Below are positions 1 through 64,000 of a stretch of 64,000 bases of DNA, one piece after another. A program made the position numbers and the translations under genes. The notes under the pieces were generated by a model. It was not told the origin of the DNA, did not search any database, and worked only from the letters and a program-made list of their open reading frames with translations. The stretch's first letter is position 1. The number at the start of each line of letters is the position of its first letter. This stretch comes from Comamonas sp. (GTDB lineage: Bacteria > Pseudomonadota > Gammaproteobacteria > Burkholderiales > Burkholderiaceae_C). The stretch covers positions 62,001 through 126,000 of the forward strand of contig JAQVCA010000003.1 of NCBI GenBank assembly GCA_028690035.1. The letters are read 5' to 3'.

Positions 1-179
1 AAAGACTGCAGATATGTCTTGTGCTCTGCCAGCTTTTCGGTACCACGGTGTAGCAGGCCCACGTGAGGGTCTGCACGTTGCACCACTTCGCCATCCAACT
101 CCAGCACCAAACGCAGCACACCGTGCGCAGCCGGGTGCTGCGGACCGAAGTTCAGGGAATAGTTTTTGATTTCAGCCAT
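1..179 (-). CDS. nuoD: NADH-quinone oxidoreductase subunit D, N-terminal part (cut by window edge)
   Basis: Only the first 59 codons are present; the gene continues past the left edge. The protein begins [20 protein letters not shown] and goes on to [11 protein letters not shown] and HRGTEKLAE, the recognisable N-terminus of the 49 kDa quinone-site subunit of Complex I. The product lies in the peripheral arm and contributes to the quinone pocket. It follows nuoC by 33 bases on the same strand, continuing the nuoABCD order. The start is the ATG that opens the conserved [11 protein letters not shown] stretch. Confidence 0.95.
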
Positions 180-212
180 CGTTGTTTCAGCCCATCAACG
201 CTTGCGCGCCAA

Positions 213-821
213 TTAGTGCAGCCCTCCGTAGTTGTCTTCACGGATGATGCGAGGGGTAATTTCACGCGGCTCAATGGTGACCGGCTGGTACACCACGCGA
301 CGCTGCTGCTCGTCGTAGGCCATTTCCACATGCCCCGACAAAGGAAAATCTTTGCGGAATGGGTGACCGATAAAACCATAGTCGGTCAAGATGCGGCGCA
401 AGTCGTTGTGTCCTTCAAACACGATGCCGTACAGATCGAATGCTTCGCGCTCGAACCAGTTGGCGCCGCTCCAGATGTCTGTCACCGACGACAGAACAGG
501 AAAATCATCATCTGGACAGAACACCCGCACGCGCAGTCGCTGGTTCAGCGACAACGACAGCAGGTGCACGACGACCGCATAGCGAGGACTTTCTGTACCG
601 ACCTCTTTGTAGGCCGAGTAGTCCATCCCGCACAAATCCATTAACTGCTCAAACTGGCAGCCTGAGTGATCGCGCAGTTTTTGCATCGCTTGGTGGTAAT
701 CGGCAGCAGAAACTTCTGCGGTCACCTCACCCAAACGCACCGTCACATTGCGTGCCAGCTTTCCCAGCACCTGAGCCACTGTAGCGCACAGCTCTTCGGG
801 GGCAATTGCAATTGTTGTCAT
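213..821 (-). CDS. nuoC: NADH-quinone oxidoreductase subunit C
   Basis: 202 residues, the 30 kDa peripheral-arm subunit of Complex I, which helps hold NuoD and NuoB at the quinone end. The family signature is clear near the C-terminus: [18 protein letters not shown] followed by [10 protein letters not shown] and [12 protein letters not shown]. The reading frame is open for a further 33 codons upstream, but those overlap nuoB and are not family-like, so I chose the internal ATG giving [12 protein letters not shown]. It is a stand-alone NuoC, not a NuoCD fusion. It lies 11 bases after nuoB. Confidence 0.95.
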
Positions 822-832
822 GCTCAGCCTCC

Positions 833-1312
833 TTACACACGTGCAATGGTGTTGGTACGACGAATTTTCTGCTGCAACTGAATGATGCCGTAAATCAGGG
901 CTTCCGCTGTGGGAGGACAACCCGGAACGTACACATCTACAGGAACAATGCGATCACAACCGCGAACCACGGAGTAACTGTAGTGGTAATACCCGCCACC
1001 ATTGGCACACGAACCCATGGAAATCACCCAACGAGGCTCCGACATTTGGTCGTACACCTTACGCAGTGCAGGAGCCATCTTGTTGCATAAAGTCCCTGCG
1101 ACGATCATCAGGTCAGACTGGCGCGGCGAGGCACGAAACACCTCTGCACCAAAGCGTGCTAAGTCGTAACGTGCCGAAGCGGCATGCATCATTTCCACCG
1201 CACAACAGGCCAATCCAAACGTCACCGGCCAAATAGAACCAGTCTTGGCCCAATTCACCACAGCGTCATAGCTGGTGGTAACGAAGCCCTGCTTCATCAC
1301 GCCTTCAATCAT
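833..1312 (-). CDS. nuoB: NADH-quinone oxidoreductase subunit B
   Basis: 159 residues, the PSST subunit of Complex I that carries iron-sulfur cluster N2 and passes electrons to quinone. The four expected ligand cysteines are visible: the tandem pair at residues 36-37 (LACCAVEMM), Cys102 (MGSCANGGG) and Cys132 ([11 protein letters not shown]). Length is typical. It sits between nuoA and nuoC on the minus strand with short gaps, so it is almost certainly co-transcribed with them. Confidence 0.97.
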
Positions 1313-1344
1313 TGCGTTTCCTTATGCTTAGCAGCCTAGAAGGC

Positions 1345-1704
1345 TTATTCCCAATCCAGGGCGCCTTTTTTCCACTCGTAGGCAAAACCCACCACCAGCA
1401 CGGTCAGAAAAACCAGAACAGCCACAAAGCCAGTTACTCCGACGTCATCCAAGGCCACTGCCCAGGGAATCAGAAATGCCAATTCCAAATCAAACAGGAT
1501 GAACAAAATTGCGACCAAGTAATAACGCACATCAAATTTCATGCGCGCATCTTCGAAGGCCTCAAAACCGCATTCATAGGGAGAATTCTTCGCTTCGTCG
1601 GGGCGATTGGGGCCAAGCACATAACCCAACAGCAGCGGACCGATACCGACTGCTGCGCCAACCAACATAAAAATGAGTACGGGAAGATATTGATCGAGAT
1701 TCAT
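1345..1704 (-). CDS. nuoA: NADH-quinone oxidoreductase subunit A
   Basis: 119 residues, a small inner-membrane subunit of Complex I with three hydrophobic helices (about residues 6-30, 60-85 and 90-110). The family motif [21 protein letters not shown] follows the first helix, and FLIPWAVAL lies in the last half. It is the first gene of the nuo operon here. The leader between it and the upstream tRNA-Leu gene is only about 75 bases, so read-through from secG/tRNA is possible. The ATG start gives [12 protein letters not shown]. Confidence 0.96.
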
Positions 1705-1778
1705 GAGAGGTCGCGTTTCCCGCTTGTTGACCTGCCCTCGACCACGGCCTGATACATGGGCAGGCTGTTATTAGATGA

Positions 1779-1863
1779 TGGTGCCGTCGGCGAGAATCGA
1801 ACTCGCACAGCTTTCGCCACTACCCCCTCAAGATAGCGTGTCTACCAATTCCACCACGACGGC
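1779..1863 (-). tRNA. leuU: tRNA-Leu, anticodon GAG
   Basis: 85 bases ending in an encoded CCA. The acceptor arms are GCCGTCG and CGACGGC. The D-arm region TGGTAGACACGC is typical of leucine tRNAs. The anticodon loop reads TTGAGGG between stems CTATC and GGTAG (one G-U pair), giving anticodon GAG. There is a long variable arm, and the T-arm is GCGAGTTCGAATCTCGC. In Escherichia coli the GAG leucine tRNA gene (leuU) also lies directly after secG, and that order is kept here. Confidence 0.95.
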
Positions 1864-1950
1864 TTGAATGTGTCTCAATTTTTCTTGACTACCTGAAGTA
1901 CTGAAGACGTTTCAAATAGTTCATTAGAAAACCTGCACATTCTAGCTTGA

Positions 1951-1973
1951 AAATTGCCGCATCGCGGCAATTT
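1951..1973 (-). terminator. Hairpin after secG, possible weak terminator or processing site
   Basis: A perfect 10-base-pair stem (aaattgccgc / gcggcaattt) with a three-base loop lies 17 bases past the secG stop codon. On the minus strand only a short T run follows. It could be a weak intrinsic terminator or a hairpin protecting the secG 3' end while transcription continues into tRNA-Leu. Confidence 0.5.
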
Positions 1974-1990
1974 GACGACTCTGCAGCGCT

Positions 1991-2332
1991 TTATTTATTC
2001 GCCGGAATCAGGTCAGCACCCTCGGCAGGGGTAGCAGCGGGCGCAGCAGGAGCCACCGTTGCTTTTTCCAACACGCTACCTACACCGGAGGGACGGGCGT
2101 TACCAAGATAGGCCAAGGCCAGGGTCGCCACAAAAAACACTGTGGCCATGGCGGCGGTAGCGCGCGACAGGAAGTTGGCACTGCCGCTGGCGCCAAACAG
2201 ACTCCCCGAAGAGCCGCTACCAAAGGCCGCACCCATGTCGGCGCCCTTGCCGTGCTGCACCAGAATCAAGCCGATCATGCCCAGGGCTGCCAGCATCTGC
2301 ACCGCCAAGATGATGCCTGCAAAGCTACTCAT
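1991..2332 (-). CDS. secG: Preprotein translocase subunit SecG
   Basis: 113 residues, the small subunit of the SecYEG inner-membrane protein channel. Two hydrophobic helices are visible (about residues 5-25 and 55-75), separated by the conserved loop LVQHGKGADMGAAFGSG and GSLFGASG. After the second helix there is an Ala/Pro-rich tail. It lies 31 bases downstream of tpiA and upstream of tRNA-Leu(GAG), the usual proteobacterial arrangement. Confidence 0.95.
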   Translation of the reverse strand: MSSFAGIILAVQMLAALGMIGLILVQHGKGADMGAAFGSGSSGSLFGASGSANFLSRATAAMATVFFVATLALAYLGNARPSGVGSVLEKATVAPAAPAATPAEGADLIPANK

Positions 2333-2363
2333 GTACGTATTCCTTTATATGACTGTCACTGCA

Positions 2364-3113
2364 TCAAGCAGCGGCAGCAATGATCTGTAAAAAATCAGCG
2401 GGCTTGAGTGCGGCACCACCGATCAAGCCACCATCGATATCGGGCTGTGCCAGCAACTGCTGTGCATTGGCTGCGTTCATGCTGCCGCCATACAGCAGTG
2501 GCACCGAAGCGCACTGTGCATTGGCAGCACGCAATTGCGTACGCAGCGCAGCATGCACAGCCTGCGCCTGCTCGGGCGAAGCGGTTTTGCCCGTGCCGAT
2601 GGCCCACACCGGTTCATAGGCCACCACCAGGCGCGCTACATCGGCGCCGACCGCCGCGATCACCACAGCCAATTGGCGCTGCACCACGGCGTCGGTGGCA
2701 CCGGCTTCGCGCTCTTGCAGGGTTTCACCCACACACACGATAGGGGTCATGCCTGCTGCCAGCGCTGCTTGGGCTTTGGCGGCAACCACGGCGTCGGTTT
2801 CACCGTGGTACTGACGGCGCTCAGAGTGGCCCACCAGCACATAACGCACGCCAAAATCACCCAGCATGCCGGCAGACACTTCGCCCGTGAAAGCGCCCTG
2901 GGCGTGCTGCGAGACATCCTGCGCACCCAGCGCAATCGCTGACCCTGCCACCAGCTGCTGCACCTGTGCCAGATAGGGGGCAGGCACGGCCACCGCCACC
3001 TGGCAGGCAGGTGCACGCTCGGCCAGTCCCGCCAGGATGCCTGTCAGCAAGGCCTGATTGGCAGCCAGACTGCCGTTCATCTTCCAGTTTCCGGCTATCA
3101 ATTTTTGTAGCAT
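2364..3113 (-). CDS. tpiA: Triose-phosphate isomerase
   Basis: 249 residues, a cytoplasmic TIM-barrel enzyme that interconverts glyceraldehyde 3-phosphate and dihydroxyacetone phosphate. Catalytic residues are visible: Lys11 (GNWKMNGS), His96 (LVGHSERR) and Glu167 ([11 protein letters not shown]), plus the phosphate-binding LLYGGSMNA near the end. The ATG giving [13 protein letters not shown] was chosen because the frame upstream is not family-like. That ATG lies inside a copy of the dispersed intergenic repeat and no Shine-Dalgarno sequence is obvious in front of it. It follows pnp in the same direction. Confidence 0.95.
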
Positions 3114-3190
3114 ATAGCGCTTACTCCAAAACAAAATACCGAACAAAAGAACCGCAAACGCTTGAAAATCAAGCGCTAGCAGCTCCTTTT
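3093..3190. repeat. Dispersed intergenic inverted-repeat element, copy 1 (pnp-tpiA)
   Basis: An AT-richer stretch with the agcgct / agcagct core found in several other intergenic gaps of this window: gctatcaatttttgtagc at one side and aagcgctagcagctcc at the other. It fills the whole gap between pnp and tpiA and runs over the first codons of tpiA. Function is unknown; it may fold in the transcript. Confidence 0.65.
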
Positions 3191-3199
3191 AAAGAAGTA

Positions 3200-5431
3200 T
3201 TAAGCCTGATCGGGCGTGTCTTGCTGCTCGGCACGGGGCTCACGCGGTTCGCGGTACTCACGATTTTCACGTGGCTGGCGCGGTGCACGCTCACGGTACT
3301 CGCGGGGCTCACGCGGTTCGCGCTCAGGCATCCCTGCAGGGCGTTCGATCAACGCTTTCATCGACAGCTTGATGCGGCCTTTTTCGTCCGCTTCCAGCGC
3401 CTTGACCTTGACGATCTGGCCTTCTTGCAGGTAGTCGGTGACTTTTTCCACGCGCTCGTGGGCAATCTGGCTGATGTGCAGCAGGCCATCCTTGCCCGGC
3501 AACACATTCACCAAGGCGCCGAAGTCGAGAATCTTGACGATGGGGCCTTCATAGACCTTGCCAATTTCCACTTCCGCAGTGATTTCCTCGATGCGGCGCT
3601 TGGCTTCATCGGCTTTGGCAGCCTCGGCGGCAGCGATGGTGATGGTGCCGTCTTCCTCGATGTTGATCTGGCAACCGGTCTCGTCGGTCAGCGCACGGAT
3701 GGTGGCACCGCCCTTGCCGATCACGTCGCGGATCTTCTCGGGGTTGATCTTCATGGTGAACAGCTTGGGGGCAAAGCTGGAGATTTCAGCCTTGGCTTCG
3801 CCCATGGCTTCTTGCATCTTGCCCAGAATGTGCAGACGCGCTTCCTTGGCTTGTGCCAGCGCCACTTGCATGATCTCTTTGGTAATACCCTGGATCTTGA
3901 TGTCCATCTGCAAAGCAGTGATACCAGCGGTCGTACCGGCCACCTTGAAGTCCATGTCACCCAGGTGATCTTCGTCGCCCAGGATGTCGGTCAGCACGGC
4001 AAACTTGTTGTCTTCCTTGATCAGACCCATGGCGATACCGGCCACGTGCGCCTTCATGGGCACGCCGGCGTCCATCATCGACAGGCAGCCGCCGCACACC
4101 GAAGCCATCGAAGACGAACCGTTCGATTCCGTGATTTCCGACACCACGCGGATGGTGTAGGGGAATTCTTCCTTGCTGGGCAGGCATGCCACCAGGGCGC
4201 GCTTGGCCAGACGGCCGTGGCCGACTTCGCGGCGCTTGGTCGAGCCCATGCGGCCCACTTCGCCGGTGGCAAAGGGAGGCATGTTGTAGTGGAACAGAAA
4301 GCGGTCTTCAAACTCACCGGCCAGTGCGTCAATGCGCTGCGCGTCGCGCTCGGTGCCCAGGGTGGAGATGACCAGCGCCTGCGTTTCGCCGCGCGTGAAC
4401 AGCGCCGAGCCGTGGGTGCGCGGCAGCACGCTGCTGCGGATTTCGATGGGGCGCACGGTGCGCGTGTCGCGGCCGTCGATGCGCGGCTCGCCGGCCAGAA
4501 TCTGGCCACGCACGATGCGCGCTTCGATGTCGAACAGCATGTTGTCGACCTTCACGCCGTCAAACTCCACGCCCTGCTCGGTCAGCGCGGCCTTCACGGC
4601 GGCGTAGGCTTCGCGGCAGGCTTGCGTGCGCAGTTGCTTGTTGCGGTTTTGGTAGGCAGCGCGCAGCGGGCCTTCGGCCAGCTCGGTCACCTTGGCAATC
4701 AGGGTTTCGTCCTTGGCCTCGGGCTGCCAATCCCACACGGGCTTGCCCGCGTCGCGCACCAGTTCGTGGATGGCGTTGATGGCAATCTGGCTTTGCTCGT
4801 GACCATAGACCACGGCGCCCAGCATCACTTCTTCGGGCAGTTGCAGCGCTTCGGATTCGACCATCAGCACAGCCGCTTCGGTACCAGCCACCACCAAGTC
4901 CATCTGGCTGTTCTTGCGCGCGGTTTGGCCGGGGTTGAGCACGTACTCGCCATTGACGTAACCCACGCGGGCCGCGCCAATGGGGCCGTTAAAGGGGATG
5001 CCCGACACCGACAGCGCGGCGCTGGTGGCGATCATGGCGGCGATGTCGGCATCGACTTCGGGGTTCAGCGAAATGGTGTGGATGACCACATGCACTTCGT
5101 TGTAGAAGCCTTCGGGAAACAGCGGGCGGATCGGGCGGTCGATCAGGCGGCTGGTCAGCGTTTCCAGCTCGGAAGGCTTGGCTTCGCGCTTGAAGAAGCT
5201 GCCAGGAATCTTGCCAGCGGCGTAGGTCTTCTCGATGTAGTCCACCGTGAGGGGGAAGAAGTCTTGGCCGGGCTTGGCAGTCTTGGAAGCGACCACGGTG
5301 GCCAGCACCACGGTGTCGTCCATGTTGACCAGCACGGCGCCGCTGGCTTGGCGGGCGATTTCGCCGGTTTCCATGGTCACGGTGTGCTGACCCCATTGGA
5401 AGGTTTTGGTGACTTTGTTGAACATGGTCAT
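3200..5431 (-). CDS. pnp: Polyribonucleotide nucleotidyltransferase (PNPase)
   Basis: 743 residues, the 3'-to-5' phosphorolytic exoribonuclease of mRNA decay, a trimer that in many proteobacteria docks on RNase E. Two RNase PH-like cores are present (first about residues 10-150, second about 320-540). They are followed by a KH domain ([19 protein letters not shown]) and an S1 domain ([19 protein letters not shown]). The C-terminal 40 residues are an Arg/Glu/Pro-rich disordered tail. Of two in-frame ATGs, the one giving [11 protein letters not shown] is preceded by AGGAG at good spacing and was chosen. The leader carries a long hairpin at 5506-5571. Confidence 0.97.
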
Positions 5432-5505
5432 GGATGTATGCTCCTGATAAATGAGCTGCTGGCGCTCTGCCTGCAACGTTTTGAGAGCCAAACAGATCGC
5501 GATGC

Positions 5506-5571
5506 CATTCCATATCAGCGCTTGCAGCTATATGTTTGCAAGCATGCTACCGGCACAGCCGATATGGAATG
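5506..5571 (-). promoter_or_regulatory. Long hairpin in the pnp leader, candidate RNase III/PNPase autoregulatory element
   Basis: Outer arms cattccatatc (5506-5516) and gatatggaatg (5561-5571) are perfectly complementary over 11 bases. Inside them gcttgca (5520-5526) and tgcaagc (5537-5543) form a second stem. The structure lies between rpsO and pnp, about 75 bases before the pnp start. In Escherichia coli a hairpin at this position is cut by RNase III and lets PNPase repress its own synthesis. The equivalence here is inferred from position and shape only. Confidence 0.55.
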
Positions 5572-5600
5572 ACACAGCTTCGCTCTGCTTTGCTTCCCGA

Positions 5601-5653
5601 GATAAAAAATAAAAAGCAAAACGCCTGCGCCGGACCAGCCTGCACAGGCGTTT
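5601..5653 (-). terminator. Intrinsic terminator after rpsO
   Basis: On the minus strand, stem arms AAACGCCTG and CAGGCGTTT (5645-5653 and 5619-5627) are followed by a T-rich run (gctttttattttttatc). It lies about 30 bases past the rpsO stop, so it probably ends part of the rpsO transcripts before pnp. Confidence 0.75.
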
Positions 5654-5683
5654 CAACTTACGAGACGAATCCCCGCACTGTGC

Positions 5684-5950
5684 TTACTTACGCAGACCCA
5701 GCTTGGCGATCAATGCAACGTAACGGTCGGCGTCTTTGGCCTTGAGGTAGTCCAGCAGCTTGCGGCGGCGGCTCACCATACGCAGCAGGCCACGGCGACC
5801 GTGGTGGTCTTTGGCGTGCTGTTTGAAGTGGGGGGTCAACTCGTTGATACGGGCCGTCAGCAGTGCCACTTGCACTTCGGGGCTACCGGTATCGTTTTCG
5901 GCGCGTTGGTTGGCTTTGACAACTTCAGCCTTCACAGAGGCAGCGATCAT
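5684..5950 (-). CDS. rpsO: 30S ribosomal protein S15
   Basis: 88 residues, the S15 protein that binds the central domain of 16S rRNA early in 30S assembly. Recognisable features are [35 protein letters not shown] and the C-terminal [22 protein letters not shown]. The start is the ATG of [11 protein letters not shown], preceded by AAGGAAACC at good spacing; the open frame upstream is not S15. The rpsO-pnp pair is widely conserved. Confidence 0.97.
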
Positions 5951-6114
5951 GATGGTTTCCTTGGTATGGGTGGGCGCTCCAGCGCGCCCTAATGACTTGC
6001 GCCCGGACTGGAAAGGCCCCGGCGTGCGTTTTGCACCATGCAAAACCCGGCGATTCTAACATTGCCACGGGTTTTGCCCAAGGGCGCTCTGTGCAGCCCT
6101 GCATAGCGCGGTGC

Positions 6115-7389
6115 TCACGCGCGCTTTTGCCACGCAGCGGCAAAAAAACCGTCGGTCTGGTGCTGGTGCGGCCACAGGCGCAGGTAGAGGCGCCCATCGT
6201 CGCCGCCACTGCACAGCTGCGCCGCGTGGTCCACCTTGTGCTGCTCCAGCAGCGCAGCGGCGGGCAAGGGCTCAAAGTCGGGGTGTGCCTGGCTGAAGGC
6301 CTGGGCGATGGCCTCGTTTTCTTCGGGCAACACGCTGCAGGTGGCATACACCAAGCGGCCACCGGCTTTCACCAGCCGGGCCGCGCTGTCCAGAATGGCC
6401 GTTTGCTTGGCCGTCAGCTCGGCAATGGCCTGGGCGTTCTGGCGCCATTTCAGGTCGGGGTTGCGGCGCAGCGTGCCCAGGCCCGAGCAGGGGGCGTCCA
6501 CCAGCACGCGATTGATCTTTCCGGCCAGACGCTTGACGCGCTCATCGCGCTCATGCGCCAGGGCCGCCGGGTGTACGTTGGACAAACCCGAGCGTGCCAG
6601 ACGGGGCTTGAGCGCTTCCAGGCGGTGTGCCGACACATCGAACGCGTACAGGCGCCCGGTGTTGCGCATCTGCGCGCCAATGGCCAGGGTTTTGCCGCCT
6701 GCACCCGCGCAAAAGTCCACCACCATTTCGCTGCGTTTGGCATCGAGCAGCAAGGCCAACAATTGCGAGCCTTCATCCTGCACCTCGATCGCGCCGCGCT
6801 GAAAGACGTCCAGTTTGGTCAGGGCCGGTTTGTTCTGCGCGCGCAGCCCCCAGGGGGAGTACGGCGTGGGCTGGGTCTGAATGCCCGCCTCGGCCAACTC
6901 CTTGGCCACCGCTTCGCGCTTGGCGGTCAAGATGTTGACGCGCAAGTCCAGCGGCGCAGGTTGCAGCAAGCTGGCGGCCAGGGCGTCGAACTGTGCGCCC
7001 AGCTGCGCCTGCAGGGCCTGGGCCAGCCAGTCGGGCAGGTTGTGGCGGTGCTGGGGCAGCAGGTCGGCGTCTTGCACGGCCTCGCATTCCTCCAGCCACA
7101 ATTTTTCGGCGGGACTCAGGGCCGCGGGCAGCAGGGTGCGCGCGCCAGCAAAGGCCAAAATGGCCAGACGACGCTCGCGCGGGCCGCTGCCCGAGCGCGC
7201 CAACGCTTCCAGGCGCAGCTTGTTGCGCAGGACGGTGTACGCCGTCTCGGCCAGCGTGGCACGCTCGCGCGGCCCCAAATTGCGGTGCTGGCGAAAGAAG
7301 CGCGAAACCACGCTGTCGGCAGGATGCTGCAGCAGCATGACCTGTTGCACCAGACTGGCACAGGCATCCAAGAGGGCTTTGGGGTGCAT
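6115..7389 (-). CDS. RsmB/NOP-family RNA (cytosine-5) methyltransferase
   Basis: 424 residues. The N-terminal 130 residues are helical and NusB-like (RFFRQHRNLGPRERATLAE); the rest is a Rossmann-type methyltransferase. The SAM loop reads DFCAGAGGKTLAIGAQM, and the two cysteines of 5-methylcytosine RNA methyltransferases are in VDAPCSGLGTLRRNPDLKWR and VYATCSVLPEENE. The family methylates C5 of cytosine in rRNA. It resembles RsmB (16S C967), but families of this type have paralogues, so the target base is not certain. It is downstream of purN on the same strand and separated from it by a repeat. Confidence 0.88.
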   Translation of the reverse strand: MHPKALLDACASLVQQVMLLQHPADSVVSRFFRQHRNLGPRERATLAETAYTVLRNKLRLEALARSGSGPRERRLAILAFAGARTLLPAALSPAEKLWLEECEAVQDADLLPQHRHNLPDWLAQALQAQLGAQFDALAASLLQPAPLDLRVNILTAKREAVAKELAEAGIQTQPTPYSPWGLRAQNKPALTKLDVFQRGAIEVQDEGSQLLALLLDAKRSEMVVDFCAGAGGKTLAIGAQMRNTGRLYAFDVSAHRLEALKPRLARSGLSNVHPAALAHERDERVKRLAGKINRVLVDAPCSGLGTLRRNPDLKWRQNAQAIAELTAKQTAILDSAARLVKAGGRLVYATCSVLPEENEAIAQAFSQAHPDFEPLPAAALLEQHKVDHAAQLCSGGDDGRLYLRLWPHQHQTDGFFAAAWQKRA

Positions 7390-7394
7390 GGGGG

Positions 7395-7455
7395 TTCTTT
7401 TCTAAAATTAATGGTGTTTTTGACCTAAAACGCTTACCCAGTAAGCGCAATCAGC
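7395..7455. repeat. Partial dispersed repeat with terminator-like hairpin after purN
   Basis: The stretch contains a perfect seven-base hairpin cgcttac/gtaagcg (7431-7447) with a three-base loop, followed on the minus strand by TTTT, plus the repeat-family motif gagctg that overlaps the purN stop codon. It probably acts as a weak terminator after purN. Confidence 0.5.
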
Positions 7456-8035
7456 TCTTGTTTTTAATAAAACCGAGCACCGCTCGCGGGTAGATGATGT
7501 GCTCTTGCGTGAGCACGCGCGCGGCCAGGGTGTCGGCGGTGTCGCCGGGCAGCACGGGCACCACGGCCTGCTCAAGAATGGGGCCGACGTCCAGCTCCTG
7601 CGTCACCTGGTGCACGGTGCAACCGGCAAACTTGCACCCGGCGTCCAGCGCGCGCTGGTGCGTGTGCAGGCCCGGAAAAGCGGGCAGCAGCGAGGGGTGG
7701 ATGTTCAACAGCCGCCCGGCGTAGTGCGCCACAAAGCCCGGCGTCAGAATGCGCATGAAACCGGCCAGCACCACCAGATGGGGCTGGTGGGTGTCGATCT
7801 GCTGGGCCAGGGCCGCATCAAAATCTTCGCGGCTGGCAAAAGCTTTGTGGTCGAGCACGGCGGTAGCGATGCCGTGCTCTTGCGCAAACTGCAGGCCCTT
7901 GGCATCGGCCTTGTTGCTGATCACTGCGGCCACGCGGGCGCCGTACTGTTGGGCCCAGTCGCCCTGCTGGGCAGCGCGCACAATGGCGGCCATGTTCGAG
8001 CCACCGCCCGAGATGAGAATCACGATGTTTTTCAT
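7451..8035 (-). CDS. purN: Phosphoribosylglycinamide formyltransferase
   Basis: 194 residues. It transfers a formyl group from 10-formyltetrahydrofolate to GAR in purine synthesis. The N-terminal substrate loop is visible (MKNIVILISGGGSNMAAIV), as are the folate-site signatures LAGFMRILTPGFV, NIHPSLLPAFPGLHTHQRAL and GCTVHQVTQELDVGPIL, which include the catalytic Asn, His and Asp. The ATG of MKNIVIL was chosen; the upstream frame overlaps the divergent YceH-family gene region. Its stop lies inside a repeat. Confidence 0.96.
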   Translation of the reverse strand: MKNIVILISGGGSNMAAIVRAAQQGDWAQQYGARVAAVISNKADAKGLQFAQEHGIATAVLDHKAFASREDFDAALAQQIDTHQPHLVVLAGFMRILTPGFVAHYAGRLLNIHPSLLPAFPGLHTHQRALDAGCKFAGCTVHQVTQELDVGPILEQAVVPVLPGDTADTLAARVLTQEHIIYPRAVLGFIKNKS

Positions 8036-8079
8036 AGAGGGCGCGATTATCCCCGTCCCTTCCCCATTGCACACCCACC

Positions 8080-8757
8080 ATGCCGTTTGACCACCAAAAC
8101 ACCCCCCTAAGCCCCGAGCAGGCCCGCGTGCTGGCCACCCTGATGGAAAAGCAGCGCACCGTGCCCGACAGCTACCCGCTGACGCTGAACAGCCTGCTGT
8201 CTGGCTGCAACCAGAAAACCAGCCGCGAGCCGCTGATGCAACTGTCCGAAAGCGGTGCCCTGGCGGCGCTGGACACGCTGCGCGAGCGCTCCCTGGTGAT
8301 CGAAATCAGCGGCCAACGTGCCATGCGCTGGGAGCACAACACCGAGCGCGTGCTGGGCATCCCCAGCCAAGCGGCGGCGCTGCTGGGCCTGCTCCTGCTG
8401 CGCGGCCCGCAAACTGCCGCCGAGCTGCGCACGAATACCGAGCGCTGGCACCGCTTTGCCGACACCTCGTCCGTGGAAGCATTTTTGCAAGAGCTGCAAG
8501 AACGCAGCCCCGACAAAGGCGGCCCGCTGGTGCAGCTCTTGCCCAAAGCCCCTGGCGCCCGTGAAGCGCGCTGGGCCCAGCTGCTGTGTGGCGCACCCGA
8601 CGTCAGCCCCATCGTCCCCAGCCCAGCCCCAACCCACCACGCTGACCACGAGCAGCGCATCGCAGCGCTGGAGGCACGGGTGGCACAGTTGGAAGCCATG
8701 GCGGCGCAGTGGCACACCCCCTCCACCCAATTGACCGGCGAGCAACCAGCATCCTGA
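8080..8757 (+). CDS. YceH family protein (DUF480)
   Basis: 225 residues. It matches the YceH/DUF480 family of two winged-helix domains: [40 protein letters not shown] in the first and [24 protein letters not shown] in the second. The last 40 residues are a predicted coiled coil ([20 protein letters not shown]). Molecular function is not established; the fold suggests DNA or RNA contact. It is divergent from purN with about 45 bases between the two starts. Confidence 0.85.
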
Positions 8758-8806
8758 CGATGCAGTGCGCACCCTATACTTCGCGGTTTTTTAACGGCGT
8801 CCTGGC

Positions 8807-9865
8807 ATGAAAATCTTCCTCGGTTACCGGCAGGCCGGACTGGCACCTGCCTGTGCGCTGACCATCGGCAACTTTGACGGTGTGCACCGTGGCCACCAAG
8901 CCATGCTGGGACTGCTGCGTGCCGAGGCAGCCCAGCGCGGCCTGCCCAGCTGCGCCGTGACGTTTGAGCCGCACCCGCGCGACCACTTTGCCAAGGTGCT
9001 GGGCAAGCCGCAGCTGGCGCCGGCGCGCGTGGGCACGCTGCGCGACAAGCTGGCGCAGCTGCGCGTGTGTGGCCTCGATCAGGTGGTGATCCTGCCCTTC
9101 AACCATGCGCTGGCCAGCCTCAGCCCCCAGGCCTTCATTGACGACGTGCTGCTGGGCGGCCTGGGCGCGCGCTACGTGCTGGTGGGGGACGATTTTCGTT
9201 TTGGCGCGCAGCGCGCGGGCGACTATCCCTTTCTGGACCGTGCGGGCCAAGCCCAGGGCTTTGAAGTGGCGCGCATGAACAGCTACGAGGTGCATGGCGT
9301 GCGCGTGTCCAGCACCGAAGTGCGTGCGGCCCTGGCCGCTGGCGACATGGCCGGGGCCGAGCGCCTGCTGGGCCGCCCCTACACCATCAGCGGCCATGTG
9401 GTGCACGGGCGCAAGCTGGGCCGCAGCCTGGCCGAAAGCACGCCCGGCCTGGGCGATGGCTTTCGCACCTTGAATTTGCGCTTTGACCACTGGAAGCCCG
9501 CCGCCAGCGGCATCTTTGCCGTGCTGGTGCATGGCCTGGCCGAGCACCCCGTGCAGGGCGTGGCCAACCTGGGCGTGCGCCCCTCGCTCGACCCCAACGA
9601 TGTGAACGGCGGTCGGGTGCTGCTGGAGACACACTGCCTGGACTGGCCGCAGCACCTGGGCGGCGATGGGGGCTACGGTAAAATCATCCGCGTGGAACTG
9701 CTGCATAAACTGCACGACGAGCTGAAATACGACAGCTTGGATGCGCTCACCCGGGGCATCGCGCAAGACTGCGCCGATGCCCGTGCCTTTTTTGCCGGGC
9801 AATGGTCGCCTGCCAGCGTGACCCACACCCAAACCCGGCGCCAGACCACACGCGACCGAATTTGA
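8807..9865 (+). CDS. ribF: Bifunctional riboflavin kinase/FAD synthetase
   Basis: 352 residues. It phosphorylates riboflavin to FMN and adenylylates FMN to FAD. The N-terminal nucleotidyltransferase half shows [19 protein letters not shown], and later [25 protein letters not shown]. The C-terminal kinase half shows [22 protein letters not shown] and [21 protein letters not shown]. The start ATG gives [12 protein letters not shown]. ribF-ileS-lspA in this order is a common proteobacterial cluster, and ileS begins about 95 bases downstream. Confidence 0.96.
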
Positions 9866-9962
9866 TGCGGTGCTGTGCGCCGCGCCCCGATTTCCCTCCC
9901 CGAAAAAATTGACCGGCCCAGGCCCCGCCCTGGGCTTTGCCTTGAAGCGAGAAAGATTTCCC

Positions 9963-12839
9963 ATGTCCGACAAGCCCGTCGCCCCTGGCCAAAAGCCTGC
10001 CAAGAACGCACCCGAAAGCGCTTACCGCGCCACGCTGAACATGCCCGATACGCCGTTCCCCATGCGCGGCGATTTGCCCAAGCGCGAGCCGCAGTGGGCG
10101 CAAGACTGGCACGAGCAGGGCATCTATAAAAAGCTGCGCGCTGCACGCCAGGGTGCGCCCAAGTTCATCCTGCACGATGGCCCGCCGTATGCCAACGGCC
10201 AGATCCACATCGGCCATGCGATGAACAAAATCCTCAAGGACATGATCGTCAAGAGCCGCCAGCTGGAGGGCTTTGACGCCCTGTACACCCCCGGCTGGGA
10301 CTGCCACGGCCTGCCCATTGAAAACGCCATCGAAAAACTGTATGGCCGCAACCTGCCGCGCGACGAGATGCAGGCCAAGGGCCGCGCCTTTGCCACCGAG
10401 CAGATTGCCCAGCAGATGGCCGACTTTCAGCGCCTGGGCGTGCTGGGCGAATGGGATCGCCCCTACAAGACCATGAACTTTGCCAGTGAGGCGCACCAGC
10501 TGCGCGCGCTGAAAAAAGTGATGGAGCGCGGCTTTATCTACCGGGGCTTGAAGCCCGTGTACTGGTGCTTTGACTGCGCCTCGTCGCTGGCTGAGTTTGA
10601 AATCGAATACCAAGACAAGCAAAGCCAGACGCTGGACGTGATGTTCCCCGCCGCCGATCCAGCCCGGCTGGCCGCAGCCTTTGGTCTGCCCCAGCTGAAC
10701 AAAGACGCGCACATCGTCATCTGGACCACCACCGCGTGGACGATTCCGGCCAACCAGGCGCTCAACGTCAACCCCGAGCTGGAGTACAGCCTGGTCGATA
10801 CCGAGCGCGGCCTGCTCATCGTGGCCTCGGCACTGGTCGAAAAGTGCCTGGCGCGCTGGAAGCTCGAAGGCCAGGTGCTCGCCACCGCCCTGGGCAACAA
10901 GCTTGACCACATGCCCTTCAAGCACCCGCTGGCGCATATGGACCAGGGCTACGACCGCATCTCGCCCGTGTACCTGGCCGACTACGCCACGGCGGACGAC
11001 GGCACGGGTATCGTGCACTCGGCACCGGCCTATGGCGTGGACGACTTCAACAGCTGCGTGGCCCATGGCCTGGCCTACCAGGACATCCTCAACCCCGTGC
11101 AGGGCAATGGCGTGTACGCAGCCGATCTGCCACTGTTTGGCGGCCTGCACATCTGGAAAGCCGTGCCGGTGATTCTGGACGCGCTGAAAGTGGCCGGGCA
11201 GTTGCTGGACACCACCACCATCACCCACAGCTACCCGCATTGCTGGCGCCACAAATCGCCCGTCATTTACCGCGCCGCCGCGCAGTGGTTTGTGCGCATG
11301 GACGAGGGCGAAGGCGTCTTCACCGATACAGCACAAAAACCGGCACAAACGTTGCGCCAGATTGCCCTGGCAGCTATCGAAAACACCAGCTTCTACCCCG
11401 AAAACGGCAAGGCGCGCCTGCGCGACATGATCGCCAACCGCCCCGACTGGTGCATCTCGCGCCAACGCTCGTGGGGCGTACCGCTGCCCTTTTTCCTGCA
11501 TGTGGACACCGGCGCGCTGCACCCGCGCACGCTGGAGATCATGGACCAGGCGGCGGCCATTGTTGAGCAAGGCGGCATTGAAGCCTGGAGCCGCGTGAGC
11601 GCCGCCGACATCCTGGGCGCCGAAGAGGCCGCGCACTACACCAAGAGCACCGACATTTTGGAAGTGTGGTTCGACTCCGGCTCCACCTTCTGGCACGTGC
11701 TGCGCGGCACGCACGCCGGGATGCACCACGACGAAGGCCCCGAGGCTGACCTCTACCTGGAAGGCCACGACCAGCACCGCGGCTGGTTCCACAGCTCGCT
11801 GCTGCTGGCCAGCGCCATCTATGGCCGCGCGCCCTACCGGGGGCTGCTCACGCACGGCTTCACCGTGGACGGCCAGGGCAAGAAGATGAGCAAGTCGCTG
11901 GGCAACACCGTCTCGCCGCAAGAAGTCAGCAGCAAGATGGGCGCCGAGATCATTCGTCTGTGGTGCGCCTCGACCGACTACTCGGGCGACTTGGCCATTG
12001 ACGACAAAATCCTGGCGCGCGTGGTCGATGCCTACCGCCGCATCCGCAACACGCTGCGCTTTTTGCTGGCCAACACCAGCGATTTTGACGCCGCCCACGA
12101 TGCCCTGCCCTACGCCGAGCTGCTGGAAATCGACCGCTGGGCGCTGGCGCGTGCCGCGCAGTTCCAGACCGAGGTGCTGGCGCACTTCAAGGTCTATGAA
12201 TTCCACCCCGTGGTGGCCAAGCTGCAGCTGTTCTGCTCCGAGGACTTGGGCGGCTTCTACCTGGACGTGCTCAAAGACCGCCTCTACACCAGCGCAGCGG
12301 GCAGCCGCGCGCGCCGCAGCGCCCAGACCGCGCTGCACCAAATCCTGCACGCGCTGCTGCGCTGGATGGCGCCGTTCCTGTCGTTCACCGCCGAAGAGGC
12401 CTGGAAGCTGGTCGGCCACAGCGATTCGATCTTTTTGGAAACCTTCCCCACTCTGCCCGCAGGCGACGAGGCGCTGCTGGCCAAGTGGGAGCGCATCCGC
12501 GCCATCCGCGATGTGGTGAACAAAGAGATTGAAAACCAGCGCGCTGCCGGGCACGTGGGCGCTTCGCTGCAGGCCGAGGTTACGGTCAGCGCCACACCCG
12601 AAGACCTGGCCCTGCTGCAATCGCTGGGCGAGGACTTGAAGTTTGTCTTCATCACCAGCGCCGCCCAGGCACAAGCGGGCGATGCGCTGGCCGTCGACGT
12701 GCACACCAGCACCCACGCCAAATGCGAGCGCTGCTGGCATTACCGCGACGATGTGGGCAGCAACCCCGCGCACCCCACCCTGTGCGGGCGCTGCGACAGC
12801 AACCTGCACGGCAGCGGTGAAGCGCGGCAGGTGGCGTAA
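9963..12839 (+). CDS. ileS: Isoleucyl-tRNA synthetase
   Basis: 958 residues, a class I aminoacyl-tRNA synthetase that charges tRNA-Ile and edits valine. Visible motifs are the HIGH box ([13 protein letters not shown]), KMSKS ([11 protein letters not shown]), the editing-domain [14 protein letters not shown], and the C-terminal zinc finger with [12 protein letters not shown] and CGRCDSN. The start ATG ([14 protein letters not shown]) follows a purine-rich AGCGAGAAAGA stretch; 31 upstream codons in frame were excluded as not family-like. A long antisense open frame here is a shadow of its codon usage. Confidence 0.98.
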
Positions 12840-12882
12840 AAGCAGCCTGCGCCTGTCTGGCTTAGCCGCTGAGTCATTGCTT

Positions 12883-12974
12883 AAAACATAGCATCCCCCG
12901 CTTATCCAGCAAGGGTTTCAGAGTGCTTTGACTCTGAAACCCTTTTATATTCAGCGCAAGCAGCTATCAAAAAC
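12883..12974. repeat. Dispersed repeat copy with strong hairpin between ileS and lspA
   Basis: Outer parts (aaaacatagcatc at one end, cagcgcaagcagctatcaaaaac at the other) match the intergenic repeat family. In the middle lies a perfect 14-base-pair stem, aagggtttcagagt (12911-12924) with actctgaaaccctt (12931-12944), and a six-base loop. The element ends directly at the lspA ATG, which therefore has no ordinary Shine-Dalgarno sequence. It may weaken ileS-lspA read-through. Confidence 0.7.
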
Positions 12975-13490
12975 ATGAACCACACTCCTACCACCTCCGC
13001 CACCTCCCCTGCCCGCATCTGGCCCTGGCTGCTCTGGGCGCTGGTGATTGTGTTGCTGGACCAGCTGACCAAGCAGTGGATCCTGCGCCACTACGCGCTG
13101 TGGGACAGCACGCCCATCACCAGCTTTTTCAACATCGTGCGTGCGCACAACACGGGCGCGGCGTTTTCGTTTCTGGCCAACCACAGCGGCTGGCAGCGCT
13201 GGCTGTTTGTCGGCATTGGCGTGGTGGCAACGGTGCTCATCGTGTGGCAACTGCGCAAATATCCAGCGCAAAAGCTGTTTTGTCTTGCGCTGGCCAGCAT
13301 TTTGGGCGGGGCCATCGGCAACGTACTCGATCGGCTGATGCATGGCTATGTGGTGGATTTTCTGGATTTTTACTGGGGCAGTTACCACTTCCCAGCCTTC
13401 AACGTGGCCGATATGGGCATCACCATCGGCGCGGCGCTGCTCATCGCGGACGAGCTGCTGCGCAGCCGCCAGCCTGCTGCGCCCGCCTAA
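12975..13490 (+). CDS. lspA: Lipoprotein signal peptidase (signal peptidase II)
   Basis: 171 residues, an inner-membrane aspartyl protease that removes signal peptides from diacylglyceryl-modified prolipoproteins. Four hydrophobic helices are visible. Family motifs are [13 protein letters not shown], the NTGAAFSFL loop, and the two catalytic aspartates in [20 protein letters not shown] and [14 protein letters not shown]. The start codon directly abuts a repeat element with no clear ribosome-binding site, so translation may depend on coupling or on RNA structure. Confidence 0.96.
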
Positions 13491-13656
13491 AAGCCCCGGG
13501 CGGCACACCCAAGTCAACCCTTTGAGGGTCCGGCGCGTTGTGCACGGTTCGTATCCGCCAAAGCCCCTGAAGAGATAGCACGCCGCCCATGCCGACGGCT
13601 GCCCGTCTGGCTTTGTGCCTTCTGGGTGGCTTGAGATTGTGGGGGTAGCGCGGGCT

Positions 13657-15297
13657 ATGCAGCATCTTTTGAATCTTTTGGCGGCCATTGCCCTGCTCAT
13701 CTGGGGCATCCAGATGGTACGCACCGGCATCTTGCGCGTATTTGGTGCCAACTTGCGCCAATTGATTGCACGTGGCGTGCGCACGCGCATCACCGCCGTG
13801 CTCTCGGGCATTGGCGTGACGGCGATCGTGCAGTCGAGCACCGCCACTTCGCTGATGGTGTCTTCGTTTGTCGGGCAGGGCATGATCACCCTGCCTGCGG
13901 CGCTGACGGTGATGCGCGGCGCCGAGCTGGGCTCGGCCATCATGACGGTGGTGTTCTCGCTGGATCTGTCCTGGCTGTCGCCGTTGTGCATCTTCACTGG
14001 CGTGGTGCTGTTTGTTTCGCGCCAGGATACGCAGCTGGGCCGCATTGGCCGGGTGCTGATTGGCCTGGGGCTGATGCTGCTGGCGCTGCGCCTGATTTCC
14101 GAGTCCACCCTGGTGCTCACCCAGTCGGAGCTGGTGCGCACGCTGCTGCAGGCGCTGACCACCGACCTGACCATGGAAATTCTGGCCGGGGCGCTGCTGG
14201 CCATCGTCTCTTACTCCAGCCTGGCCACCGTGCTGCTGGTGGCCACGCTGGCAGGCTCGGGCGGCATCCCCGTCGAGGTGGCGCTGGGCCTGGTGATCGG
14301 GGCCAACCTGGGCAGCGGCATGCTGGATGTGCTCACCACGCTCAAATCCGATGTGCAGGTGCGCCAGGTGCCGCTGGGCAATTTTCTGTTTCGCCTGCTG
14401 GGGGTGGCGCTGAGCCTGCCGCTGCTCAACGCCTGGCTGCACTGGGTCGCTCCTGTGCTGCCCAGCGCGGGCGCGCAGGTGGTGCTGTTTCACCTGGCCT
14501 TCAATATTTTGGTGGCCTCGGTCAGCGTGGGCCTGACCGAGCGCATGGCGCGCGTGGTGGAAAAAATCATGCCCGCCAAGGTGGAGTCGCCCACCTCTCT
14601 GCGCCTGCACCACCTGGACAACAGCGCCTTGTCCACACCATCGCTGGCCATCTCGTGCGCAGCGCGCGAAGCGCTGCATCTGGCCGATTTGGTGGAGACC
14701 ATGCTCGGCGGTCTGAAAACCGTCTGGGAGCACAACGACGCCGAGCTGGCACGCCAGCTGTGCGGACTGGACGATCAGGTCGATTCGCTGTATTCGGCCA
14801 TCAAGTACTACCTGACGAAAATCTCCCGCTCCGAGCTGGATGCCCACGAGGGTCAGCGCTGGACCGAGGTCATCACCTTCACCATCAATATGGAGCAGGT
14901 GGGTGACCTGATCGAGCGCGTGCTGCAGGAGGTGCAGGACAAGAAAATCCGCAAAGGGCGCGATTTTTCCAGCGCCGGGCTGCAGGAGCTCAACGAGATG
15001 CACGCGCACCTGATGAACAACCTGCGCCTGGCGATGAGCGTGTTCCTGAGCGGCAATGTGCGCGATGCCCAGCGCCTGCTGGAAGAAAAGGCGCGCTTTC
15101 GCGACCTGGAGCTGACCTACGCGGCCACGCACCTGAACCGACTGGCCGACGGCAAGGTCAAAAGCATCGAAACCAGCTCGCTGCACATCGACCTGATCAG
15201 CGAACTCAAGCGCATCAACTCGCTGCTGTGCTCACTGGCCTACCCGGTGCTGGAGGCCGCTGGCGCCATCGAGCCGCGCCTGCGCGCCGGGCACTGA
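13657..15297 (+). CDS. Na/Pi cotransporter family protein with C-terminal PhoU-like domain
   Basis: 546 residues from the chosen ATG (MQHLLNLLAAIALLIWG). The N-terminal 320 residues form the duplicated membrane domain of sodium-phosphate symporters, with the signature TAIVQSSTATSLMVSSFVGQG and a second related repeat around SYSSLATVLLVATLAGSGG. The C-terminal 200 residues are helical and PhoU-like (EALHLADLVETMLGGLKTVWE and NMEQVGDLIERVLQEVQDKK). It probably imports phosphate or modulates uptake; the substrate is inferred. An ATG 14 codons earlier is possible but gives a non-typical leader. Confidence 0.88.
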   Translation: MQHLLNLLAAIALLIWGIQMVRTGILRVFGANLRQLIARGVRTRITAVLSGIGVTAIVQSSTATSLMVSSFVGQGMITLPAALTVMRGAELGSAIMTVVFSLDLSWLSPLCIFTGVVLFVSRQDTQLGRIGRVLIGLGLMLLALRLISESTLVLTQSELVRTLLQALTTDLTMEILAGALLAIVSYSSLATVLLVATLAGSGGIPVEVALGLVIGANLGSGMLDVLTTLKSDVQVRQVPLGNFLFRLLGVALSLPLLNAWLHWVAPVLPSAGAQVVLFHLAFNILVASVSVGLTERMARVVEKIMPAKVESPTSLRLHHLDNSALSTPSLAISCAAREALHLADLVETMLGGLKTVWEHNDAELARQLCGLDDQVDSLYSAIKYYLTKISRSELDAHEGQRWTEVITFTINMEQVGDLIERVLQEVQDKKIRKGRDFSSAGLQELNEMHAHLMNNLRLAMSVFLSGNVRDAQRLLEEKARFRDLELTYAATHLNRLADGKVKSIETSSLHIDLISELKRINSLLCSLAYPVLEAAGAIEPRLRAGH

Positions 15298-15383
15298 GCA
15301 CATGCTCACCAACTTGGGCAGGTCTGCCGTCTTGTTGCCTGAGGTTGCCCGCCAACCCTCAGCGCGGTATTAGCATCGGCGCC

Positions 15384-16283
15384 ATGACAGTTCCTCTCAA
15401 TCTCGGTACCGCAGCCCTCCTTTCGGGGGCTGCTTTGTTGTGGGCCAGCAACGCCATCGTGGGCCGTCTGGTACACGACATGATCTCGCCCTTTGCCCTG
15501 AACTTTGTGCGCTGGCTGCTGGCGTGCCTGCTGCTGCTGCCTCTGGCCTGGCGCGTGCTGCGCAGCGACAGCGTGCTGTGGCAGCACTGGCGCGCGTATG
15601 CCGTACTGGGGCTGCTGGGCATTGGCTGCTACAACAGCCTGCTGTATCTGGCGCTGAAAACGTCCAGCCCGCTCAACGCCACGCTGGTGGGCTCGAGCAT
15701 GCCGATCTGGATGCTGGGCATGGGGCGCCTGTTCTGGGGCACGCCGATCAGCGGGCGCCAAATCCTGGGCGCCCTGCTCTCCATCGCGGGCGTGGTGCTG
15801 GTGCTCACGCGCGGCGATATCCAAGTGCTGCAGGGGCTGCAGCTGGTGCCCGGTGACCTGTTCATGCTGCTGGCCACGCTGATTTGGTCGATCTACACCT
15901 GGCTGCTGACGCGCGCGCCCGGTGCGCCCGAGTTCAAGGGCGACTGGAGCATGTTTCTGCTGGCGCAGGTGGTGTTTGGCGTGCTCTGGTCGGGGCTGTT
16001 CACCACAGGCGAATGGGCGCTGGGCATGTTCACCGTGCAGCCCAGCTGGCCGCTGGCGGCGGCCCTGGCCTTTATTGCGATTGGCCCCGCCGTGCTGGCC
16101 TACCGCTTCTGGGGTGCGGGGGTGCGCCGCTCCAGCCCCACGGTGGCGGGTTTTTTTGCCAACCTGATTCCGCTGTTCACCGCCATCTTGTCGGTGCTGG
16201 TGCTGGGGCAAGTGCCCCAGCTGTACCACGCCGGGGCGTTTGTACTCATCGTAGGCGGCATCTGGGTGGCCTCGCGCCGCTGA
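15384..16283 (+). CDS. EamA/DMT-family permease
   Basis: 299 residues with about ten hydrophobic helices in two EamA repeats, the drug/metabolite transporter architecture. Characteristic are LLWASNAIVGRLVHDMISPF at the N-terminus, SSPLNATLVGSSMPIWMLGM closing the first repeat, and the FFANLIPLFTAILSVLVLGQ region of the second repeat. The substrate cannot be read from sequence. The ATG at 15384 follows a short leader; an upstream frame running into the Na/Pi gene was rejected. Confidence 0.88.
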   Translation: MTVPLNLGTAALLSGAALLWASNAIVGRLVHDMISPFALNFVRWLLACLLLLPLAWRVLRSDSVLWQHWRAYAVLGLLGIGCYNSLLYLALKTSSPLNATLVGSSMPIWMLGMGRLFWGTPISGRQILGALLSIAGVVLVLTRGDIQVLQGLQLVPGDLFMLLATLIWSIYTWLLTRAPGAPEFKGDWSMFLLAQVVFGVLWSGLFTTGEWALGMFTVQPSWPLAAALAFIAIGPAVLAYRFWGAGVRRSSPTVAGFFANLIPLFTAILSVLVLGQVPQLYHAGAFVLIVGGIWVASRR

Positions 16284-16321
16284 AAATCCCTTGCCCTTGC
16301 CGCCCGCCGCTGGCCCAGCGC

Positions 16322-17146
16322 TTACAACGCGCCAGGGTACATGCCGCCGTCGGGCAGAATGTTCTGCCCGGTGATGTAGCCCGCGTGCCGACTGCACAAA
16401 AAGGCGCAGATGGCGCCAAACTCTGCCGGATCGCCCAAGCGCCGGGCCGGCACCTGCGCCACCTGGGCAGCGCGCACGGCCTCCAGCGCCTGCCCCGTCT
16501 TCTGGGCGGTGCCAACAAAGGTGTGCTGCAACCGATCGGTGTCGAACTTACCCGGCAGCAGGTTGTTGATGGTCACGCCTTGGGCGGCAATCTCCGAGCG
16601 CGCCAGTCCGGCAACAAAACCCGTCAACCCGCTGCGTGCGCCATTGGACAGGCCCAGGATGTCGATGGGCGCCTTCACCGCGCTGGAGGTGATGTTGACC
16701 ACGCGCCCAAAGCCGCGCGCGGCCATGCCATCGACCACGGCCTTGATCAGCTCGATGGGGGTGAGCATGTTGGCCTCGACGGCCTTGAGCCAGTCCTCGC
16801 GCTGCCAGTCGCGGAAATCACCGGGCGGCGGGCCACCGGCGTTGTTCACCAGAATATCCATGGCACTGCCCGGGCCACCAGCCACCTGCAGCACGGCGGC
16901 GCGCCCCTCGGGCGTGGTGATGTCGCAGGCCACGGCCAGCACTTGGGGGGCTTTTTGGCCACTGGCCTTGGCCCAGTCTGCGCCGACTGCTCTTAATTTT
17001 TCAGCAGCCTGTTGCAGCGGCCCCTCGGTGCGTGCGTTGATAACCACGTTCACGCCTTCGGCCACCAGCGCCTGCGCGCAGCCGTAGCCCAAGCCTTTGC
17101 TGGCGGCGCACACCAGCGCCCATGTGCCTGCGATACCCAAATCCAT
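16322..17146 (-). CDS. SDR-family oxidoreductase, atypical active site
   Basis: 274 residues with the SDR Rossmann fold: the nucleotide loop is VCAASKGLGYGCAQALV, followed by the NNAGG motif and VVNITSSAVKAPIDILGLSN. At the position of the usual YxxxK the sequence reads LSNGARSG, so the catalytic Tyr and Lys are both absent. This fits a recognised divergent SDR group rather than a classical FabG. The C-terminal YITGQNILPDGGMYPG is FabG-like. Likely NAD(P)-linked, but neither reaction nor substrate can be assigned. It is convergent with the EamA gene. Confidence 0.8.
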   Translation of the reverse strand: MDLGIAGTWALVCAASKGLGYGCAQALVAEGVNVVINARTEGPLQQAAEKLRAVGADWAKASGQKAPQVLAVACDITTPEGRAAVLQVAGGPGSAMDILVNNAGGPPPGDFRDWQREDWLKAVEANMLTPIELIKAVVDGMAARGFGRVVNITSSAVKAPIDILGLSNGARSGLTGFVAGLARSEIAAQGVTINNLLPGKFDTDRLQHTFVGTAQKTGQALEAVRAAQVAQVPARRLGDPAEFGAICAFLCSRHAGYITGQNILPDGGMYPGAL

Positions 17147-17231
17147 AGTTGTTGCTCCTTCACGAACAGAGAGGGGGATGAACCCTAAGAACCATAGCCA
17201 TGCCCACCCTGGGGCTTGCTATTTTTTAAGA

Positions 17232-17307
17232 AGCTGCCAGCGCTTGCTATTCTTGATTTTCAAGGTTATTTATTTTTGAAAATCCATACAGACAAGCGCT
17301 GGCAGCT
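17232..17307. repeat. Dispersed inverted repeat with 15-base perfect arms
   Basis: Arms agctgccagcgcttg (17232-17246) and caagcgctggcagct (17293-17307) are exact complements around a 46-base AT-rich loop that holds a further attttcaa/ttgaaaat pair. It lies just after the DUF3422 gene and before the SDR gene on the minus strand, and belongs to the repeat family seen across the window. It probably ends or stabilises the DUF3422 transcript. Confidence 0.75.
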
Positions 17308-17314
17308 CCTAAAT

Positions 17315-18631
17315 TTAATGATTTTTGCCAAACAGGCGGTGGTGCAAGCGGCGCAAACCCCACCAGACCGAGCCCGCCACCACGGGAATGGCCAGCGCTG
17401 CCGTGGCCTGGGCCGACAGCGGCCAGCCCAGGGGATACGCGCCCTTGGCCAGGTAGCTGATCAGGCCGGTGATGTAGTAGGTGATGGCCGCCACCGACAG
17501 GCCTTCGACCGTCGATTGCAGCTGCAGCTGCATCGCTTGGCGCTCGTTCATGCTGCCCAGCAGCTGCTGGCTGCTTTGCTGCTGTTCGATCTCCACCCGG
17601 GTGCGCAGCAGATTGCTCACGCGCGAGACGCGCTCGGACAGGGCATTTTGCCGACGCGCGGCCCACTCGCAGGTGCTGCGCGCCGGTGACAAGCGCCGCT
17701 CCATAAATTCGCGCACGCTCAAAAAACCGGACAAGCGCTGCTCCTGCAGATCGAGCACGCGTTTTTCCACCAATTCAAAATACGCCCGGCTGGCCGAAAA
17801 GCGCGCGTGGCTAGCGGCGTATTCGCTCTCGACCTGGCCGGCCAGGCGTGTCAGGCGATCGAGCAGCGCCGGCTCGGACTGGCGATCGGCCTGGCGAATG
17901 GCCTGGGCCAGTTCGGCCAGCTCTTGCTCGGCCTGCCCCAGCACCGCCACGGCGTGGCGCGCAGCAGGCAGGCCCAGTAGGGCCATCATGCGGTAGGTTT
18001 CGATCTCCAGCAGGCGCTGCACCAGCCGTCCCAGGCGCGCCGGACTCACCTCGGCCCCCGGCTGCACCAGCATGCGCGAGTAACCATCGGCATGGATGGC
18101 AAAGTCGGTGCCCACCTGCGTCGCGCCCAGATGGACCAAAGAGCCGGCCAAGCTGGAGGTGTTGAGCATCTGCTCGACCAAGGTATCAAAGCCGCCAGGG
18201 CCACTCTGGGCCGCTTGCACCAGCCAGATGTGGATGCCGCTCAGGCACTGGCCCGGCAGCTGGGCGCACCAGGCCTGCGGCACGGCTTCGATCGCGGTGG
18301 GCGGGCTGCGCGTATCCAGGGCTTGCCCGGCATCCAGGGGCACCATAAACGTCCAGGTGACAAATTCGGTGTGCAGCTCCCAGCGCAGCGCAAAGCCGCC
18401 CAGTTGAACGCTGATGTGGGTGGTGGCCTCGTCCAAGCTGCTGCGGTGGTGGTCGCGCAGCAACTGCCCCAAATGCGCGCGGCTGGCCTGGCGCTGGGGT
18501 GCGTCGCACAGCATGACCACATGGGTGATGGCCATGGGCGCCTGCACCGATTCGGGCGGGCGGGCATGGATTTCGTTGTGCAGCGCAGTGCGCAAGGGGT
18601 GTTGAACGGTGTGCTGGGGCAGGGAAAGCAT
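17315..18631 (-). CDS. DUF3422 family membrane protein
   Basis: 438 residues. The protein matches the DUF3422 family by LPQHTVQHPLRTALHNEIHARPPE at the N-terminus, the central VDAxx-free cytosolic-looking region, and the C-terminal pair of hydrophobic helices (about residues 375-395 and 400-425, SVAAITYYITGLISYLAKG then AALAIPVVAGSVWWGL). Function is unknown. The ATG giving MLSLPQHTVQHPL was chosen over an upstream in-frame codon that overlaps the preceding gene. It starts 19 bases after the spermidine-synthase-like gene, so the two are likely one transcript. Confidence 0.82.
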   Translation of the reverse strand: MLSLPQHTVQHPLRTALHNEIHARPPESVQAPMAITHVVMLCDAPQRQASRAHLGQLLRDHHRSSLDEATTHISVQLGGFALRWELHTEFVTWTFMVPLDAGQALDTRSPPTAIEAVPQAWCAQLPGQCLSGIHIWLVQAAQSGPGGFDTLVEQMLNTSSLAGSLVHLGATQVGTDFAIHADGYSRMLVQPGAEVSPARLGRLVQRLLEIETYRMMALLGLPAARHAVAVLGQAEQELAELAQAIRQADRQSEPALLDRLTRLAGQVESEYAASHARFSASRAYFELVEKRVLDLQEQRLSGFLSVREFMERRLSPARSTCEWAARRQNALSERVSRVSNLLRTRVEIEQQQSSQQLLGSMNERQAMQLQLQSTVEGLSVAAITYYITGLISYLAKGAYPLGWPLSAQATAALAIPVVAGSVWWGLRRLHHRLFGKNH

Positions 18632-18650
18632 AGGAAAACGGCGCAGGGCG

Positions 18651-19475
18651 CTAGTCGGCAGCGGGCAAGGAGGCAAGGGACGCAACGGGGCCAAAAATTT
18701 TCAGCCACTTGCGCGCCGGCAGTTTAAAGCGCTGCTCAATCTCCTGCGCGCGCGCCTGCAGCTGCGCCGCGCTGGGCGTGGTGTCGGCCTGGCGACGTGC
18801 CAGCACGATGGTGTTGCCCTCGCGCGTGGGCCGAAACGCCCAGACCTGCCCCGCAGAGCCAAAGGCGGCGCAGATTTTTTCCACACTCTGCGCATAACTG
18901 CTGCGCCGACCAAACAGGTTCACGGTCATGCAGCCCTCAGGGGCCAGCATGGCGTGGCAATCGGCGTAAAACTGCGCGCTGTCCAGCACAGGGGCGGCGG
19001 CTTCGTGGTCGTACAGGTCCACCTGCAAGGCATGCACCGCACCACGCCAGCAGGGCAGCTGGATCAGCTCGGCCGCATCGCCCTGCAGCACCTGCAGGCG
19101 CTCGCCATCGGGAGGCAGCTTGAACCAGGTGCGGCAAATGTGTACCACCAGCGGGTTGATTTCGATGGCCGTGGTCGGCATGCCCAGGCTGTGGTGGTGG
19201 AACTTGGTCAGCGCCGCCGCGCCCAGGCCCAACTGCACGGCGTGCTGGTGCTGCAGATCCTCCAGCGCCAGGCTGTCGGTAAACAGCAGCCAGGCCATCA
19301 TGCGCTGCACGTATTCCAAATCCAGGGCAAAGGGGTCTTTCAAACGCATGGAGCCTTGTACCCAGGGCGTACCCAGATGCAGGTAACGGCTGGTTTCGTC
19401 CTCTGACACGCTGACTTGGGGCAGCTCCATCTCAGGGGCAGCGGTCTTGGTCGATTTGGTTTTGCGCAATGCCAC
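18651..19475 (-). CDS. Spermidine-synthase-like SAM-dependent protein
   Basis: 274 residues from a GTG start (VALRKTKSTKTAAPEME) that is preceded by GGAGAG at good spacing. The middle has the spermidine synthase/SAM-fold pattern: QLGLGAAALTKFHHH, TTAIEINPLVVHICRTWF, LQVLQGDAAELI, ALQVDLYDHEAAAPVLDSAQFYADC. Proteins like this are usually annotated as spermidine synthase-like; whether it makes polyamine or methylates something is not visible. An ATG further up lies within the rseA region and was rejected. The GTG lies after the rseA terminator, so it has its own promoter or read-through. Confidence 0.78.
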   Translation of the reverse strand: MALRKTKSTKTAAPEMELPQVSVSEDETSRYLHLGTPWVQGSMRLKDPFALDLEYVQRMMAWLLFTDSLALEDLQHQHAVQLGLGAAALTKFHHHSLGMPTTAIEINPLVVHICRTWFKLPPDGERLQVLQGDAAELIQLPCWRGAVHALQVDLYDHEAAAPVLDSAQFYADCHAMLAPEGCMTVNLFGRRSSYAQSVEKICAAFGSAGQVWAFRPTREGNTIVLARRQADTTPSAAQLQARAQEIEQRFKLPARKWLKIFGPVASLASLPAAD

Positions 19476-19490
19476 GGCTTTTCTCTCCAA

Positions 19491-19516
19491 TAAAAAACCG
19501 GGGTGGCGCCCCGGTT
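19491..19516 (-). terminator. Intrinsic terminator after rseA
   Basis: On the minus strand an eight-base-pair stem (AACCGGGG / CCCCGGTT) with a five-base loop is followed by TTTTTTA. It lies between the rseA stop and the GTG start of the spermidine-synthase-like gene and closes the rpoE-rseA unit. Confidence 0.85.
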
Positions 19517-19575
19517 GTGGTGCAAAGGGCGCGGTGTGGCACCCTTCGTTTTTGCAATTGCGTGATCTTACGTGC

Positions 19576-20211
19576 TCACGGCGCCTTGCCCTGGTGCGCC
19601 AAGCTGGCGTTGCGCAGGAATTCTGCCGGCACCTGCAGACTGGGACGGCTGGCGTACTGCTGTTGGCTGGCAAGGAGCGCATCCAGGCGCGGATCGCGCA
19701 GGATGACGGACTGGCCATGCTCCGAGGCCACGGCCACCACTGGGGGCACATCGGGCAGGCGCTGCGCCAGTTGGGCGCCATGCAGTTGCGGCTGACTGGC
19801 CAGCATGTGCCAACCCACTGCCGCCACTGCCGCCACCGTGGCAAAGCCAGCAGCCAGCTTCCAGCGGAACACCGCTGCGTTGGCCGCAGGATCGTGCAAA
19901 GCCACCACCGGCGTGGTTACCTGTTCCAGCACTCCCGTAGCCAGCGTCTGCGTCTGTGTCTGTAGCATCGCCGCTTGCAAGGGCGGCTCCTGCGCCAGCT
20001 GCGCACGCAGACCCGTCAACACATCGTGCTGGCAGTGGTGCGCCAGATCGGGCGAGCGCAGCACATCGCCCACCAGCTGGTACAGCTGCCAGCTGGCTTG
20101 GCCCTGAGCATCTGCAGCCAAGGCCAGGGCTTGTTCCCACTCGTCACCTGCCAACTCTCCATCCACCAGGGCAGAGAGCAATTGCTGCGGCATATTCACA
20201 TCGTCTTTCAT
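19576..20211 (-). CDS. rseA: Anti-sigma-E factor RseA-like
   Basis: 211 residues. The N-terminal cytoplasmic sigma-binding domain is recognisable (PQQLLSALVDGELAGDEWEQAL and WQLYQLVGDVLRSPDL). It is followed by a single membrane helix about residues 120-140 (KLAAGFATVAAVAAVGWHML) and a short periplasmic tail. RseA/MucA proteins hold RpoE at the membrane until envelope-stress proteolysis. The ATG giving MKDDVNMPQQLL was chosen. It lies directly after rpoE. The rseB/mucB and mucD genes that commonly follow are absent; a terminator comes next. Confidence 0.85.
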   Translation of the reverse strand: MKDDVNMPQQLLSALVDGELAGDEWEQALALAADAQGQASWQLYQLVGDVLRSPDLAHHCQHDVLTGLRAQLAQEPPLQAAMLQTQTQTLATGVLEQVTTPVVALHDPAANAAVFRWKLAAGFATVAAVAAVGWHMLASQPQLHGAQLAQRLPDVPPVVAVASEHGQSVILRDPRLDALLASQQQYASRPSLQVPAEFLRNASLAHQGKAP

Positions 20212-20284
20212 CGTCTTACCTGCTCCAGCTACACAGCGCTTTGAACACACCCACTGCACACCACCGATCAGCGACCCACTCCCA

Positions 20285-20932
20285 CTACCAGCGCTTGCCT
20301 GTCTGGTGCTCCAGCAGCGGCTTGACCCGTGCCGAAATGGCCTCGCGCGCCCGGAAAATGCGTGAACGCACCGTGCCAATGGGGCAACCCATGGCCTGGG
20401 CGATTTCGTCGTAACTCAGCCCTTCAATCTCGCGCAGCGTGACCGCTTGGCGCAACTCTTCGGGCAGTGCCTGCATGGCCGCGTTCACGGCCTCGGCAAT
20501 TTCTTGGGCAGCCAACACCGTCTCCGGTGTCTCATCGCTGCTTGGTTCATGCCGGTTGCGAAAAGTTTCATCTTCATCCTGTACCGGAGCCAGGGCGCTT
20601 TCGGTCAGGATCGGGTCACGGCGCATGTCCATCAGGAACTTCTTCGCCGTATTGACTGCGATACGGTACAGCCACGTGTAGAACTGCGCTTCCCCCCGAA
20701 ATTGCGGCAACGCACGGTAGGCACGCAAAAAGGTTTCCTGGGCGATGTCTTGCACCAAATCGTGGTCGCGCACCATACGGGCGATCAAGCGCTCAATGCG
20801 GCGCTGGTACTTGATAACCAGCAGTTCATAGGCCCTTTGATCCCCCGCTACCGTGCGTTGCACCAGTTGCAAGTCACTGTCATTGGAAGGAGAAGGTGCA
20901 GAGGATGCAGAGGATCCAGAAGAAGCAGACAT
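20285..20932 (-). CDS. rpoE: RNA polymerase sigma factor RpoE (sigma-24)
   Basis: 215 residues, an ECF sigma factor for envelope stress. Region 2 is FEL-type (YELLVIKYQRRIERLIARMV, DIAQETFLRAYRALPQFRGE and YTWLYRIAVNTAKKFL) and region 4 is LREIEGLSYDEIAQAMGCPIGTVRSRIFRARE. There is a Ser-rich N-terminal extension of about 18 residues. Linker insertions between the two regions are normal for this subgroup. Its partner rseA lies 73 bases downstream. Confidence 0.95.
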   Translation of the reverse strand: MSASSGSSASSAPSPSNDSDLQLVQRTVAGDQRAYELLVIKYQRRIERLIARMVRDHDLVQDIAQETFLRAYRALPQFRGEAQFYTWLYRIAVNTAKKFLMDMRRDPILTESALAPVQDEDETFRNRHEPSSDETPETVLAAQEIAEAVNAAMQALPEELRQAVTLREIEGLSYDEIAQAMGCPIGTVRSRIFRAREAISARVKPLLEHQTGKRW

Positions 20933-20977
20933 GAGCGCCTAAAGGCAAAAATCGGAAGTGACCTACGTGGCCAGCGG

Positions 20978-21433
20978 CTACACCCTCTCAGAGGGCAGGA
21001 AGGCCGATGAATATACCGCACGGCGCAGTGCGTCCCATTGCGTAGCATCGTCACCGCGCTGCAGCCACAGGCAGTAGTAGCCCCGCACAGGCAATGGCCA
21101 ACGCACAATCAACACCCGCTGCAAATCAAGCACCACCTGGGGTGTCAGCAAAGGTTGGGACTGCAAGGCTGTCTGGGGCAGCCAGAACCATTGACCCGCT
21201 TGCCACTGCAGCACACCTGGCGTCAACTGGCGCAGCCAAAGCCGCAGCCACAACGCCAACATCAGCCACCCCAGCGCAGCGGCCATCTGCAGCCACCACG
21301 GCTGCACGCTGGCCCAGCACCAGTACACCCACACCGCGCCCCCTGCCAACAGCCATGCGAGGGCTACCCGTTGCAATATGCGCGACGGCACAACCGGCCA
21401 GAGCACATCGGGGCTGCAATGGTGGTGACGCAT
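20978..21433 (-). CDS. Hypothetical membrane protein, YgfX-like
   Basis: 151 residues from MRHHHCSPDVLWPV. Two adjacent hydrophobic helices (about residues 25-45 and 50-70, Trp-rich) are followed by a soluble C-terminal region containing LQRVLIVRWPLPVRGYYCLWLQRGDD. The layout resembles small YgfX/CptA-like membrane proteins, but the match is weak. It lies between fabF and rpoE on the same strand, after the fabF terminator and 45 bases before rpoE, so it may share the rpoE transcript. Function unknown. Confidence 0.6.
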   Translation of the reverse strand: MRHHHCSPDVLWPVVPSRILQRVALAWLLAGGAVWVYWCWASVQPWWLQMAAALGWLMLALWLRLWLRQLTPGVLQWQAGQWFWLPQTALQSQPLLTPQVVLDLQRVLIVRWPLPVRGYYCLWLQRGDDATQWDALRRAVYSSAFLPSERV

Positions 21434-21468
21434 GGATATAGGCCTTTCTGCACAACACAACGCCCATG

Positions 21469-21503
21469 AAAAACCCGCTATTTCTAAGGAGAAACAGCGG
21501 GTT
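21469..21503 (-). terminator. Intrinsic terminator after fabF
   Basis: On the minus strand AACCCGCT pairs with AGCGGGTT, and the stem continues inward through GTTTCT/AGAAAT to a four-base loop, followed by TTTTT. It ends the fab operon 29 bases past the fabF stop. Confidence 0.85.
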
Positions 21504-21531
21504 GAAGCAGGTCCGTCAAGAAATGCGTGGA

Positions 21532-22776
21532 TCAAAAGCGCTTGAACACCAAGGAACCGTTGGTACCGCCAAAACCGAAATTGTTTTTCAACGCGATCTC
21601 GATACGCGCATCACGTGCCGTGTTGGCGCAGTAATCCAGGTCGCACTCGGGATCTTGGTTGAACAGGTTGATGGTGGGCGGGATTTTCTGGGTGTGCAGC
21701 GCCATCACGGTGAACACACTTTCGATGCCACCGGCACCACCCAGCAAGTGACCGGTCATGGATTTGGTGGAACTGACCACCGTCTGGTACGCGGCATCGC
21801 CCAACGCAGCCTTGATGGCATTGGTCTCGTTCTTGTCGCCCAGCGGGGTAGACGTGCCGTGCGCATTCAGGTAATTGATCTGATCGGGGTTCACACCCGC
21901 GTTGCGCATCGCGTTCAGCATGGCACGGCGTGGGCCGTCCATATTGGGCGCAGTCATATGCCCTGCATCGGCACTCATGCCGTAGCCCAACAGCTCGGCG
22001 TAAATTTTGGCACCGCGTGCCTTGGCATGCTCGTACTCTTCCAATACCAGCACGCCGGCACCTTCACCCAGAACAAAACCATCACGGTCTTTGTCCCAGG
22101 GACGCGATGCGGTCTTGGGATCATCGTTGCGCGTGGACAAAGCGCGCATGGCAGCAAAGCCGCCTACGCCCAGCGGCGACACCGTGGACTCGGTACCACC
22201 AGCCACCACGATATCGGCATCGCCGTATTCGATCATGCGTCCAGCTTCACCGATACAGTGCAGGCCCGTGGTACAGGCCGTCACCACCGATAAATTGGGG
22301 CCTTTGAAGCCAAAGCGCATGGAAACATGCCCAGCCACCATATTGATGATGGATGCAGGCACAAAAAATGGAGTGATGCGGCGCGGACCGCGCTGCGAAA
22401 GCTCAATCTGGGTATTTTCAATCAGTGGCAAACCACCGATGCCCGAGCCAATCACACAGGCTATGCGTGTGGCCAGCTCGTCGGACAGGGCCTCACCCGT
22501 AGGCAGGCCTGCGTCCTTGACGGCCTGCTCAGCGGCAGCGATACCGTAATGAATGAAGGTGTCCATGGTGCGCGCATCTTTGGCGCTCATGTACTCCTCC
22601 ACGTTGAAGCCTTTGACCTCACCGGCAATCTTGCAGGAGAAGGCCTCCGTCTCGAACTTGGTGATGCGGTCAATACCGGACTGGCCGGCCAAAATATTGG
22701 CCCAGGCATCGGTCACCGTGTTCCCCACGGGACTGATGCAACCCAGGCCGGTCACGACAACGCGACGACGGCTCAT
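21532..22776 (-). CDS. fabF: 3-oxoacyl-[ACP] synthase II
   Basis: 414 residues, the elongating condensing enzyme of fatty-acid synthesis (beta-ketoacyl-ACP synthase II). The Cys-His-His triad is visible in [24 protein letters not shown] and [13 protein letters not shown], and the N-terminus is [17 protein letters not shown]. Length is standard. It is the last gene of the plsX-fabHDG-acpP-fabF operon, 47 bases after acpP, and is closed by a strong terminator. Confidence 0.97.
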
Positions 22777-22823
22777 GCGTTCAACCTTTACTTATCGCTG
22801 TAGTAGCAGGCACAGCCTGAGGC

Positions 22824-23917
<1,094 letters not shown>

Positions 23918-23925
<8 letters not shown>

Positions 23926-24865
23926 GGAGCAGCTCCTTCACTTCGGCAAGGGTTGTGGGATCAAACAGGGCGGCGCCCACCAAGTCGGGGTCGATGCGCT
24001 TGGTCATGCCGGTCAGCACTTTGCCGGGGCCGCATTCCACCATGTGCGTAATGCCACGCGCTTTCATGGCCTGCACACATTCGACCCAGCGCACTGGGCC
24101 AAAGGCTTGGCGGTACAAGGCATCGGCCATCGCGGCGGCATCGGTGGGCGTTGCCACGTCGATGTTGTTGAGCACTGCGATCTTCGGCGCGCCTAAAGTG
24201 AGCGTGGCCAGGGCTGCCTTGAGCTTTTCAGCAGCAGGCTGCATCAGGCTGGAATGGAACGGCGCCGACACGGGCAGAGGCAAGGCACGCTTGGCACCGG
24301 CAGCCTTCATGGCCACACCCGCAGCTTCCACGGCGGCCTTGGAGCCAGCAATCACCGTTTGGCCTGGATCGTTGAAGTTGACGGCTTCCACCACCTCGCT
24401 GCCACCCAAATCGGCTGTGACTTGGGCGCATACGGCTTGCACTTGCGCGGCATCCAGCCCCAGTACGGCAGACATGGCGCCCGCACCCACCGGCACGGCT
24501 TCTTGCATCGCTGTCGCACGCAGGCGCACCAACGGAATGGCCTGCGACAGCGTCAGCACCTCAGCGGCTACCAGTGCCGCATATTCACCCAGGGAATGAC
24601 CGGCAACCACATCGGGGACAGCACCACCTTCGGCCTGCCAGACGCGCCAGGCCGCAACGCCAGCCAACAACATCACCGGCTGGGTGTTGGTGGTCAGGGC
24701 CAGGGCCTCTTTGGGGCCTTGGGCAATCAGCGTGCCCAGGTCTTCGCCCAGTGCATCACTGGCTTCTTGCACCGCTTGGCGCACCGCCGGGTGCGCCCCC
24801 CAAGCATCGAGCATGCCGACCGACTGCGAGCCTTGGCCGGGAAATACAAAAGCAAATTTCTTCAT
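23918..24865 (-). CDS. fabD: Malonyl-CoA:ACP transacylase
   Basis: 315 residues. It loads malonate from malonyl-CoA onto ACP. The N-terminal FVFPGQGSQSVGML, the nucleophile elbow VVAGHSLGEYAALVAAE, and the later VSAPFHSSLM with the catalytic His are all visible. The ATG start lies just beyond a copy of the dispersed repeat that fills the fabH-fabD gap. It overlaps fabG by eight bases. Confidence 0.97.
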
Positions 24866-24869
24866 GGTG

Positions 24870-24918
24870 TTTTATCTATAAAAATAGGCTGTAACGCTTA
24901 TCCAGCAAGCGCTGACAG
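24870..24918. repeat. Dispersed repeat copy between fabH and fabD
   Basis: Arms gctgtaacgctt and aagcgctgacagct are imperfect complements separated by atccagc, flanked by AT-rich sequence (ttttatctataaaaatagg). The element occupies nearly the whole gap between fabH and the fabD start. Confidence 0.6.
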
Positions 24919-25908
24919 CTACATTTTCAAAAGCACTGCACCCCAAGTGAAGCCACCGCCCACGCCTTCGAGCAAAACGGTCTGGCCTTTTTGCACTTGA
25001 CCAGTGCGTACGCCATGGTCCAACGCCAAAGGAATCGAGGCGGCCGAGGTATTGCCATGGTCTTGCACGGTGACCACCACCTTGTCCATCGGCAATTTGA
25101 GCTTGCGCGCGGTGCTCTGCATGATGCGGATATTGGCCTGGTGCGGCACCAGCCAATCAATGTCTTGCTCGTGCAGCCCGGCTTTGTCCAGCACGGCATG
25201 CGCCGCTTTTTCCAGCACGCTGACAGCCATCTTGAAGACCGCCTGCCCATCCATGGTCAGCAGCGGCGAGCCTATGACCTGACCGCCCGACACATGCCCA
25301 GGCACGCACAAAATGCCCACATGGCTGCCATCGGCGTGCAAATCGCTGGCCAAGATGCCAGGCTCGGCAGAGGCTTCCAGCACCACGGCACCAGCACCAT
25401 CGCCAAACAGCACGCAGGTGGTGCGATCTTCAAAATTCAGGATGCGGCTGAACACCTCTGCCCCGACCACCAGCGCCCGGCGCGCGCTACCAGCGCGGAT
25501 CATGGCATCGGCCACGCTCAGTGCATAGACAAAGCCACTGCACACGGCTTGCACGTCAAACACCGGGCACCCGTTGGTGATGCCCAGCTTGTGCTGCAGG
25601 ATGGCCGCGGTCGAGGGGAACACCATGTCGGGCGTGGACGTGGCCACGATGATGAGGTCGATGTCCTGCGCCTGCAGACCAGCGGCCTGCAGTGCTTGCT
25701 GGCAAGCGGGCAAGGCCAAATCGCTGCTGGTGACACCGGCATCGGCAAAGTGGCGTGCGTGGATGCCCGTGCGCTCTACGATCCAGTCGTGCGAAGTTTC
25801 AATGCCACGCTGGGCCAGCTCGGCAGCCAGGTCGTGGTTGGTGAGACGGCGAGGTGGCAAATAGCTGCCCGTGCCAGTAATGCGTGCGTAGCGTGCGTCA
25901 GGGGTCAT
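24919..25908 (-). CDS. fabH: 3-oxoacyl-[ACP] synthase III
   Basis: 329 residues. It starts each fatty-acid chain by condensing acetyl-CoA with malonyl-ACP. The Cys-His-Asn triad is visible: [25 protein letters not shown] and [15 protein letters not shown]. The N-terminus has [15 protein letters not shown] and the C-terminus [15 protein letters not shown]. It begins eight bases after plsX, a typical coupled arrangement. Confidence 0.97.
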
Positions 25909-25916
25909 AACAAGCT

Positions 25917-26969
25917 TTAAGCGGCAGTGCCGGCAGGCAATGCCGAAGTGGTGGCGACCGCCAACAAGGGGGCAGCCGCAACAATGCGGCCCTGCACCTT
26001 ATCCAGCAGTTGGTTGCGGGCCGCATCATACGCACGATTGAGCGCATGCTCATACCCCTCGGCATCAGCAGAGCCGTGGCTTTTGAACACCAGGCCACGC
26101 AGGCCCAGCAAGGCAGCGCCGTTGTAGCGGCGGTGATCCATACGCAACATGAGTGCTTTTAGCACCGGATAAGCAACGATGGCTGCAATTTTTGTCCAGA
26201 TATTGCGCTTGAACTCTTTTTTCAATCCACCCACGATCATGGCCGCCACGCCTTCGCTGGCCTTGAGTGCCACGTTCCCGACAAAACCGTCGCACACCAC
26301 GATATCGACCACTCCTTTGTAGATATCGTTGCCTTCCACGTTGCCGACAAAGTTCAAGGTACCAGCCTGCCCGGCCGCGCGCAACAGCTCGCCGGCGCGC
26401 TTGATCACTTCATTGCCCTTGATGGCCTCTTCGCCAATGTTGAGCAGCCCCACGCTGGGCTCACCGGTCTGCGGCTGTAACGCGCTGACCAGCGCTGCCC
26501 CCATCACAGCGAACTGAAGCAAATGCTCGGGCTGGCAATCAACATTCGCCCCCAGATCAAGCACGGTGGTGGCACCGCCTTGCTGGTGCGGCAGTTGCGA
26601 GGCGATGGCCGGGCGGTCGATACCGTCCAGCGTTTTAAGCAGATAGCGCGCAATTGCCATCAAAGCGCCGGTATTGCCTGCAGATACTGCCGCTTGCGCC
26701 TGCCCCTGTTTGACTTGATCGATGGCCACGCGCATGGAGGAGTCTTTTTTGCGGCGCAGCGCCACCTCCACCGAATCGTCCATAGCCACCACCTCGCTGG
26801 CAGGCACGATGCTGGCACGCTCATGCGCCCGCCATGTGACCAGCGCATCAGGCTTGCCCACCAGCAGCAAACGGGCGTCTGGGTGCGAGTCCAAAAATTT
26901 GCGACACGCTACCAGCGTGACGCTGGGGCCATGGTCGCCCCCCATGCAATCGACTGCCAAAGTAATCAT
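25917..26969 (-). CDS. plsX: Phosphate acyltransferase
   Basis: 350 residues. It converts acyl-ACP to acyl-phosphate, the donor for PlsY in membrane phospholipid synthesis. Family sequence is evident in [86 protein letters not shown] and [19 protein letters not shown]. The C-terminal 25 residues are Ala-rich. An upstream in-frame start lies in the rpmF terminator region and was rejected. Confidence 0.96.
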
Positions 26970-27041
26970 GCAGGCTGTGCCTTTGTCTGCTGTGTTGTCT
27001 GGATGGCCGGGTGATGCGACCACAAACGCGCTGAAAGCCCC

Positions 27042-27080
27042 AAAAAACAAAAGCCCGCGCTACGACGGTAGCTGCGGGCT
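27042..27080 (-). terminator. Intrinsic terminator/attenuator between rpmF and plsX
   Basis: On the minus strand AGCCCGC pairs with GCGGGCT and an inner GCTAC pairs with GTAGC (one-base bulge), followed by tttTGTTTTTT. It lies 20 bases past the rpmF stop and 73 before the plsX start, so it probably lowers expression of the fab genes relative to the ribosomal protein. Confidence 0.8.
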
Positions 27081-27100
27081 CAGGGGGCAGCCAACGCTGA

Positions 27101-27283
27101 TTAGGCTTCGGCCTTGTTTTTCAGCACTTGGCGGCCACGATAGACGCCGTTGGGGCTGATGTGGTGGCGCAGATGCACTTCACCGGTGGTGGGCTCCACG
27201 GCGGTGCCGGGAGTGGTCAGCGCATTGTGCGAGCGATGCATGCCGCGCTTGGAGGGAGATTTTTTGTTTTGCTGAACAGCCAT
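27101..27283 (-). CDS. rpmF: 50S ribosomal protein L32
   Basis: 60 residues, basic: [20 protein letters not shown] is the standard L32 N-terminus and [15 protein letters not shown] the C-terminal part. The zinc-binding cysteines of some L32 proteins are absent, as in many proteobacteria. The rpmF-plsX-fab linkage with yceD upstream is the same as in Escherichia coli. A GGAG-like sequence precedes the ATG. Confidence 0.97.
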
Positions 27284-27453
27284 GGTGGCTCCTGAGTCTT
27301 GAAGGGGTTGGTGAAATACGCGATCAGCCCATTAAAGACACGAGGGGGTTTCGCGCGAAGCCGTTGATTATAGCCCAATCCGCCTAGATGCTTGCCACTG
27401 CGCGCCCGAGCTTTTATGGCTACCTGTGCGCACTGCGCTGCTTACATATATGA

Positions 27454-28068
27454 CTAGACAGTGTCTTCGTCCTTGGGGACTGCGGGCACCCCATTGGCTG
27501 GCGCAGCCCTTGCCGAAGTGCGCAAGGCGGCCAAAGCGGCAAACGGATGGGCGGGCTGGGCTGCAGCCGCCTCAGCGCTGGGGGTTGTGGCAGCCATATC
27601 GGCAGCAAAAGCCAGGGGCTGCGGGCAGGTATCGTGGCGCGGCACCAGAGGCAAGGCCATGAGCAACTCATCTTCGAGCAGCGCCATCAAATCAAAGCTG
27701 CGGCTCATGACCAGCAAATCCTCATCACACTCATCGTCCAGGGCTTCAGCGGTGGCCTCGTCTTTGACAAAGCGAAACGCCCGATCCACCTCCAGCGCCA
27801 CCTGCACGGGCTGCAGGCAACGCTGACAGGTCTGGGGCAATTGCGTCTGCACCTGCAGATACAGCCAGTTGTGTCCGGCGCCACCCGCTTCGGGCACAAA
27901 TTCTCCGCGCACCTGCCACGCGACCGACAACACAGCACCATCGCTGCCTGCGGGCAGCTCTTGCAGCAAGCGGGCAAAGGCGCCCAACGGGCTGTGTCCC
28001 TGCAGCTGCTGCCCGGCCTTGGTAAAGGCGGCAATATCCAAATGATTCACGGCATATTCCTTAGACAT
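27454..28068 (-). CDS. yceD: YceD family protein (DUF177)
   Basis: 204 residues. DUF177 proteins sit next to rpmF in many bacteria; a role in 23S rRNA handling has been proposed for the family. The central CQRCLQPVQVALEVDRAFRFV and DEDLLVMSRSFDLMALLEDELLMALPLVPRHDTCPQ segments, with the CxxC pair and the later His-Cys, are typical. The C-terminus is extended by about 40 Ala/Pro-rich residues. Its ATG is only 28 bases from the divergent yceF/maf start. Confidence 0.88.
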   Translation of the reverse strand: MSKEYAVNHLDIAAFTKAGQQLQGHSPLGAFARLLQELPAGSDGAVLSVAWQVRGEFVPEAGGAGHNWLYLQVQTQLPQTCQRCLQPVQVALEVDRAFRFVKDEATAEALDDECDEDLLVMSRSFDLMALLEDELLMALPLVPRHDTCPQPLAFAADMAATTPSAEAAAAQPAHPFAALAALRTSARAAPANGVPAVPKDEDTV

Positions 28069-28096
28069 GGGGCAGCAGTGTAAGAGAATCGCCAGC

Positions 28097-28702
28097 ATGC
28101 TTGACCTGACTCTCCCCCCCCTTGCGCGCCCGATCATTCTGGGCTCCACCTCGCGCTACCGCCGCGAGTTGCTGCAGCGCCTGCGCCTGCCGTTTACCGC
28201 TGCCACGCCGCTGATCGACGAAACCCCTTTGCCCGAAGAAACGCCCACTGCCCTGGCGCAACGCTTGGCGCTGGCCAAGGCGCGCGCCGTGGCGGCGGTG
28301 TACCCGCATGCCATCGTGATTGGCTCGGACCAAGTGTGCGATCTGCAGGGTCGCTCGCTGGGCAAGCCTGGCACGCACGAAAAAGCCGTGGCGCAGCTGC
28401 AGGCCATGCGCGGGGAAACCGTGTGGTTTCACACCGCCGTGGCCGTGGTGTGCCAGCAAACCGGCTTTGAGGAATGCGCACTGAGCGAAGTGCAGGTGCA
28501 GTTTCGCAACCTGAGCGATGCAGAGATTGAACGCTACCTGCACGCCGACCAACCCTACGACTGCGCTGGCAGCGCCAAAAGCGAAAGCCTGGGCATCACC
28601 TTGCTGGACGCCATCCACAGCGATGACCCCACCGCGCTGATTGGCCTGCCGCTGATTGCTACCGCACGCCTGTTGCGCGCTGCCGGGGTGCAACTGCCGT
28701 GA
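28097..28702 (+). CDS. yceF: Maf-family nucleotide pyrophosphatase (YceF-like)
   Basis: 201 residues. Maf proteins hydrolyse non-canonical nucleoside triphosphates; the YceF branch prefers 7-methyl-GTP. The conserved loop ILGSTSRYRRELLQRL, PLIDETPLPEETPTALAQRLALAKARAV, VIGSDQVCDLQGRSLGKPGT and YDCAGSAKSESLGI are visible. In Escherichia coli yceF also adjoins yceD-rpmF, which favours YceF over Maf proper. The stop overlaps the GTG start of the next gene. Confidence 0.9.
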   Translation: MLDLTLPPLARPIILGSTSRYRRELLQRLRLPFTAATPLIDETPLPEETPTALAQRLALAKARAVAAVYPHAIVIGSDQVCDLQGRSLGKPGTHEKAVAQLQAMRGETVWFHTAVAVVCQQTGFEECALSEVQVQFRNLSDAEIERYLHADQPYDCAGSAKSESLGITLLDAIHSDDPTALIGLPLIATARLLRAAGVQLP

Positions 28703-29514
28703 GCGCGCGCGCCCCGGATGCGCCCGCGCAGGCACGGGGGCGCCTGTTCTTGGTACCAGCACCGCTGGATTTTGGCTGCGCGCAGCAAGCACCCCTGACC
28801 GACGTACTGCCCCAAGGCACGCTGCAACAAGCGGCGCAGCTGACGCATTGGATCAGCGAAAACGCCAAAAGCTGCCGCGCTTACCTCAAGCGCATCGATG
28901 CCTGCACGCCCCTGGCTGTGCCGCTGCAGCAGCAGCAGATCAGCGAATTGCCGCGCCATGTGCATAAAAAAGGCGACCACGCCCAGGGCCACAGCACCTC
29001 AAGTAGCGCCCCGGCGTGGGACGCGCGCAGCCTGCTGGCACCGCTGCTGGCCGGGCACGACATGGGCTTGGTCAGCGAAGCGGGCATGCCCGCCGTGGCC
29101 GACCCAGGCAGCTCAGTGGTGCGCGCCGCGCACGATCTGGGCGCACCGGTGGTGCCGCTGGTGGGGCCGGTATCGCTGCTGCTGGCACTGGCCGCCAGTG
29201 GGCTGAATGGGCAAAGCTTTGCCTTTCAGGGCTACCTGCCCCAGGATGCCAGCGCACGCGCGCAGCGCATCCGCAGCCTGTTTGCGCACAGCCAAAGCAG
29301 TGGACAAGCCCAGCTGGTGATCGAAACCCCCTACCGCAACCCCACGCTGTGGCAGGCGCTGCTGCAAACACTGCCCGCGCAAGCGCGCCTGGCCGTGGCC
29401 AGTGGCTTGACGCTGGCGCAAGCGCATATTGCCTCGCACAGCGTACAAACTTGGCAGCGCCAGGGCTGGACTCCCGACAAAAATACACCCACCGTGTTTG
29501 CCTTTGGGGTGTAA
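28699..29514 (+). CDS. RsmI-like SAM-dependent methyltransferase
   Basis: 271 residues from a GTG start that overlaps the yceF stop in a GTGA arrangement, pointing to coupled translation. It has the tetrapyrrole-methylase/RsmI fold: LFLVPAPLDFG, THWISENAKSCRAYLKRI, DMGLVSEAGMPAVADPGSSVVRAA and VPLVGPVSLLLALAASGLNGQSFAFQGYLP. RsmI proper methylates 16S rRNA C1402 and its motif near the start differs (PIGN), so this is a divergent relative with unknown substrate. Confidence 0.8.
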   Translation: MSARAPDAPAQARGRLFLVPAPLDFGCAQQAPLTDVLPQGTLQQAAQLTHWISENAKSCRAYLKRIDACTPLAVPLQQQQISELPRHVHKKGDHAQGHSTSSSAPAWDARSLLAPLLAGHDMGLVSEAGMPAVADPGSSVVRAAHDLGAPVVPLVGPVSLLLALAASGLNGQSFAFQGYLPQDASARAQRIRSLFAHSQSSGQAQLVIETPYRNPTLWQALLQTLPAQARLAVASGLTLAQAHIASHSVQTWQRQGWTPDKNTPTVFAFGV

Positions 29515-29540
29515 CGCCCCGATTTCCGCTCATAAAAAAG

Positions 29541-29626
29541 AAGCTGCTACCGCTTATAAATCAAGGATTTCAAAATACTTACACCTTGAAAACCTTACCC
29601 AATCAGCGGTAGCAGCTTTGTTTTTT
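29541..29626. terminator. Bidirectional terminator formed by a dispersed repeat
   Basis: Arms aagctgctaccgct (29541-29554) and agcggtagcagctt (29605-29618) are perfect complements, with an inner tcaaggatttc/ttgaaaacctt pair. A T run follows on the plus strand (ttttttg) and an A run precedes it (aaaaaag). It lies between the convergent RsmI-like and sppA genes, so it can terminate both. Confidence 0.75.
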
Positions 29627-29654
29627 GTAGCTATACCCTGCAGCCAAGCTGTGC

Positions 29655-30668
29655 TTACTTCAGGCTCCAGCCCAGCGATTGGCTGGTGCGCACCGCGCTT
29701 TCGCCCAATGCGGCGCCAAAGCGTTTGGCCAGGCGCTCGGCCACATTCTCGTGGCGCGTGTAGTCGATGATGTCCTCGGCCTGCACGATGTCGCGCGCCA
29801 CCATGTCCAATGAGCCCAGCTTGTCGGCCAGCCCCAGGGAGACCGCCTGCTCGCCCGTCCAGAACAGGCCGCTGAAAATTTCTGGCGTGGCCTGCAGACG
29901 GTTGCCGCGCCCACGTTGAACCACGGCGATAAATTGCTGATGGATGTTGTCCAGCATGGCCTGGGCGTGCGTGCGCTGCGCCTCGGTCAGCGGGCTGAAG
30001 GGATCGAGCAGGCCTTTGTTGTCGCCAGCGGTGAGCAAGCGCCGCTCAATGCCCAGCTTTTCCATAGCGCCGGTAAAACCAAAACCGTCCATGAGCACGC
30101 CGATGCTGCCCACCAAACTGGCCTTGTCCACGTAAATTTCATCGGCCGCCGAAGCGATGTAGTACGCCGCCGAGGCACAGGACTCTTCCACCACGGCGTA
30201 AATCGGCTTTTGGTGCAGCGCTTTGAGGCGCACGATTTCGTCGGTGATGAGCCCAGCCTGCACCGGACTACCGCCGGGCGAGTTGATGAGCAACACCAGC
30301 GCGCGCGAGCCAGAGTCTTCCAGCGCGCTGCGCATGGCGGCGTTCACAAACTCGGCGCTGGCATCGGCGCCTGAGGCAATTTCGCCCTTGATCTCCACCA
30401 CCGCCGTGTGCGGGCTGGAGGCGGTGACGGCACTTTCGCGCCCCATCAGCCAAAAGGCGCCCACCACCAGCGACAACCACACCAAACGCCAAAAGATGCG
30501 CCAGCGCCGCGCGGCTTTTTGCTCGTTCAGGCTGGCAAAGGCCAGGCGCTCCAGCAATTCGCGCTCCCAACGACCATCGGGTGCTGGCGCTGGGCGGGGC
30601 TGCTGGCCCCATAAATCCTGGCCGGGCCGGTCTGCGCCGCGTTCGCCGGAAGAATCAAATGACGTCAT
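29655..30668 (-). CDS. sppA: Signal peptide peptidase SppA, short (S49) form
   Basis: 337 residues. One membrane helix is visible about residues 56-76 (RIFWRLVWLSLVVGAFWLMG), with the protease domain outside. INSPGGSPVQAGLITDEI is the oxyanion region, the nucleophile Ser lies in ESCASAAYYIASAADEIYVD, and the general-base Lys in LTAGDNKGLLDPFSPL. The half-length form works as an oligomer and degrades cleaved signal peptides. It is downstream of the HAD phosphatase and rluC on the same strand. Confidence 0.92.
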   Translation of the reverse strand: MTSFDSSGERGADRPGQDLWGQQPRPAPAPDGRWERELLERLAFASLNEQKAARRWRIFWRLVWLSLVVGAFWLMGRESAVTASSPHTAVVEIKGEIASGADASAEFVNAAMRSALEDSGSRALVLLINSPGGSPVQAGLITDEIVRLKALHQKPIYAVVEESCASAAYYIASAADEIYVDKASLVGSIGVLMDGFGFTGAMEKLGIERRLLTAGDNKGLLDPFSPLTEAQRTHAQAMLDNIHQQFIAVVQRGRGNRLQATPEIFSGLFWTGEQAVSLGLADKLGSLDMVARDIVQAEDIIDYTRHENVAERLAKRFGAALGESAVRTSQSLGWSLK

Positions 30669-30749
30669 GAATGGAAAGCTCTATCGAAAAGACAAGCGCC
30701 TTAGTATGCCAGCGCCCTTGCCCGGCGCCGCCAATCGCACCCACGCAGT

Positions 30750-31415
30750 TCACGCATGTTGCAACAACCACTCGTGCAGCTGGGGCACATTCTGGGCCGT
30801 GAACAGCGGCTGGCACGCGGCAAAGCTGGCCGGATCATGTGCCCCATAGGCCACGCCCACGCTGGCGCACGCGGCATTGCGCGCCATGATCAGGTCGTGC
30901 GTGGTGTCGCCAATCATCAGCACCCGCTCAGGGGGCACATCCAGCTCGGCCATCAACTCCAGCAGCATCAGCGGGTGGGGCTTGCCCGCAGTTTCATCGG
31001 CGGTGCGTGTGGCGTCAAAAGTGCGACGCAGGTCGGCCAGCTCCAGCACCTCATTCAGGCCCTGGCGGCTTTTGCCGGTGGCCACCGCCAGCAGATGTCC
31101 GCGCGCGCGCAGCTGCTCCAGCAAGGGACGCACGCCGTCAAACAGCGTGACCTGCTCTTGCAGCTTGAGGTAGTGGTAGCGGTAGCGGTTGGCCAGCTCG
31201 GTGTGTTTGTCGCGCGGCACATCGGGCGCGGCATGGGCCAGCGCAGGCCCCAGGGCCATGCCGATCACATAGGCTGCCTGTTCGTCGCTGGGGCGTTGCC
31301 CGCCGACATCCAGCACGGCCTGCTGAATGCTGCGCGTGATCGCAACGGTGGAGTCGAACAGGGTGCCATCCCAGTCGAAGGCGATCAAATCAAAACGACG
31401 GCTGTGGGTACTCAC
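30750..31415 (-). CDS. HAD-superfamily hydrolase (phosphoglycolate-phosphatase-like)
   Basis: 221 residues from a GTG start overlapping the rluC stop (GTGA). HAD motifs are in order: I, FDLIAFDWDGTLFDSTVAI; II, LAVATGKSR; III/IV, GKPHPLMLLELM and VLMIGDTTHDLIMARNA. The cap is the helical Gph type. It likely dephosphorylates a small phosphate ester; the substrate cannot be read. The coupling to rluC and sppA is conserved in this group as far as I recall. Confidence 0.88.
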   Translation of the reverse strand: MSTHSRRFDLIAFDWDGTLFDSTVAITRSIQQAVLDVGGQRPSDEQAAYVIGMALGPALAHAAPDVPRDKHTELANRYRYHYLKLQEQVTLFDGVRPLLEQLRARGHLLAVATGKSRQGLNEVLELADLRRTFDATRTADETAGKPHPLMLLELMAELDVPPERVLMIGDTTHDLIMARNAACASVGVAYGAHDPASFAACQPLFTAQNVPQLHEWLLQHA

Positions 31416-32434
31416 GGTGCATTCACCTTATCGCCAAGGGTTACAAAATCGGCCAGCTCACCAGGCAACGGTGCCAGCAGGGTGAGCGCTTCGCCCGTGG
31501 CCGGGTGCTGCAACTGTAGGCGCCATGCATGTAAGAACATGCGTTTGAGGCCTTGTTTGGGCAAGCGCTTGTTGAGCTCGAAATCGCCGTATTTGTCGTC
31601 GCCCACAATGCCATGCCCCTGACTGGAGAGATGCACACGGATCTGGTGCGTGCGCCCCGTTTTGATGGTGACCTCCAGCAAGCTCATGGGCGGCAACCCC
31701 TGCAGGTTGCGTGCGGGCAGCGATTGGCGCACCTTCACCAACGTAAGGGCGTGCATGGCATCGGGGTCGTCGGCCGTGGTGGCGCGCACGCGGCGCTCGC
31801 CGTCGGGCAGCAGGTATTTGTGCAGCGGCGTGTCGATGACTTTTTTCTGTGCAGGCCAGCTGCCTTGCACCAGTGCCAAATAGGTTTTTCCGGTCGAACG
31901 CTCGCGAAACTGGTCCTGCAGCGCCTTGAGCGCACTGCGCTTTTTGGCCACCAGCAAGATGCCTGAGGTTTCGCGATCCAGCCGGTGTACCAGCTCCAGA
32001 AATTTGGCCTCTGGGCGCGCGCGGCGCAGCTGCTCGATCACGCCAAAACTGACGCCACTGCCGCCATGCACCGCCACACCAGCGGGCTTGTCAATGGCCA
32101 AAAAATGTTCGTCCTCAAACAGAGTGGGAAATTCGCGTCCCGGCACCGACGCACTGGTGTCCGGTTTATCGGCCATGCGCACCGGAGGCAGGCGCACGCT
32201 GTCGCCCGACTGCACACGCGTATCGGCACTACAGCGCCCTTTGTTGATGCGCACTTCGCCGCTGCGGATGATGCGGTACACGTGGGTTTTGGGCACACCT
32301 TTGAGGTGGCGCATCAGGAAATTATCCAGGCGCTGACCAGCATCTTCCTCTTGCACCTGCAGCCAGCGCACGGTGGCGGCCTGGGGAGAGGGATTTTCGT
32401 GGGGGGCAGTCTTGCCCTTTATAATGTGCTTCAC
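31412..32434 (-). CDS. rluC: 23S rRNA pseudouridine synthase RluC
   Basis: 340 residues. It makes pseudouridines 955, 2504 and 2580 in 23S rRNA. The S4 domain is visible (DAGQRLDNFLMRHLKGVPKTH), the catalytic Asp153 lies in ELVHRLDRETSGILL, and later GRTHQIRVHL and LHAWRLQL follow. The called start is GTG (MKHIIKGKT in the translation) with a weak ribosome-binding site, so a slightly later start is possible. It is divergent from rne, exactly as rluC and rne are in Escherichia coli. Confidence 0.93.
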   Translation of the reverse strand: MKHIIKGKTAPHENPSPQAATVRWLQVQEEDAGQRLDNFLMRHLKGVPKTHVYRIIRSGEVRINKGRCSADTRVQSGDSVRLPPVRMADKPDTSASVPGREFPTLFEDEHFLAIDKPAGVAVHGGSGVSFGVIEQLRRARPEAKFLELVHRLDRETSGILLVAKKRSALKALQDQFRERSTGKTYLALVQGSWPAQKKVIDTPLHKYLLPDGERRVRATTADDPDAMHALTLVKVRQSLPARNLQGLPPMSLLEVTIKTGRTHQIRVHLSSQGHGIVGDDKYGDFELNKRLPKQGLKRMFLHAWRLQLQHPATGEALTLLAPLPGELADFVTLGDKVNAP

Positions 32435-33053
32435 CTGTGCGCTGATATATGTAAATGGTTGATTTTTATGGATTTTAATCCATACCCCATTTCCCAGAGC
32501 TCAGGCAGGTCGATGTCATCTGCGCTTCACCCCAAGAAAAAACAGCCGCAATTGTGGTCTGCATAGGTGGAAGCTGGAGCCAGTACACGCTTGGAACACA
32601 CGATAAACGGATTTTTTGCGCGTTGGCGTGCGCGTGGTGCCCACACCACCCAGCAGCCAGCGCCTCTCTTGAACCAGTACCGGCATGTGGACTTTTCTTT
32701 CTTGGCTGATGGGCGCAATGTTGGGGCACCCGCCCCAATCGCGCCGCGCGCCCAAGTCTGCCTGCCCGGGTGTGACGGCCCTTTGCCTGGCGCGCGTGGT
32801 GCGCGCCCCTTTACACCCGCTGCTGGACCCTTGCCCTCCACCCGAACCGCCCTTGCTCAGCTGAGGGGTTTGGAACTGCGCTGCCCAGCGCATGGCAAGC
32901 GTGCAAGCGCTGTCTTCCGTTTTGCTGGTGGTTTCCTCGTAGGTGCTGCGATGCGCGACCGTACGCCGTCTTTGCAATGATTCAAAGGCAGGCTGCACGG
33001 GCTGCACGGTTGCGCCCGCCCAGGCTGCCACACCAACGAAAAGGAAACGCATC
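32435..33053 (+). promoter_or_regulatory. rluC-rne divergent promoter region and long rne leader
   Basis: 619 bases without a convincing gene. The left third is AT-richer and holds a perfect seven-base palindrome atggatt/aatccat (32468-32483) that could be an operator. A TATAAT lies just inside rluC at 32420-32425 on the plus strand, without a clear -35. The rest is GC-rich and holds hairpins such as ttgggg/ccccaa (32721-32738) and ggcgcgc/gcgcgcc (32789-32807). In Escherichia coli a long structured rne leader mediates RNase E autoregulation; the same role here is inferred. The rne ATG is preceded by AAAAGGAAACG. Confidence 0.55.
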
Positions 33054-36000
33054 ATGAAACGGATGCTGATCAACGCCACGCAAACCGAAGAGCGCCGCCT
33101 GGCCATTGTCGATGGCCAAAAACTGCTCGATTACGAAGTCGAAATCGAAGGGCGCGAGCAGCGCAAGGGCAACATTTACAAGGCCGTCGTCACGCGCATT
33201 GAGCCTTCGCTGGAAGCGTGCTTTGTCGATTACGGCGAAGACCGCCACGGTTTTTTGCCGTTCAAGGAAGTCTCGCGCCAATACTTTGCCGAAGGCGTCT
33301 CGCCCAGCCAGGCCAAGATTCAAGACGTGCTCAAAGAGGGGCAGGCGCTCATCGTTCAAGTCGAAAAAGAAGAGCGCGGCAACAAAGGCGCAGCACTGAC
33401 TACTTTCATCTCGCTGGCCGGTCGCTATGTGGTGCTGATGCCCAACAACCCACGCGGTGGCGGTGTGTCGCGCCGCATTGAGGGCGAAGAGCGCGCCGAG
33501 CTCAAAGAAGCCATGGACCAGCTCGACTACCCCAAGGGCATGAGCATCATTGCGCGCACCGCCGGTATTGGCCGCAGCGCCCCTGAGCTGCAATGGGACC
33601 TGGACTACCTGCTCAAGCTGTGGAACGCCATCGACGGCGCCGCCCAAGCAGGCAAGGGCGCATTCTTGATCTACCAAGAATCGAGCCTGGTGATCCGTGC
33701 CATTCGCGACTACTTCCACAACGACATCGGCGACATCCTGATCGACACCGACGACATCTTCGAGCAGGCGCAGCAGTTCATGCAGCACGTCATGCCCGAG
33801 CATGCCAACCGCGTCAAGCGCTACCGCGACGATGCACCGCTGTTCTCGCGCTTCCAGATCGAGCACCAGATCGAATCGGCCTACTCGCGCACCGTGACGC
33901 TGCCTTCCGGTGGAGCCATCGTCATCGACCACACCGAAGCCTTGGTGTCGGTGGATGTGAACTCGGCGCGCGCCATCAAGGGCGGCGACATTGAAGAGAC
34001 CGCCACGCGCACCAACTTGGAAGCCGCCGACGAAGTGGCCCGCCAAATGCGCCTGCGCGACCTGGGTGGCCTGATCGTGATCGACTTCATCGACATGGAA
34101 GAGCCACGCAACCGCAAAGAAGTGGAAAACCGCCTGCGCGATGCGCTGCGCCAAGACCGCGCCCGCGTGCAGTTTGGCAGTATCAGCAAGTTTGGTCTGC
34201 TGGAAATGAGCCGCCAGCGCTTGAAGCCTGCGCTGTCGGAAGGCGCCTCCATCCCCTGCCCGCGCTGTGGTGGTTCGGGCCACATCCGCGACACCGAAAG
34301 CTCGGCGCTGCAAATTCTGCGCATCATTCAGGAAGAGTCCATGAAGGACAACACCGCCGCCGTGCACTGCCAGGTGCCGGTGGAAGTGGCCAGCTTCCTG
34401 CTCAACGAAAAGCGCGCAGAAATCTCAAAAATCGAAGCCAAGCAGCGCGTCAGCGTGCTCATGGTGCCCAACAAGGGCCTGGAAACCCCGCACTACCGCC
34501 TGGAGCGCCTCAAGCACGACGACCCGCGCTTGGACAGTCTGGAAGCGAGCTACCAGCTGGCCGAAGAGGTCGAGGACAGCACCCGCGTCACCCGCCGCTC
34601 GCAAGAGCCGACCAACAAGCAAACCCCGGTCATCAAAGGCGTGCTGCCCGATGCGCCCCCCGCACCCCAGCCGCGCCCACAGGCACAGACCACCGCAGGC
34701 GCCAGCAGCGCCAACGGCCACGCCAGCGCCCGCCATGGCAGCGCAGCACCGGCCAGCAGCCAGCCTGCCGTGCAGGAGCAAGGCTTTTTTGCCTGGCTCA
34801 AGAGCCTGTTTGGCTTTGGCGCCAAGCCCGTGCCGGTGGCCCCAGCACCGGTCACGCCCAGCAAACCGGCGCCAGAGGGGCGCGACAGCACGCGCCGCAA
34901 TGGCCAGAGCGAAGGCCGCAAGCGCAATGGTGAGCGCGCTGAACGCAATGAACGCGGTGAGCGCAGCGAACGTGGCGAAGGCAGCCGCAACCGCCGCACC
35001 GACACGCGCAGCGAAAGCGGCAGTACCGCGCGTGGCGAACGCAGCGACAGCCGCCCGGTGCGCGAGGGCCGCGAGCTGCGTGAAGGCCGTGAAGGCCGTG
35101 AAAACCGTGAAGTGCAGCGCGAGCAGCGTCCACGCCGCAACGCCGACACTGCTGCGCCGCAGGACGAGCAGCTGCCCACCAGCCAGATCGGCCAGACCGG
35201 CAACACTGCCGAACAAGAGTTGGCGCCCAGCGCACGCCCGCAGCGTGAGCGCCGCGAGCCACGCCGTGAGCGCCGCCCGCAGGACGAGTACGCCGCCCCC
35301 GGCGCCCCCGAGAGCGACGACACCAGCCGCACAGCCCTGAACGACAGCGCCGAACTGGACGCCCGTACTGCCGCGCCCTTCAGCGAAGGCCAGGACGACG
35401 CCAGCGAAGGCGCGCCGCGTGCGGGCCGTCGCTCGCGCGACCGCTATGGCCGTGACCGCCGCAATGGCCGTGGCGAACGCAGCCCGCGTGAGGAGCGCGA
35501 AGACGGCACCAGCGCCGCAGCCGACGAGCAAGACCCGACCACGCTCGCGCCGATCGAAATCGTGCTGCCTGCGCCCCTGGACGATGCTCCCGTGCCACGG
35601 CGCAGCTACTTCGCCGACGTGCGCAGCGACGCTACGCCAGCTGCTCTTGCTCCTGCTGGCATTCCCGCCGCCGCTGCGACAGAAGCCACAGCCCCTGCAG
35701 CAGCCAGTACATCTGCAGAAGTTGTAGCAGCTAGCGCTGATTTGGTATCGATTTCTGATGAAAAATCACCTGAAATCCAAGCCAATCCAGCGCCAGAAGC
35801 TATGCAAACAGAAGCACCAGCAGTCGTAGAAACACCAGCGGTCGTAACGCAAGTAACGCAAGTAACGCAAGCTGCGGTGGCGCCTGCCATTGCTGCCCCT
35901 ACGCTGCCCAGCACGGACTACCGCCTGCCCGTCGATGCGCTGCAGGCGCTGGCCCAGGCCGCCGGCCTGCAGTGGGTGCAGTCCGATGCCGACAAGGTCG

Positions 36001-36170
36001 CTGCCGTACAAGCAGCCATTGCCGCCGAGCCTGCTCCCGTGCGCATTCCGCGCGAGCGCCCGGCGCCGGTGGTGCTGGACGATGGCCCGCTGATCCTGGT
36101 GGAAACACGCCAAGACCTGGCCGCCCTGCGCCTGCCCTTTGACAACGACACCAGCAGCAGCGCGCGCTAA
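33054..36170 (+). CDS. rne: Ribonuclease E
   Basis: 1038 residues, the main endonuclease of RNA decay and processing. The N-terminal half has an S1 domain (residues about 38-125), the catalytic aspartates near 301 ([14 protein letters not shown]) and 344 ([14 protein letters not shown]), and the zinc-link cysteines at about 402 and 405 (CPRCGGSGH). Near residue 576, [15 protein letters not shown] is an amphipathic helix at the place of the Escherichia coli membrane-anchoring segment A. The rest is a disordered Arg/Glu/Ala-rich scaffold. Codons about 891-917 appear to come from the dispersed repeat, in frame. Confidence 0.96.
35722..35805. repeat. Dispersed repeat copy inside the rne coding sequence
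   Basis: tagcagctagcgct (35725-35738) and agcgccagaagcta (35789-35802) pair imperfectly (11 of 14), with an inner gatttc/gaaatc pair, the same architecture as the intergenic copies. The stretch is visibly AT-richer than the flanking rne sequence and stays in frame within the disordered tail. Confidence 0.6.
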
Positions 36171-36184
36171 GGCGCTCTGACTGG

Positions 36185-36207
36185 CGGGGGCTTCGGCCCC
36201 CGTTTTT
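36185..36207 (+). terminator. Intrinsic terminator after rne
   Basis: A seven-base-pair stem cgggggc/gcccccg closed by a TTCG tetraloop and followed by TTTTT, 15 bases past the rne stop codon. Confidence 0.92.
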
Positions 36208-36230
36208 ATGGGTCTTTGTGAGTTCACCCC

Positions 36231-37043
36231 ATGTTGTTTTTGCTCTCTCCCGCCAAATCGCTGGATTACGAACGCGCCCTGCCCGCCGATGTGGCGCACA
36301 CCCTGCCCACCTTCCTGGCGCAAGCGGGTGTGCTTATCGAGCAGCTGCGCGGTCTCTCTGCGCAGGAACTGGGCGCGCTGATGGACATCAGCCCCGCGCT
36401 GGCGGCGCTGAATGCCCAGCGTTTTGCCGATTGGCAGCCCGATTTTTCTGCTGCCAACGCGCGCCAAGCGCTGTTTGCCTTCAATGGCGATGTCTATGAG
36501 GGCCTGGATGCCTACACCCTGGGCGCGCCCGACATCGCCTGGGCGCAAGAGCATGTGGTCATCCTCAGCGGCCTGTACGGCGCGCTGCGGCCGCTGGACT
36601 GGATGCGCCCCTACCGCCTGGAGATGGGCACCAAGCTGGCCTGGGCACACGCGGGCAGCCAGGGGCAGAACCTGTACAGCTTTTGGGGCAGCCGCATTGC
36701 CCAGTACCTGAACGAGCGCCTCAGCACCCAAGACGCTGCGACCAGCCAGGTGGTGGTGCATCTGGCCTCGCAGGAATACTTCAAGAGCGTGGACCGCAAG
36801 ACGCTGCGCGCCCCGGTGGTGGAGTGCGTGTTCGAGGACTTCAAGGGCGGCAAGTACAAGATCATCAGCTTCTACGCCAAGCGCGCACGCGGGCTGATGG
36901 CGCGCTGGGCCATCGCGCAGCGCCTGACGCGACCCGAACAATTGCAGGGCTTCGATGTGGAAGGCTACGCCTACACGCCCGAGGCCTCCAGCGCCCAGCG
37001 CCTGGTGTTTCGCCGCGCGCTGGCGCCATCTGCTCTCAATTAA
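36231..37043 (+). CDS. yaaA: YaaA family peroxide-stress protein
   Basis: 270 residues. The family (DUF328) is clear from MLFLLSPAKSLDYERALP, ISPALAALNAQRFADW, ARQALFAFNGDVYEGLDAYTL, ILSGLYGALRPLDWMRPYRLEMG, and ISFYAKRARGLMARWAI near the end. Escherichia coli YaaA lowers intracellular free iron and DNA damage during peroxide stress, and structural work links the fold to DNA binding. It lies downstream of the rne terminator with its own short leader. Confidence 0.92.
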   Translation: MLFLLSPAKSLDYERALPADVAHTLPTFLAQAGVLIEQLRGLSAQELGALMDISPALAALNAQRFADWQPDFSAANARQALFAFNGDVYEGLDAYTLGAPDIAWAQEHVVILSGLYGALRPLDWMRPYRLEMGTKLAWAHAGSQGQNLYSFWGSRIAQYLNERLSTQDAATSQVVVHLASQEYFKSVDRKTLRAPVVECVFEDFKGGKYKIISFYAKRARGLMARWAIAQRLTRPEQLQGFDVEGYAYTPEASSAQRLVFRRALAPSALN

Positions 37044-37121
37044 GGAACTGCCAGCGCTGAATAGATAAGGTTTTCAGGCAAAAAACTATCTGAAATTATG
37101 ATTAAGCCAGCGCTGCAAGCT
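37044..37121. repeat. Dispersed repeat copy between yaaA and queF
   Basis: actgccagcgctgaat and ttaagccagcgctgcaagct mark the two ends, with the inner pair ttttcagg/tctgaaat. The right end runs into the possible queF start codons. Confidence 0.6.
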
Positions 37122-37133
37122 ATGAATTTTGAC

Positions 37134-37991
37134 ATGAACACCCCTGCACAATCGCCTTTGGGCAAATCCAGCCGCTACGCCGACCAATACGACCCCAGCC
37201 TGCTGTTTGCCGTGCCACGCGCCCAGCAGCGCGCGCAGCTGGGCATCGACACCGCGCCCGGTGCGGTGCTGCCGTTTTTTGGTGCCGATTTGTGGACGGG
37301 CTACGAGCTGTCGTGGCTGAACCTGCGCGGCAAGCCGCAGGTGGCGCTGCTGCAGGCCACCATCCCGTGCGAGACGCCCTGCCTGATCGAGAGCAAGTCC
37401 TTCAAGCTCTATCTGAACAGCTTCAACAACACGCGCTTTGCCCACATCGACGAGGTGCGCGAGCGCCTGCGCGCCGACCTGGCCGCCTGTGCCTGGCAGG
37501 GCGCGGCGCACCCGGGCAGCATCGGTCTGCGTCTGATTGGCCCGGAAGAGTTCGATGCCCAGCCGGTGCATGAACTGAGCGGCGTCAATCTGGACCGTTT
37601 GGATCTGGAGTGCACGCACTACTCGCCCGCGCCCGAGCTGCTGAGCGCCAACCACGATGAGGCGCCGGTGACCGAGACGCTGACCAGCCGCCTGCTCAAA
37701 AGCAATTGCCTGGTCACCGGCCAGCCCGACTGGGGCAGCGTGCAAATCAGCTACAGCGGCGCACAAATCGATCAGGCGGGGCTGCTGCGCTACATCGTCA
37801 GCTTTCGCAACCACAACGAGTTCCACGAGCACTGCGTCGAACGCATCTTTCTGGACATTTGGCAGCGCTGCCGCCCCCTCAAACTCACCGTGTACGCGCG
37901 CTACACGCGCCGTGGCGGCTTGGACATCAACCCGCTGCGCACCAGCCATCCGCTGCAGCAACCGCCCAATCTGCGCACCGCACGCCAGTAG
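37134..37991 (+). CDS. queF: NADPH-dependent 7-cyano-7-deazaguanine reductase
   Basis: 285 residues from the chosen ATG. It reduces preQ0 to preQ1 in queuosine synthesis for tRNA modification. The long two-domain (YqfB-like) form of QueF is present: [19 protein letters not shown], the QueF motif [16 protein letters not shown], the catalytic Cys192 in [17 protein letters not shown] with Asp199, and [16 protein letters not shown] at the end. Two earlier in-frame ATGs (37098, 37122) lie in or at the edge of the repeat; [15 protein letters not shown] seems the best fit, but the start is not certain. Confidence 0.92.
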
Positions 37992-38116
37992 TCACCGTAT
38001 CGTGAACACGGCCACCCCCGTGACAACCCTGATACGAAGCTTTAGACTGCAGGCCGTCCGATGCGGTGCCTGCCCGGCGCTTCTGCCTGGCACGCCGTGT
38101 TGACGCCCCCTCCCCC

Positions 38117-38515
38117 ATGTCCTGCTGCCGCCCTCGCTTTGCCCTGATCCTCTGGATCGCCATCCTGGCGATCCTGTGGGGCGTGACAGCGCCCACGCTG
38201 GCTTCGGTGCGTGGCGCCACCGCCAGCACCCTCTGGGTGGAGATCTGCACCAGCAACGGCACGCAATGGGTGGCCCTGCCCAGCGACGCCAGCGCTGACG
38301 ATCGCTCCGACCTCCCCGACAGCACGCACGCGGCACAAGACCACTGCCCGTACTGTCGCCTCCAGCAAGACTGGCCCGACGTTGTCCACGCACCCGGTGT
38401 TTTGGTGCTGGCCGATGGCTCGGTGCGCCATACCCCGCGTGCCCGCCCTGCGGCCCCGGTGCCTGCGCTGGCACTGCGAGCGGCCCACCACAGCCGCGCC
38501 CCTCCCCTGTTCTGA
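38117..38515 (+). CDS. DUF2946-like exported protein with CPYC motif
   Basis: 132 residues. A hydrophobic N-terminal segment (about residues 7-30, FALILWIAILAILWGVTAPTLA) looks like a signal peptide or anchor. Further on DHCPYCRLQQDWP carries a His and a CxxC pair, as in DUF2946 proteins often found near copper or cytochrome genes. The tail is Ala/Pro-rich. It lies about 115 bases before cydD on the same strand. A role in metal or heme handling is only a guess. An earlier in-frame start (38066) is possible. Confidence 0.6.
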   Translation: MSCCRPRFALILWIAILAILWGVTAPTLASVRGATASTLWVEICTSNGTQWVALPSDASADDRSDLPDSTHAAQDHCPYCRLQQDWPDVVHAPGVLVLADGSVRHTPRARPAAPVPALALRAAHHSRAPPLF

Positions 38516-38631
38516 CGGCACCTACCCGTGCGGTGCTTGCCCTGGCTGCCCCCTGCGTCCGCTGGACTGCAAGGTGCGGCTGGCCTGGGCACGCACTGCG
38601 GTGTTGGCGATGAACGTCGGGAGAGTTTTTT

Positions 38632-40377
38632 ATGCCTCGTTTTTCTGCGGCAGCACAGACTGCCGCCACACGCGCGCGCCCCCGGTGGCGTCGGCGCTGG
38701 TGTGCCCTGCGCGGGCGTCTGGGCGCTGACCTGGGGGCTGGGGTATACGCCGCAGCCCCGTGGCTGTGGATCGCGCAAGCAGGGCTCTTGGCCTATGCCG
38801 TTGAACAGCTGACCCAGGCACCCGAGGCGCTCCCTCTGCTTGGGCTGGCGTTGGCGTACGCCGTCGTGGGCGGGGTGCGTGCCACTGCGGAGGCCTGGGC
38901 GCAGCGGCGGCTGTTTCGTGCGGCCCAGGCCCATGTGTCCCGCGAACGGTCTCGGGCCTGCGCGGCATTGGCTGCTTCCTCGCCGCTGGACCGCGCACGC
39001 GCCAGCTCCGGCCACGCGGCCAGTGCCATGGCCGAGCAAGCCGATGCTTTGCTGCCGTGGCAGTTGCGCTACCGACCCGCCTTGGCGCGGGTGGTGCTGG
39101 TGCCTCCGGCCATAGTGCTGGCAGTGGCCTATTTTTCGTGGCTGTCGGCACTGATTTTGCTGCTGGCTGCACCTTTGATTCCGATGGCCATGGTCTGGAT
39201 TGGCTGGCGAGCCCAAGCAGCCAGCCAAGCGCAGTTGCAGTCGCTGGGCAGCATGCAGGGTTTTTTGCTGGACCGCCTGCGAGGACTGGCCACGCTGCGG
39301 GCTTTGGGCGCGGTGGAAACCACCGCACTGCGGTTGCACGCTTGGGCGCAAGAGGTGCGCCAACGCACCATGCAGGTGCTGCGCATTGCCTTTTTATCGT
39401 CGGCAGCGCTGGAGCTGTTTTCTGCGCTAGCGGTGGCCTTGGTGGCGGTGTACATCGGCTTTCACCTGCTGGGCGAGCTGCCCGCTGGCAGCTGGGGGCA
39501 ACGCCTCTCGCTGGGCGAGGGGTTGTTCATCCTGCTGTTGGCCCCTGCCTTCTTTGAGCCCTTGCGGGAGCTGGCCACTGCTTGGCACGACAAGGCTGCG
39601 GGCCAGGCCGCCGAGCAGGCCCTGCATCGGCTGCAGCACACCCACCCCTTCCTGACCTTGCCCGGTGTGGCCGAGGAACTGGTCGGCACTGCGCCACCAG
39701 CTGCGCCCGATGGGCCACCTGTGAACACCCCGGCCACGCTGGACCTTGACCATCTCAGTGTGGGCTATGACGCACAAGCGCCGGTGCTGGAGCACGTGCA
39801 GCTGCACGTGGCGGCAGGTGAACACATCGCCCTGGTGGGAGCCAGTGGCTGCGGCAAAAGCACGTTGTTGGCAACCATCGCAGGACTGCTGCCAGCGTGT
39901 GCGGGCACGGTGCGCATCGGCAGTACGCCCCTGGAAGGCCGGCATGCGCACCTCCTGCGCCGCCGCATGGCCTGGATTGGGCAAAAGCCACATATTTTTT
40001 GCGGCACGGTGCAGGACAACGTTGCCCTGCACCGTCCTGAAGTGGGGCATGGCCATGTGCTGTCGGCACTGCACCAAGCAGGTCTGGCACCAAGCGCGCG
40101 CATTGCTCCCTCTACCTCCCTGGGCGAAGGGGGGCAGGGTCTGTCGGGTGGCGAGGCCATGCGACTGGCCCTGGCACGCGCCGTGGCGATGCCGCAGGCC
40201 GATATCTGGCTGCTGGACGAACCCACCGCCCACCTGGATAGAGACACCGCGCAGGCACTGGTGGATGCCTTGCTGCAGCTGGCACAGGGGCGCACCCTGG
40301 TGGTCGCCACCCACGACGGTGCTCTGGCTGCTCGCATGGACCGCATCGTGGACGTGCGCACGTGGAGCGCAGCATGA
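38632..40377 (+). CDS. cydD: Thiol reductant ABC exporter subunit CydD
   Basis: 581 residues, one half of the CydDC heterodimeric ABC exporter required for cytochrome bd assembly. Six membrane helices occupy roughly residues 30-320. The ATPase domain follows, with Walker A at about 402 (LVGASGCGKSTLL), the signature LSGGEAMRLALARA at about 504 and Walker B IWLLDEPTAHLD. The start ATG (MPRFSAAAQTAAT) is preceded by GGGAGAG. The stop overlaps the cydC start in an ATGA. Confidence 0.94.
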   Translation: MPRFSAAAQTAATRARPRWRRRWCALRGRLGADLGAGVYAAAPWLWIAQAGLLAYAVEQLTQAPEALPLLGLALAYAVVGGVRATAEAWAQRRLFRAAQAHVSRERSRACAALAASSPLDRARASSGHAASAMAEQADALLPWQLRYRPALARVVLVPPAIVLAVAYFSWLSALILLLAAPLIPMAMVWIGWRAQAASQAQLQSLGSMQGFLLDRLRGLATLRALGAVETTALRLHAWAQEVRQRTMQVLRIAFLSSAALELFSALAVALVAVYIGFHLLGELPAGSWGQRLSLGEGLFILLLAPAFFEPLRELATAWHDKAAGQAAEQALHRLQHTHPFLTLPGVAEELVGTAPPAAPDGPPVNTPATLDLDHLSVGYDAQAPVLEHVQLHVAAGEHIALVGASGCGKSTLLATIAGLLPACAGTVRIGSTPLEGRHAHLLRRRMAWIGQKPHIFCGTVQDNVALHRPEVGHGHVLSALHQAGLAPSARIAPSTSLGEGGQGLSGGEAMRLALARAVAMPQADIWLLDEPTAHLDRDTAQALVDALLQLAQGRTLVVATHDGALAARMDRIVDVRTWSAA

Positions 40378-42107
40378 AGCACGCCAAGTCTTCAAAAGCT
40401 GCACGCCATCTGCGTACCGTGCTCCGTTTTTTTGTTCAGATGGCCGCACAGCGCCTGCTGCTGGGCGGCTTGCTGGGTTGCCTGACCGTACTGACTGGCA
40501 TGGGCTTGCTGGGGCTGTCGGGCTGGTTCATCACCGCCACAGCCCTGGCTGGGCTATCGACCACGGCAGCGATGACGTTCAACGTCTTTACGCCCAGTGC
40601 CGCCATTCGACTGCTGGCATTGGGGCGCACAGCGGCCCGCTATGGTGAGCGGATCGTCACCCACGATGCCACCTTGGCGGTATTGGCTGCGCTGCGCGAA
40701 CGTCTGTTTCGCAGCTGGGCGCAGCCCCAAGCGGCACGCTACCTGCTGCAGCGGCCTGCACGGCTGCTGTTTCGCCTCACCCAAGACATCGATGCGCTGG
40801 AATCGCTGTATCTGCGTGCCCTACTGCCACTGGCCTCTGCCCTGGCCGCCGCCACACTGGCAGCGGGTATGTTGGGCATGCTGGATGGGTGGCTGGGCTT
40901 GGGGATGTTCGTCTGGCTGGTTCTGATGGGGCTGGGCCTGACCCTGTGGACCGCACGGCGCGCCCGCCGCGCAGCACTGCGCCGGGCCAGGCACCTTGAA
41001 CAGCTGCGTGCACACACCATCGATCTGGTGGCTGGGCAGACCGAGCTGCTCATGGCAGGACAACTGCCGCAGCAGTGCCAGCGTGTGGCGCGCAGCAACA
41101 CGCGGTTGATGCGTGCCGAGGACGCATTGCACCGCTTAGAAACCCGTGCCGGTTGGCTGTATGCGCTGGCAGGGCATGCGAGCGTGGCTGCCGTTTTGCT
41201 GGCCGTGGGCAAGCTAGTGCAGGGGGAACAGATCGGGCTGCCTGCAGCAGCGCTGGCCTTGCTGCTGACATTGACCGCACTGGAGCCTTTTGCCGCCCTG
41301 CGCCGGGGCGCTCTGGACATGGCGCGCAGCAGCTTGGCTGCGCGCCGCTTGGGCCCACAGCTGCAAGCGCCAGCCATGCCCGCATCGCCCCCCCGCCAAG
41401 CACCGGGCAGCGCCCCGGCATCCCACGATACCCCCACAGCCTTTGCGTTGGACGGCGTGCAGGTGCGCCACCCTGGCAGCGCGGCGGCGGTGCTGCACGA
41501 CATCCACCTGCGTATCGCCCCGGGCGAACGAGTGGCACTGATCGGCAGCAGTGGCGCAGGCAAATCCACGCTGCTGGCACTGCTGGCCGCTGAGCTGTCG
41601 GCACAGGCTGGGCAGGTGCAAACCACCCCCTGCACATGGCTGACGCAACGCACCGAGCTGTTTAAGGACAGCTTGCGCCACAACTTGTTGCTTGCTGCGC
41701 CTCAGGCCAGCGATGCACAGCTGTGGCAGGCACTGAGCCACAGCGGTCTGGAGCGCACGGTGCGCCAGCTGCCTGCAGGCCTGGACACCCTGCTGGGTGA
41801 AGGTGGCCTGGGACTTTCTGGCGGGCAGGCCCGGCGCCTGGCACTGGCACGGCTGCTGCTGCACCCGGCAACCTGTTGGCTGCTGGACGAGCCCACCGAA
41901 GGTTTGGATGGTGCTACGGCCAGCGATGTGCTTCAGCGCATGCAGCAGCACGCTGGCACCCACACCGTCCTGATCGCTACGCATGTGCGCCGTGAAGCGC
42001 AGCTGGCAGACCGGCTGCTGCTGCTGGCACATGGCCGCATCGTGGCCGAACACCGGCGTGGCACCGCGCCCTTCGATGCCGTACTGGCCACGCTGCGCCA
42101 GCACTAG
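40374..42107 (+). CDS. cydC: Thiol reductant ABC exporter subunit CydC
   Basis: 577 residues, the partner of CydD. The membrane domain starts with QRLLLGGLLGCLTVLTGMGLLGLSGWF and contains the family phrase GRTAARYGERIVTHDATL. Walker A is at about 390 (LIGSSGAGKSTLL), the signature near 481 (LSGGQARRLALARLLL) and Walker B at CWLLDEPTEGLD. The loop after Walker A is short compared with other ABC proteins (QTTPCTWLTQRTELF), as is normal for CydC. Its ATG overlaps the cydD stop, so the two are coupled. Confidence 0.94.
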   Translation: MKHAKSSKAARHLRTVLRFFVQMAAQRLLLGGLLGCLTVLTGMGLLGLSGWFITATALAGLSTTAAMTFNVFTPSAAIRLLALGRTAARYGERIVTHDATLAVLAALRERLFRSWAQPQAARYLLQRPARLLFRLTQDIDALESLYLRALLPLASALAAATLAAGMLGMLDGWLGLGMFVWLVLMGLGLTLWTARRARRAALRRARHLEQLRAHTIDLVAGQTELLMAGQLPQQCQRVARSNTRLMRAEDALHRLETRAGWLYALAGHASVAAVLLAVGKLVQGEQIGLPAAALALLLTLTALEPFAALRRGALDMARSSLAARRLGPQLQAPAMPASPPRQAPGSAPASHDTPTAFALDGVQVRHPGSAAAVLHDIHLRIAPGERVALIGSSGAGKSTLLALLAAELSAQAGQVQTTPCTWLTQRTELFKDSLRHNLLLAAPQASDAQLWQALSHSGLERTVRQLPAGLDTLLGEGGLGLSGGQARRLALARLLLHPATCWLLDEPTEGLDGATASDVLQRMQQHAGTHTVLIATHVRREAQLADRLLLLAHGRIVAEHRRGTAPFDAVLATLRQH

Positions 42108-42169
42108 GTATGGGTTCTCTGCGCCACGCCTCTTGAACGTTTTTTTCAACCTAGGAAAGGATTTCCACC

Positions 42170-43780
42170 ATGGATCTCGACATCGTTGGGTTATCCCGAC
42201 TGCAGTTTGCGATGACTGCGCTTTACCACTTTTTGTTCGTGCCGCTCACGCTGGGACTGTCCATCTTGCTGGCCATCATGGAGACGGTGTACGTCATGAC
42301 CGGACGAACGATCTGGCGGCAAATGACCAAGTTCTGGGGCACGCTGTTTGGCATCAACTTTGCCCTGGGGGTATCCACTGGCATCGTGATGGAGTTCCAG
42401 TTCGGCATGAACTGGAGCTACTACAGCCACTATGTGGGCGACGTGTTTGGCGCCCCCCTGGCCATCGAAGGGCTGATGGCATTTTTTCTGGAAGCCACTT
42501 TTGTGGGCATGTTCTTCTTTGGCTGGGAGCGCCTGTCCAAAGTCGCGCACTGCGTGGTGACTTGGCTGGTGGCGCTGGGCACCAATTTTTCTGCGCTCTG
42601 GATCCTGATTGCCAACGGCTGGATGCAAAACCCCGTGGGCGCCAAACTCAACCCGCAAACACTGCGTATGGAGGTAGACAGCTTTTACGACGTGCTGCTT
42701 AACCCCGTCGCCCAGGCCAAGTTTGTGCACACGGTCTCTGCCGGGTACACCGTGGCGGCCATTTTTGTGCTCGGGGTGTCGGCGTGGTATTTGCGCAAAG
42801 GGCGCCATACGGAGCTGGCCAAGCGTTCGATGACAGTGGCAGCCTCTTTTGGCTTGGCCGTCTCTTTATCGGTGGTGGTGCTGGGCGATGAAAGTGGCTA
42901 TGCCGCCAGCGAGCATCAGAAAATGAAACTTTCTGCCATCGAAGCGATGTGGGAAACCGAGCCAGCGCCAGCGGCCTTCACCGCATTTGGCTTTCCCGAT
43001 CAGGAAGCGCGCACCACGCACTATGCCGTGCACATTCCGTGGGTCATGGGGCTGATCGGCACACGCTCGCTGACCACGGAAATTCCCGGCATTTTGCAAC
43101 TAGTGGAAGGTGCCAAAGAACGCATTCGTGAAGGGCAGCAAGCGTACGATGCCTTGCAAAAAATCCGGGCTCTGGAGGCCGGTGTGCCCATCCCGACCGA
43201 GCTGGCACACGCTTTCGAGGCGCACAGCCGCTCTCTGGGCTATGCCTTGCTGCTCAAGCCCTACGTCGATGACCCGCGCCAAGCCACGCCGGAGCACATT
43301 GCCCAGGCGGCCTGGGACACTGTGCCGCAGGTGGCTCCTTTGTTCTGGTCGTTCCGCGTGATGGTGGGCCTGGGCTTTTACTTCATCGTGCTGACAGCCG
43401 TTTTCTTCTGGCTGTCGGCCCAGCGCCGTCTGGATGCCTACCCCTGGCTGCTCAAGCTGGCTGTCTGGAGCATTCCTTTGCCTTGGATCGCTGCCGAATG
43501 TGGCTGGATCGTGGCCGAGCTGGGTCGTCAGCCTTGGGCCGTTGAAGGCGTACTGCCCACCGCCGTGGCCGTCTCTGAGCTGAGCGCCAGCACCGTGCTG
43601 TTCACCCTGCTGGGTTTTGTGGCGATTTACACCGTGCTGATCGTGGTGGAGATGAAGCTCATGCTCCAAGCCATCCGCAAAGGCCCCAGTGCCGACATCG
43701 ACTCCGATACCCGCACAGCCAGCACCCAGGGCATGCCCACCCCGGTATCCCAGCCCATCGCCTTGCCAGGCCAGCGCTGA
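42170..43780 (+). CDS. cydA: Cytochrome bd ubiquinol oxidase subunit I
   Basis: 536 residues, the heme-bearing subunit of cytochrome bd, a high-affinity terminal oxidase. Heme ligand candidates are His20 (MTALYHFLFVPLTLG), the His in QAKFVHTVSAGY, and the Met in WSFRVMVGLGFY. The quinol loop (Q-loop) is the long type, with GDESGYAASEHQKMKLSAIE leading into it. About nine helices are visible. An AGGAAAGGA sequence precedes the ATG. It is followed by cydB and cydX. Confidence 0.97.
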   Translation: MDLDIVGLSRLQFAMTALYHFLFVPLTLGLSILLAIMETVYVMTGRTIWRQMTKFWGTLFGINFALGVSTGIVMEFQFGMNWSYYSHYVGDVFGAPLAIEGLMAFFLEATFVGMFFFGWERLSKVAHCVVTWLVALGTNFSALWILIANGWMQNPVGAKLNPQTLRMEVDSFYDVLLNPVAQAKFVHTVSAGYTVAAIFVLGVSAWYLRKGRHTELAKRSMTVAASFGLAVSLSVVVLGDESGYAASEHQKMKLSAIEAMWETEPAPAAFTAFGFPDQEARTTHYAVHIPWVMGLIGTRSLTTEIPGILQLVEGAKERIREGQQAYDALQKIRALEAGVPIPTELAHAFEAHSRSLGYALLLKPYVDDPRQATPEHIAQAAWDTVPQVAPLFWSFRVMVGLGFYFIVLTAVFFWLSAQRRLDAYPWLLKLAVWSIPLPWIAAECGWIVAELGRQPWAVEGVLPTAVAVSELSASTVLFTLLGFVAIYTVLIVVEMKLMLQAIRKGPSADIDSDTRTASTQGMPTPVSQPIALPGQR

Positions 43781-43834
43781 TCTGCGCACAGGCGCCATCA
43801 CCCACTTACGACACACCATCACGGAGATGTATCC

Positions 43835-44989
43835 ATGATTCTTCATACGCTGATCGATTACGACGTACTGCGCGTCATCTGGTGGCTGCTGCTGGGCGTA
43901 TTGCTCATCGGTTTTGCCGTGACCGACGGATTTGACCTGGGGGTAGGCACCCTACTGCCCATCGTGGCCCGCACCGATCTGGAACGGCGCATTGTCATCA
44001 ACACCATCGGCCCGGTCTGGGAAGGCAACCAAGTCTGGCTGGTACTGGGCGGAGGCGCCATTTTTGCTGCCTGGCCCCATATCTACGCCATGTCGTTTGC
44101 CGGCTTTTATCTGGCCATGTTTGCCGTGCTGTGCGCGCTGATCCTGCGGCCTGTGGGCTTCAAATACCGCAGCAAGCGCGAAAGCGCCACTTGGCGCAGC
44201 AGCTGGGACTGGGCTTTGTTCCTCGGGGGACTGGTGCCAGCATTGATTTTTGGCGTTGCCCTGGGCAACGTCCTACAGGGGGTGCCGTTTCGGTTCACTC
44301 CAGACATGCGCATGGTCTATGAAGGCAGCTTTTTGGGCTTGCTCAACCCATTTGCCCTGTTGTGCGGTCTGGTGTCGGTGGCCATGCTGGTGATGCACGG
44401 CGGTGCCTGGCTGACCCTGAAGACCGAGGGCGCAATTGCCGCACGTGCACGCCGCTGTGCCAGCGTTGCGGGCATGGCCACCCTGGTGCTGTACGGCGTG
44501 GCCGGGGTACTGCTGTGGGGGTGGGTGCAGGGTTACCAGCTCATCAGCACGCCGCTGGTGAATGGCCCCTCCAACCCCCTGCTCAAGCAGGTGCAAGCGG
44601 GGGTGGCTGGCGCTTGGTTTGCCAACTATCTGCAGCACCCCTGGACCATGCTGGCCCCTGCGCTGGGCTTTACCGGCGGCCTACTGACGCTGCTGGGTCT
44701 GCGGGCCCGCTGGGAAGGTGCAACGGTGGTGTACAGCGGTCTGTGCATTGCCGGGATTATTTTGAGCGTGGGCGCATCCATGTTCCCCTTCATCGTGCCG
44801 TCGTCCACCGATCTGCGCTCGGCACTGATGGTGTGGGACGCTTCCTCTAGCCACCTGACGCTGTTCATCATGCTGGTGTGCGCCATCGTCTTTGTGCCAC
44901 TGATCTTGGCTTACACCACGTGGGTGTATCGCGTGATGTGGGGCAAAGTGCGCCCGAAAGACATCACCCATGGCGACCACGCGTACTGA
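43835..44989 (+). CDS. cydB: Cytochrome bd ubiquinol oxidase subunit II
   Basis: 384 residues, eight or more helices. The family opening DYDVLRVIWWLLLGVLLIGFAVTDGFDLGVGTLLP is present, as are GPVWEGNQVWLVLGGGAIFAAWP and the C-terminal SPHLTLF-like segment SSHLTLFIMLVCAIVFVPLIL. It pairs with CydA in the membrane and has no heme ligands of its own. It is 54 bases after cydA and 35 before cydX. Confidence 0.97.
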   Translation: MILHTLIDYDVLRVIWWLLLGVLLIGFAVTDGFDLGVGTLLPIVARTDLERRIVINTIGPVWEGNQVWLVLGGGAIFAAWPHIYAMSFAGFYLAMFAVLCALILRPVGFKYRSKRESATWRSSWDWALFLGGLVPALIFGVALGNVLQGVPFRFTPDMRMVYEGSFLGLLNPFALLCGLVSVAMLVMHGGAWLTLKTEGAIAARARRCASVAGMATLVLYGVAGVLLWGWVQGYQLISTPLVNGPSNPLLKQVQAGVAGAWFANYLQHPWTMLAPALGFTGGLLTLLGLRARWEGATVVYSGLCIAGIILSVGASMFPFIVPSSTDLRSALMVWDASSSHLTLFIMLVCAIVFVPLILAYTTWVYRVMWGKVRPKDITHGDHAY

Positions 44990-45024
44990 TCGCTCTTGAC
45001 TCTCACTCTAGAAAGGAAATTGGT

Positions 45025-45159
45025 ATGTGGTACTTCGCTTGGATCCTCGGCCTGCCTCTGGCTGCAGCCTTTGCCGTCTTGAACGCCATGTGGTACGAAC
45101 TGATGGACGATGCGGCACGCCGGTCATCGCCCGCTCCAAACCCACCCTCGGGCACCTAG
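45025..45159 (+). CDS. cydX: Cytochrome bd oxidase small subunit CydX
   Basis: 44 residues, one membrane helix: MWYFAWILGLPLAAAFAVLN followed by AMWYELMDD. This is the recognisable CydX/CbdX pattern, including the WYF-WILG start and the acidic residue after the helix. In Escherichia coli CydX is needed for stable, active cytochrome bd-I. AAAGGAAATTG lies in front of the ATG. It closes the cydAB operon. The gap of 53 bases to the convergent HD-GYP gene holds an imperfect GC-rich hairpin. Confidence 0.93.
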   Translation: MWYFAWILGLPLAAAFAVLNAMWYELMDDAARRSSPAPNPPSGT

Positions 45160-45212
45160 CCCTGGGTAGCGGCCCTCGCCCTGGGCTTTTGACCCCGGGC
45201 GAGAGGGCACCA

Positions 45213-46198
45213 TCAATCGGCCCAGCGCTGGCGGATGTCGAGCAGCTGCGGCATCAGTGGCACAAACAGCGCCACCAGCTGTGGGTCAAAGTGCCGACCG
45301 GCTTCGGACTCAATCAAGGCCATGGCCTCCTCTGGAGACCAGGCCCTTTTGTAGGGACGCTCGCTGGTCAGGGCATCGAACACATCGGCCAGAGCGACGA
45401 TGCGTGCCTCCAGCGGAATGTCGGTGCCAGCCAGCCCATGCGGATAGCCCGTGCCATTCCATTTTTCATGGTGGTACAGCGCCACCGTGCGTGCCAGCCG
45501 CAGCACCCCGGAAGGGTGGTGCCCAATGATTTCGCCGCCGATCTGGGGGTGGCGCTGCATCACGGCCCATTCTTCGGGCGTGAGCTTGCCCGGCTTTTGC
45601 AAGATGGCGTCGGGGATACCGATCTTGCCCACATCGTGCATGGGCGCGGCGTTGAGCAGGTCTTCGGCCCACTGCGCGCTGCACCCGGCGGCCAGGGCCA
45701 GGTGCTGGGCGTAGTGGCTCATGCGGATGACGTGCATGCCCGTTTCGTTGTCTTTGTACTCTGCGGCGCGCCCCAGGCGCTGCACGATTTGCAGGCGCGT
45801 TTCGCGCAGCTCGTCCAAGCGCACCAGGGACAGATGGGTGCGCACGCGCGCGCGCACCACGGCGGCGCTGATGGGTTTGGCGATGTAGTCCACGCAGCCC
45901 ATGTCAAAGCCCTTGGCCTCGTCAGTGGCATCGCTCAATGCCGTCACAAAGATGACAGGGATGGTGGCCAGCGCGGGGTCCTGCTTGAGTGCCTGGCACA
46001 CGGCGTAGCCGTCCATGCCCGGCATCATCACATCCAGCAGCACCAGCTGGGGCCGCTGCTCGCGTGCAATCGTCAGCGCACGGGCACCATCGGTGGCAAA
46101 CAGCAGGCGGTACTGCTGCTGCAGCACCTGGCGCAGCACCTGCAGGTTGGTGGGCTCGTCGTCCACCAGGAGCAAGGTCGGTCGGTTGTCTTGGGTGG

Positions 46199-46202
<4 letters not shown>
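45213..46202 (-). CDS. HD-GYP response regulator (c-di-GMP phosphodiesterase)
   Basis: 329 residues. An N-terminal receiver (residues 1-125) has its acceptor Asp57 in LVLLDVMMPGMDGY and the switch Lys in IAKPIS. The HD-GYP domain has the metal-site HD at 189-190 (MHDVGKIGIPD), HHPSGVL, and HHEKWNGTGYPHGL at 244-257. Such proteins hydrolyse cyclic di-GMP; the RpfG family is the best known. The ATG overlaps the stop of the hybrid kinase in an ATGA, so it is coupled with its likely phosphate donor. All HD-GYP metal-site residues I can check are present. Confidence 0.92.
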
Positions 46203-49210
<3,008 letters not shown>

Positions 49211-49228
49211 ACACACCACCTTCCATAT

Positions 49229-50776
49229 CTAGCGCACCCAGCGCTGCAGCAGTTGCTGCGCACCATCAAAATCAAATCGGTGGATGGCTTGCTGTACCAC
49301 CTCAAACTCACTGGCAGGCAGCAGCGCTTGCAGTTGCGCCAACGCCTCATCGGGCACCTCGCCATGGGCCAGCGCTTGGCAGGCCGTCTGCACCCAGGCG
49401 CAGCACTGTGGTGCAACAGCGGCCATCGGCGCAGCCAAGGCCGTCAAGGTGCCAGAGGCGTCCGCGTCCGTGGTGGCCTGCGCAGCATCCGTAAGCGCTG
49501 CTACCGCAGCCATGCGCCCCGGTGGCAACGTCAGATAGACGCTGAACACAGTGCCTTGGCCCAGAGTGCTTTGCACCTCGATGCGCCCGCCCATCAGCTC
49601 CACCAGCTGGCGCGCAATCGTAATGCCCAACCCCATGCCGCCAAAACGGCGCGTGATGGAGGCATCGGCCTGGGTAAAAGGTTCAAAAATATGCGACAGC
49701 TGTTCAGGGGCGATGCCAATGCCACTGTCCTGCACCTGCAGCAGCAGTTGCTCCTGCACCTGACGCACGCGCAGGCAGACCTCCCCCGTCGCGGTGAATT
49801 TGACGGCGTTGGACAACAGGTTGAACACCACCTGCTGCACACGCTGGGCATCGCCGCAAAAATGCTCGGGCAGCTGTGCGGGATAGTCCAGCCGCAGCGC
49901 CAGGCCTTTGCTGCTGGCACTGCCCTGCAGGCCATCCAGCACATGGCGGCACAGTTGGCGCAACGAGAAATCGGCCCGCTCCAGCACCAGCGTGCCTTTT
50001 TCCAGCCGGGCGGTGTCCAGAATGTCGTTGAGCAAGCGCAGCAAAGACTTGCCTGCCTGGTGAACCAAGCCCAGCTGGCGACGCTGGTCGGCATCCAGTG
50101 GTGTGTCGAGCAACGCCTCGCTCAGGCCCAGAATGGCATTCATAGGCGTGCGAATCTCATGGCCGATGTTGGCCAGAAAGCTGCTGCGCGCAGCCGCAGC
50201 CTGCTCGGCACGCTCTTTGGTGTGGCGCAGCTCTTGCTCCATGACGCGGCGCTCGGTCAGATCCAGTGCAAATTTGACAATGCGACAAACCCGCCCATCG
50301 GCATCGCGGATCGGGTTGTACGTGGCATACAGCCACACGGTGCGCCCGCCTTTGGCCACACGTTCCACCTCACCGGCCACCAGATCGCCTTGCGCCAAGC
50401 GGCGCCAAAATGCGGCGTAGGTGGGCGCCACAACCGCCTGTGGCGTACAGAAGATGGCGTGGTGGTGCCCCTGAATCTCGGCCAGGGTGTAGCCCATCAT
50501 GTCCAGATAGTTGCCGTTGGCATGAAGCACATGCCCCTGGGCATCGAACTCGGCCAGCGCTATGGCACGGTCCAAGGCTGCCACGGTGCCCTCGAACTCG
50601 GCCATACGGCGCTGGTGGTCAGCGCATAGGCGGCGATAGCGCCGCTGGTTATGCAGGGCCAGTAGCAGGCTCAAGAGCGTGACCACCAACAGCAGCGACA
50701 ACTGCGGCCAAGAAGCATGCTGCACCCACGGCCCCAACCCACACGGCCAGAGCACAGTCCAAAAATCGGTGAGCAT
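49229..50776 (-). CDS. Membrane-anchored PAS histidine kinase
   Basis: 515 residues. One membrane helix (about 25-42, SLLLVVTLLSLLLALHNQRR) is followed by a PAS domain (about 65-180), HisKA with His206 ([11 protein letters not shown]) and the ATPase domain (FNLLSNAVKFTATG, VQDSGIGI, RFGGMGLGITIARQLVEL). There is no receiver or Hpt domain, but the final 60 residues resemble the end of the neighbouring hybrid kinase. From HisKA onward the two are close relatives. The ATG has AGGAG in front. It lies between the PfkB kinase and the hybrid kinase with gaps of 39 and 18 bases. Confidence 0.9.
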   Translation of the reverse strand: MLTDFWTVLWPCGLGPWVQHASWPQLSLLLVVTLLSLLLALHNQRRYRRLCADHQRRMAEFEGTVAALDRAIALAEFDAQGHVLHANGNYLDMMGYTLAEIQGHHHAIFCTPQAVVAPTYAAFWRRLAQGDLVAGEVERVAKGGRTVWLYATYNPIRDADGRVCRIVKFALDLTERRVMEQELRHTKERAEQAAAARSSFLANIGHEIRTPMNAILGLSEALLDTPLDADQRRQLGLVHQAGKSLLRLLNDILDTARLEKGTLVLERADFSLRQLCRHVLDGLQGSASSKGLALRLDYPAQLPEHFCGDAQRVQQVVFNLLSNAVKFTATGEVCLRVRQVQEQLLLQVQDSGIGIAPEQLSHIFEPFTQADASITRRFGGMGLGITIARQLVELMGGRIEVQSTLGQGTVFSVYLTLPPGRMAAVAALTDAAQATTDADASGTLTALAAPMAAVAPQCCAWVQTACQALAHGEVPDEALAQLQALLPASEFEVVQQAIHRFDFDGAQQLLQRWVR

Positions 50777-50815
50777 GGCCACCTCTCCTATGCCTGGGGT
50801 CACCGCCGCACAGGC

Positions 50816-51718
50816 TTACATGTTGGCAGGATCAAAATTCAACTGGTAGTTTTGCGGTCCTTGTGCCGCAATTTTCAAGGCCCCCATGCGGTTGCCCAAG
50901 GCAGCGCAGCGCTGCAGCGACCAGCCCTGCTCCAGACCGTAGAGCAAAGCACCGCGCCAGGCATCGCCGCAGCCCGTGGGATCGACCACCGTCTGGGGCG
51001 CGCATGGCGGCACCACGGTGCTGTGGCCCTGCTCCCACACGGCACAGCCCTGCGCGCCCAGGGTGACAAACAAGCCGCGCACGCGCTGCGACAGCGCTGC
51101 CAAGTCCAGACCCGTGCGCTCGCACAGCATCTGCGCCTCGTAATCGTTCACCGCCACCCAGCTGGATTGCTCCACAAAAGATAGCAGCTCCTGCCCGTCA
51201 AACATGGGCAAACCCTGGCCCGGATCAAACACAAACGGAATGCCTGCCGCGTGCAGCTGCGCCGCGTGCTGCAGCATGGCATCGCGCCCATCGGGGGCAA
51301 CGATGGCGATGCTGGCGCCCTCGCGGCCATCGATCACATTGGTGTGCGCCTGCGCCATGGCACCGGGGTGGAAGGCGGTGATCTGGTTGTTGTCGCGGTC
51401 GGTCATGATCATGGCCTGGGCGGTGTAGCTGTCGGGCACTTCACGCACAAAGCGCGTGTCGATGCCCAACTCCTGCAGGCGCTGCACATACCCGGCGCCG
51501 TCTTGCCCGATGGTGGCCATAGGCAGGGGCGTACCGCCCAGCAGCTGCAGGCTGTAGGCAATGTTGCCCGCACAGCCGCCAAAATCGCGCCGCAGCGCAG
51601 GCACCAAGAAGGACACATTCAAAATGTGCAACTGCTGGGGCAGGATCTGGTCGGCAAAACGGCCTTCAAAGCCCATGATGGTGTCAAAGGCCAAAGAGCC
51701 ACAAATCAAAGCAGGCAT
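50816..51718 (-). CDS. PfkB-family carbohydrate/nucleoside kinase
   Basis: 300 residues, ribokinase fold. The family signatures are RRDFGGCAGNIAYSLQLLGG at the N-terminal side and TVVDPTGCGDAWRGALLYGLEQG at the C-terminal side, the latter with the catalytic Asp in GCGD. The pattern is close to bacterial adenosine-kinase-like PfkB proteins, but the substrate is not certain. It is next to the two histidine kinases on the same strand; a link with signalling is possible but unproven. It follows the DUF3426 gene by 23 bases. Confidence 0.85.
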   Translation of the reverse strand: MPALICGSLAFDTIMGFEGRFADQILPQQLHILNVSFLVPALRRDFGGCAGNIAYSLQLLGGTPLPMATIGQDGAGYVQRLQELGIDTRFVREVPDSYTAQAMIMTDRDNNQITAFHPGAMAQAHTNVIDGREGASIAIVAPDGRDAMLQHAAQLHAAGIPFVFDPGQGLPMFDGQELLSFVEQSSWVAVNDYEAQMLCERTGLDLAALSQRVRGLFVTLGAQGCAVWEQGHSTVVPPCAPQTVVDPTGCGDAWRGALLYGLEQGWSLQRCAALGNRMGALKIAAQGPQNYQLNFDPANM

Positions 51719-51741
51719 GGCTGCACTCCAATCTCAAAAAT

Positions 51742-53154
51742 TCAGGGATAAAACAACTGCGCCCGGTACCCCACCACAGGCTGGGGCAGCTCCTGCACCT
51801 GCAATGGGAAGCTGCCATTCCATTCAGCGCGTGGCCCCAGGGCCTGCGGTGCCGACAGCTCTTGCGGCAGGAACACCCGGCGTGCCAAGGGCTGATCGCT
51901 GGCGTCGGTCAAGGTCAACTCCAGCGCCGGAGTGGCCACAGGGGTGCGCGCCTGGTTGCGCAGACTCACCCCCAAGCGGTAGTGCCCGGAGCGACCATCC
52001 TCGGTAAAAGAGGTGCCCGCAATCACCACCATGGCGATATCGCGCGGCGGCTCTATGCTGCAGCCCAGCACCTGGCACAGGGCCTGCAGCGCCGGGCGCA
52101 ACACAGGCATGCTGGCCGCCAAGGCATGGCGCTCGTGCAGGGCTATCTGCCCAGCCAGCACCAACGGCAGCAGCACCGCGCCACAGCCCAGCAGCGCGCG
52201 CACCCAAGGCTTGCGCCAGCGCGCCTGGCGCTGGGCCTGACGCACAAAGCTGGGGGTAGGGGTGGGAGTGATCGCGGCTGTGGCGGCAGCCACCTCGCGG
52301 ACGGTCTCATCGGTAGCCGTATTGGCAACTTTGGCTTGGGTTTCGGTTTCGGTTTCGGTTTCGGTTTCGGTTTCGGCTACGCTGCTAGGCACTTCGTCGG
52401 GGGCAGCGGGGGCCGCCTCCTGCGGCTCGGCTGCAGCGGCAGGTGCTGGGGGCGCTGGCGCTGGCGCTGGTTCGGGATCAAACACCAGGTTCGCGACCCA
52501 GTCTGGATCTTCCTTGTGTACAGCGCGCGCTGGGGGAGCGGGAGGCAGTTCCAAGACAGGCTCGGGGACAGGCTCGGGGACTGGTTCCAGCACTGGCTCC
52601 GGCGCCCGCCCATGCGATGGAGGAAACTCCAGCTCAAGCGCAAAATTGGGTTCAGACGCCGCGGCACCGGGCGCCATGTCCCAGAGCGGATCGGCGTCCA
52701 GTGTCGGCTCTACCGGAGAGGGCAGCTCGTAGCCTGCAGCCACGGCTGGGGGCGACGCTGGCTCAGGCTCAGGTTCAAGCGCAGGTTCAGGCTCAGGTTC
52801 AGGCGCAGGTTCAGGCGCAGGTTCAGGTTCAGGCTCAGGTTCAGGCGCAGGGGCCGACTTTGGCGCCGGCGGCGCAAACACCGCTGCCGTGGACAGGGGC
52901 TCCGGCGGCAAGGGTGGCGGCGGCGGTGGCGCTGCGGGCAACGGCAATGCCGGCGCCGATGGCGATGTTGGTGTCTGTGGCACGCGCGCCAGCAGCGGGG
53001 CGGGCTCAGGCTCGTGGTACTCCTGCAGCGACTGGCTGGCGTCGAAGACCTCTTGGCAGCGGCCACAGCGCACCCAGCCATCGGAGATGCGCAGTTGGTC
53101 GGACACCACCCGAAACTGGGTGCCGCAAGAGGGGCAGCAGGTCAACAAGCTCAT
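51742..53154 (-). CDS. Zinc-ribbon plus DUF3426 membrane protein with Pro/Glu-rich linker
   Basis: 470 residues. The N-terminus is an MJ0042-type zinc ribbon (LLTCCPSCGTQFRVV and WVRCGRCQEVFDA). Next is a long low-complexity linker (about residues 45-270) made of Pro-Glu and Pro-Ala repeats and a Thr-Glu dipeptide run. A membrane helix follows (about 318-338, ALLGCGAVLLPLVLAGQIAL), then the DUF3426 C-terminal domain outside (SIEPPRDIAMVVIAGTSF, HYRLGVSLRNQARTPVATP). Function is not known. It is regularly found after prmA in betaproteobacteria, as here. Confidence 0.85.
   Translation of the reverse strand: MSLLTCCPSCGTQFRVVSDQLRISDGWVRCGRCQEVFDASQSLQEYHEPEPAPLLARVPQTPTSPSAPALPLPAAPPPPPPLPPEPLSTAAVFAPPAPKSAPAPEPEPEPEPAPEPAPEPEPEPALEPEPEPASPPAVAAGYELPSPVEPTLDADPLWDMAPGAAASEPNFALELEFPPSHGRAPEPVLEPVPEPVPEPVLELPPAPPARAVHKEDPDWVANLVFDPEPAPAPAPPAPAAAAEPQEAAPAAPDEVPSSVAETETETETETETQAKVANTATDETVREVAAATAAITPTPTPSFVRQAQRQARWRKPWVRALLGCGAVLLPLVLAGQIALHERHALAASMPVLRPALQALCQVLGCSIEPPRDIAMVVIAGTSFTEDGRSGHYRLGVSLRNQARTPVATPALELTLTDASDQPLARRVFLPQELSAPQALGPRAEWNGSFPLQVQELPQPVVGYRAQLFYP
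52339..52375. repeat. Hexanucleotide tandem repeat coding Thr-Glu
   Basis: The unit ggtttc is repeated about six times in a row on the plus strand and encodes alternating Thr and Glu in the DUF3426 linker. A second GC-rich Pro-Glu/Pro-Ala tract in the same gene lies around 52755-52855. Such tracts can change length by slippage. Confidence 0.8.
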
Positions 53155-53215
53155 GGCGCGCGATTCTAGAAGCTGGCGTGCGCGCGGCGGGGGCCGCGTG
53201 GGCGCCGGGGCAAGC

Positions 53216-54103
53216 TCACGCGCGCTGTGCGGTCATGAGCACCCAGCCGTCCTCGGTATCGGCCACCCGCAGGGGCAGATAAGGGGCGTAGGCCTCGATC
53301 AGCTCCTCGGTCTGGCGCTCCAAAATCCCGGCCAGCACCAGATGGCCGCCCGCCTGCACATGGCTGCACAGCAGCGGTGCCAGCACTTTGAGCGGCGTGG
53401 CCAAAATGTTGGCCAGCACCGTCTGGTACTGCCCCTGGGCACGATCGGGCAGGCCCGCATTGAGCTGCACCGCATTGGCCTGGGCGTTCAATGCGCACGA
53501 GGTGACGGCATCGGGGTCAATGTCCACCGCATCGATGTCTTGCGCGCCAAACTTGGCCGCGCCAATGGCCAGAATGCCCGAACCACAACCATAGTCCAGC
53601 ACCCGACCCAGGCTGCCCTGGGGCTGGCGCGCAATCCAGCGCAGGCACATGCGCGTGGTCGGATGGGTGCCGGTGCCAAAGGCCAAGCCCGGATCGAGGC
53701 GGATGCTGATCTTGGCCGCCTCGGGCAACTCGTGCCAAGTGGGCACGATCCAAAACTCGGGCGTGATGTCCACGGGCTGAAATTGCGACTGCGTCAGACG
53801 CACCCAGTCTTGTTGCTGCAACTCTTGCACGCCCAGCACCTGGCAGCCTTCAAAAAAGTCTTGCAGCGGCAGCAGCTTGGCCGCTTCTTCAGCACCTGCG
53901 CGCTCCTGGAACAGCGCCACGATGCGGCTGCGGTTCCAGCCTTCTTTGGGCGCTGGCATGCCGGGCTCGCCAAACAGCGCCTGCTCGGCATCGGTGTGTG
54001 CGTCCATGTCCTCGACCGAGACGCTGAGCGCCTCCAGCGCTTGCAGCGCATCGCTGACGTCTTCGACACGCTCTTGGGGACACATCAGGTACAACTCAAA
54101 CAT
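53216..54103 (-). CDS. prmA: Ribosomal protein L11 methyltransferase
   Basis: 295 residues. It trimethylates ribosomal protein L11. Family sequence includes DWVRLTQSQFQPVDI and FWIVPTWHELPE. The SAM core has GLAFGTGTHPTTRMCLRWI, VLDYGCGSGILAIGAAKFGA, AVDIDPDAVTSC and VLANILATPLKVLAPLL. Length is normal. It lies after accC, separated by a dispersed repeat, and before DUF3426, the usual betaproteobacterial order. Confidence 0.95.
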   Translation of the reverse strand: MFELYLMCPQERVEDVSDALQALEALSVSVEDMDAHTDAEQALFGEPGMPAPKEGWNRSRIVALFQERAGAEEAAKLLPLQDFFEGCQVLGVQELQQQDWVRLTQSQFQPVDITPEFWIVPTWHELPEAAKISIRLDPGLAFGTGTHPTTRMCLRWIARQPQGSLGRVLDYGCGSGILAIGAAKFGAQDIDAVDIDPDAVTSCALNAQANAVQLNAGLPDRAQGQYQTVLANILATPLKVLAPLLCSHVQAGGHLVLAGILERQTEELIEAYAPYLPLRVADTEDGWVLMTAQRA

Positions 54104-54127
54104 GGGGATCGCTCTTTGTATTTTTGA

Positions 54128-54205
54128 TAGCTGCTACCGCTCAAAAACAGAAGGTTTCAAGGCCAAAAGCACCTGAAACCTTTGTTAGATAAGCGGTAGA
54201 AGCTA
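54128..54205. repeat. Dispersed repeat copy between accC and prmA
   Basis: Outer arms tagctgctaccgct (54128-54141) and agcggtagaagcta (54192-54205) match at 13 of 14 positions. Inside, aaggtttca and tgaaacctt form a nine-base hairpin. Both layers match the family architecture. Confidence 0.75.
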
Positions 54206-54231
54206 CGTTTTTGATAACAGTGCCCGTGCGC

Positions 54232-55587
54232 TCAACGCTTGCGCTTTTCCAGCCACTGCTCCAGATAGTGGATGTTGGTGCCGCCTTCGGCAAAGCCCCC
54301 ATCCACCATCAGCTCTTGGTGCAGGGGCACGTTGGTTTTGATGCCCTCGATCACCACCTCGGACAGGGCTGTGCGCATGCGCGCCATGGCCTGCTCGCGC
54401 GTGTCGCCATAGACGATGAGCTTGCCGATCATCGAGTCGTAGTTGGGCGGCACAAAATAGTTGTTGTACACGTGCGAGTCCACGCGCACCCCGGGGCCAC
54501 CGGGCATGTGCCACATGGTCACGCGCCCGGGCGAGGGGATGAACTTGAACGGGTCTTCGGCGTTGATGCGGCACTCGATGGCATGGCCACGCATCTGCGC
54601 GTTGATCTGGCGCTGCGTGAAGGGCAGTTTTTCACCCGCAGCCACCATGATCTGCGTGCGCACGATGTCGATGCCGGTGATCAGCTCGGTCACCGGGTGC
54701 TCCACCTGCACGCGCGTGTTCATCTCGATGAAATAGAACTCGCCGTTTTCGTACAGAAACTCGAACGTGCCTGCGCCCCGGTAGCCAATCTTCTTGCACG
54801 CTGCGACGCAGCGGTCGCCGATTTTTTCAATCAGGCGGCGTGGAATGCCGGGCGCGGGCGCTTCTTCAATCACCTTCTGGTGGCGTCGCTGCATGGAGCA
54901 GTCGCGCTCGCCCAGGTACACGGCGTTGCGGTGCTTGTCGGCCATGACCTGGATTTCGATATGGCGTGGGTTCTGCAAGAACTTTTCCATATACACCGCC
55001 GGGTTGCCAAAGGCGACCTGGGCCTCGGCCTTGGTCATTTGCACGGCATTGATCAGCGCAGCCTCGGTGTGCACCACACGCATGCCGCGCCCGCCGCCAC
55101 CGCCTGCGGCTTTGACGATCACCGGGTAGCCAATCGACTTGGCAATGCGGCGAATTTGCGCCGGATCGTCGGGCAACTCGCCTTCCGAACCGGGCACGCA
55201 GGGCACGCCCGCGCGAATCATGGCCTGCTTGGCCGACACCTTGTCGCCCATGATGCGGATGGATTCGGCTGTCGGGCCAATGAACTGGAAGCCGCTTTGC
55301 TCGACGCGCTCGGCAAAGTCGGCGTTTTCGGCCATAAAGCCGTAGCCGGGGTGGATGGCCTCGGCGTCGGTGACCTCGGCCGCCGAAATGATCGCCGGCA
55401 TGTTCAGGTACGACAGCGGCGAGGGTGCCGGGCCAATACACACCGCTTCATCGGCCAGCTTGACGTATTTGGCCTCGCGGTCGGCCTCGGAATACACCAT
55501 CACGGCCTTGATGCCCATCTCGCGGCAAGCGCGCTGGATGCGCAAGGCGATTTCGCCGCGATTGGCAACCAAAATCTTTTTAAACAT
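54232..55587 (-). CDS. accC: Acetyl-CoA carboxylase, biotin carboxylase subunit
   Basis: 451 residues. It carboxylates the biotin on AccB using ATP and bicarbonate, the first committed step in fatty-acid synthesis. The ATP-grasp signatures are [54 protein letters not shown] and [15 protein letters not shown]. The start giving [17 protein letters not shown] was chosen; 20 further in-frame codons upstream are not family-like. It is 125 bases after accB on the same strand. Confidence 0.98.
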
Positions 55588-55712
55588 AGGAAAAAAGGCT
55601 CCTCGTTGTTCCTCGCCCCTGCGCGGGGCGCTGCGGGGCTGCACCACGGCACAGCACGCGCTGCGCAGCAGAAAGTCTCAGCCCACCCGAGTCATCATTG
55701 CCCAGCGGCGAT

Positions 55713-56159
55713 TTACTCGATGACGAACAGCGGTTGGCCGTATTCCACGGCTTGGCCGTTTTCGGCCAGGATGCGGGTGACGGTGCCGGTCTTGTCGGCT
55801 TCGATCTCGTTGAGGATCTTCATGGCCTCAATGATGCACAGGGTGTCGCCCTCTTTGACTTGCGCGCCCACCTCAATAAACGGACGTGCGCCCGGGCTGG
55901 ACGCGCGGTAGAACGTGCCCACCATGGGCGATTTCACTTGGTGGCCCACCACAGCAGGCGGCGCAGGCAGCTCGGCCACGGGCGCAGCGGCGGGTGCGGC
56001 AGCAGGCGCGGCAGCGGCCATGGGGGCCGTCACGATTTGCTGCACCACTCCGGCGCTTTTAACGATGCGGACTTTGCCCTCAGCTTCGGTGATTTCCAGC
56101 TCCGACACATTGGACTCGGACACCAGGTCGATGAGGGTTTTGAGTTTACGCAGATCCAT
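55713..56159 (-). CDS. accB: Acetyl-CoA carboxylase biotin carboxyl carrier protein
   Basis: 148 residues. The N-terminal domain ([17 protein letters not shown]) is joined by an Ala/Pro linker to the biotinyl domain, where the modified Lys lies in [15 protein letters not shown]. The usual sequence is EAMKLM; the change to EAMKIL is mild. The C-terminus is GQPLFVIE. It is transcribed with accC. About 145 bases separate it from the preceding TlpA-like gene, and its promoter is probably there. Confidence 0.97.
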
Positions 56160-56303
56160 GAAAGCTCCAACGACTAAAACTTGGTAAGGGCGCGAATGTA
56201 CCTTAAATTCGGTCTTTTTCGGTCTTTAAGAGTTATTTTTCACCATCTTCAGGATAAGACCTGAGGTTTGACCTGACCCAAACCGCATGCAGACAAGATC
56301 TGC

Positions 56304-56897
56304 TCACATCTGGCGTGCTATGGACGCCATCCACGATTGCAGCATTTCTGCAGAAAATTCGCCGATTCTACGCTGCAGCACCTGGCCCTGCCCATCCAGC
56401 AGCAGAGAAAACGGCAGCCCCCCGCTGAGATTGCCCAGCTGGCGCGTCAAGCCCACGCCCCCGGTTTCGGCCAGCAGCACGGGATAGCCCAGCGGCCTGC
56501 GCTGCAGCCAGGCACGCACATTGGCTGCCTGATCGACGGCAATGCCCAACACCTGCACCTGCGGGTGCTGGCGTGCCAGGGCGTCCAGCAGCGGCAGCTC
56601 GCGCACACAAGGGGGGCACCAGGTTGCCCAAAAATTCACCAGCACGGGCCGCCCCTGGTACTGGCGCAGCGCCTGCATCTGGCCATCCAGCCCGGGCAGC
56701 TGCAACGCCCAGAATGCCTGCTCGGCAGCGTCTTGCTGCTGCGCCCACTGCGTGCCCCAGCGCTGCCAAGCCCAAACACCTGTGCCTGCGGCCAGCGCCA
56801 TGCCACCCGCACCTGCCAAGCCTTGCAGCCAGCGGCGACGCGACGACTGGGGCACCGTCTTGCGTGATGGCGGCAAGGGTTTGGATGCTGCGCTCAC
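56304..56897 (-). CDS. TlpA-family thiol-disulfide oxidoreductase
   Basis: 197 residues. An N-terminal hydrophobic segment (about residues 25-45, LAGAGGMALAAGTGVWAW) serves as signal or anchor. The thioredoxin domain follows, with the active site WATWCPPCVRELPLL, so it works outside the cytoplasm on protein disulfides, perhaps in cytochrome c maturation. The GTG at 56897 overlaps the stop of the upstream gene (GTGA) and has AAAGGG in front; another GTG at 56918 is possible. Confidence 0.82.
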   Translation of the reverse strand: MSAASKPLPPSRKTVPQSSRRRWLQGLAGAGGMALAAGTGVWAWQRWGTQWAQQQDAAEQAFWALQLPGLDGQMQALRQYQGRPVLVNFWATWCPPCVRELPLLDALARQHPQVQVLGIAVDQAANVRAWLQRRPLGYPVLLAETGGVGLTRQLGNLSGGLPFSLLLDGQGQVLQRRIGEFSAEMLQSWMASIARQM

Positions 56898-57508
56898 GGC
56901 TCGGCCCTTTCTACGCACGACCTATCCAGCAACGCCCGCAGCGCAGCCAGATCGCCGCGCATGCTGCGCCCTTGTGCATCGGGCTTGAGCGCCCCGCGCA
57001 GGTCGTCGAAATCGTGCACCAGCAAATGCACGCCCACCGTTTCGCCCAAGGGCTGGCACAGGCTGTGGATGCTCAGCGCATCGACCAGCTCGCCCTTGAA
57101 GCCCGGCACCTGCCGCGCCTCAAAGCGCACGTTGTTGTCCAGCAGCGCAATTTCTGCAGATTTGGGGTCGTCGCAAAACAGCTGGATATAGATGTCCGAG
57201 CGCCGCGTGGCCGTGCCGCGCCACACGGCTCCGGCCAAGTGCGGGCGAAAGTCCTGCAGGCGCTGCATCCACACCAGCGCCAACTCGCGCAAGGCACGCA
57301 GCTCCTGGGGCTGGGTGTCGGCACAAAACAGCTCGATGTATTCACGTACTGCCACCTCCAGCGCATCGTTGTCGGGCAGCGCCGTGCGCGCAGGCAAGCC
57401 CAGCTGCTTGAGCGCGCGGCGCTTGGCTGCGCCCCAATCCAGCCCTTCTTCCACCACCAGGCGGGCAGCGGTCTGGGCGATTTCTAAGGTTGCCAAAGGC
57501 AATGTCAT
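56894..57508 (-). CDS. Conserved protein of unknown function
   Basis: 204 residues from MTLPLATLEIAQTAARLVVEEGLDW. No family is recognised with confidence. The N-terminal third is helical (AAKRRALKQLGLPART, NDALEVAVREYIELF). The middle has HLAGAVWRGTATRRSDIYIQLFCDDPKSAEIALLDNNV, which resembles a strand-turn nucleotidyltransferase-like core, but catalytic residues cannot be assigned. No signal peptide, so cytoplasmic. It is translationally coupled to the TlpA-like gene downstream. The 178 bases between its start and the CRISPR array hold no gene that I can support. Confidence 0.7.
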   Translation of the reverse strand: MTLPLATLEIAQTAARLVVEEGLDWGAAKRRALKQLGLPARTALPDNDALEVAVREYIELFCADTQPQELRALRELALVWMQRLQDFRPHLAGAVWRGTATRRSDIYIQLFCDDPKSAEIALLDNNVRFEARQVPGFKGELVDALSIHSLCQPLGETVGVHLLVHDFDDLRGALKPDAQGRSMRGDLAALRALLDRSCVERAEP

Positions 57509-57686
57509 GGCGGATGCACGCTTTCTGTAAACCAGCAGCACGCCCGGCGCGTGCCCACCCGGCATTATGGGAACATCGCGCTGCCCTGCAGGCGCTGCGG
57601 GCAAAGTGGCCGGCTTCAACCTACCCCGCCGGGCAGTAATGATGGGGGAAACCAAAGCATGGGGGGACGTGGCAACGCTGTGGGCA

Positions 57687-59368
57687 TTTTCAATCCACAC
57701 CCGCCATTGCTGACGGGCGAACCCCCTTGGGCTTGGTGCCTTCTTTGAGGTGCTGGAGACTGGTTTCAATCCACGCCCGCCATTGCTGACGGGCGAACTC
57801 CATGGCTACGCACTGCAAGTCAATGCAGCGGGTGTTTCAATCCACGCCCGCCATTGCTGACGGGCGAACCAGGGTGCAGTTGTGGGGGCGATTGAGGCGC
57901 AGGAGTTTCAATCCACGCCCGCCATTGCTGACGGGCGAACCAATACCCAGAGGACTTTTGTAACAGCAGCGACGATGTTTCAATCCACGCCCGCCATTGC
58001 TGGCGGGCGAATCGCCCAAGGCGGAGGCTCAAGCCGTCAGTACGCCCTGTTTCAATCCACGCCCGCCATTGCTGGCGGGCGAATCCATCGACGATCTCGG
58101 CATCGGCCAGTTGATCTACGTTTCAATCCACGCCCGCCATTGCTGGCGGGCGAATCAAGGTTGGTATGCCAAGACTGACGCGCTTGAGCCGTTTCAATCC
58201 ACGCCCGCCATTGCTGGCGGGCGAATCGGTGACAACGCCACGGGCAAACTGCGGCCAGCTCAGTTTCAATCCACGCCCGCCATTGCTGGCGGGCGAATCG
58301 TGCGCGTGGCCTTTGGCCGGATGGTGCCCGTCGCTGTTTCAATCCACGCCCGCCATTGCTGGCGGGCGAACCCTGTTGGACAGCAAGATGATGCCGCCGT
58401 CGGTGTACGTTTCAATCCACGCCCGCCATTGCTGACGGGCGAACCGTCACGGCCTGGGGCGGCAGTGCGTCGTGGGTGTGTTTCAATCCACGCCCGCCAT
58501 TGCTGACGGGCGAACCCTACGTGCAAGAGGCAATGCATATCGAGCGCGTGGTTTCAATCCACGCCCGCCATTGCTGACGGGCGAACCCGCTGTGTTTTGC
58601 CATCTGCATCTTTCTCCACGCGTTTCAATCCACGCCCGCCATTGCTGACGGGCGAACCCCGGCTGACGGCCAGTACGAGGCCAGCAACGACGTGTTTCAA
58701 TCCACGCCCGCCATTGCTGACGGGCGAACCCCACGTAGTCAGTGACTTCGGCTTCGATCGTGCCGTTTCAATCCACGCCCGCCATTGCTGACGGGCGAAC
58801 CGTCGTGTGCGTACACATAGCCTTGCCCTGTCACGTTTCAATCCACGCCCGCCATTGCTGACGGGCGAACCGTTGTAGAGGTCGCTCATGGCGTGCCAAT
58901 AGTCGGTTTCAATCCACGCCCGCCATTGCTGACGGGCGAACCGGCGGGCGGTGCGCATGTCACTTGCTTGTCAGAGGTTTCAATCCACGCCCGCCATTGC
59001 TGACGGGCGAACCGCCGTCATACAGGTCTAGAGCCACATCCACACGGCGTTTCAATCCACGCCCGCCATTGCTGACGGGCGAACTCTATGCTGCAGCGAC
59101 TATGGCCGATCTCATGGAGTTTCAATCCACGCCCGCCATTGCTGACGGGCGAACCTCTCGCGGCTCGCTCTTCCGTCGTGGTGCATAGTGTTTCAATCCA
59201 CGCCCGCCATTGCTGACGGGCGAACCAGGAAGGCGTGGACGTGTCGCCCGCTGATGGATTGGTTTCAATCCACGCCCGCCATTGCTGACGGGCGAACCCG
59301 CTCGCGGACTTGATGATGCGCAGCAGCAGCTAGTTTCAATCCACGCCCGCCATTGCTGACGGGCGAAC
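57687..59368 (-). CRISPR. Type I-C CRISPR array, 24 repeats and 23 spacers
   Basis: The 36-base repeat begins gtttcaatccacgcccgcca and ends attgct-gacgggcgaac (plus strand). On the minus strand it ends in ATTGAAAC, the I-C-type crRNA handle. Repeat starts run from 57687 to 59333. Spacers are 34-37 bases except the leftmost (40). Transcription is leftward from the leader next to cas2. The leftmost repeat is degenerate at two positions, as expected at the leader-distal end. Repeats 5-9 carry two changes (tggcgggcgaat), and repeat 10 carries only one of them. The repeat has a stem of up to eight pairs. Confidence 0.98.
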
Positions 59369-59583
59369 CCCTGCGCATGTAACACTTTGCCAAGCAATGG
59401 TTTTTTCTGGTGTTTGCGCGAACCTAGCGATGCCGTCCTGTGTTTGCATGAAAAACCACCGCCAGACCATAAAAAACCGAATCAAAACAAGGTGTTGCGA
59501 AGGGCGCGAACCTCCAGGTAAAAAACCATTCACTTGAGGTTCGCAGCGCTCACCATAGCACGGCACAGGCTGCGTGCCGCCAG
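59369..59583 (-). promoter_or_regulatory. CRISPR leader
   Basis: 215 bases between cas2 and the first (newest) repeat, AT-richer than its surroundings and without a gene. It contains four aaaaacc/ggttttt tracts (around 59398-59406, 59450-59457, 59471-59478 and 59520-59527) and two copies of gcgcgaacct (59416-59425, 59504-59513). The array promoter and adaptation signals are expected here; exact sites cannot be placed. Confidence 0.75.
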
Positions 59584-59874
59584 TTACAGCACCAGCGGGC
59601 CCTCAAAATCCGTCGCCCTGAATGTGCCGTGCTCTCTCACCTCGAAGCCACGTGTGCCGGGCATGCGGTAGAGCCGCAGGCAGTCTGCGGCGGGGTCGAT
59701 TTCGGCCAGTAGCCGACGCTCCAGTGCTTCGTACTGGGCTACGTCGAGCTGGCACTCGAACACCGATTTTTGTACCCGCTGCCCGGTGCTTTCGCACACG
59801 CGCGCCACGCGGCGCAAGCGGCGTCGGCCCGCTTGGGTTTCGGTGTTCACGTCATAGCAAACCAATACCAGCAC
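59584..59874 (-). CDS. cas2: CRISPR-associated endonuclease Cas2
   Basis: 96 residues. [20 protein letters not shown] is the Cas2 ferredoxin-like N-terminus with the conserved Asp8, and [20 protein letters not shown] follows. With Cas1 it forms the spacer-integration complex. It begins ten bases after cas1 and is the last cas gene before the leader. Confidence 0.96.
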
Positions 59875-59884
59875 GGTTTACTCC

Positions 59885-60913
59885 CTACTTGGCGACAAAC
59901 GGCACATAGGGCGCGCCATCGTCGCGCATGGCGCGGGCTAACAGGCGAGCTTGCACCAGTGGCACCAAACCCAGCGGCACGGATTGCGCCAGCAGCGGGT
60001 GGTTGATGTCGTCTTTTTTCCGCTCTTGGTAGGCCACCACCACGGCTTTGCGGGCGTCGGGCTGCAAGGCCACCGCACCGCCTTCGCGCAGTACAAAGTC
60101 ATGTGCTTTCAACTGGCCCCGGTTGATCAGCGTCAGTGCCAGCCGGTCGGCCCAGGGACGAAACTCCTCCATCAAGTCCAGCGCCAAGGATGCTCGCCCG
60201 GGACGCAAAGCGTGCAAGAAACCCACTTGCGGATCAAGCCCGGCTGCCTCCAGCGCGCTGCGGCAGTCGTTCATCCACATGGCGTACAAAAACGACAGCA
60301 GGGCGTTGAGCCGGTCGCGCGGCGGGCGGCGCGTGCGCCCGTCCATGGCAAAAGCGGTACGCTGGTCGGCACGCACCAGCAGATTCAGGCCGCTGAAGTA
60401 GCGGCGCGCGGCTTCGCCCTCGATGCCGCGCACACCATCCAGACTGTCCTCGCCCGGCAGGGCGCGCAGGCTGGCGGCAAGATCATCGGCCAGACGGGCC
60501 AGGGCGTTGGCTTCATCTTCCGCCTTGGCTTCGCGGGCGCCACGCTGCAACACTTGCCGGGTGTTTTTGAGCTTGCCCGCCACGCTGGCGCGGGCCATGT
60601 CCAGCGTGAATGCAGGGTCAGCCACGCGCTGAAACTGCGCTTGGCGCAGCAGCACATTGCCGCTGACGGCCCCTTCCAGCCGTGCCTTGAAGCGACCGTT
60701 GTCGTCCAGCAGCACCAGGGCAATGCCCCGGTCGGCCAGCAGGTGCATCAAGGGGGCCGACAGGTTGATATGGCCAAAACACACTACGGCGCTCAGGTGG
60801 TGCAGCGGTACGCGCAGCCGGGTTTCGCGGTTGACCTCCACGCGCAGGGTGTCGTTGTCCAGCCGCAGGTAGGTGTCGGGCGTGGTGACGTAGAGGGTGT
60901 TGAGCAGTTGCAT
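59885..60913 (-). CDS. cas1: CRISPR-associated integrase Cas1 (type I-C)
   Basis: 342 residues. It inserts new spacers at the leader end. The metal-site residues are Glu165 (RGIEGEAARRYFSGLN), His234 (GFLHALRPGRASLALDL) and the acidic pair Asp246/Glu249 before FRPWADRLAL. The N-terminus (MQLLNTLYVTTPDTYLRLDN) fits the I-C subtype. The longer in-frame extension upstream overlaps cas4 and was rejected. It is 26 bases after cas4. Confidence 0.97.
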   Translation of the reverse strand: MQLLNTLYVTTPDTYLRLDNDTLRVEVNRETRLRVPLHHLSAVVCFGHINLSAPLMHLLADRGIALVLLDDNGRFKARLEGAVSGNVLLRQAQFQRVADPAFTLDMARASVAGKLKNTRQVLQRGAREAKAEDEANALARLADDLAASLRALPGEDSLDGVRGIEGEAARRYFSGLNLLVRADQRTAFAMDGRTRRPPRDRLNALLSFLYAMWMNDCRSALEAAGLDPQVGFLHALRPGRASLALDLMEEFRPWADRLALTLINRGQLKAHDFVLREGGAVALQPDARKAVVVAYQERKKDDINHPLLAQSVPLGLVPLVQARLLARAMRDDGAPYVPFVAK

Positions 60914-60939
60914 GGTCTGGCCTGTGGGTGGGCACGCTG

Positions 60940-61596
60940 CTATGCGTCGGGGTCGAACAAGGACTGCCGGGCCGCCATGAGGCTGGCATGTGTGGCTTGC
61001 GGTTGGCAGCGTTCCTGCAATGAGCAGCCTTTGCAGCGCTGCGCCGCTTGCGCACCCGCCAGGGGCGGTGGCAATTGCCCGCTGGCCAGCATCTGCTGAA
61101 TGGCCTGGGCCGTTTGTGCCACGTCGGCGCGCAATTGCGCCGTGATAGGCACAACCCGGCGGCGTTTGGAGCTGGCGTAGTACAGCGCGCCTTCGGGTAC
61201 GGGCTGGCCGGTCATGGCCTCCAGGCACAGGGCTTGCGCGGCCAGCTGCAGGTCGTCGCAGGCGGCAATGTCGGCAGCCTTGTTGCGGCTGCCGTGTTTG
61301 TATTCGACCGGGTAGGGCACGCCAGCGGCCAGAAACTCCACCACGTCGGCCTTGCCAATCAGCCCCAGCGCGTCGTGCCACAGCGGCAGGGCGCGCTCCA
61401 CGCGCACGCCTTTGGCGGTGTCAACGCCGGGCAGGTCGGCCTTGGTATGCACCGCCTGGCCGCGCAGGGTGGCGAGGTTGTCATCAAACACCTGCTCCAG
61501 GTGGATCAGACCGCACTGGCGCGGGCAGTAGCGCCAGTGCTGCAAGGCCGACAGGGGAACGGCTTCGGGTTCTGGCGTGGCGGTTGCAGTGGGCAT
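60940..61596 (-). CDS. cas4: CRISPR-associated exonuclease Cas4
   Basis: 218 residues. It trims and orients prespacers for Cas1-Cas2. Iron-sulfur ligand cysteines are at 24 (RYCPRQCGLIH) and at 188, 191 and 197 (RCKGCSLQERCQP). The RecB-type nuclease residues are Asp84 (IGKADVVEF) and the Glu98-Lys100 pair (YPVEYKHGS). It is a separate gene, not fused to cas1. The ATG lies five bases after the BRO-N gene, so translation of the two is probably coupled. Confidence 0.95.
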   Translation of the reverse strand: MPTATATPEPEAVPLSALQHWRYCPRQCGLIHLEQVFDDNLATLRGQAVHTKADLPGVDTAKGVRVERALPLWHDALGLIGKADVVEFLAAGVPYPVEYKHGSRNKAADIAACDDLQLAAQALCLEAMTGQPVPEGALYYASSKRRRVVPITAQLRADVAQTAQAIQQMLASGQLPPPLAGAQAAQRCKGCSLQERCQPQATHASLMAARQSLFDPDA

Positions 61597-61601
61597 GGGC
61601 G

Positions 61602-62501
61602 CTACGGTTTTTGGGGCGCCTTGCTGGCTTGGGCTGGCGGGATGGCTTTCAGCGCTTTTGCTGCCTTGGGTGCTTTTGGTGCTTTGGGTGCAACTGGTGG
61701 CAGGTAGTTGTCTCCCGTCACCACGGACTGGCCGGTTTGGCTCTCTAGCTGCGTGCGGGCCTGGCGGGCGATGCGGCCACCGGCTTGCGCGGCGGTTTTG
61801 TTTTCTGCCATGCCGGTGGCGTTGTGGCGCTCGGCAATCTGGCGGGTGGAGAGTTCGGCCAAGGCCGTAAAAATCAGCTCGGCTTCGCTCATGTGGTCGC
61901 GCAGGTTGTGGCTGGTGAGGCCCTTGGCCTCTTTGTGCTCGGCCACGCTCAGGCCCGCCCATTCTTGGTGGATGAGGTTGGTGAGGATGGCGAACTCGCG
62001 CCCTTTCTCGATGCCGTGCTCGCTCCAGTAATCGGTGAGCTTGTTGCGCGTTTCCTGGCCGGTCATGCGCTGGGCAATCCACTTGTCGCTGCGGCCTTGC
62101 TGCTGCCAGGTTTGGCGCGCACGCTCCAGCGCCTGGGCCGGATCAGCAATCTCCTGCATGCGCTCGTAGCCCACCTTGGCCAGCCACCGCTTGATGGGTT
62201 CGGCCTTGGGGCTGGGGATGGATTGCACGATGCGCAGCAGGCTCTGGGCGGTGGCGCAGTCGGTTTCGCGCTGCTTTCCATCAGGGGCCGTCAATTTCAA
62301 CCTTACGATTTTTTCGTAAGGTTGCTCAGAACCAGCCTCCTGCGCCAGCTTGCGCTTGAGGTCAGACCAGTACCGGTTGGCGTTGGTGCTACCGGTCAGC
62401 ACCTGCACGATGTCGATGACCGAGAACCACCAGGTCTCAGTGGCTTCGTCGTACACGCGGCGGATGGCCTGGCCGTCGAATTGGGTGGGCAGGATTTTCA
62501 T
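61602..62501 (-). CDS. BRO-N domain protein embedded in the cas operon
   Basis: 299 residues. The N-terminal 110 residues fit the BRO-N/phage-antirepressor family: AIRRVYDEATETWWFSVIDI, VLTGSTNANRYWSDLKRKL, QSLLRIVQSIPSPKAEPIKR. The C-terminal part has GLTSHNLRDHMSEAELIFTA and NATGMAENKTAAQAGGRIAR, typical of the long bacterial BRO/DinD-like form. An Ala/Lys/Pro-rich tail (about 268-299) closes it. BRO-N proteins bind nucleic acid and are usually phage or mobile regulators. It lies 13 bases after cas7 and five before cas4, so it is co-transcribed with them. It is not a standard type I-C component. Role unknown. Confidence 0.88.
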   Translation of the reverse strand: MKILPTQFDGQAIRRVYDEATETWWFSVIDIVQVLTGSTNANRYWSDLKRKLAQEAGSEQPYEKIVRLKLTAPDGKQRETDCATAQSLLRIVQSIPSPKAEPIKRWLAKVGYERMQEIADPAQALERARQTWQQQGRSDKWIAQRMTGQETRNKLTDYWSEHGIEKGREFAILTNLIHQEWAGLSVAEHKEAKGLTSHNLRDHMSEAELIFTALAELSTRQIAERHNATGMAENKTAAQAGGRIARQARTQLESQTGQSVVTGDNYLPPVAPKAPKAPKAAKALKAIPPAQASKAPQKP

Positions 62502-62514
62502 GCGTGGCCCCGGG

Positions 62515-63513
62515 TCAGAAAAGCCGGGTCAAGGTCACGCCCGCTGCGGGTTGCAGCGATTGCCCTACGGCCAGACTTTGGCCATCAAAGGTGACCGTAT
62601 AGGCATCAAAGCTGCGCGCCACGGTACCAGCTTCTTTGGGCTGGACTTGCAGGCACTCAAACAAAGCGTGCGCCGGGGCGTTACCCAGTTCGCTGTCGTG
62701 CTGGAACACGTACAGCCCGCGCGTGGACATTTCGCCGCGTGCAGCCGAGCGGTCGTGCTCAAACATCTGGCCCAGCGCCTGCCACAGCAGCTGCAGGTCG
62801 TCGGCACCAAAGCCGGTTTGCTTGGCCAGGAAGGACGAGACAAAGCCGTGGGCCACGTACACGCCATAGGGCACGGTGTGCTTGCGGCCCATGGTGCGGT
62901 TGTCGCCTTGCTGCTTTTCTGCCTCAGCCTCGGTGGCAACGGCCATGCGGGTGATGGAGTGCTCCAACGCCACGATGGGCTCCACCGACCGCGCAAAGGT
63001 GAGCTGCACCGGGCCGCGCACCTGGCCGCAGTTGATCCCGGTGGACATGACGGCGCCAAAGGTACGCACATCAAAAAAGTTCTGGCACATCCATTGGCGC
63101 GCCAGGGCCACTTCGTCGGCGCTGCCTTTGCGCTTGTCTTTGGCGGGTTTTTTCTTTTTGGCGTCTGTTGCTTCGTTTTCTGTAGCTGCTGGCGCTTTCT
63201 CCTCGGGCGTTACAGCCAGATTTAACGCTGAATAAGCGCGCTCATGTTGCAGGTTGAGGATGGCTTTTTCGCGCACGTAGATTTCAAAGCGCTTTTCGCC
63301 ATCCATAGGCGCGCGCTCGTCTTGTTCTTTCACCAGCCCGACAAAGTTGCGCACTTTGCGCTTGAGCGATACATCGGTCACCAGGCCATGGCCAGATTCA
63401 GCATCCAGGCGCGGCATATTGCCCGCGTCGGGATCGCCGTTGGGGTTGCCGTCTTTGACATCAAAAATCAGCACAAAGTCATAGCGGTGGGCAAGGGGTT
63501 GGGCGGGGCTCAT
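62515..63513 (-). CDS. cas7: Type I-C Cascade backbone protein Cas7 (Csd2)
   Basis: 332 residues. It coats the crRNA spacer in the Cascade complex. Csd2 features are visible: [40 protein letters not shown], the [21 protein letters not shown] core, and SPIVA-like region [19 protein letters not shown] Lys/Ala-rich insert (about residues 105-130) precedes the [13 protein letters not shown] segment; similar inserts occur in this family. The start ATG overlaps the cas8c stop in ATGA. Confidence 0.95.
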
Positions 63514-63902
63514 GCGGGTGTTCCTTCCGTGTTGGTGGTGGTGTGCGCGGTGGCGTCGGTTTTTTTGCTGAAAAAGTCTTGCCGCTGGTGGTAGTAGCCC
63601 AAGGCAAAGCGGCCTTGGTCGGGCAGCGGCAAGTGCTTGGGAAATTCGCTGACCGGGCCGAGCACTTCGCCCAGCAGCTTCTCAAACTGGGCGGTGCGCC
63701 CGGCGGAGAGTTTTTTCAGGTGGGCGTTTTTCAGGCGCAGCAAGGTGGTGAACACCGCCACCGGTGTGCTGGAAGCCGCGCCGTAATAGCGGTCGCGGAT
63801 GGTGGCGTTCAGCCCGGGGCTGGCTTCTTCCTGGATTTTTTCCAGCACCGCAAAGAGCCGCCCCAGGCGGTAGGCCGGGTGCGTGTTGCTGAGGTCGAGC
63901 AT
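63510..63902 (-). CDS. cas11c: Probable internal gene for small subunit Cas11c within cas8c
   Basis: 130 residues in the same frame as the end of cas8c. The internal ATG ([20 protein letters not shown]) is preceded by AAAAGGAG nine bases upstream, a strong ribosome-binding site inside coding sequence. Published work on type I-C shows that the C-terminal part of Cas8c is made separately from such an internal start as the small subunit Cas11c. Here the start and spacing fit that; production of the protein is inferred. Confidence 0.65.
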
Positions 63903-64000
63903 GGGCAAAAACTCCTTTTCAAGTAAGTGCGGTGGCGCAGAAAGGTTGGCTCGGCGTATCTGTCGATTGAGGTAGGCTTTGATGGCAGCCGCCCTGGCAT
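63510..64000 (-). CDS. cas8c: Type I-C large subunit Cas8c (Csd1), C-terminal part (cut by window edge)
   Basis: The frame is open to the right edge; about 163 C-terminal residues are seen, beginning [20 protein letters not shown] and continuing [40 protein letters not shown] and [15 protein letters not shown], which match the end of Csd1. Cas8c recognises the PAM and helps unwind target DNA. Only a fragment is visible, so the start cannot be judged. Genes cas5 and cas3 are expected further right. Confidence 0.9.

Follow-up and report, generated by a model that had tools for sequence, protein, structure and literature searches.

DdrC of Deinococcus radiodurans binds DNA and is damage-induced, and it is reported to bind without sequence specificity (PMC5436757). 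PDC-S13 is listed by PADLOC as a single-gene phage defence candidate only, and a search of the open-access literature found neither PDC-S13 by name nor a function, CRISPR place, or palindrome of it. Bro-N proteins are common in phages, where antirepressors combine the Bro-N domain with KilAC or ANT. In restriction-modification systems, the controller (C) proteins are small, belong to the HTH_3 type, and have upstream sites, while lacO2-type intragenic operators and Rickettsia palindromic elements place a palindromic site within coding DNA.

The Bro-N gene of a Comamonas type I-C operon

The window, i.e., the whole stretch of DNA analysed, was 64,000 nt in length and covered positions 62,001–126,000 of the forward strand of Comamonas sp. 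contig JAQVCA010000003.1. It contained a type I-C operon on the minus strand in the order cas8c, cas7, Bro-N gene, cas4, cas1, and cas2, followed by the array, and the features were as follows:

63510..64000, minus strand, C-terminal part of cas8c, cut by the window end (profile search)
62515..63513, minus strand, cas7 (csd2/Csd2), upstream gene (TIGR02589, E 8.5e-120)
61602..62501, minus strand, Bro-N/PDC-S13 gene, 299 aa (ORF and profile searches)
62298..62324, no strand assigned, coding palindrome with 11-nt arms and 5-nt loop, encoding residues 60–68 (sequence)
62286..62393, minus strand, swappable cassette, codons 37–72, comprising the predicted recognition helix and the palindrome-encoded segment (model plus comparison of type and DNA identity)
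60940..61596, minus strand, cas4, downstream gene, putative start (TIGR00372, 109.6 bits, cut-off 65)
59885..60916, minus strand, cas1 (Cas1c), start taken from the profile match (TIGR03640, 498.5 bits, cut-off 385)
59584..59874, minus strand, cas2 (profile search)
about 57688..59369, strand not applicable, CRISPR array of 24 repeat copies, downstream of the operon

The Bro-N ORF was intact from its ATG start and lay 13 bp from cas7 and 5 bp from cas4 (start taken at 61596), in agreement with an earlier note on this DNA that had described a complete gene inserted in register between these two; the spacing suggests that it may be co-expressed with Cascade. A protein search of its own genome at E 0.001 or better returned a single copy.

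The BRO-N assignment of the earlier note was borne out by PF02498 (E 3.1e-9; 37.8 bits, above the cut-off of 25.6; residues 15–109). The best profile match was PDC-S13 (E 7.9e-118; residues 7–273 against profile positions 9–273 of 286), which placed the protein in the same family, and PHROG 15286 was also matched (E 3.1e-85). Phage antirepressors have the Bro-N domain in common with it, but the Pfam profile search returned only Bro-N above cut-off, with no KilAC, ANT, or HTH_3; the protein was thus not counted among the antirepressors, which carry a C-terminal KilAC/ANT domain, nor among the C proteins, to which it had a likeness of proposed role only (autoregulation delaying a restriction gene), its fold being different and its candidate site intragenic.

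In an AlphaFold model computed from 50 aligned natural sequences (mean pLDDT 84.2, pTM 0.54), the N-terminal domain was a winged helix and the C-terminal domain was helical. DdrC ranked first in both comparisons with solved structures, and both of its domains were matched, so the modelled protein appears to have a DdrC/DinD-like fold; the whole-chain rmsd was high (12–15), so that the match held for the individual domains and not for the chain as a rigid whole. At the sequence level, the links to DdrC and E. coli DinD were weak and pointed in the same direction: (i) DinD gave a blastp match of E 6e-5 with 24% identity over 141 columns, and (ii) the DdrC equivalog NCBIfam NF033622 scored 19.6 bits against a cut-off of 150, so the protein was not taken as a DdrC equivalog; a sequence search against solved structures gave no match. 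DinD shared the Bro-N type, a similar C-terminal half, and a wing quasi-palindrome (see below), but it was remote in sequence and stood outside defence operons.

Recurrence in CRISPR loci and other genomic contexts

The survey covered 250 genomes of the window's family, 32 of which had an I-C cas1 above the curated cut-off. The Bro-N gene stood beside cas4 in six of these 32 (G000, G035, G141, G142, G205, and G226), too few for a core type I-C component; it was also present in G221, whose contig ended in cas4, and the remaining 26 I-C loci had no Bro-N copy within the 9–10 kb fetched. The order I-C cas7, Bro-N gene, and cas4 was found in eight fetched loci (the window, L040–L043, L047, L053, and L059), while in L038, L060, and L058 the gene stayed with cas4-cas1-cas2 and the effector genes were different or not found, and in L044 and L051 it adjoined cas7 remnants (L055 was the L038 locus and L054 the L044 locus, each counted once). 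In two more tree lineages the position differed: the L100 gene lay between cas4 and cas1, and that of L079 followed cas6f, adjacent to a Cas5fv-type gene. The cas-linked Bro-N genes were under purifying selection (median dN/dS 0.135; 45 pairs from ten loci), and their distances followed those of Cas4 (Spearman 0.52, p 0.004) and Cas1 (0.44, p 0.013) in ten cas-linked loci more than those of Cas7 (0.26, p 0.094; nine loci). Conservation in related I-C loci, proposed in the earlier note as a check, was therefore partial, the gene being recurrent and under selection in a minority and not found in the rest.

The cas7-cas4 gap was a cargo junction that held toxin-antitoxin-type genes in other loci (L137–L162). 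In the 26 I-C loci without the Bro-N gene, the aligned end of cas7 was separated from that of cas4 by −3 to 135 bp in 16 and by 503–1771 bp in 10, and the view that standard I-C order has no gene here is an oversimplification. Ten junction proteins were tested in Pfam, nine from seven of the 10 wide-gap loci and one from L100 (L150 and L153 were unassigned). Matches were to NYN, HicA (two loci), PIN, ParE, and DUF5615, and, next to an HTH_3 match, RelE fell slightly short of the cut-off; the L100 protein was a RhuM fragment, and a HicB-like piece of L149 had no Pfam match. Pairs named by reading were also seen between the Bro-N gene and cas4, HicBA-like at L038:8806-9306 and RelE-like/HTH at L058:5247-5877. 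In L038, L060, L150, L151, L155, L156, and L160, cas7 was 24–32% identical and cas4-cas1-cas2 66–89% identical, and the effector cassette seems to have been exchanged at this same junction.

The comparison was also applied to relatives outside cas operons, many of which stood alone. Among the best 25 of 81 Pfam families in their 66 tight same-strand neighbours, the commonest were ResIII (6), Methylase_S (5), DEAD (5), and SWI2_SNF2 (4). A same-strand hsdR lay downstream in ten Bro-N loci, seven of them with hsdM upstream, these hsd names resting on ORFs of a few reference loci; another gene intervened before hsdR in L068 and L070, and the HsdR-like match of L071 lay upstream of the Bro-N gene instead. 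L090 and L127 had the order methylase, Bro-N gene, and ResIII protein.

Coding palindrome and swapped helix-palindrome cassette

The segment joining the recognition helix and the wing was encoded by a DNA palindrome, a feature new here and unseen in the earlier note; such coding palindromes were not described in the open-access literature searched. Perfect arms of at least 11 bp (loop up to 5) occurred in 72 of the 101 family genes, compared with 15 of the 842 remaining genes of these loci, and these 15 included one dinD and one ORF6N gene with the palindrome at a like place. The symmetry went beyond coding need: when codons were recoded synonymously at random, no more than 1% of trials produced an arm equal to the observed one for 88/101 genes (13/101 failed this level), and mirrored codons were reverse complements in 66/67 genes of one core class and 22/22 of the other. 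Arm pairing, computed on 100 genes (one omitted for want of a centre), was 98–100% at positions 3–8 from the centre, 79–86% at 9–10, and 96–98% at 11–12, falling to 54–64% at 13–14 and 3% at 15. G-T and A-C mismatches were equally rare over positions 3–13 of these genes (9 and 8, respectively), which favours DNA over RNA and speaks against an RNA hairpin. The ends of a mobile unit were likewise rejected, the flanks of 26 genes having no shared terminal sequence by eye. In lacO2 and the Rickettsia palindromic elements the site also lies in coding DNA, but there it does not encode the recognition segment of its own reader.

Residues 37–72 fell into discrete types while much of the remaining protein was conserved. 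Ten different-type pairs had DNA identity of 36–62% in codons 37–72 and mostly 80–97% in codons 93–232; the drop in codons 37–72 was missing from same-type pairs. Cassette type changed at least 31 times among 101 sequences on a weakly resolved tree of the protein outside the cassette (shuffles: mean 57, minimum 48), including seven changes within the 18-member clade of the window gene. The recognition helix and the palindrome thus formed one swapped cassette.

The helix motif was encoded roughly 45 nt before the palindrome and outside it, and it agreed with the palindrome core in 91/91 classifiable genes (ten of the 101 had no classifiable core and were excluded):

YWSDL helix with TACGA core, 22/22
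YWFKM helix with TCGACA core, 5/5
YW[NR][KQ] helix with GTGAC core, 37/37
YWKVLK[NH] helix with GTTAC core, 21/21
YWKVLKG helix with GTAAC core, 5/5
YWTTLKS helix with GTCAC core, one gene

Part of this match could stem from old linkage, helix and core being neighbours in the same cassette.

Further core copies were found within 250 bp upstream in five loci (L083, L098, L108, L117, and L122), against about 0.15 expected from the rest of the loci, and 96/101 loci had none in this interval. L117 had four upstream palindromes with different cores, 42–51 bp apart, and L098 had two; the L108 copy may be an old gene-copy fragment because its surrounding codons resemble the gene. An arm search outside genes gave 8 matches, equal to the 8 of the reversed-arm control, and weight is thus given only to position and to the 250-bp upstream test. 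Across 12 whole genomes, GGTNACANNNTGTNACC occurred at 24 places (reversed control 0), of which the 23 inspected were, by reading, (i) 18 in or near Bro-N genes and (ii) five in or beside ORF6N genes (one Pfam-confirmed, one degenerate), where the same palindrome was read in another frame. The window's own core occurred once in its genome, inside the Bro-N gene. A dispersed repeat was rejected, the core pattern being rare and nearly always at these genes. Separately, an 87-aa ORF at L117:9720-9980, upstream of the Bro-N gene, contained the four alternative palindromes in one reading frame and could be either an operator array or a cassette reservoir.

The sequence comparison was also applied to RhuM, ORF6N, DinD, and other Bro-N genes. 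RhuM had arms of at least 10 bp in 23/30 loci, mostly at the same place and with quite different peptides (the ORF picked in L229 and L243 lay on the other strand), and 18/27 RhuM genes were at or below 1% of recodings; across L229–L258 these palindromes were hyper-diverse at one place, with unrelated peptides. RhuM has been proposed to be a toxin domain (PMC3710099), which differs from the regulator reading given here. ORF6N genes had arms of at least 9 in 8/26, six at the wing by eye, the palindrome of L216 lying away from the wing and that of L222 being read on an other-strand ORF. E. coli K-12 dinD had a 30-bp quasi-palindrome at the wing with 13/14 arm positions paired (one mismatch), and the surrounding 12 kb contained no other place of this kind with a 2-nt loop. 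Among 22 other Bro-N loci (the window's own excluded), a wing palindrome with arms of at least 9 was present in 11 and missing in 11, and the latter were not all antirepressors; the antirepressor-like or similar genes without it included L163, L164, L170, L175, and L176. In the surroundings of 30 RhuM, ORF6N, and further Bro-N loci, one second copy only was found, in L170, and it was not a wing palindrome. Three further cases were noted: (i) at L170:1919-2005, two GTGGCCAC-type palindromes stood upstream of the start of a Bro-N gene that had no wing palindrome, with further copies in the locus; (ii) at L191:1501-2305, an ORF6N gene had a palindrome in the wing codons and two copies just past its 3′ end; and (iii) the window's own genome carried a RhuM gene with a wing palindrome (G000:C9:252992-253207; L258) as well as another Bro-N gene, L163, that lacked such a palindrome.

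Candidate regulatory mechanism and rival explanations

Taken together, symmetry in excess of what the codons require, a footprint of limited extent, the lack of an RNA signature, the helix match, and the upstream copies of some loci favour a DNA site that the encoded protein reads, and the palindrome is probably the site bound by this Bro-N-family protein. The Bro-N gene would then be a portable regulator that brings its own address into defence operons: a palindrome of about 26 bp would be read by the winged-helix domain, and one copy of it sits within the gene itself, where the helix-wing link is encoded. Any swap of specificity would import the matching site as well, since both helix and site are part of a single cassette of about 100 bp. 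Protein bound at the intragenic site would act as a roadblock to transcription, repressing its own gene and the downstream operon genes (cas4-cas1-cas2 in the window, the restriction gene in restriction-modification operons) while sparing the upstream genes (Cascade, methylase), and the DdrC/DinD-like C-terminal half would release it when DNA breaks or single strands arise. The downstream partner was hsdR in 10 loci, ResIII in L090 and L127, and cas4-cas1-cas2 in Comamonadaceae-type CRISPR loci, a placement that suggests a polar gate. M-S-R is an ordinary hsd gene order, so that the place before hsdR alone is not proof of gating. The non-specific binding reported for DdrC, the 96/101 loci that have no upstream core copy, and the 13/101 genes above the 1% recoding level also weigh against this account. 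As a whole, the account in which the protein binds its self-encoded site, regulates itself, and gates cas4-cas1-cas2 or a restriction gene is given an even chance.

A broader version is put slightly below even: mobile regulators of the winged-helix type (PDC-S13, DinD-like, RhuM, and some ORF6N) may form a class that writes its own binding site into its DNA-reading codons, so that helix, wing residues, and operator make up a transferable cassette with a readable base code, serving as a promoter-independent gate for downstream nuclease or adaptation genes in CRISPR and restriction operons. If true, this would explain how one gene settles in unrelated defence operons yet controls them and why specificity is swappable with the site arriving with its reader; it would also give PDC-S13 and RhuM genes a first role, allow a DNA recognition code to be read off the sequence, and offer a means of regulating CRISPR adaptation separately from interference. 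The gene could serve many bacterial defence operons as a portable switch.

The main rival holds that the palindrome is kept by mutation, not selection, with template switching at a quasi-palindrome copying arm onto arm while the protein does something else. The arms do change together, an ancestral palindrome could account for the feature in RhuM and some ORF6N genes, and E. coli dinD has one mismatch; however, pairing did not decay smoothly from the centre, a helix outside the palindrome fitted its core, and core copies lay upstream in five loci, which makes this explanation unlikely. An accessory role in adaptation, with DdrC-like binding of DNA ends or single strands helping or limiting prespacer capture by Cas4-Cas1-Cas2, would suit the fold, the retention with cas4-cas1-cas2 when effectors differ or are gone (L038, L060, and L058), the distances that follow Cas4 and Cas1, and the place of the L100 gene between cas4 and cas1. 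It is nevertheless held to be rather improbable as an alternative, for the same family occurs in restriction-modification operons and alone, 26/32 I-C genomes have no gene at this place, and the palindrome is left unexplained; as an additional function, it need not exclude a regulator that binds its own site.

The wide spread, the many contexts, and a junction common to toxin-antitoxin-type genes would also fit a gene that is selfish or hitch-hikes, inserting into operons in the manner of those genes and using the palindrome for its own mobility, but the lack of shared termini by eye in the 26 flanks, the purifying selection, and a core that is not dispersed leave it little credence. Among the roles offered in the earlier note, regulation of the locus fits best, while a recent phage gene or a captured viral inhibitor of the CRISPR system is scarcely credible. 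Bro-N proteins being common in phages, the PHROG 15286 match, and relatives encoded on four viral contigs are in its favour; against these stand the missing KilAC, the DdrC-like fold, viral relatives only 59–66% identical in the best segment, at least 571 relatives in genome contigs versus 4 in viral contigs (the two scans used different peptide patterns), a gene kept intact in the operon across several genera, and family members in restriction-modification operons.

A LexA-like box (AT-rich CTG-N10-CAG) was present within 150 bp upstream in 9/100 Bro-N genes against 1.05 expected, all nine in the window's family or beta-proteobacterial records, and the 13 CRISPR-embedded genes had none in this interval. 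A LexA-like CTGATAATTTGTACAG or one-base variant was seen about 3.5–4.8 kb upstream of the Bro-N gene in L040, L043, L047, and L053. At L087:10585-12963, the Bro-N gene overlapped by 4 bp an unexpected partner, a gyrase/topoisomerase IV A subunit gene, and the gene downstream in L104 was 95% identical to it.
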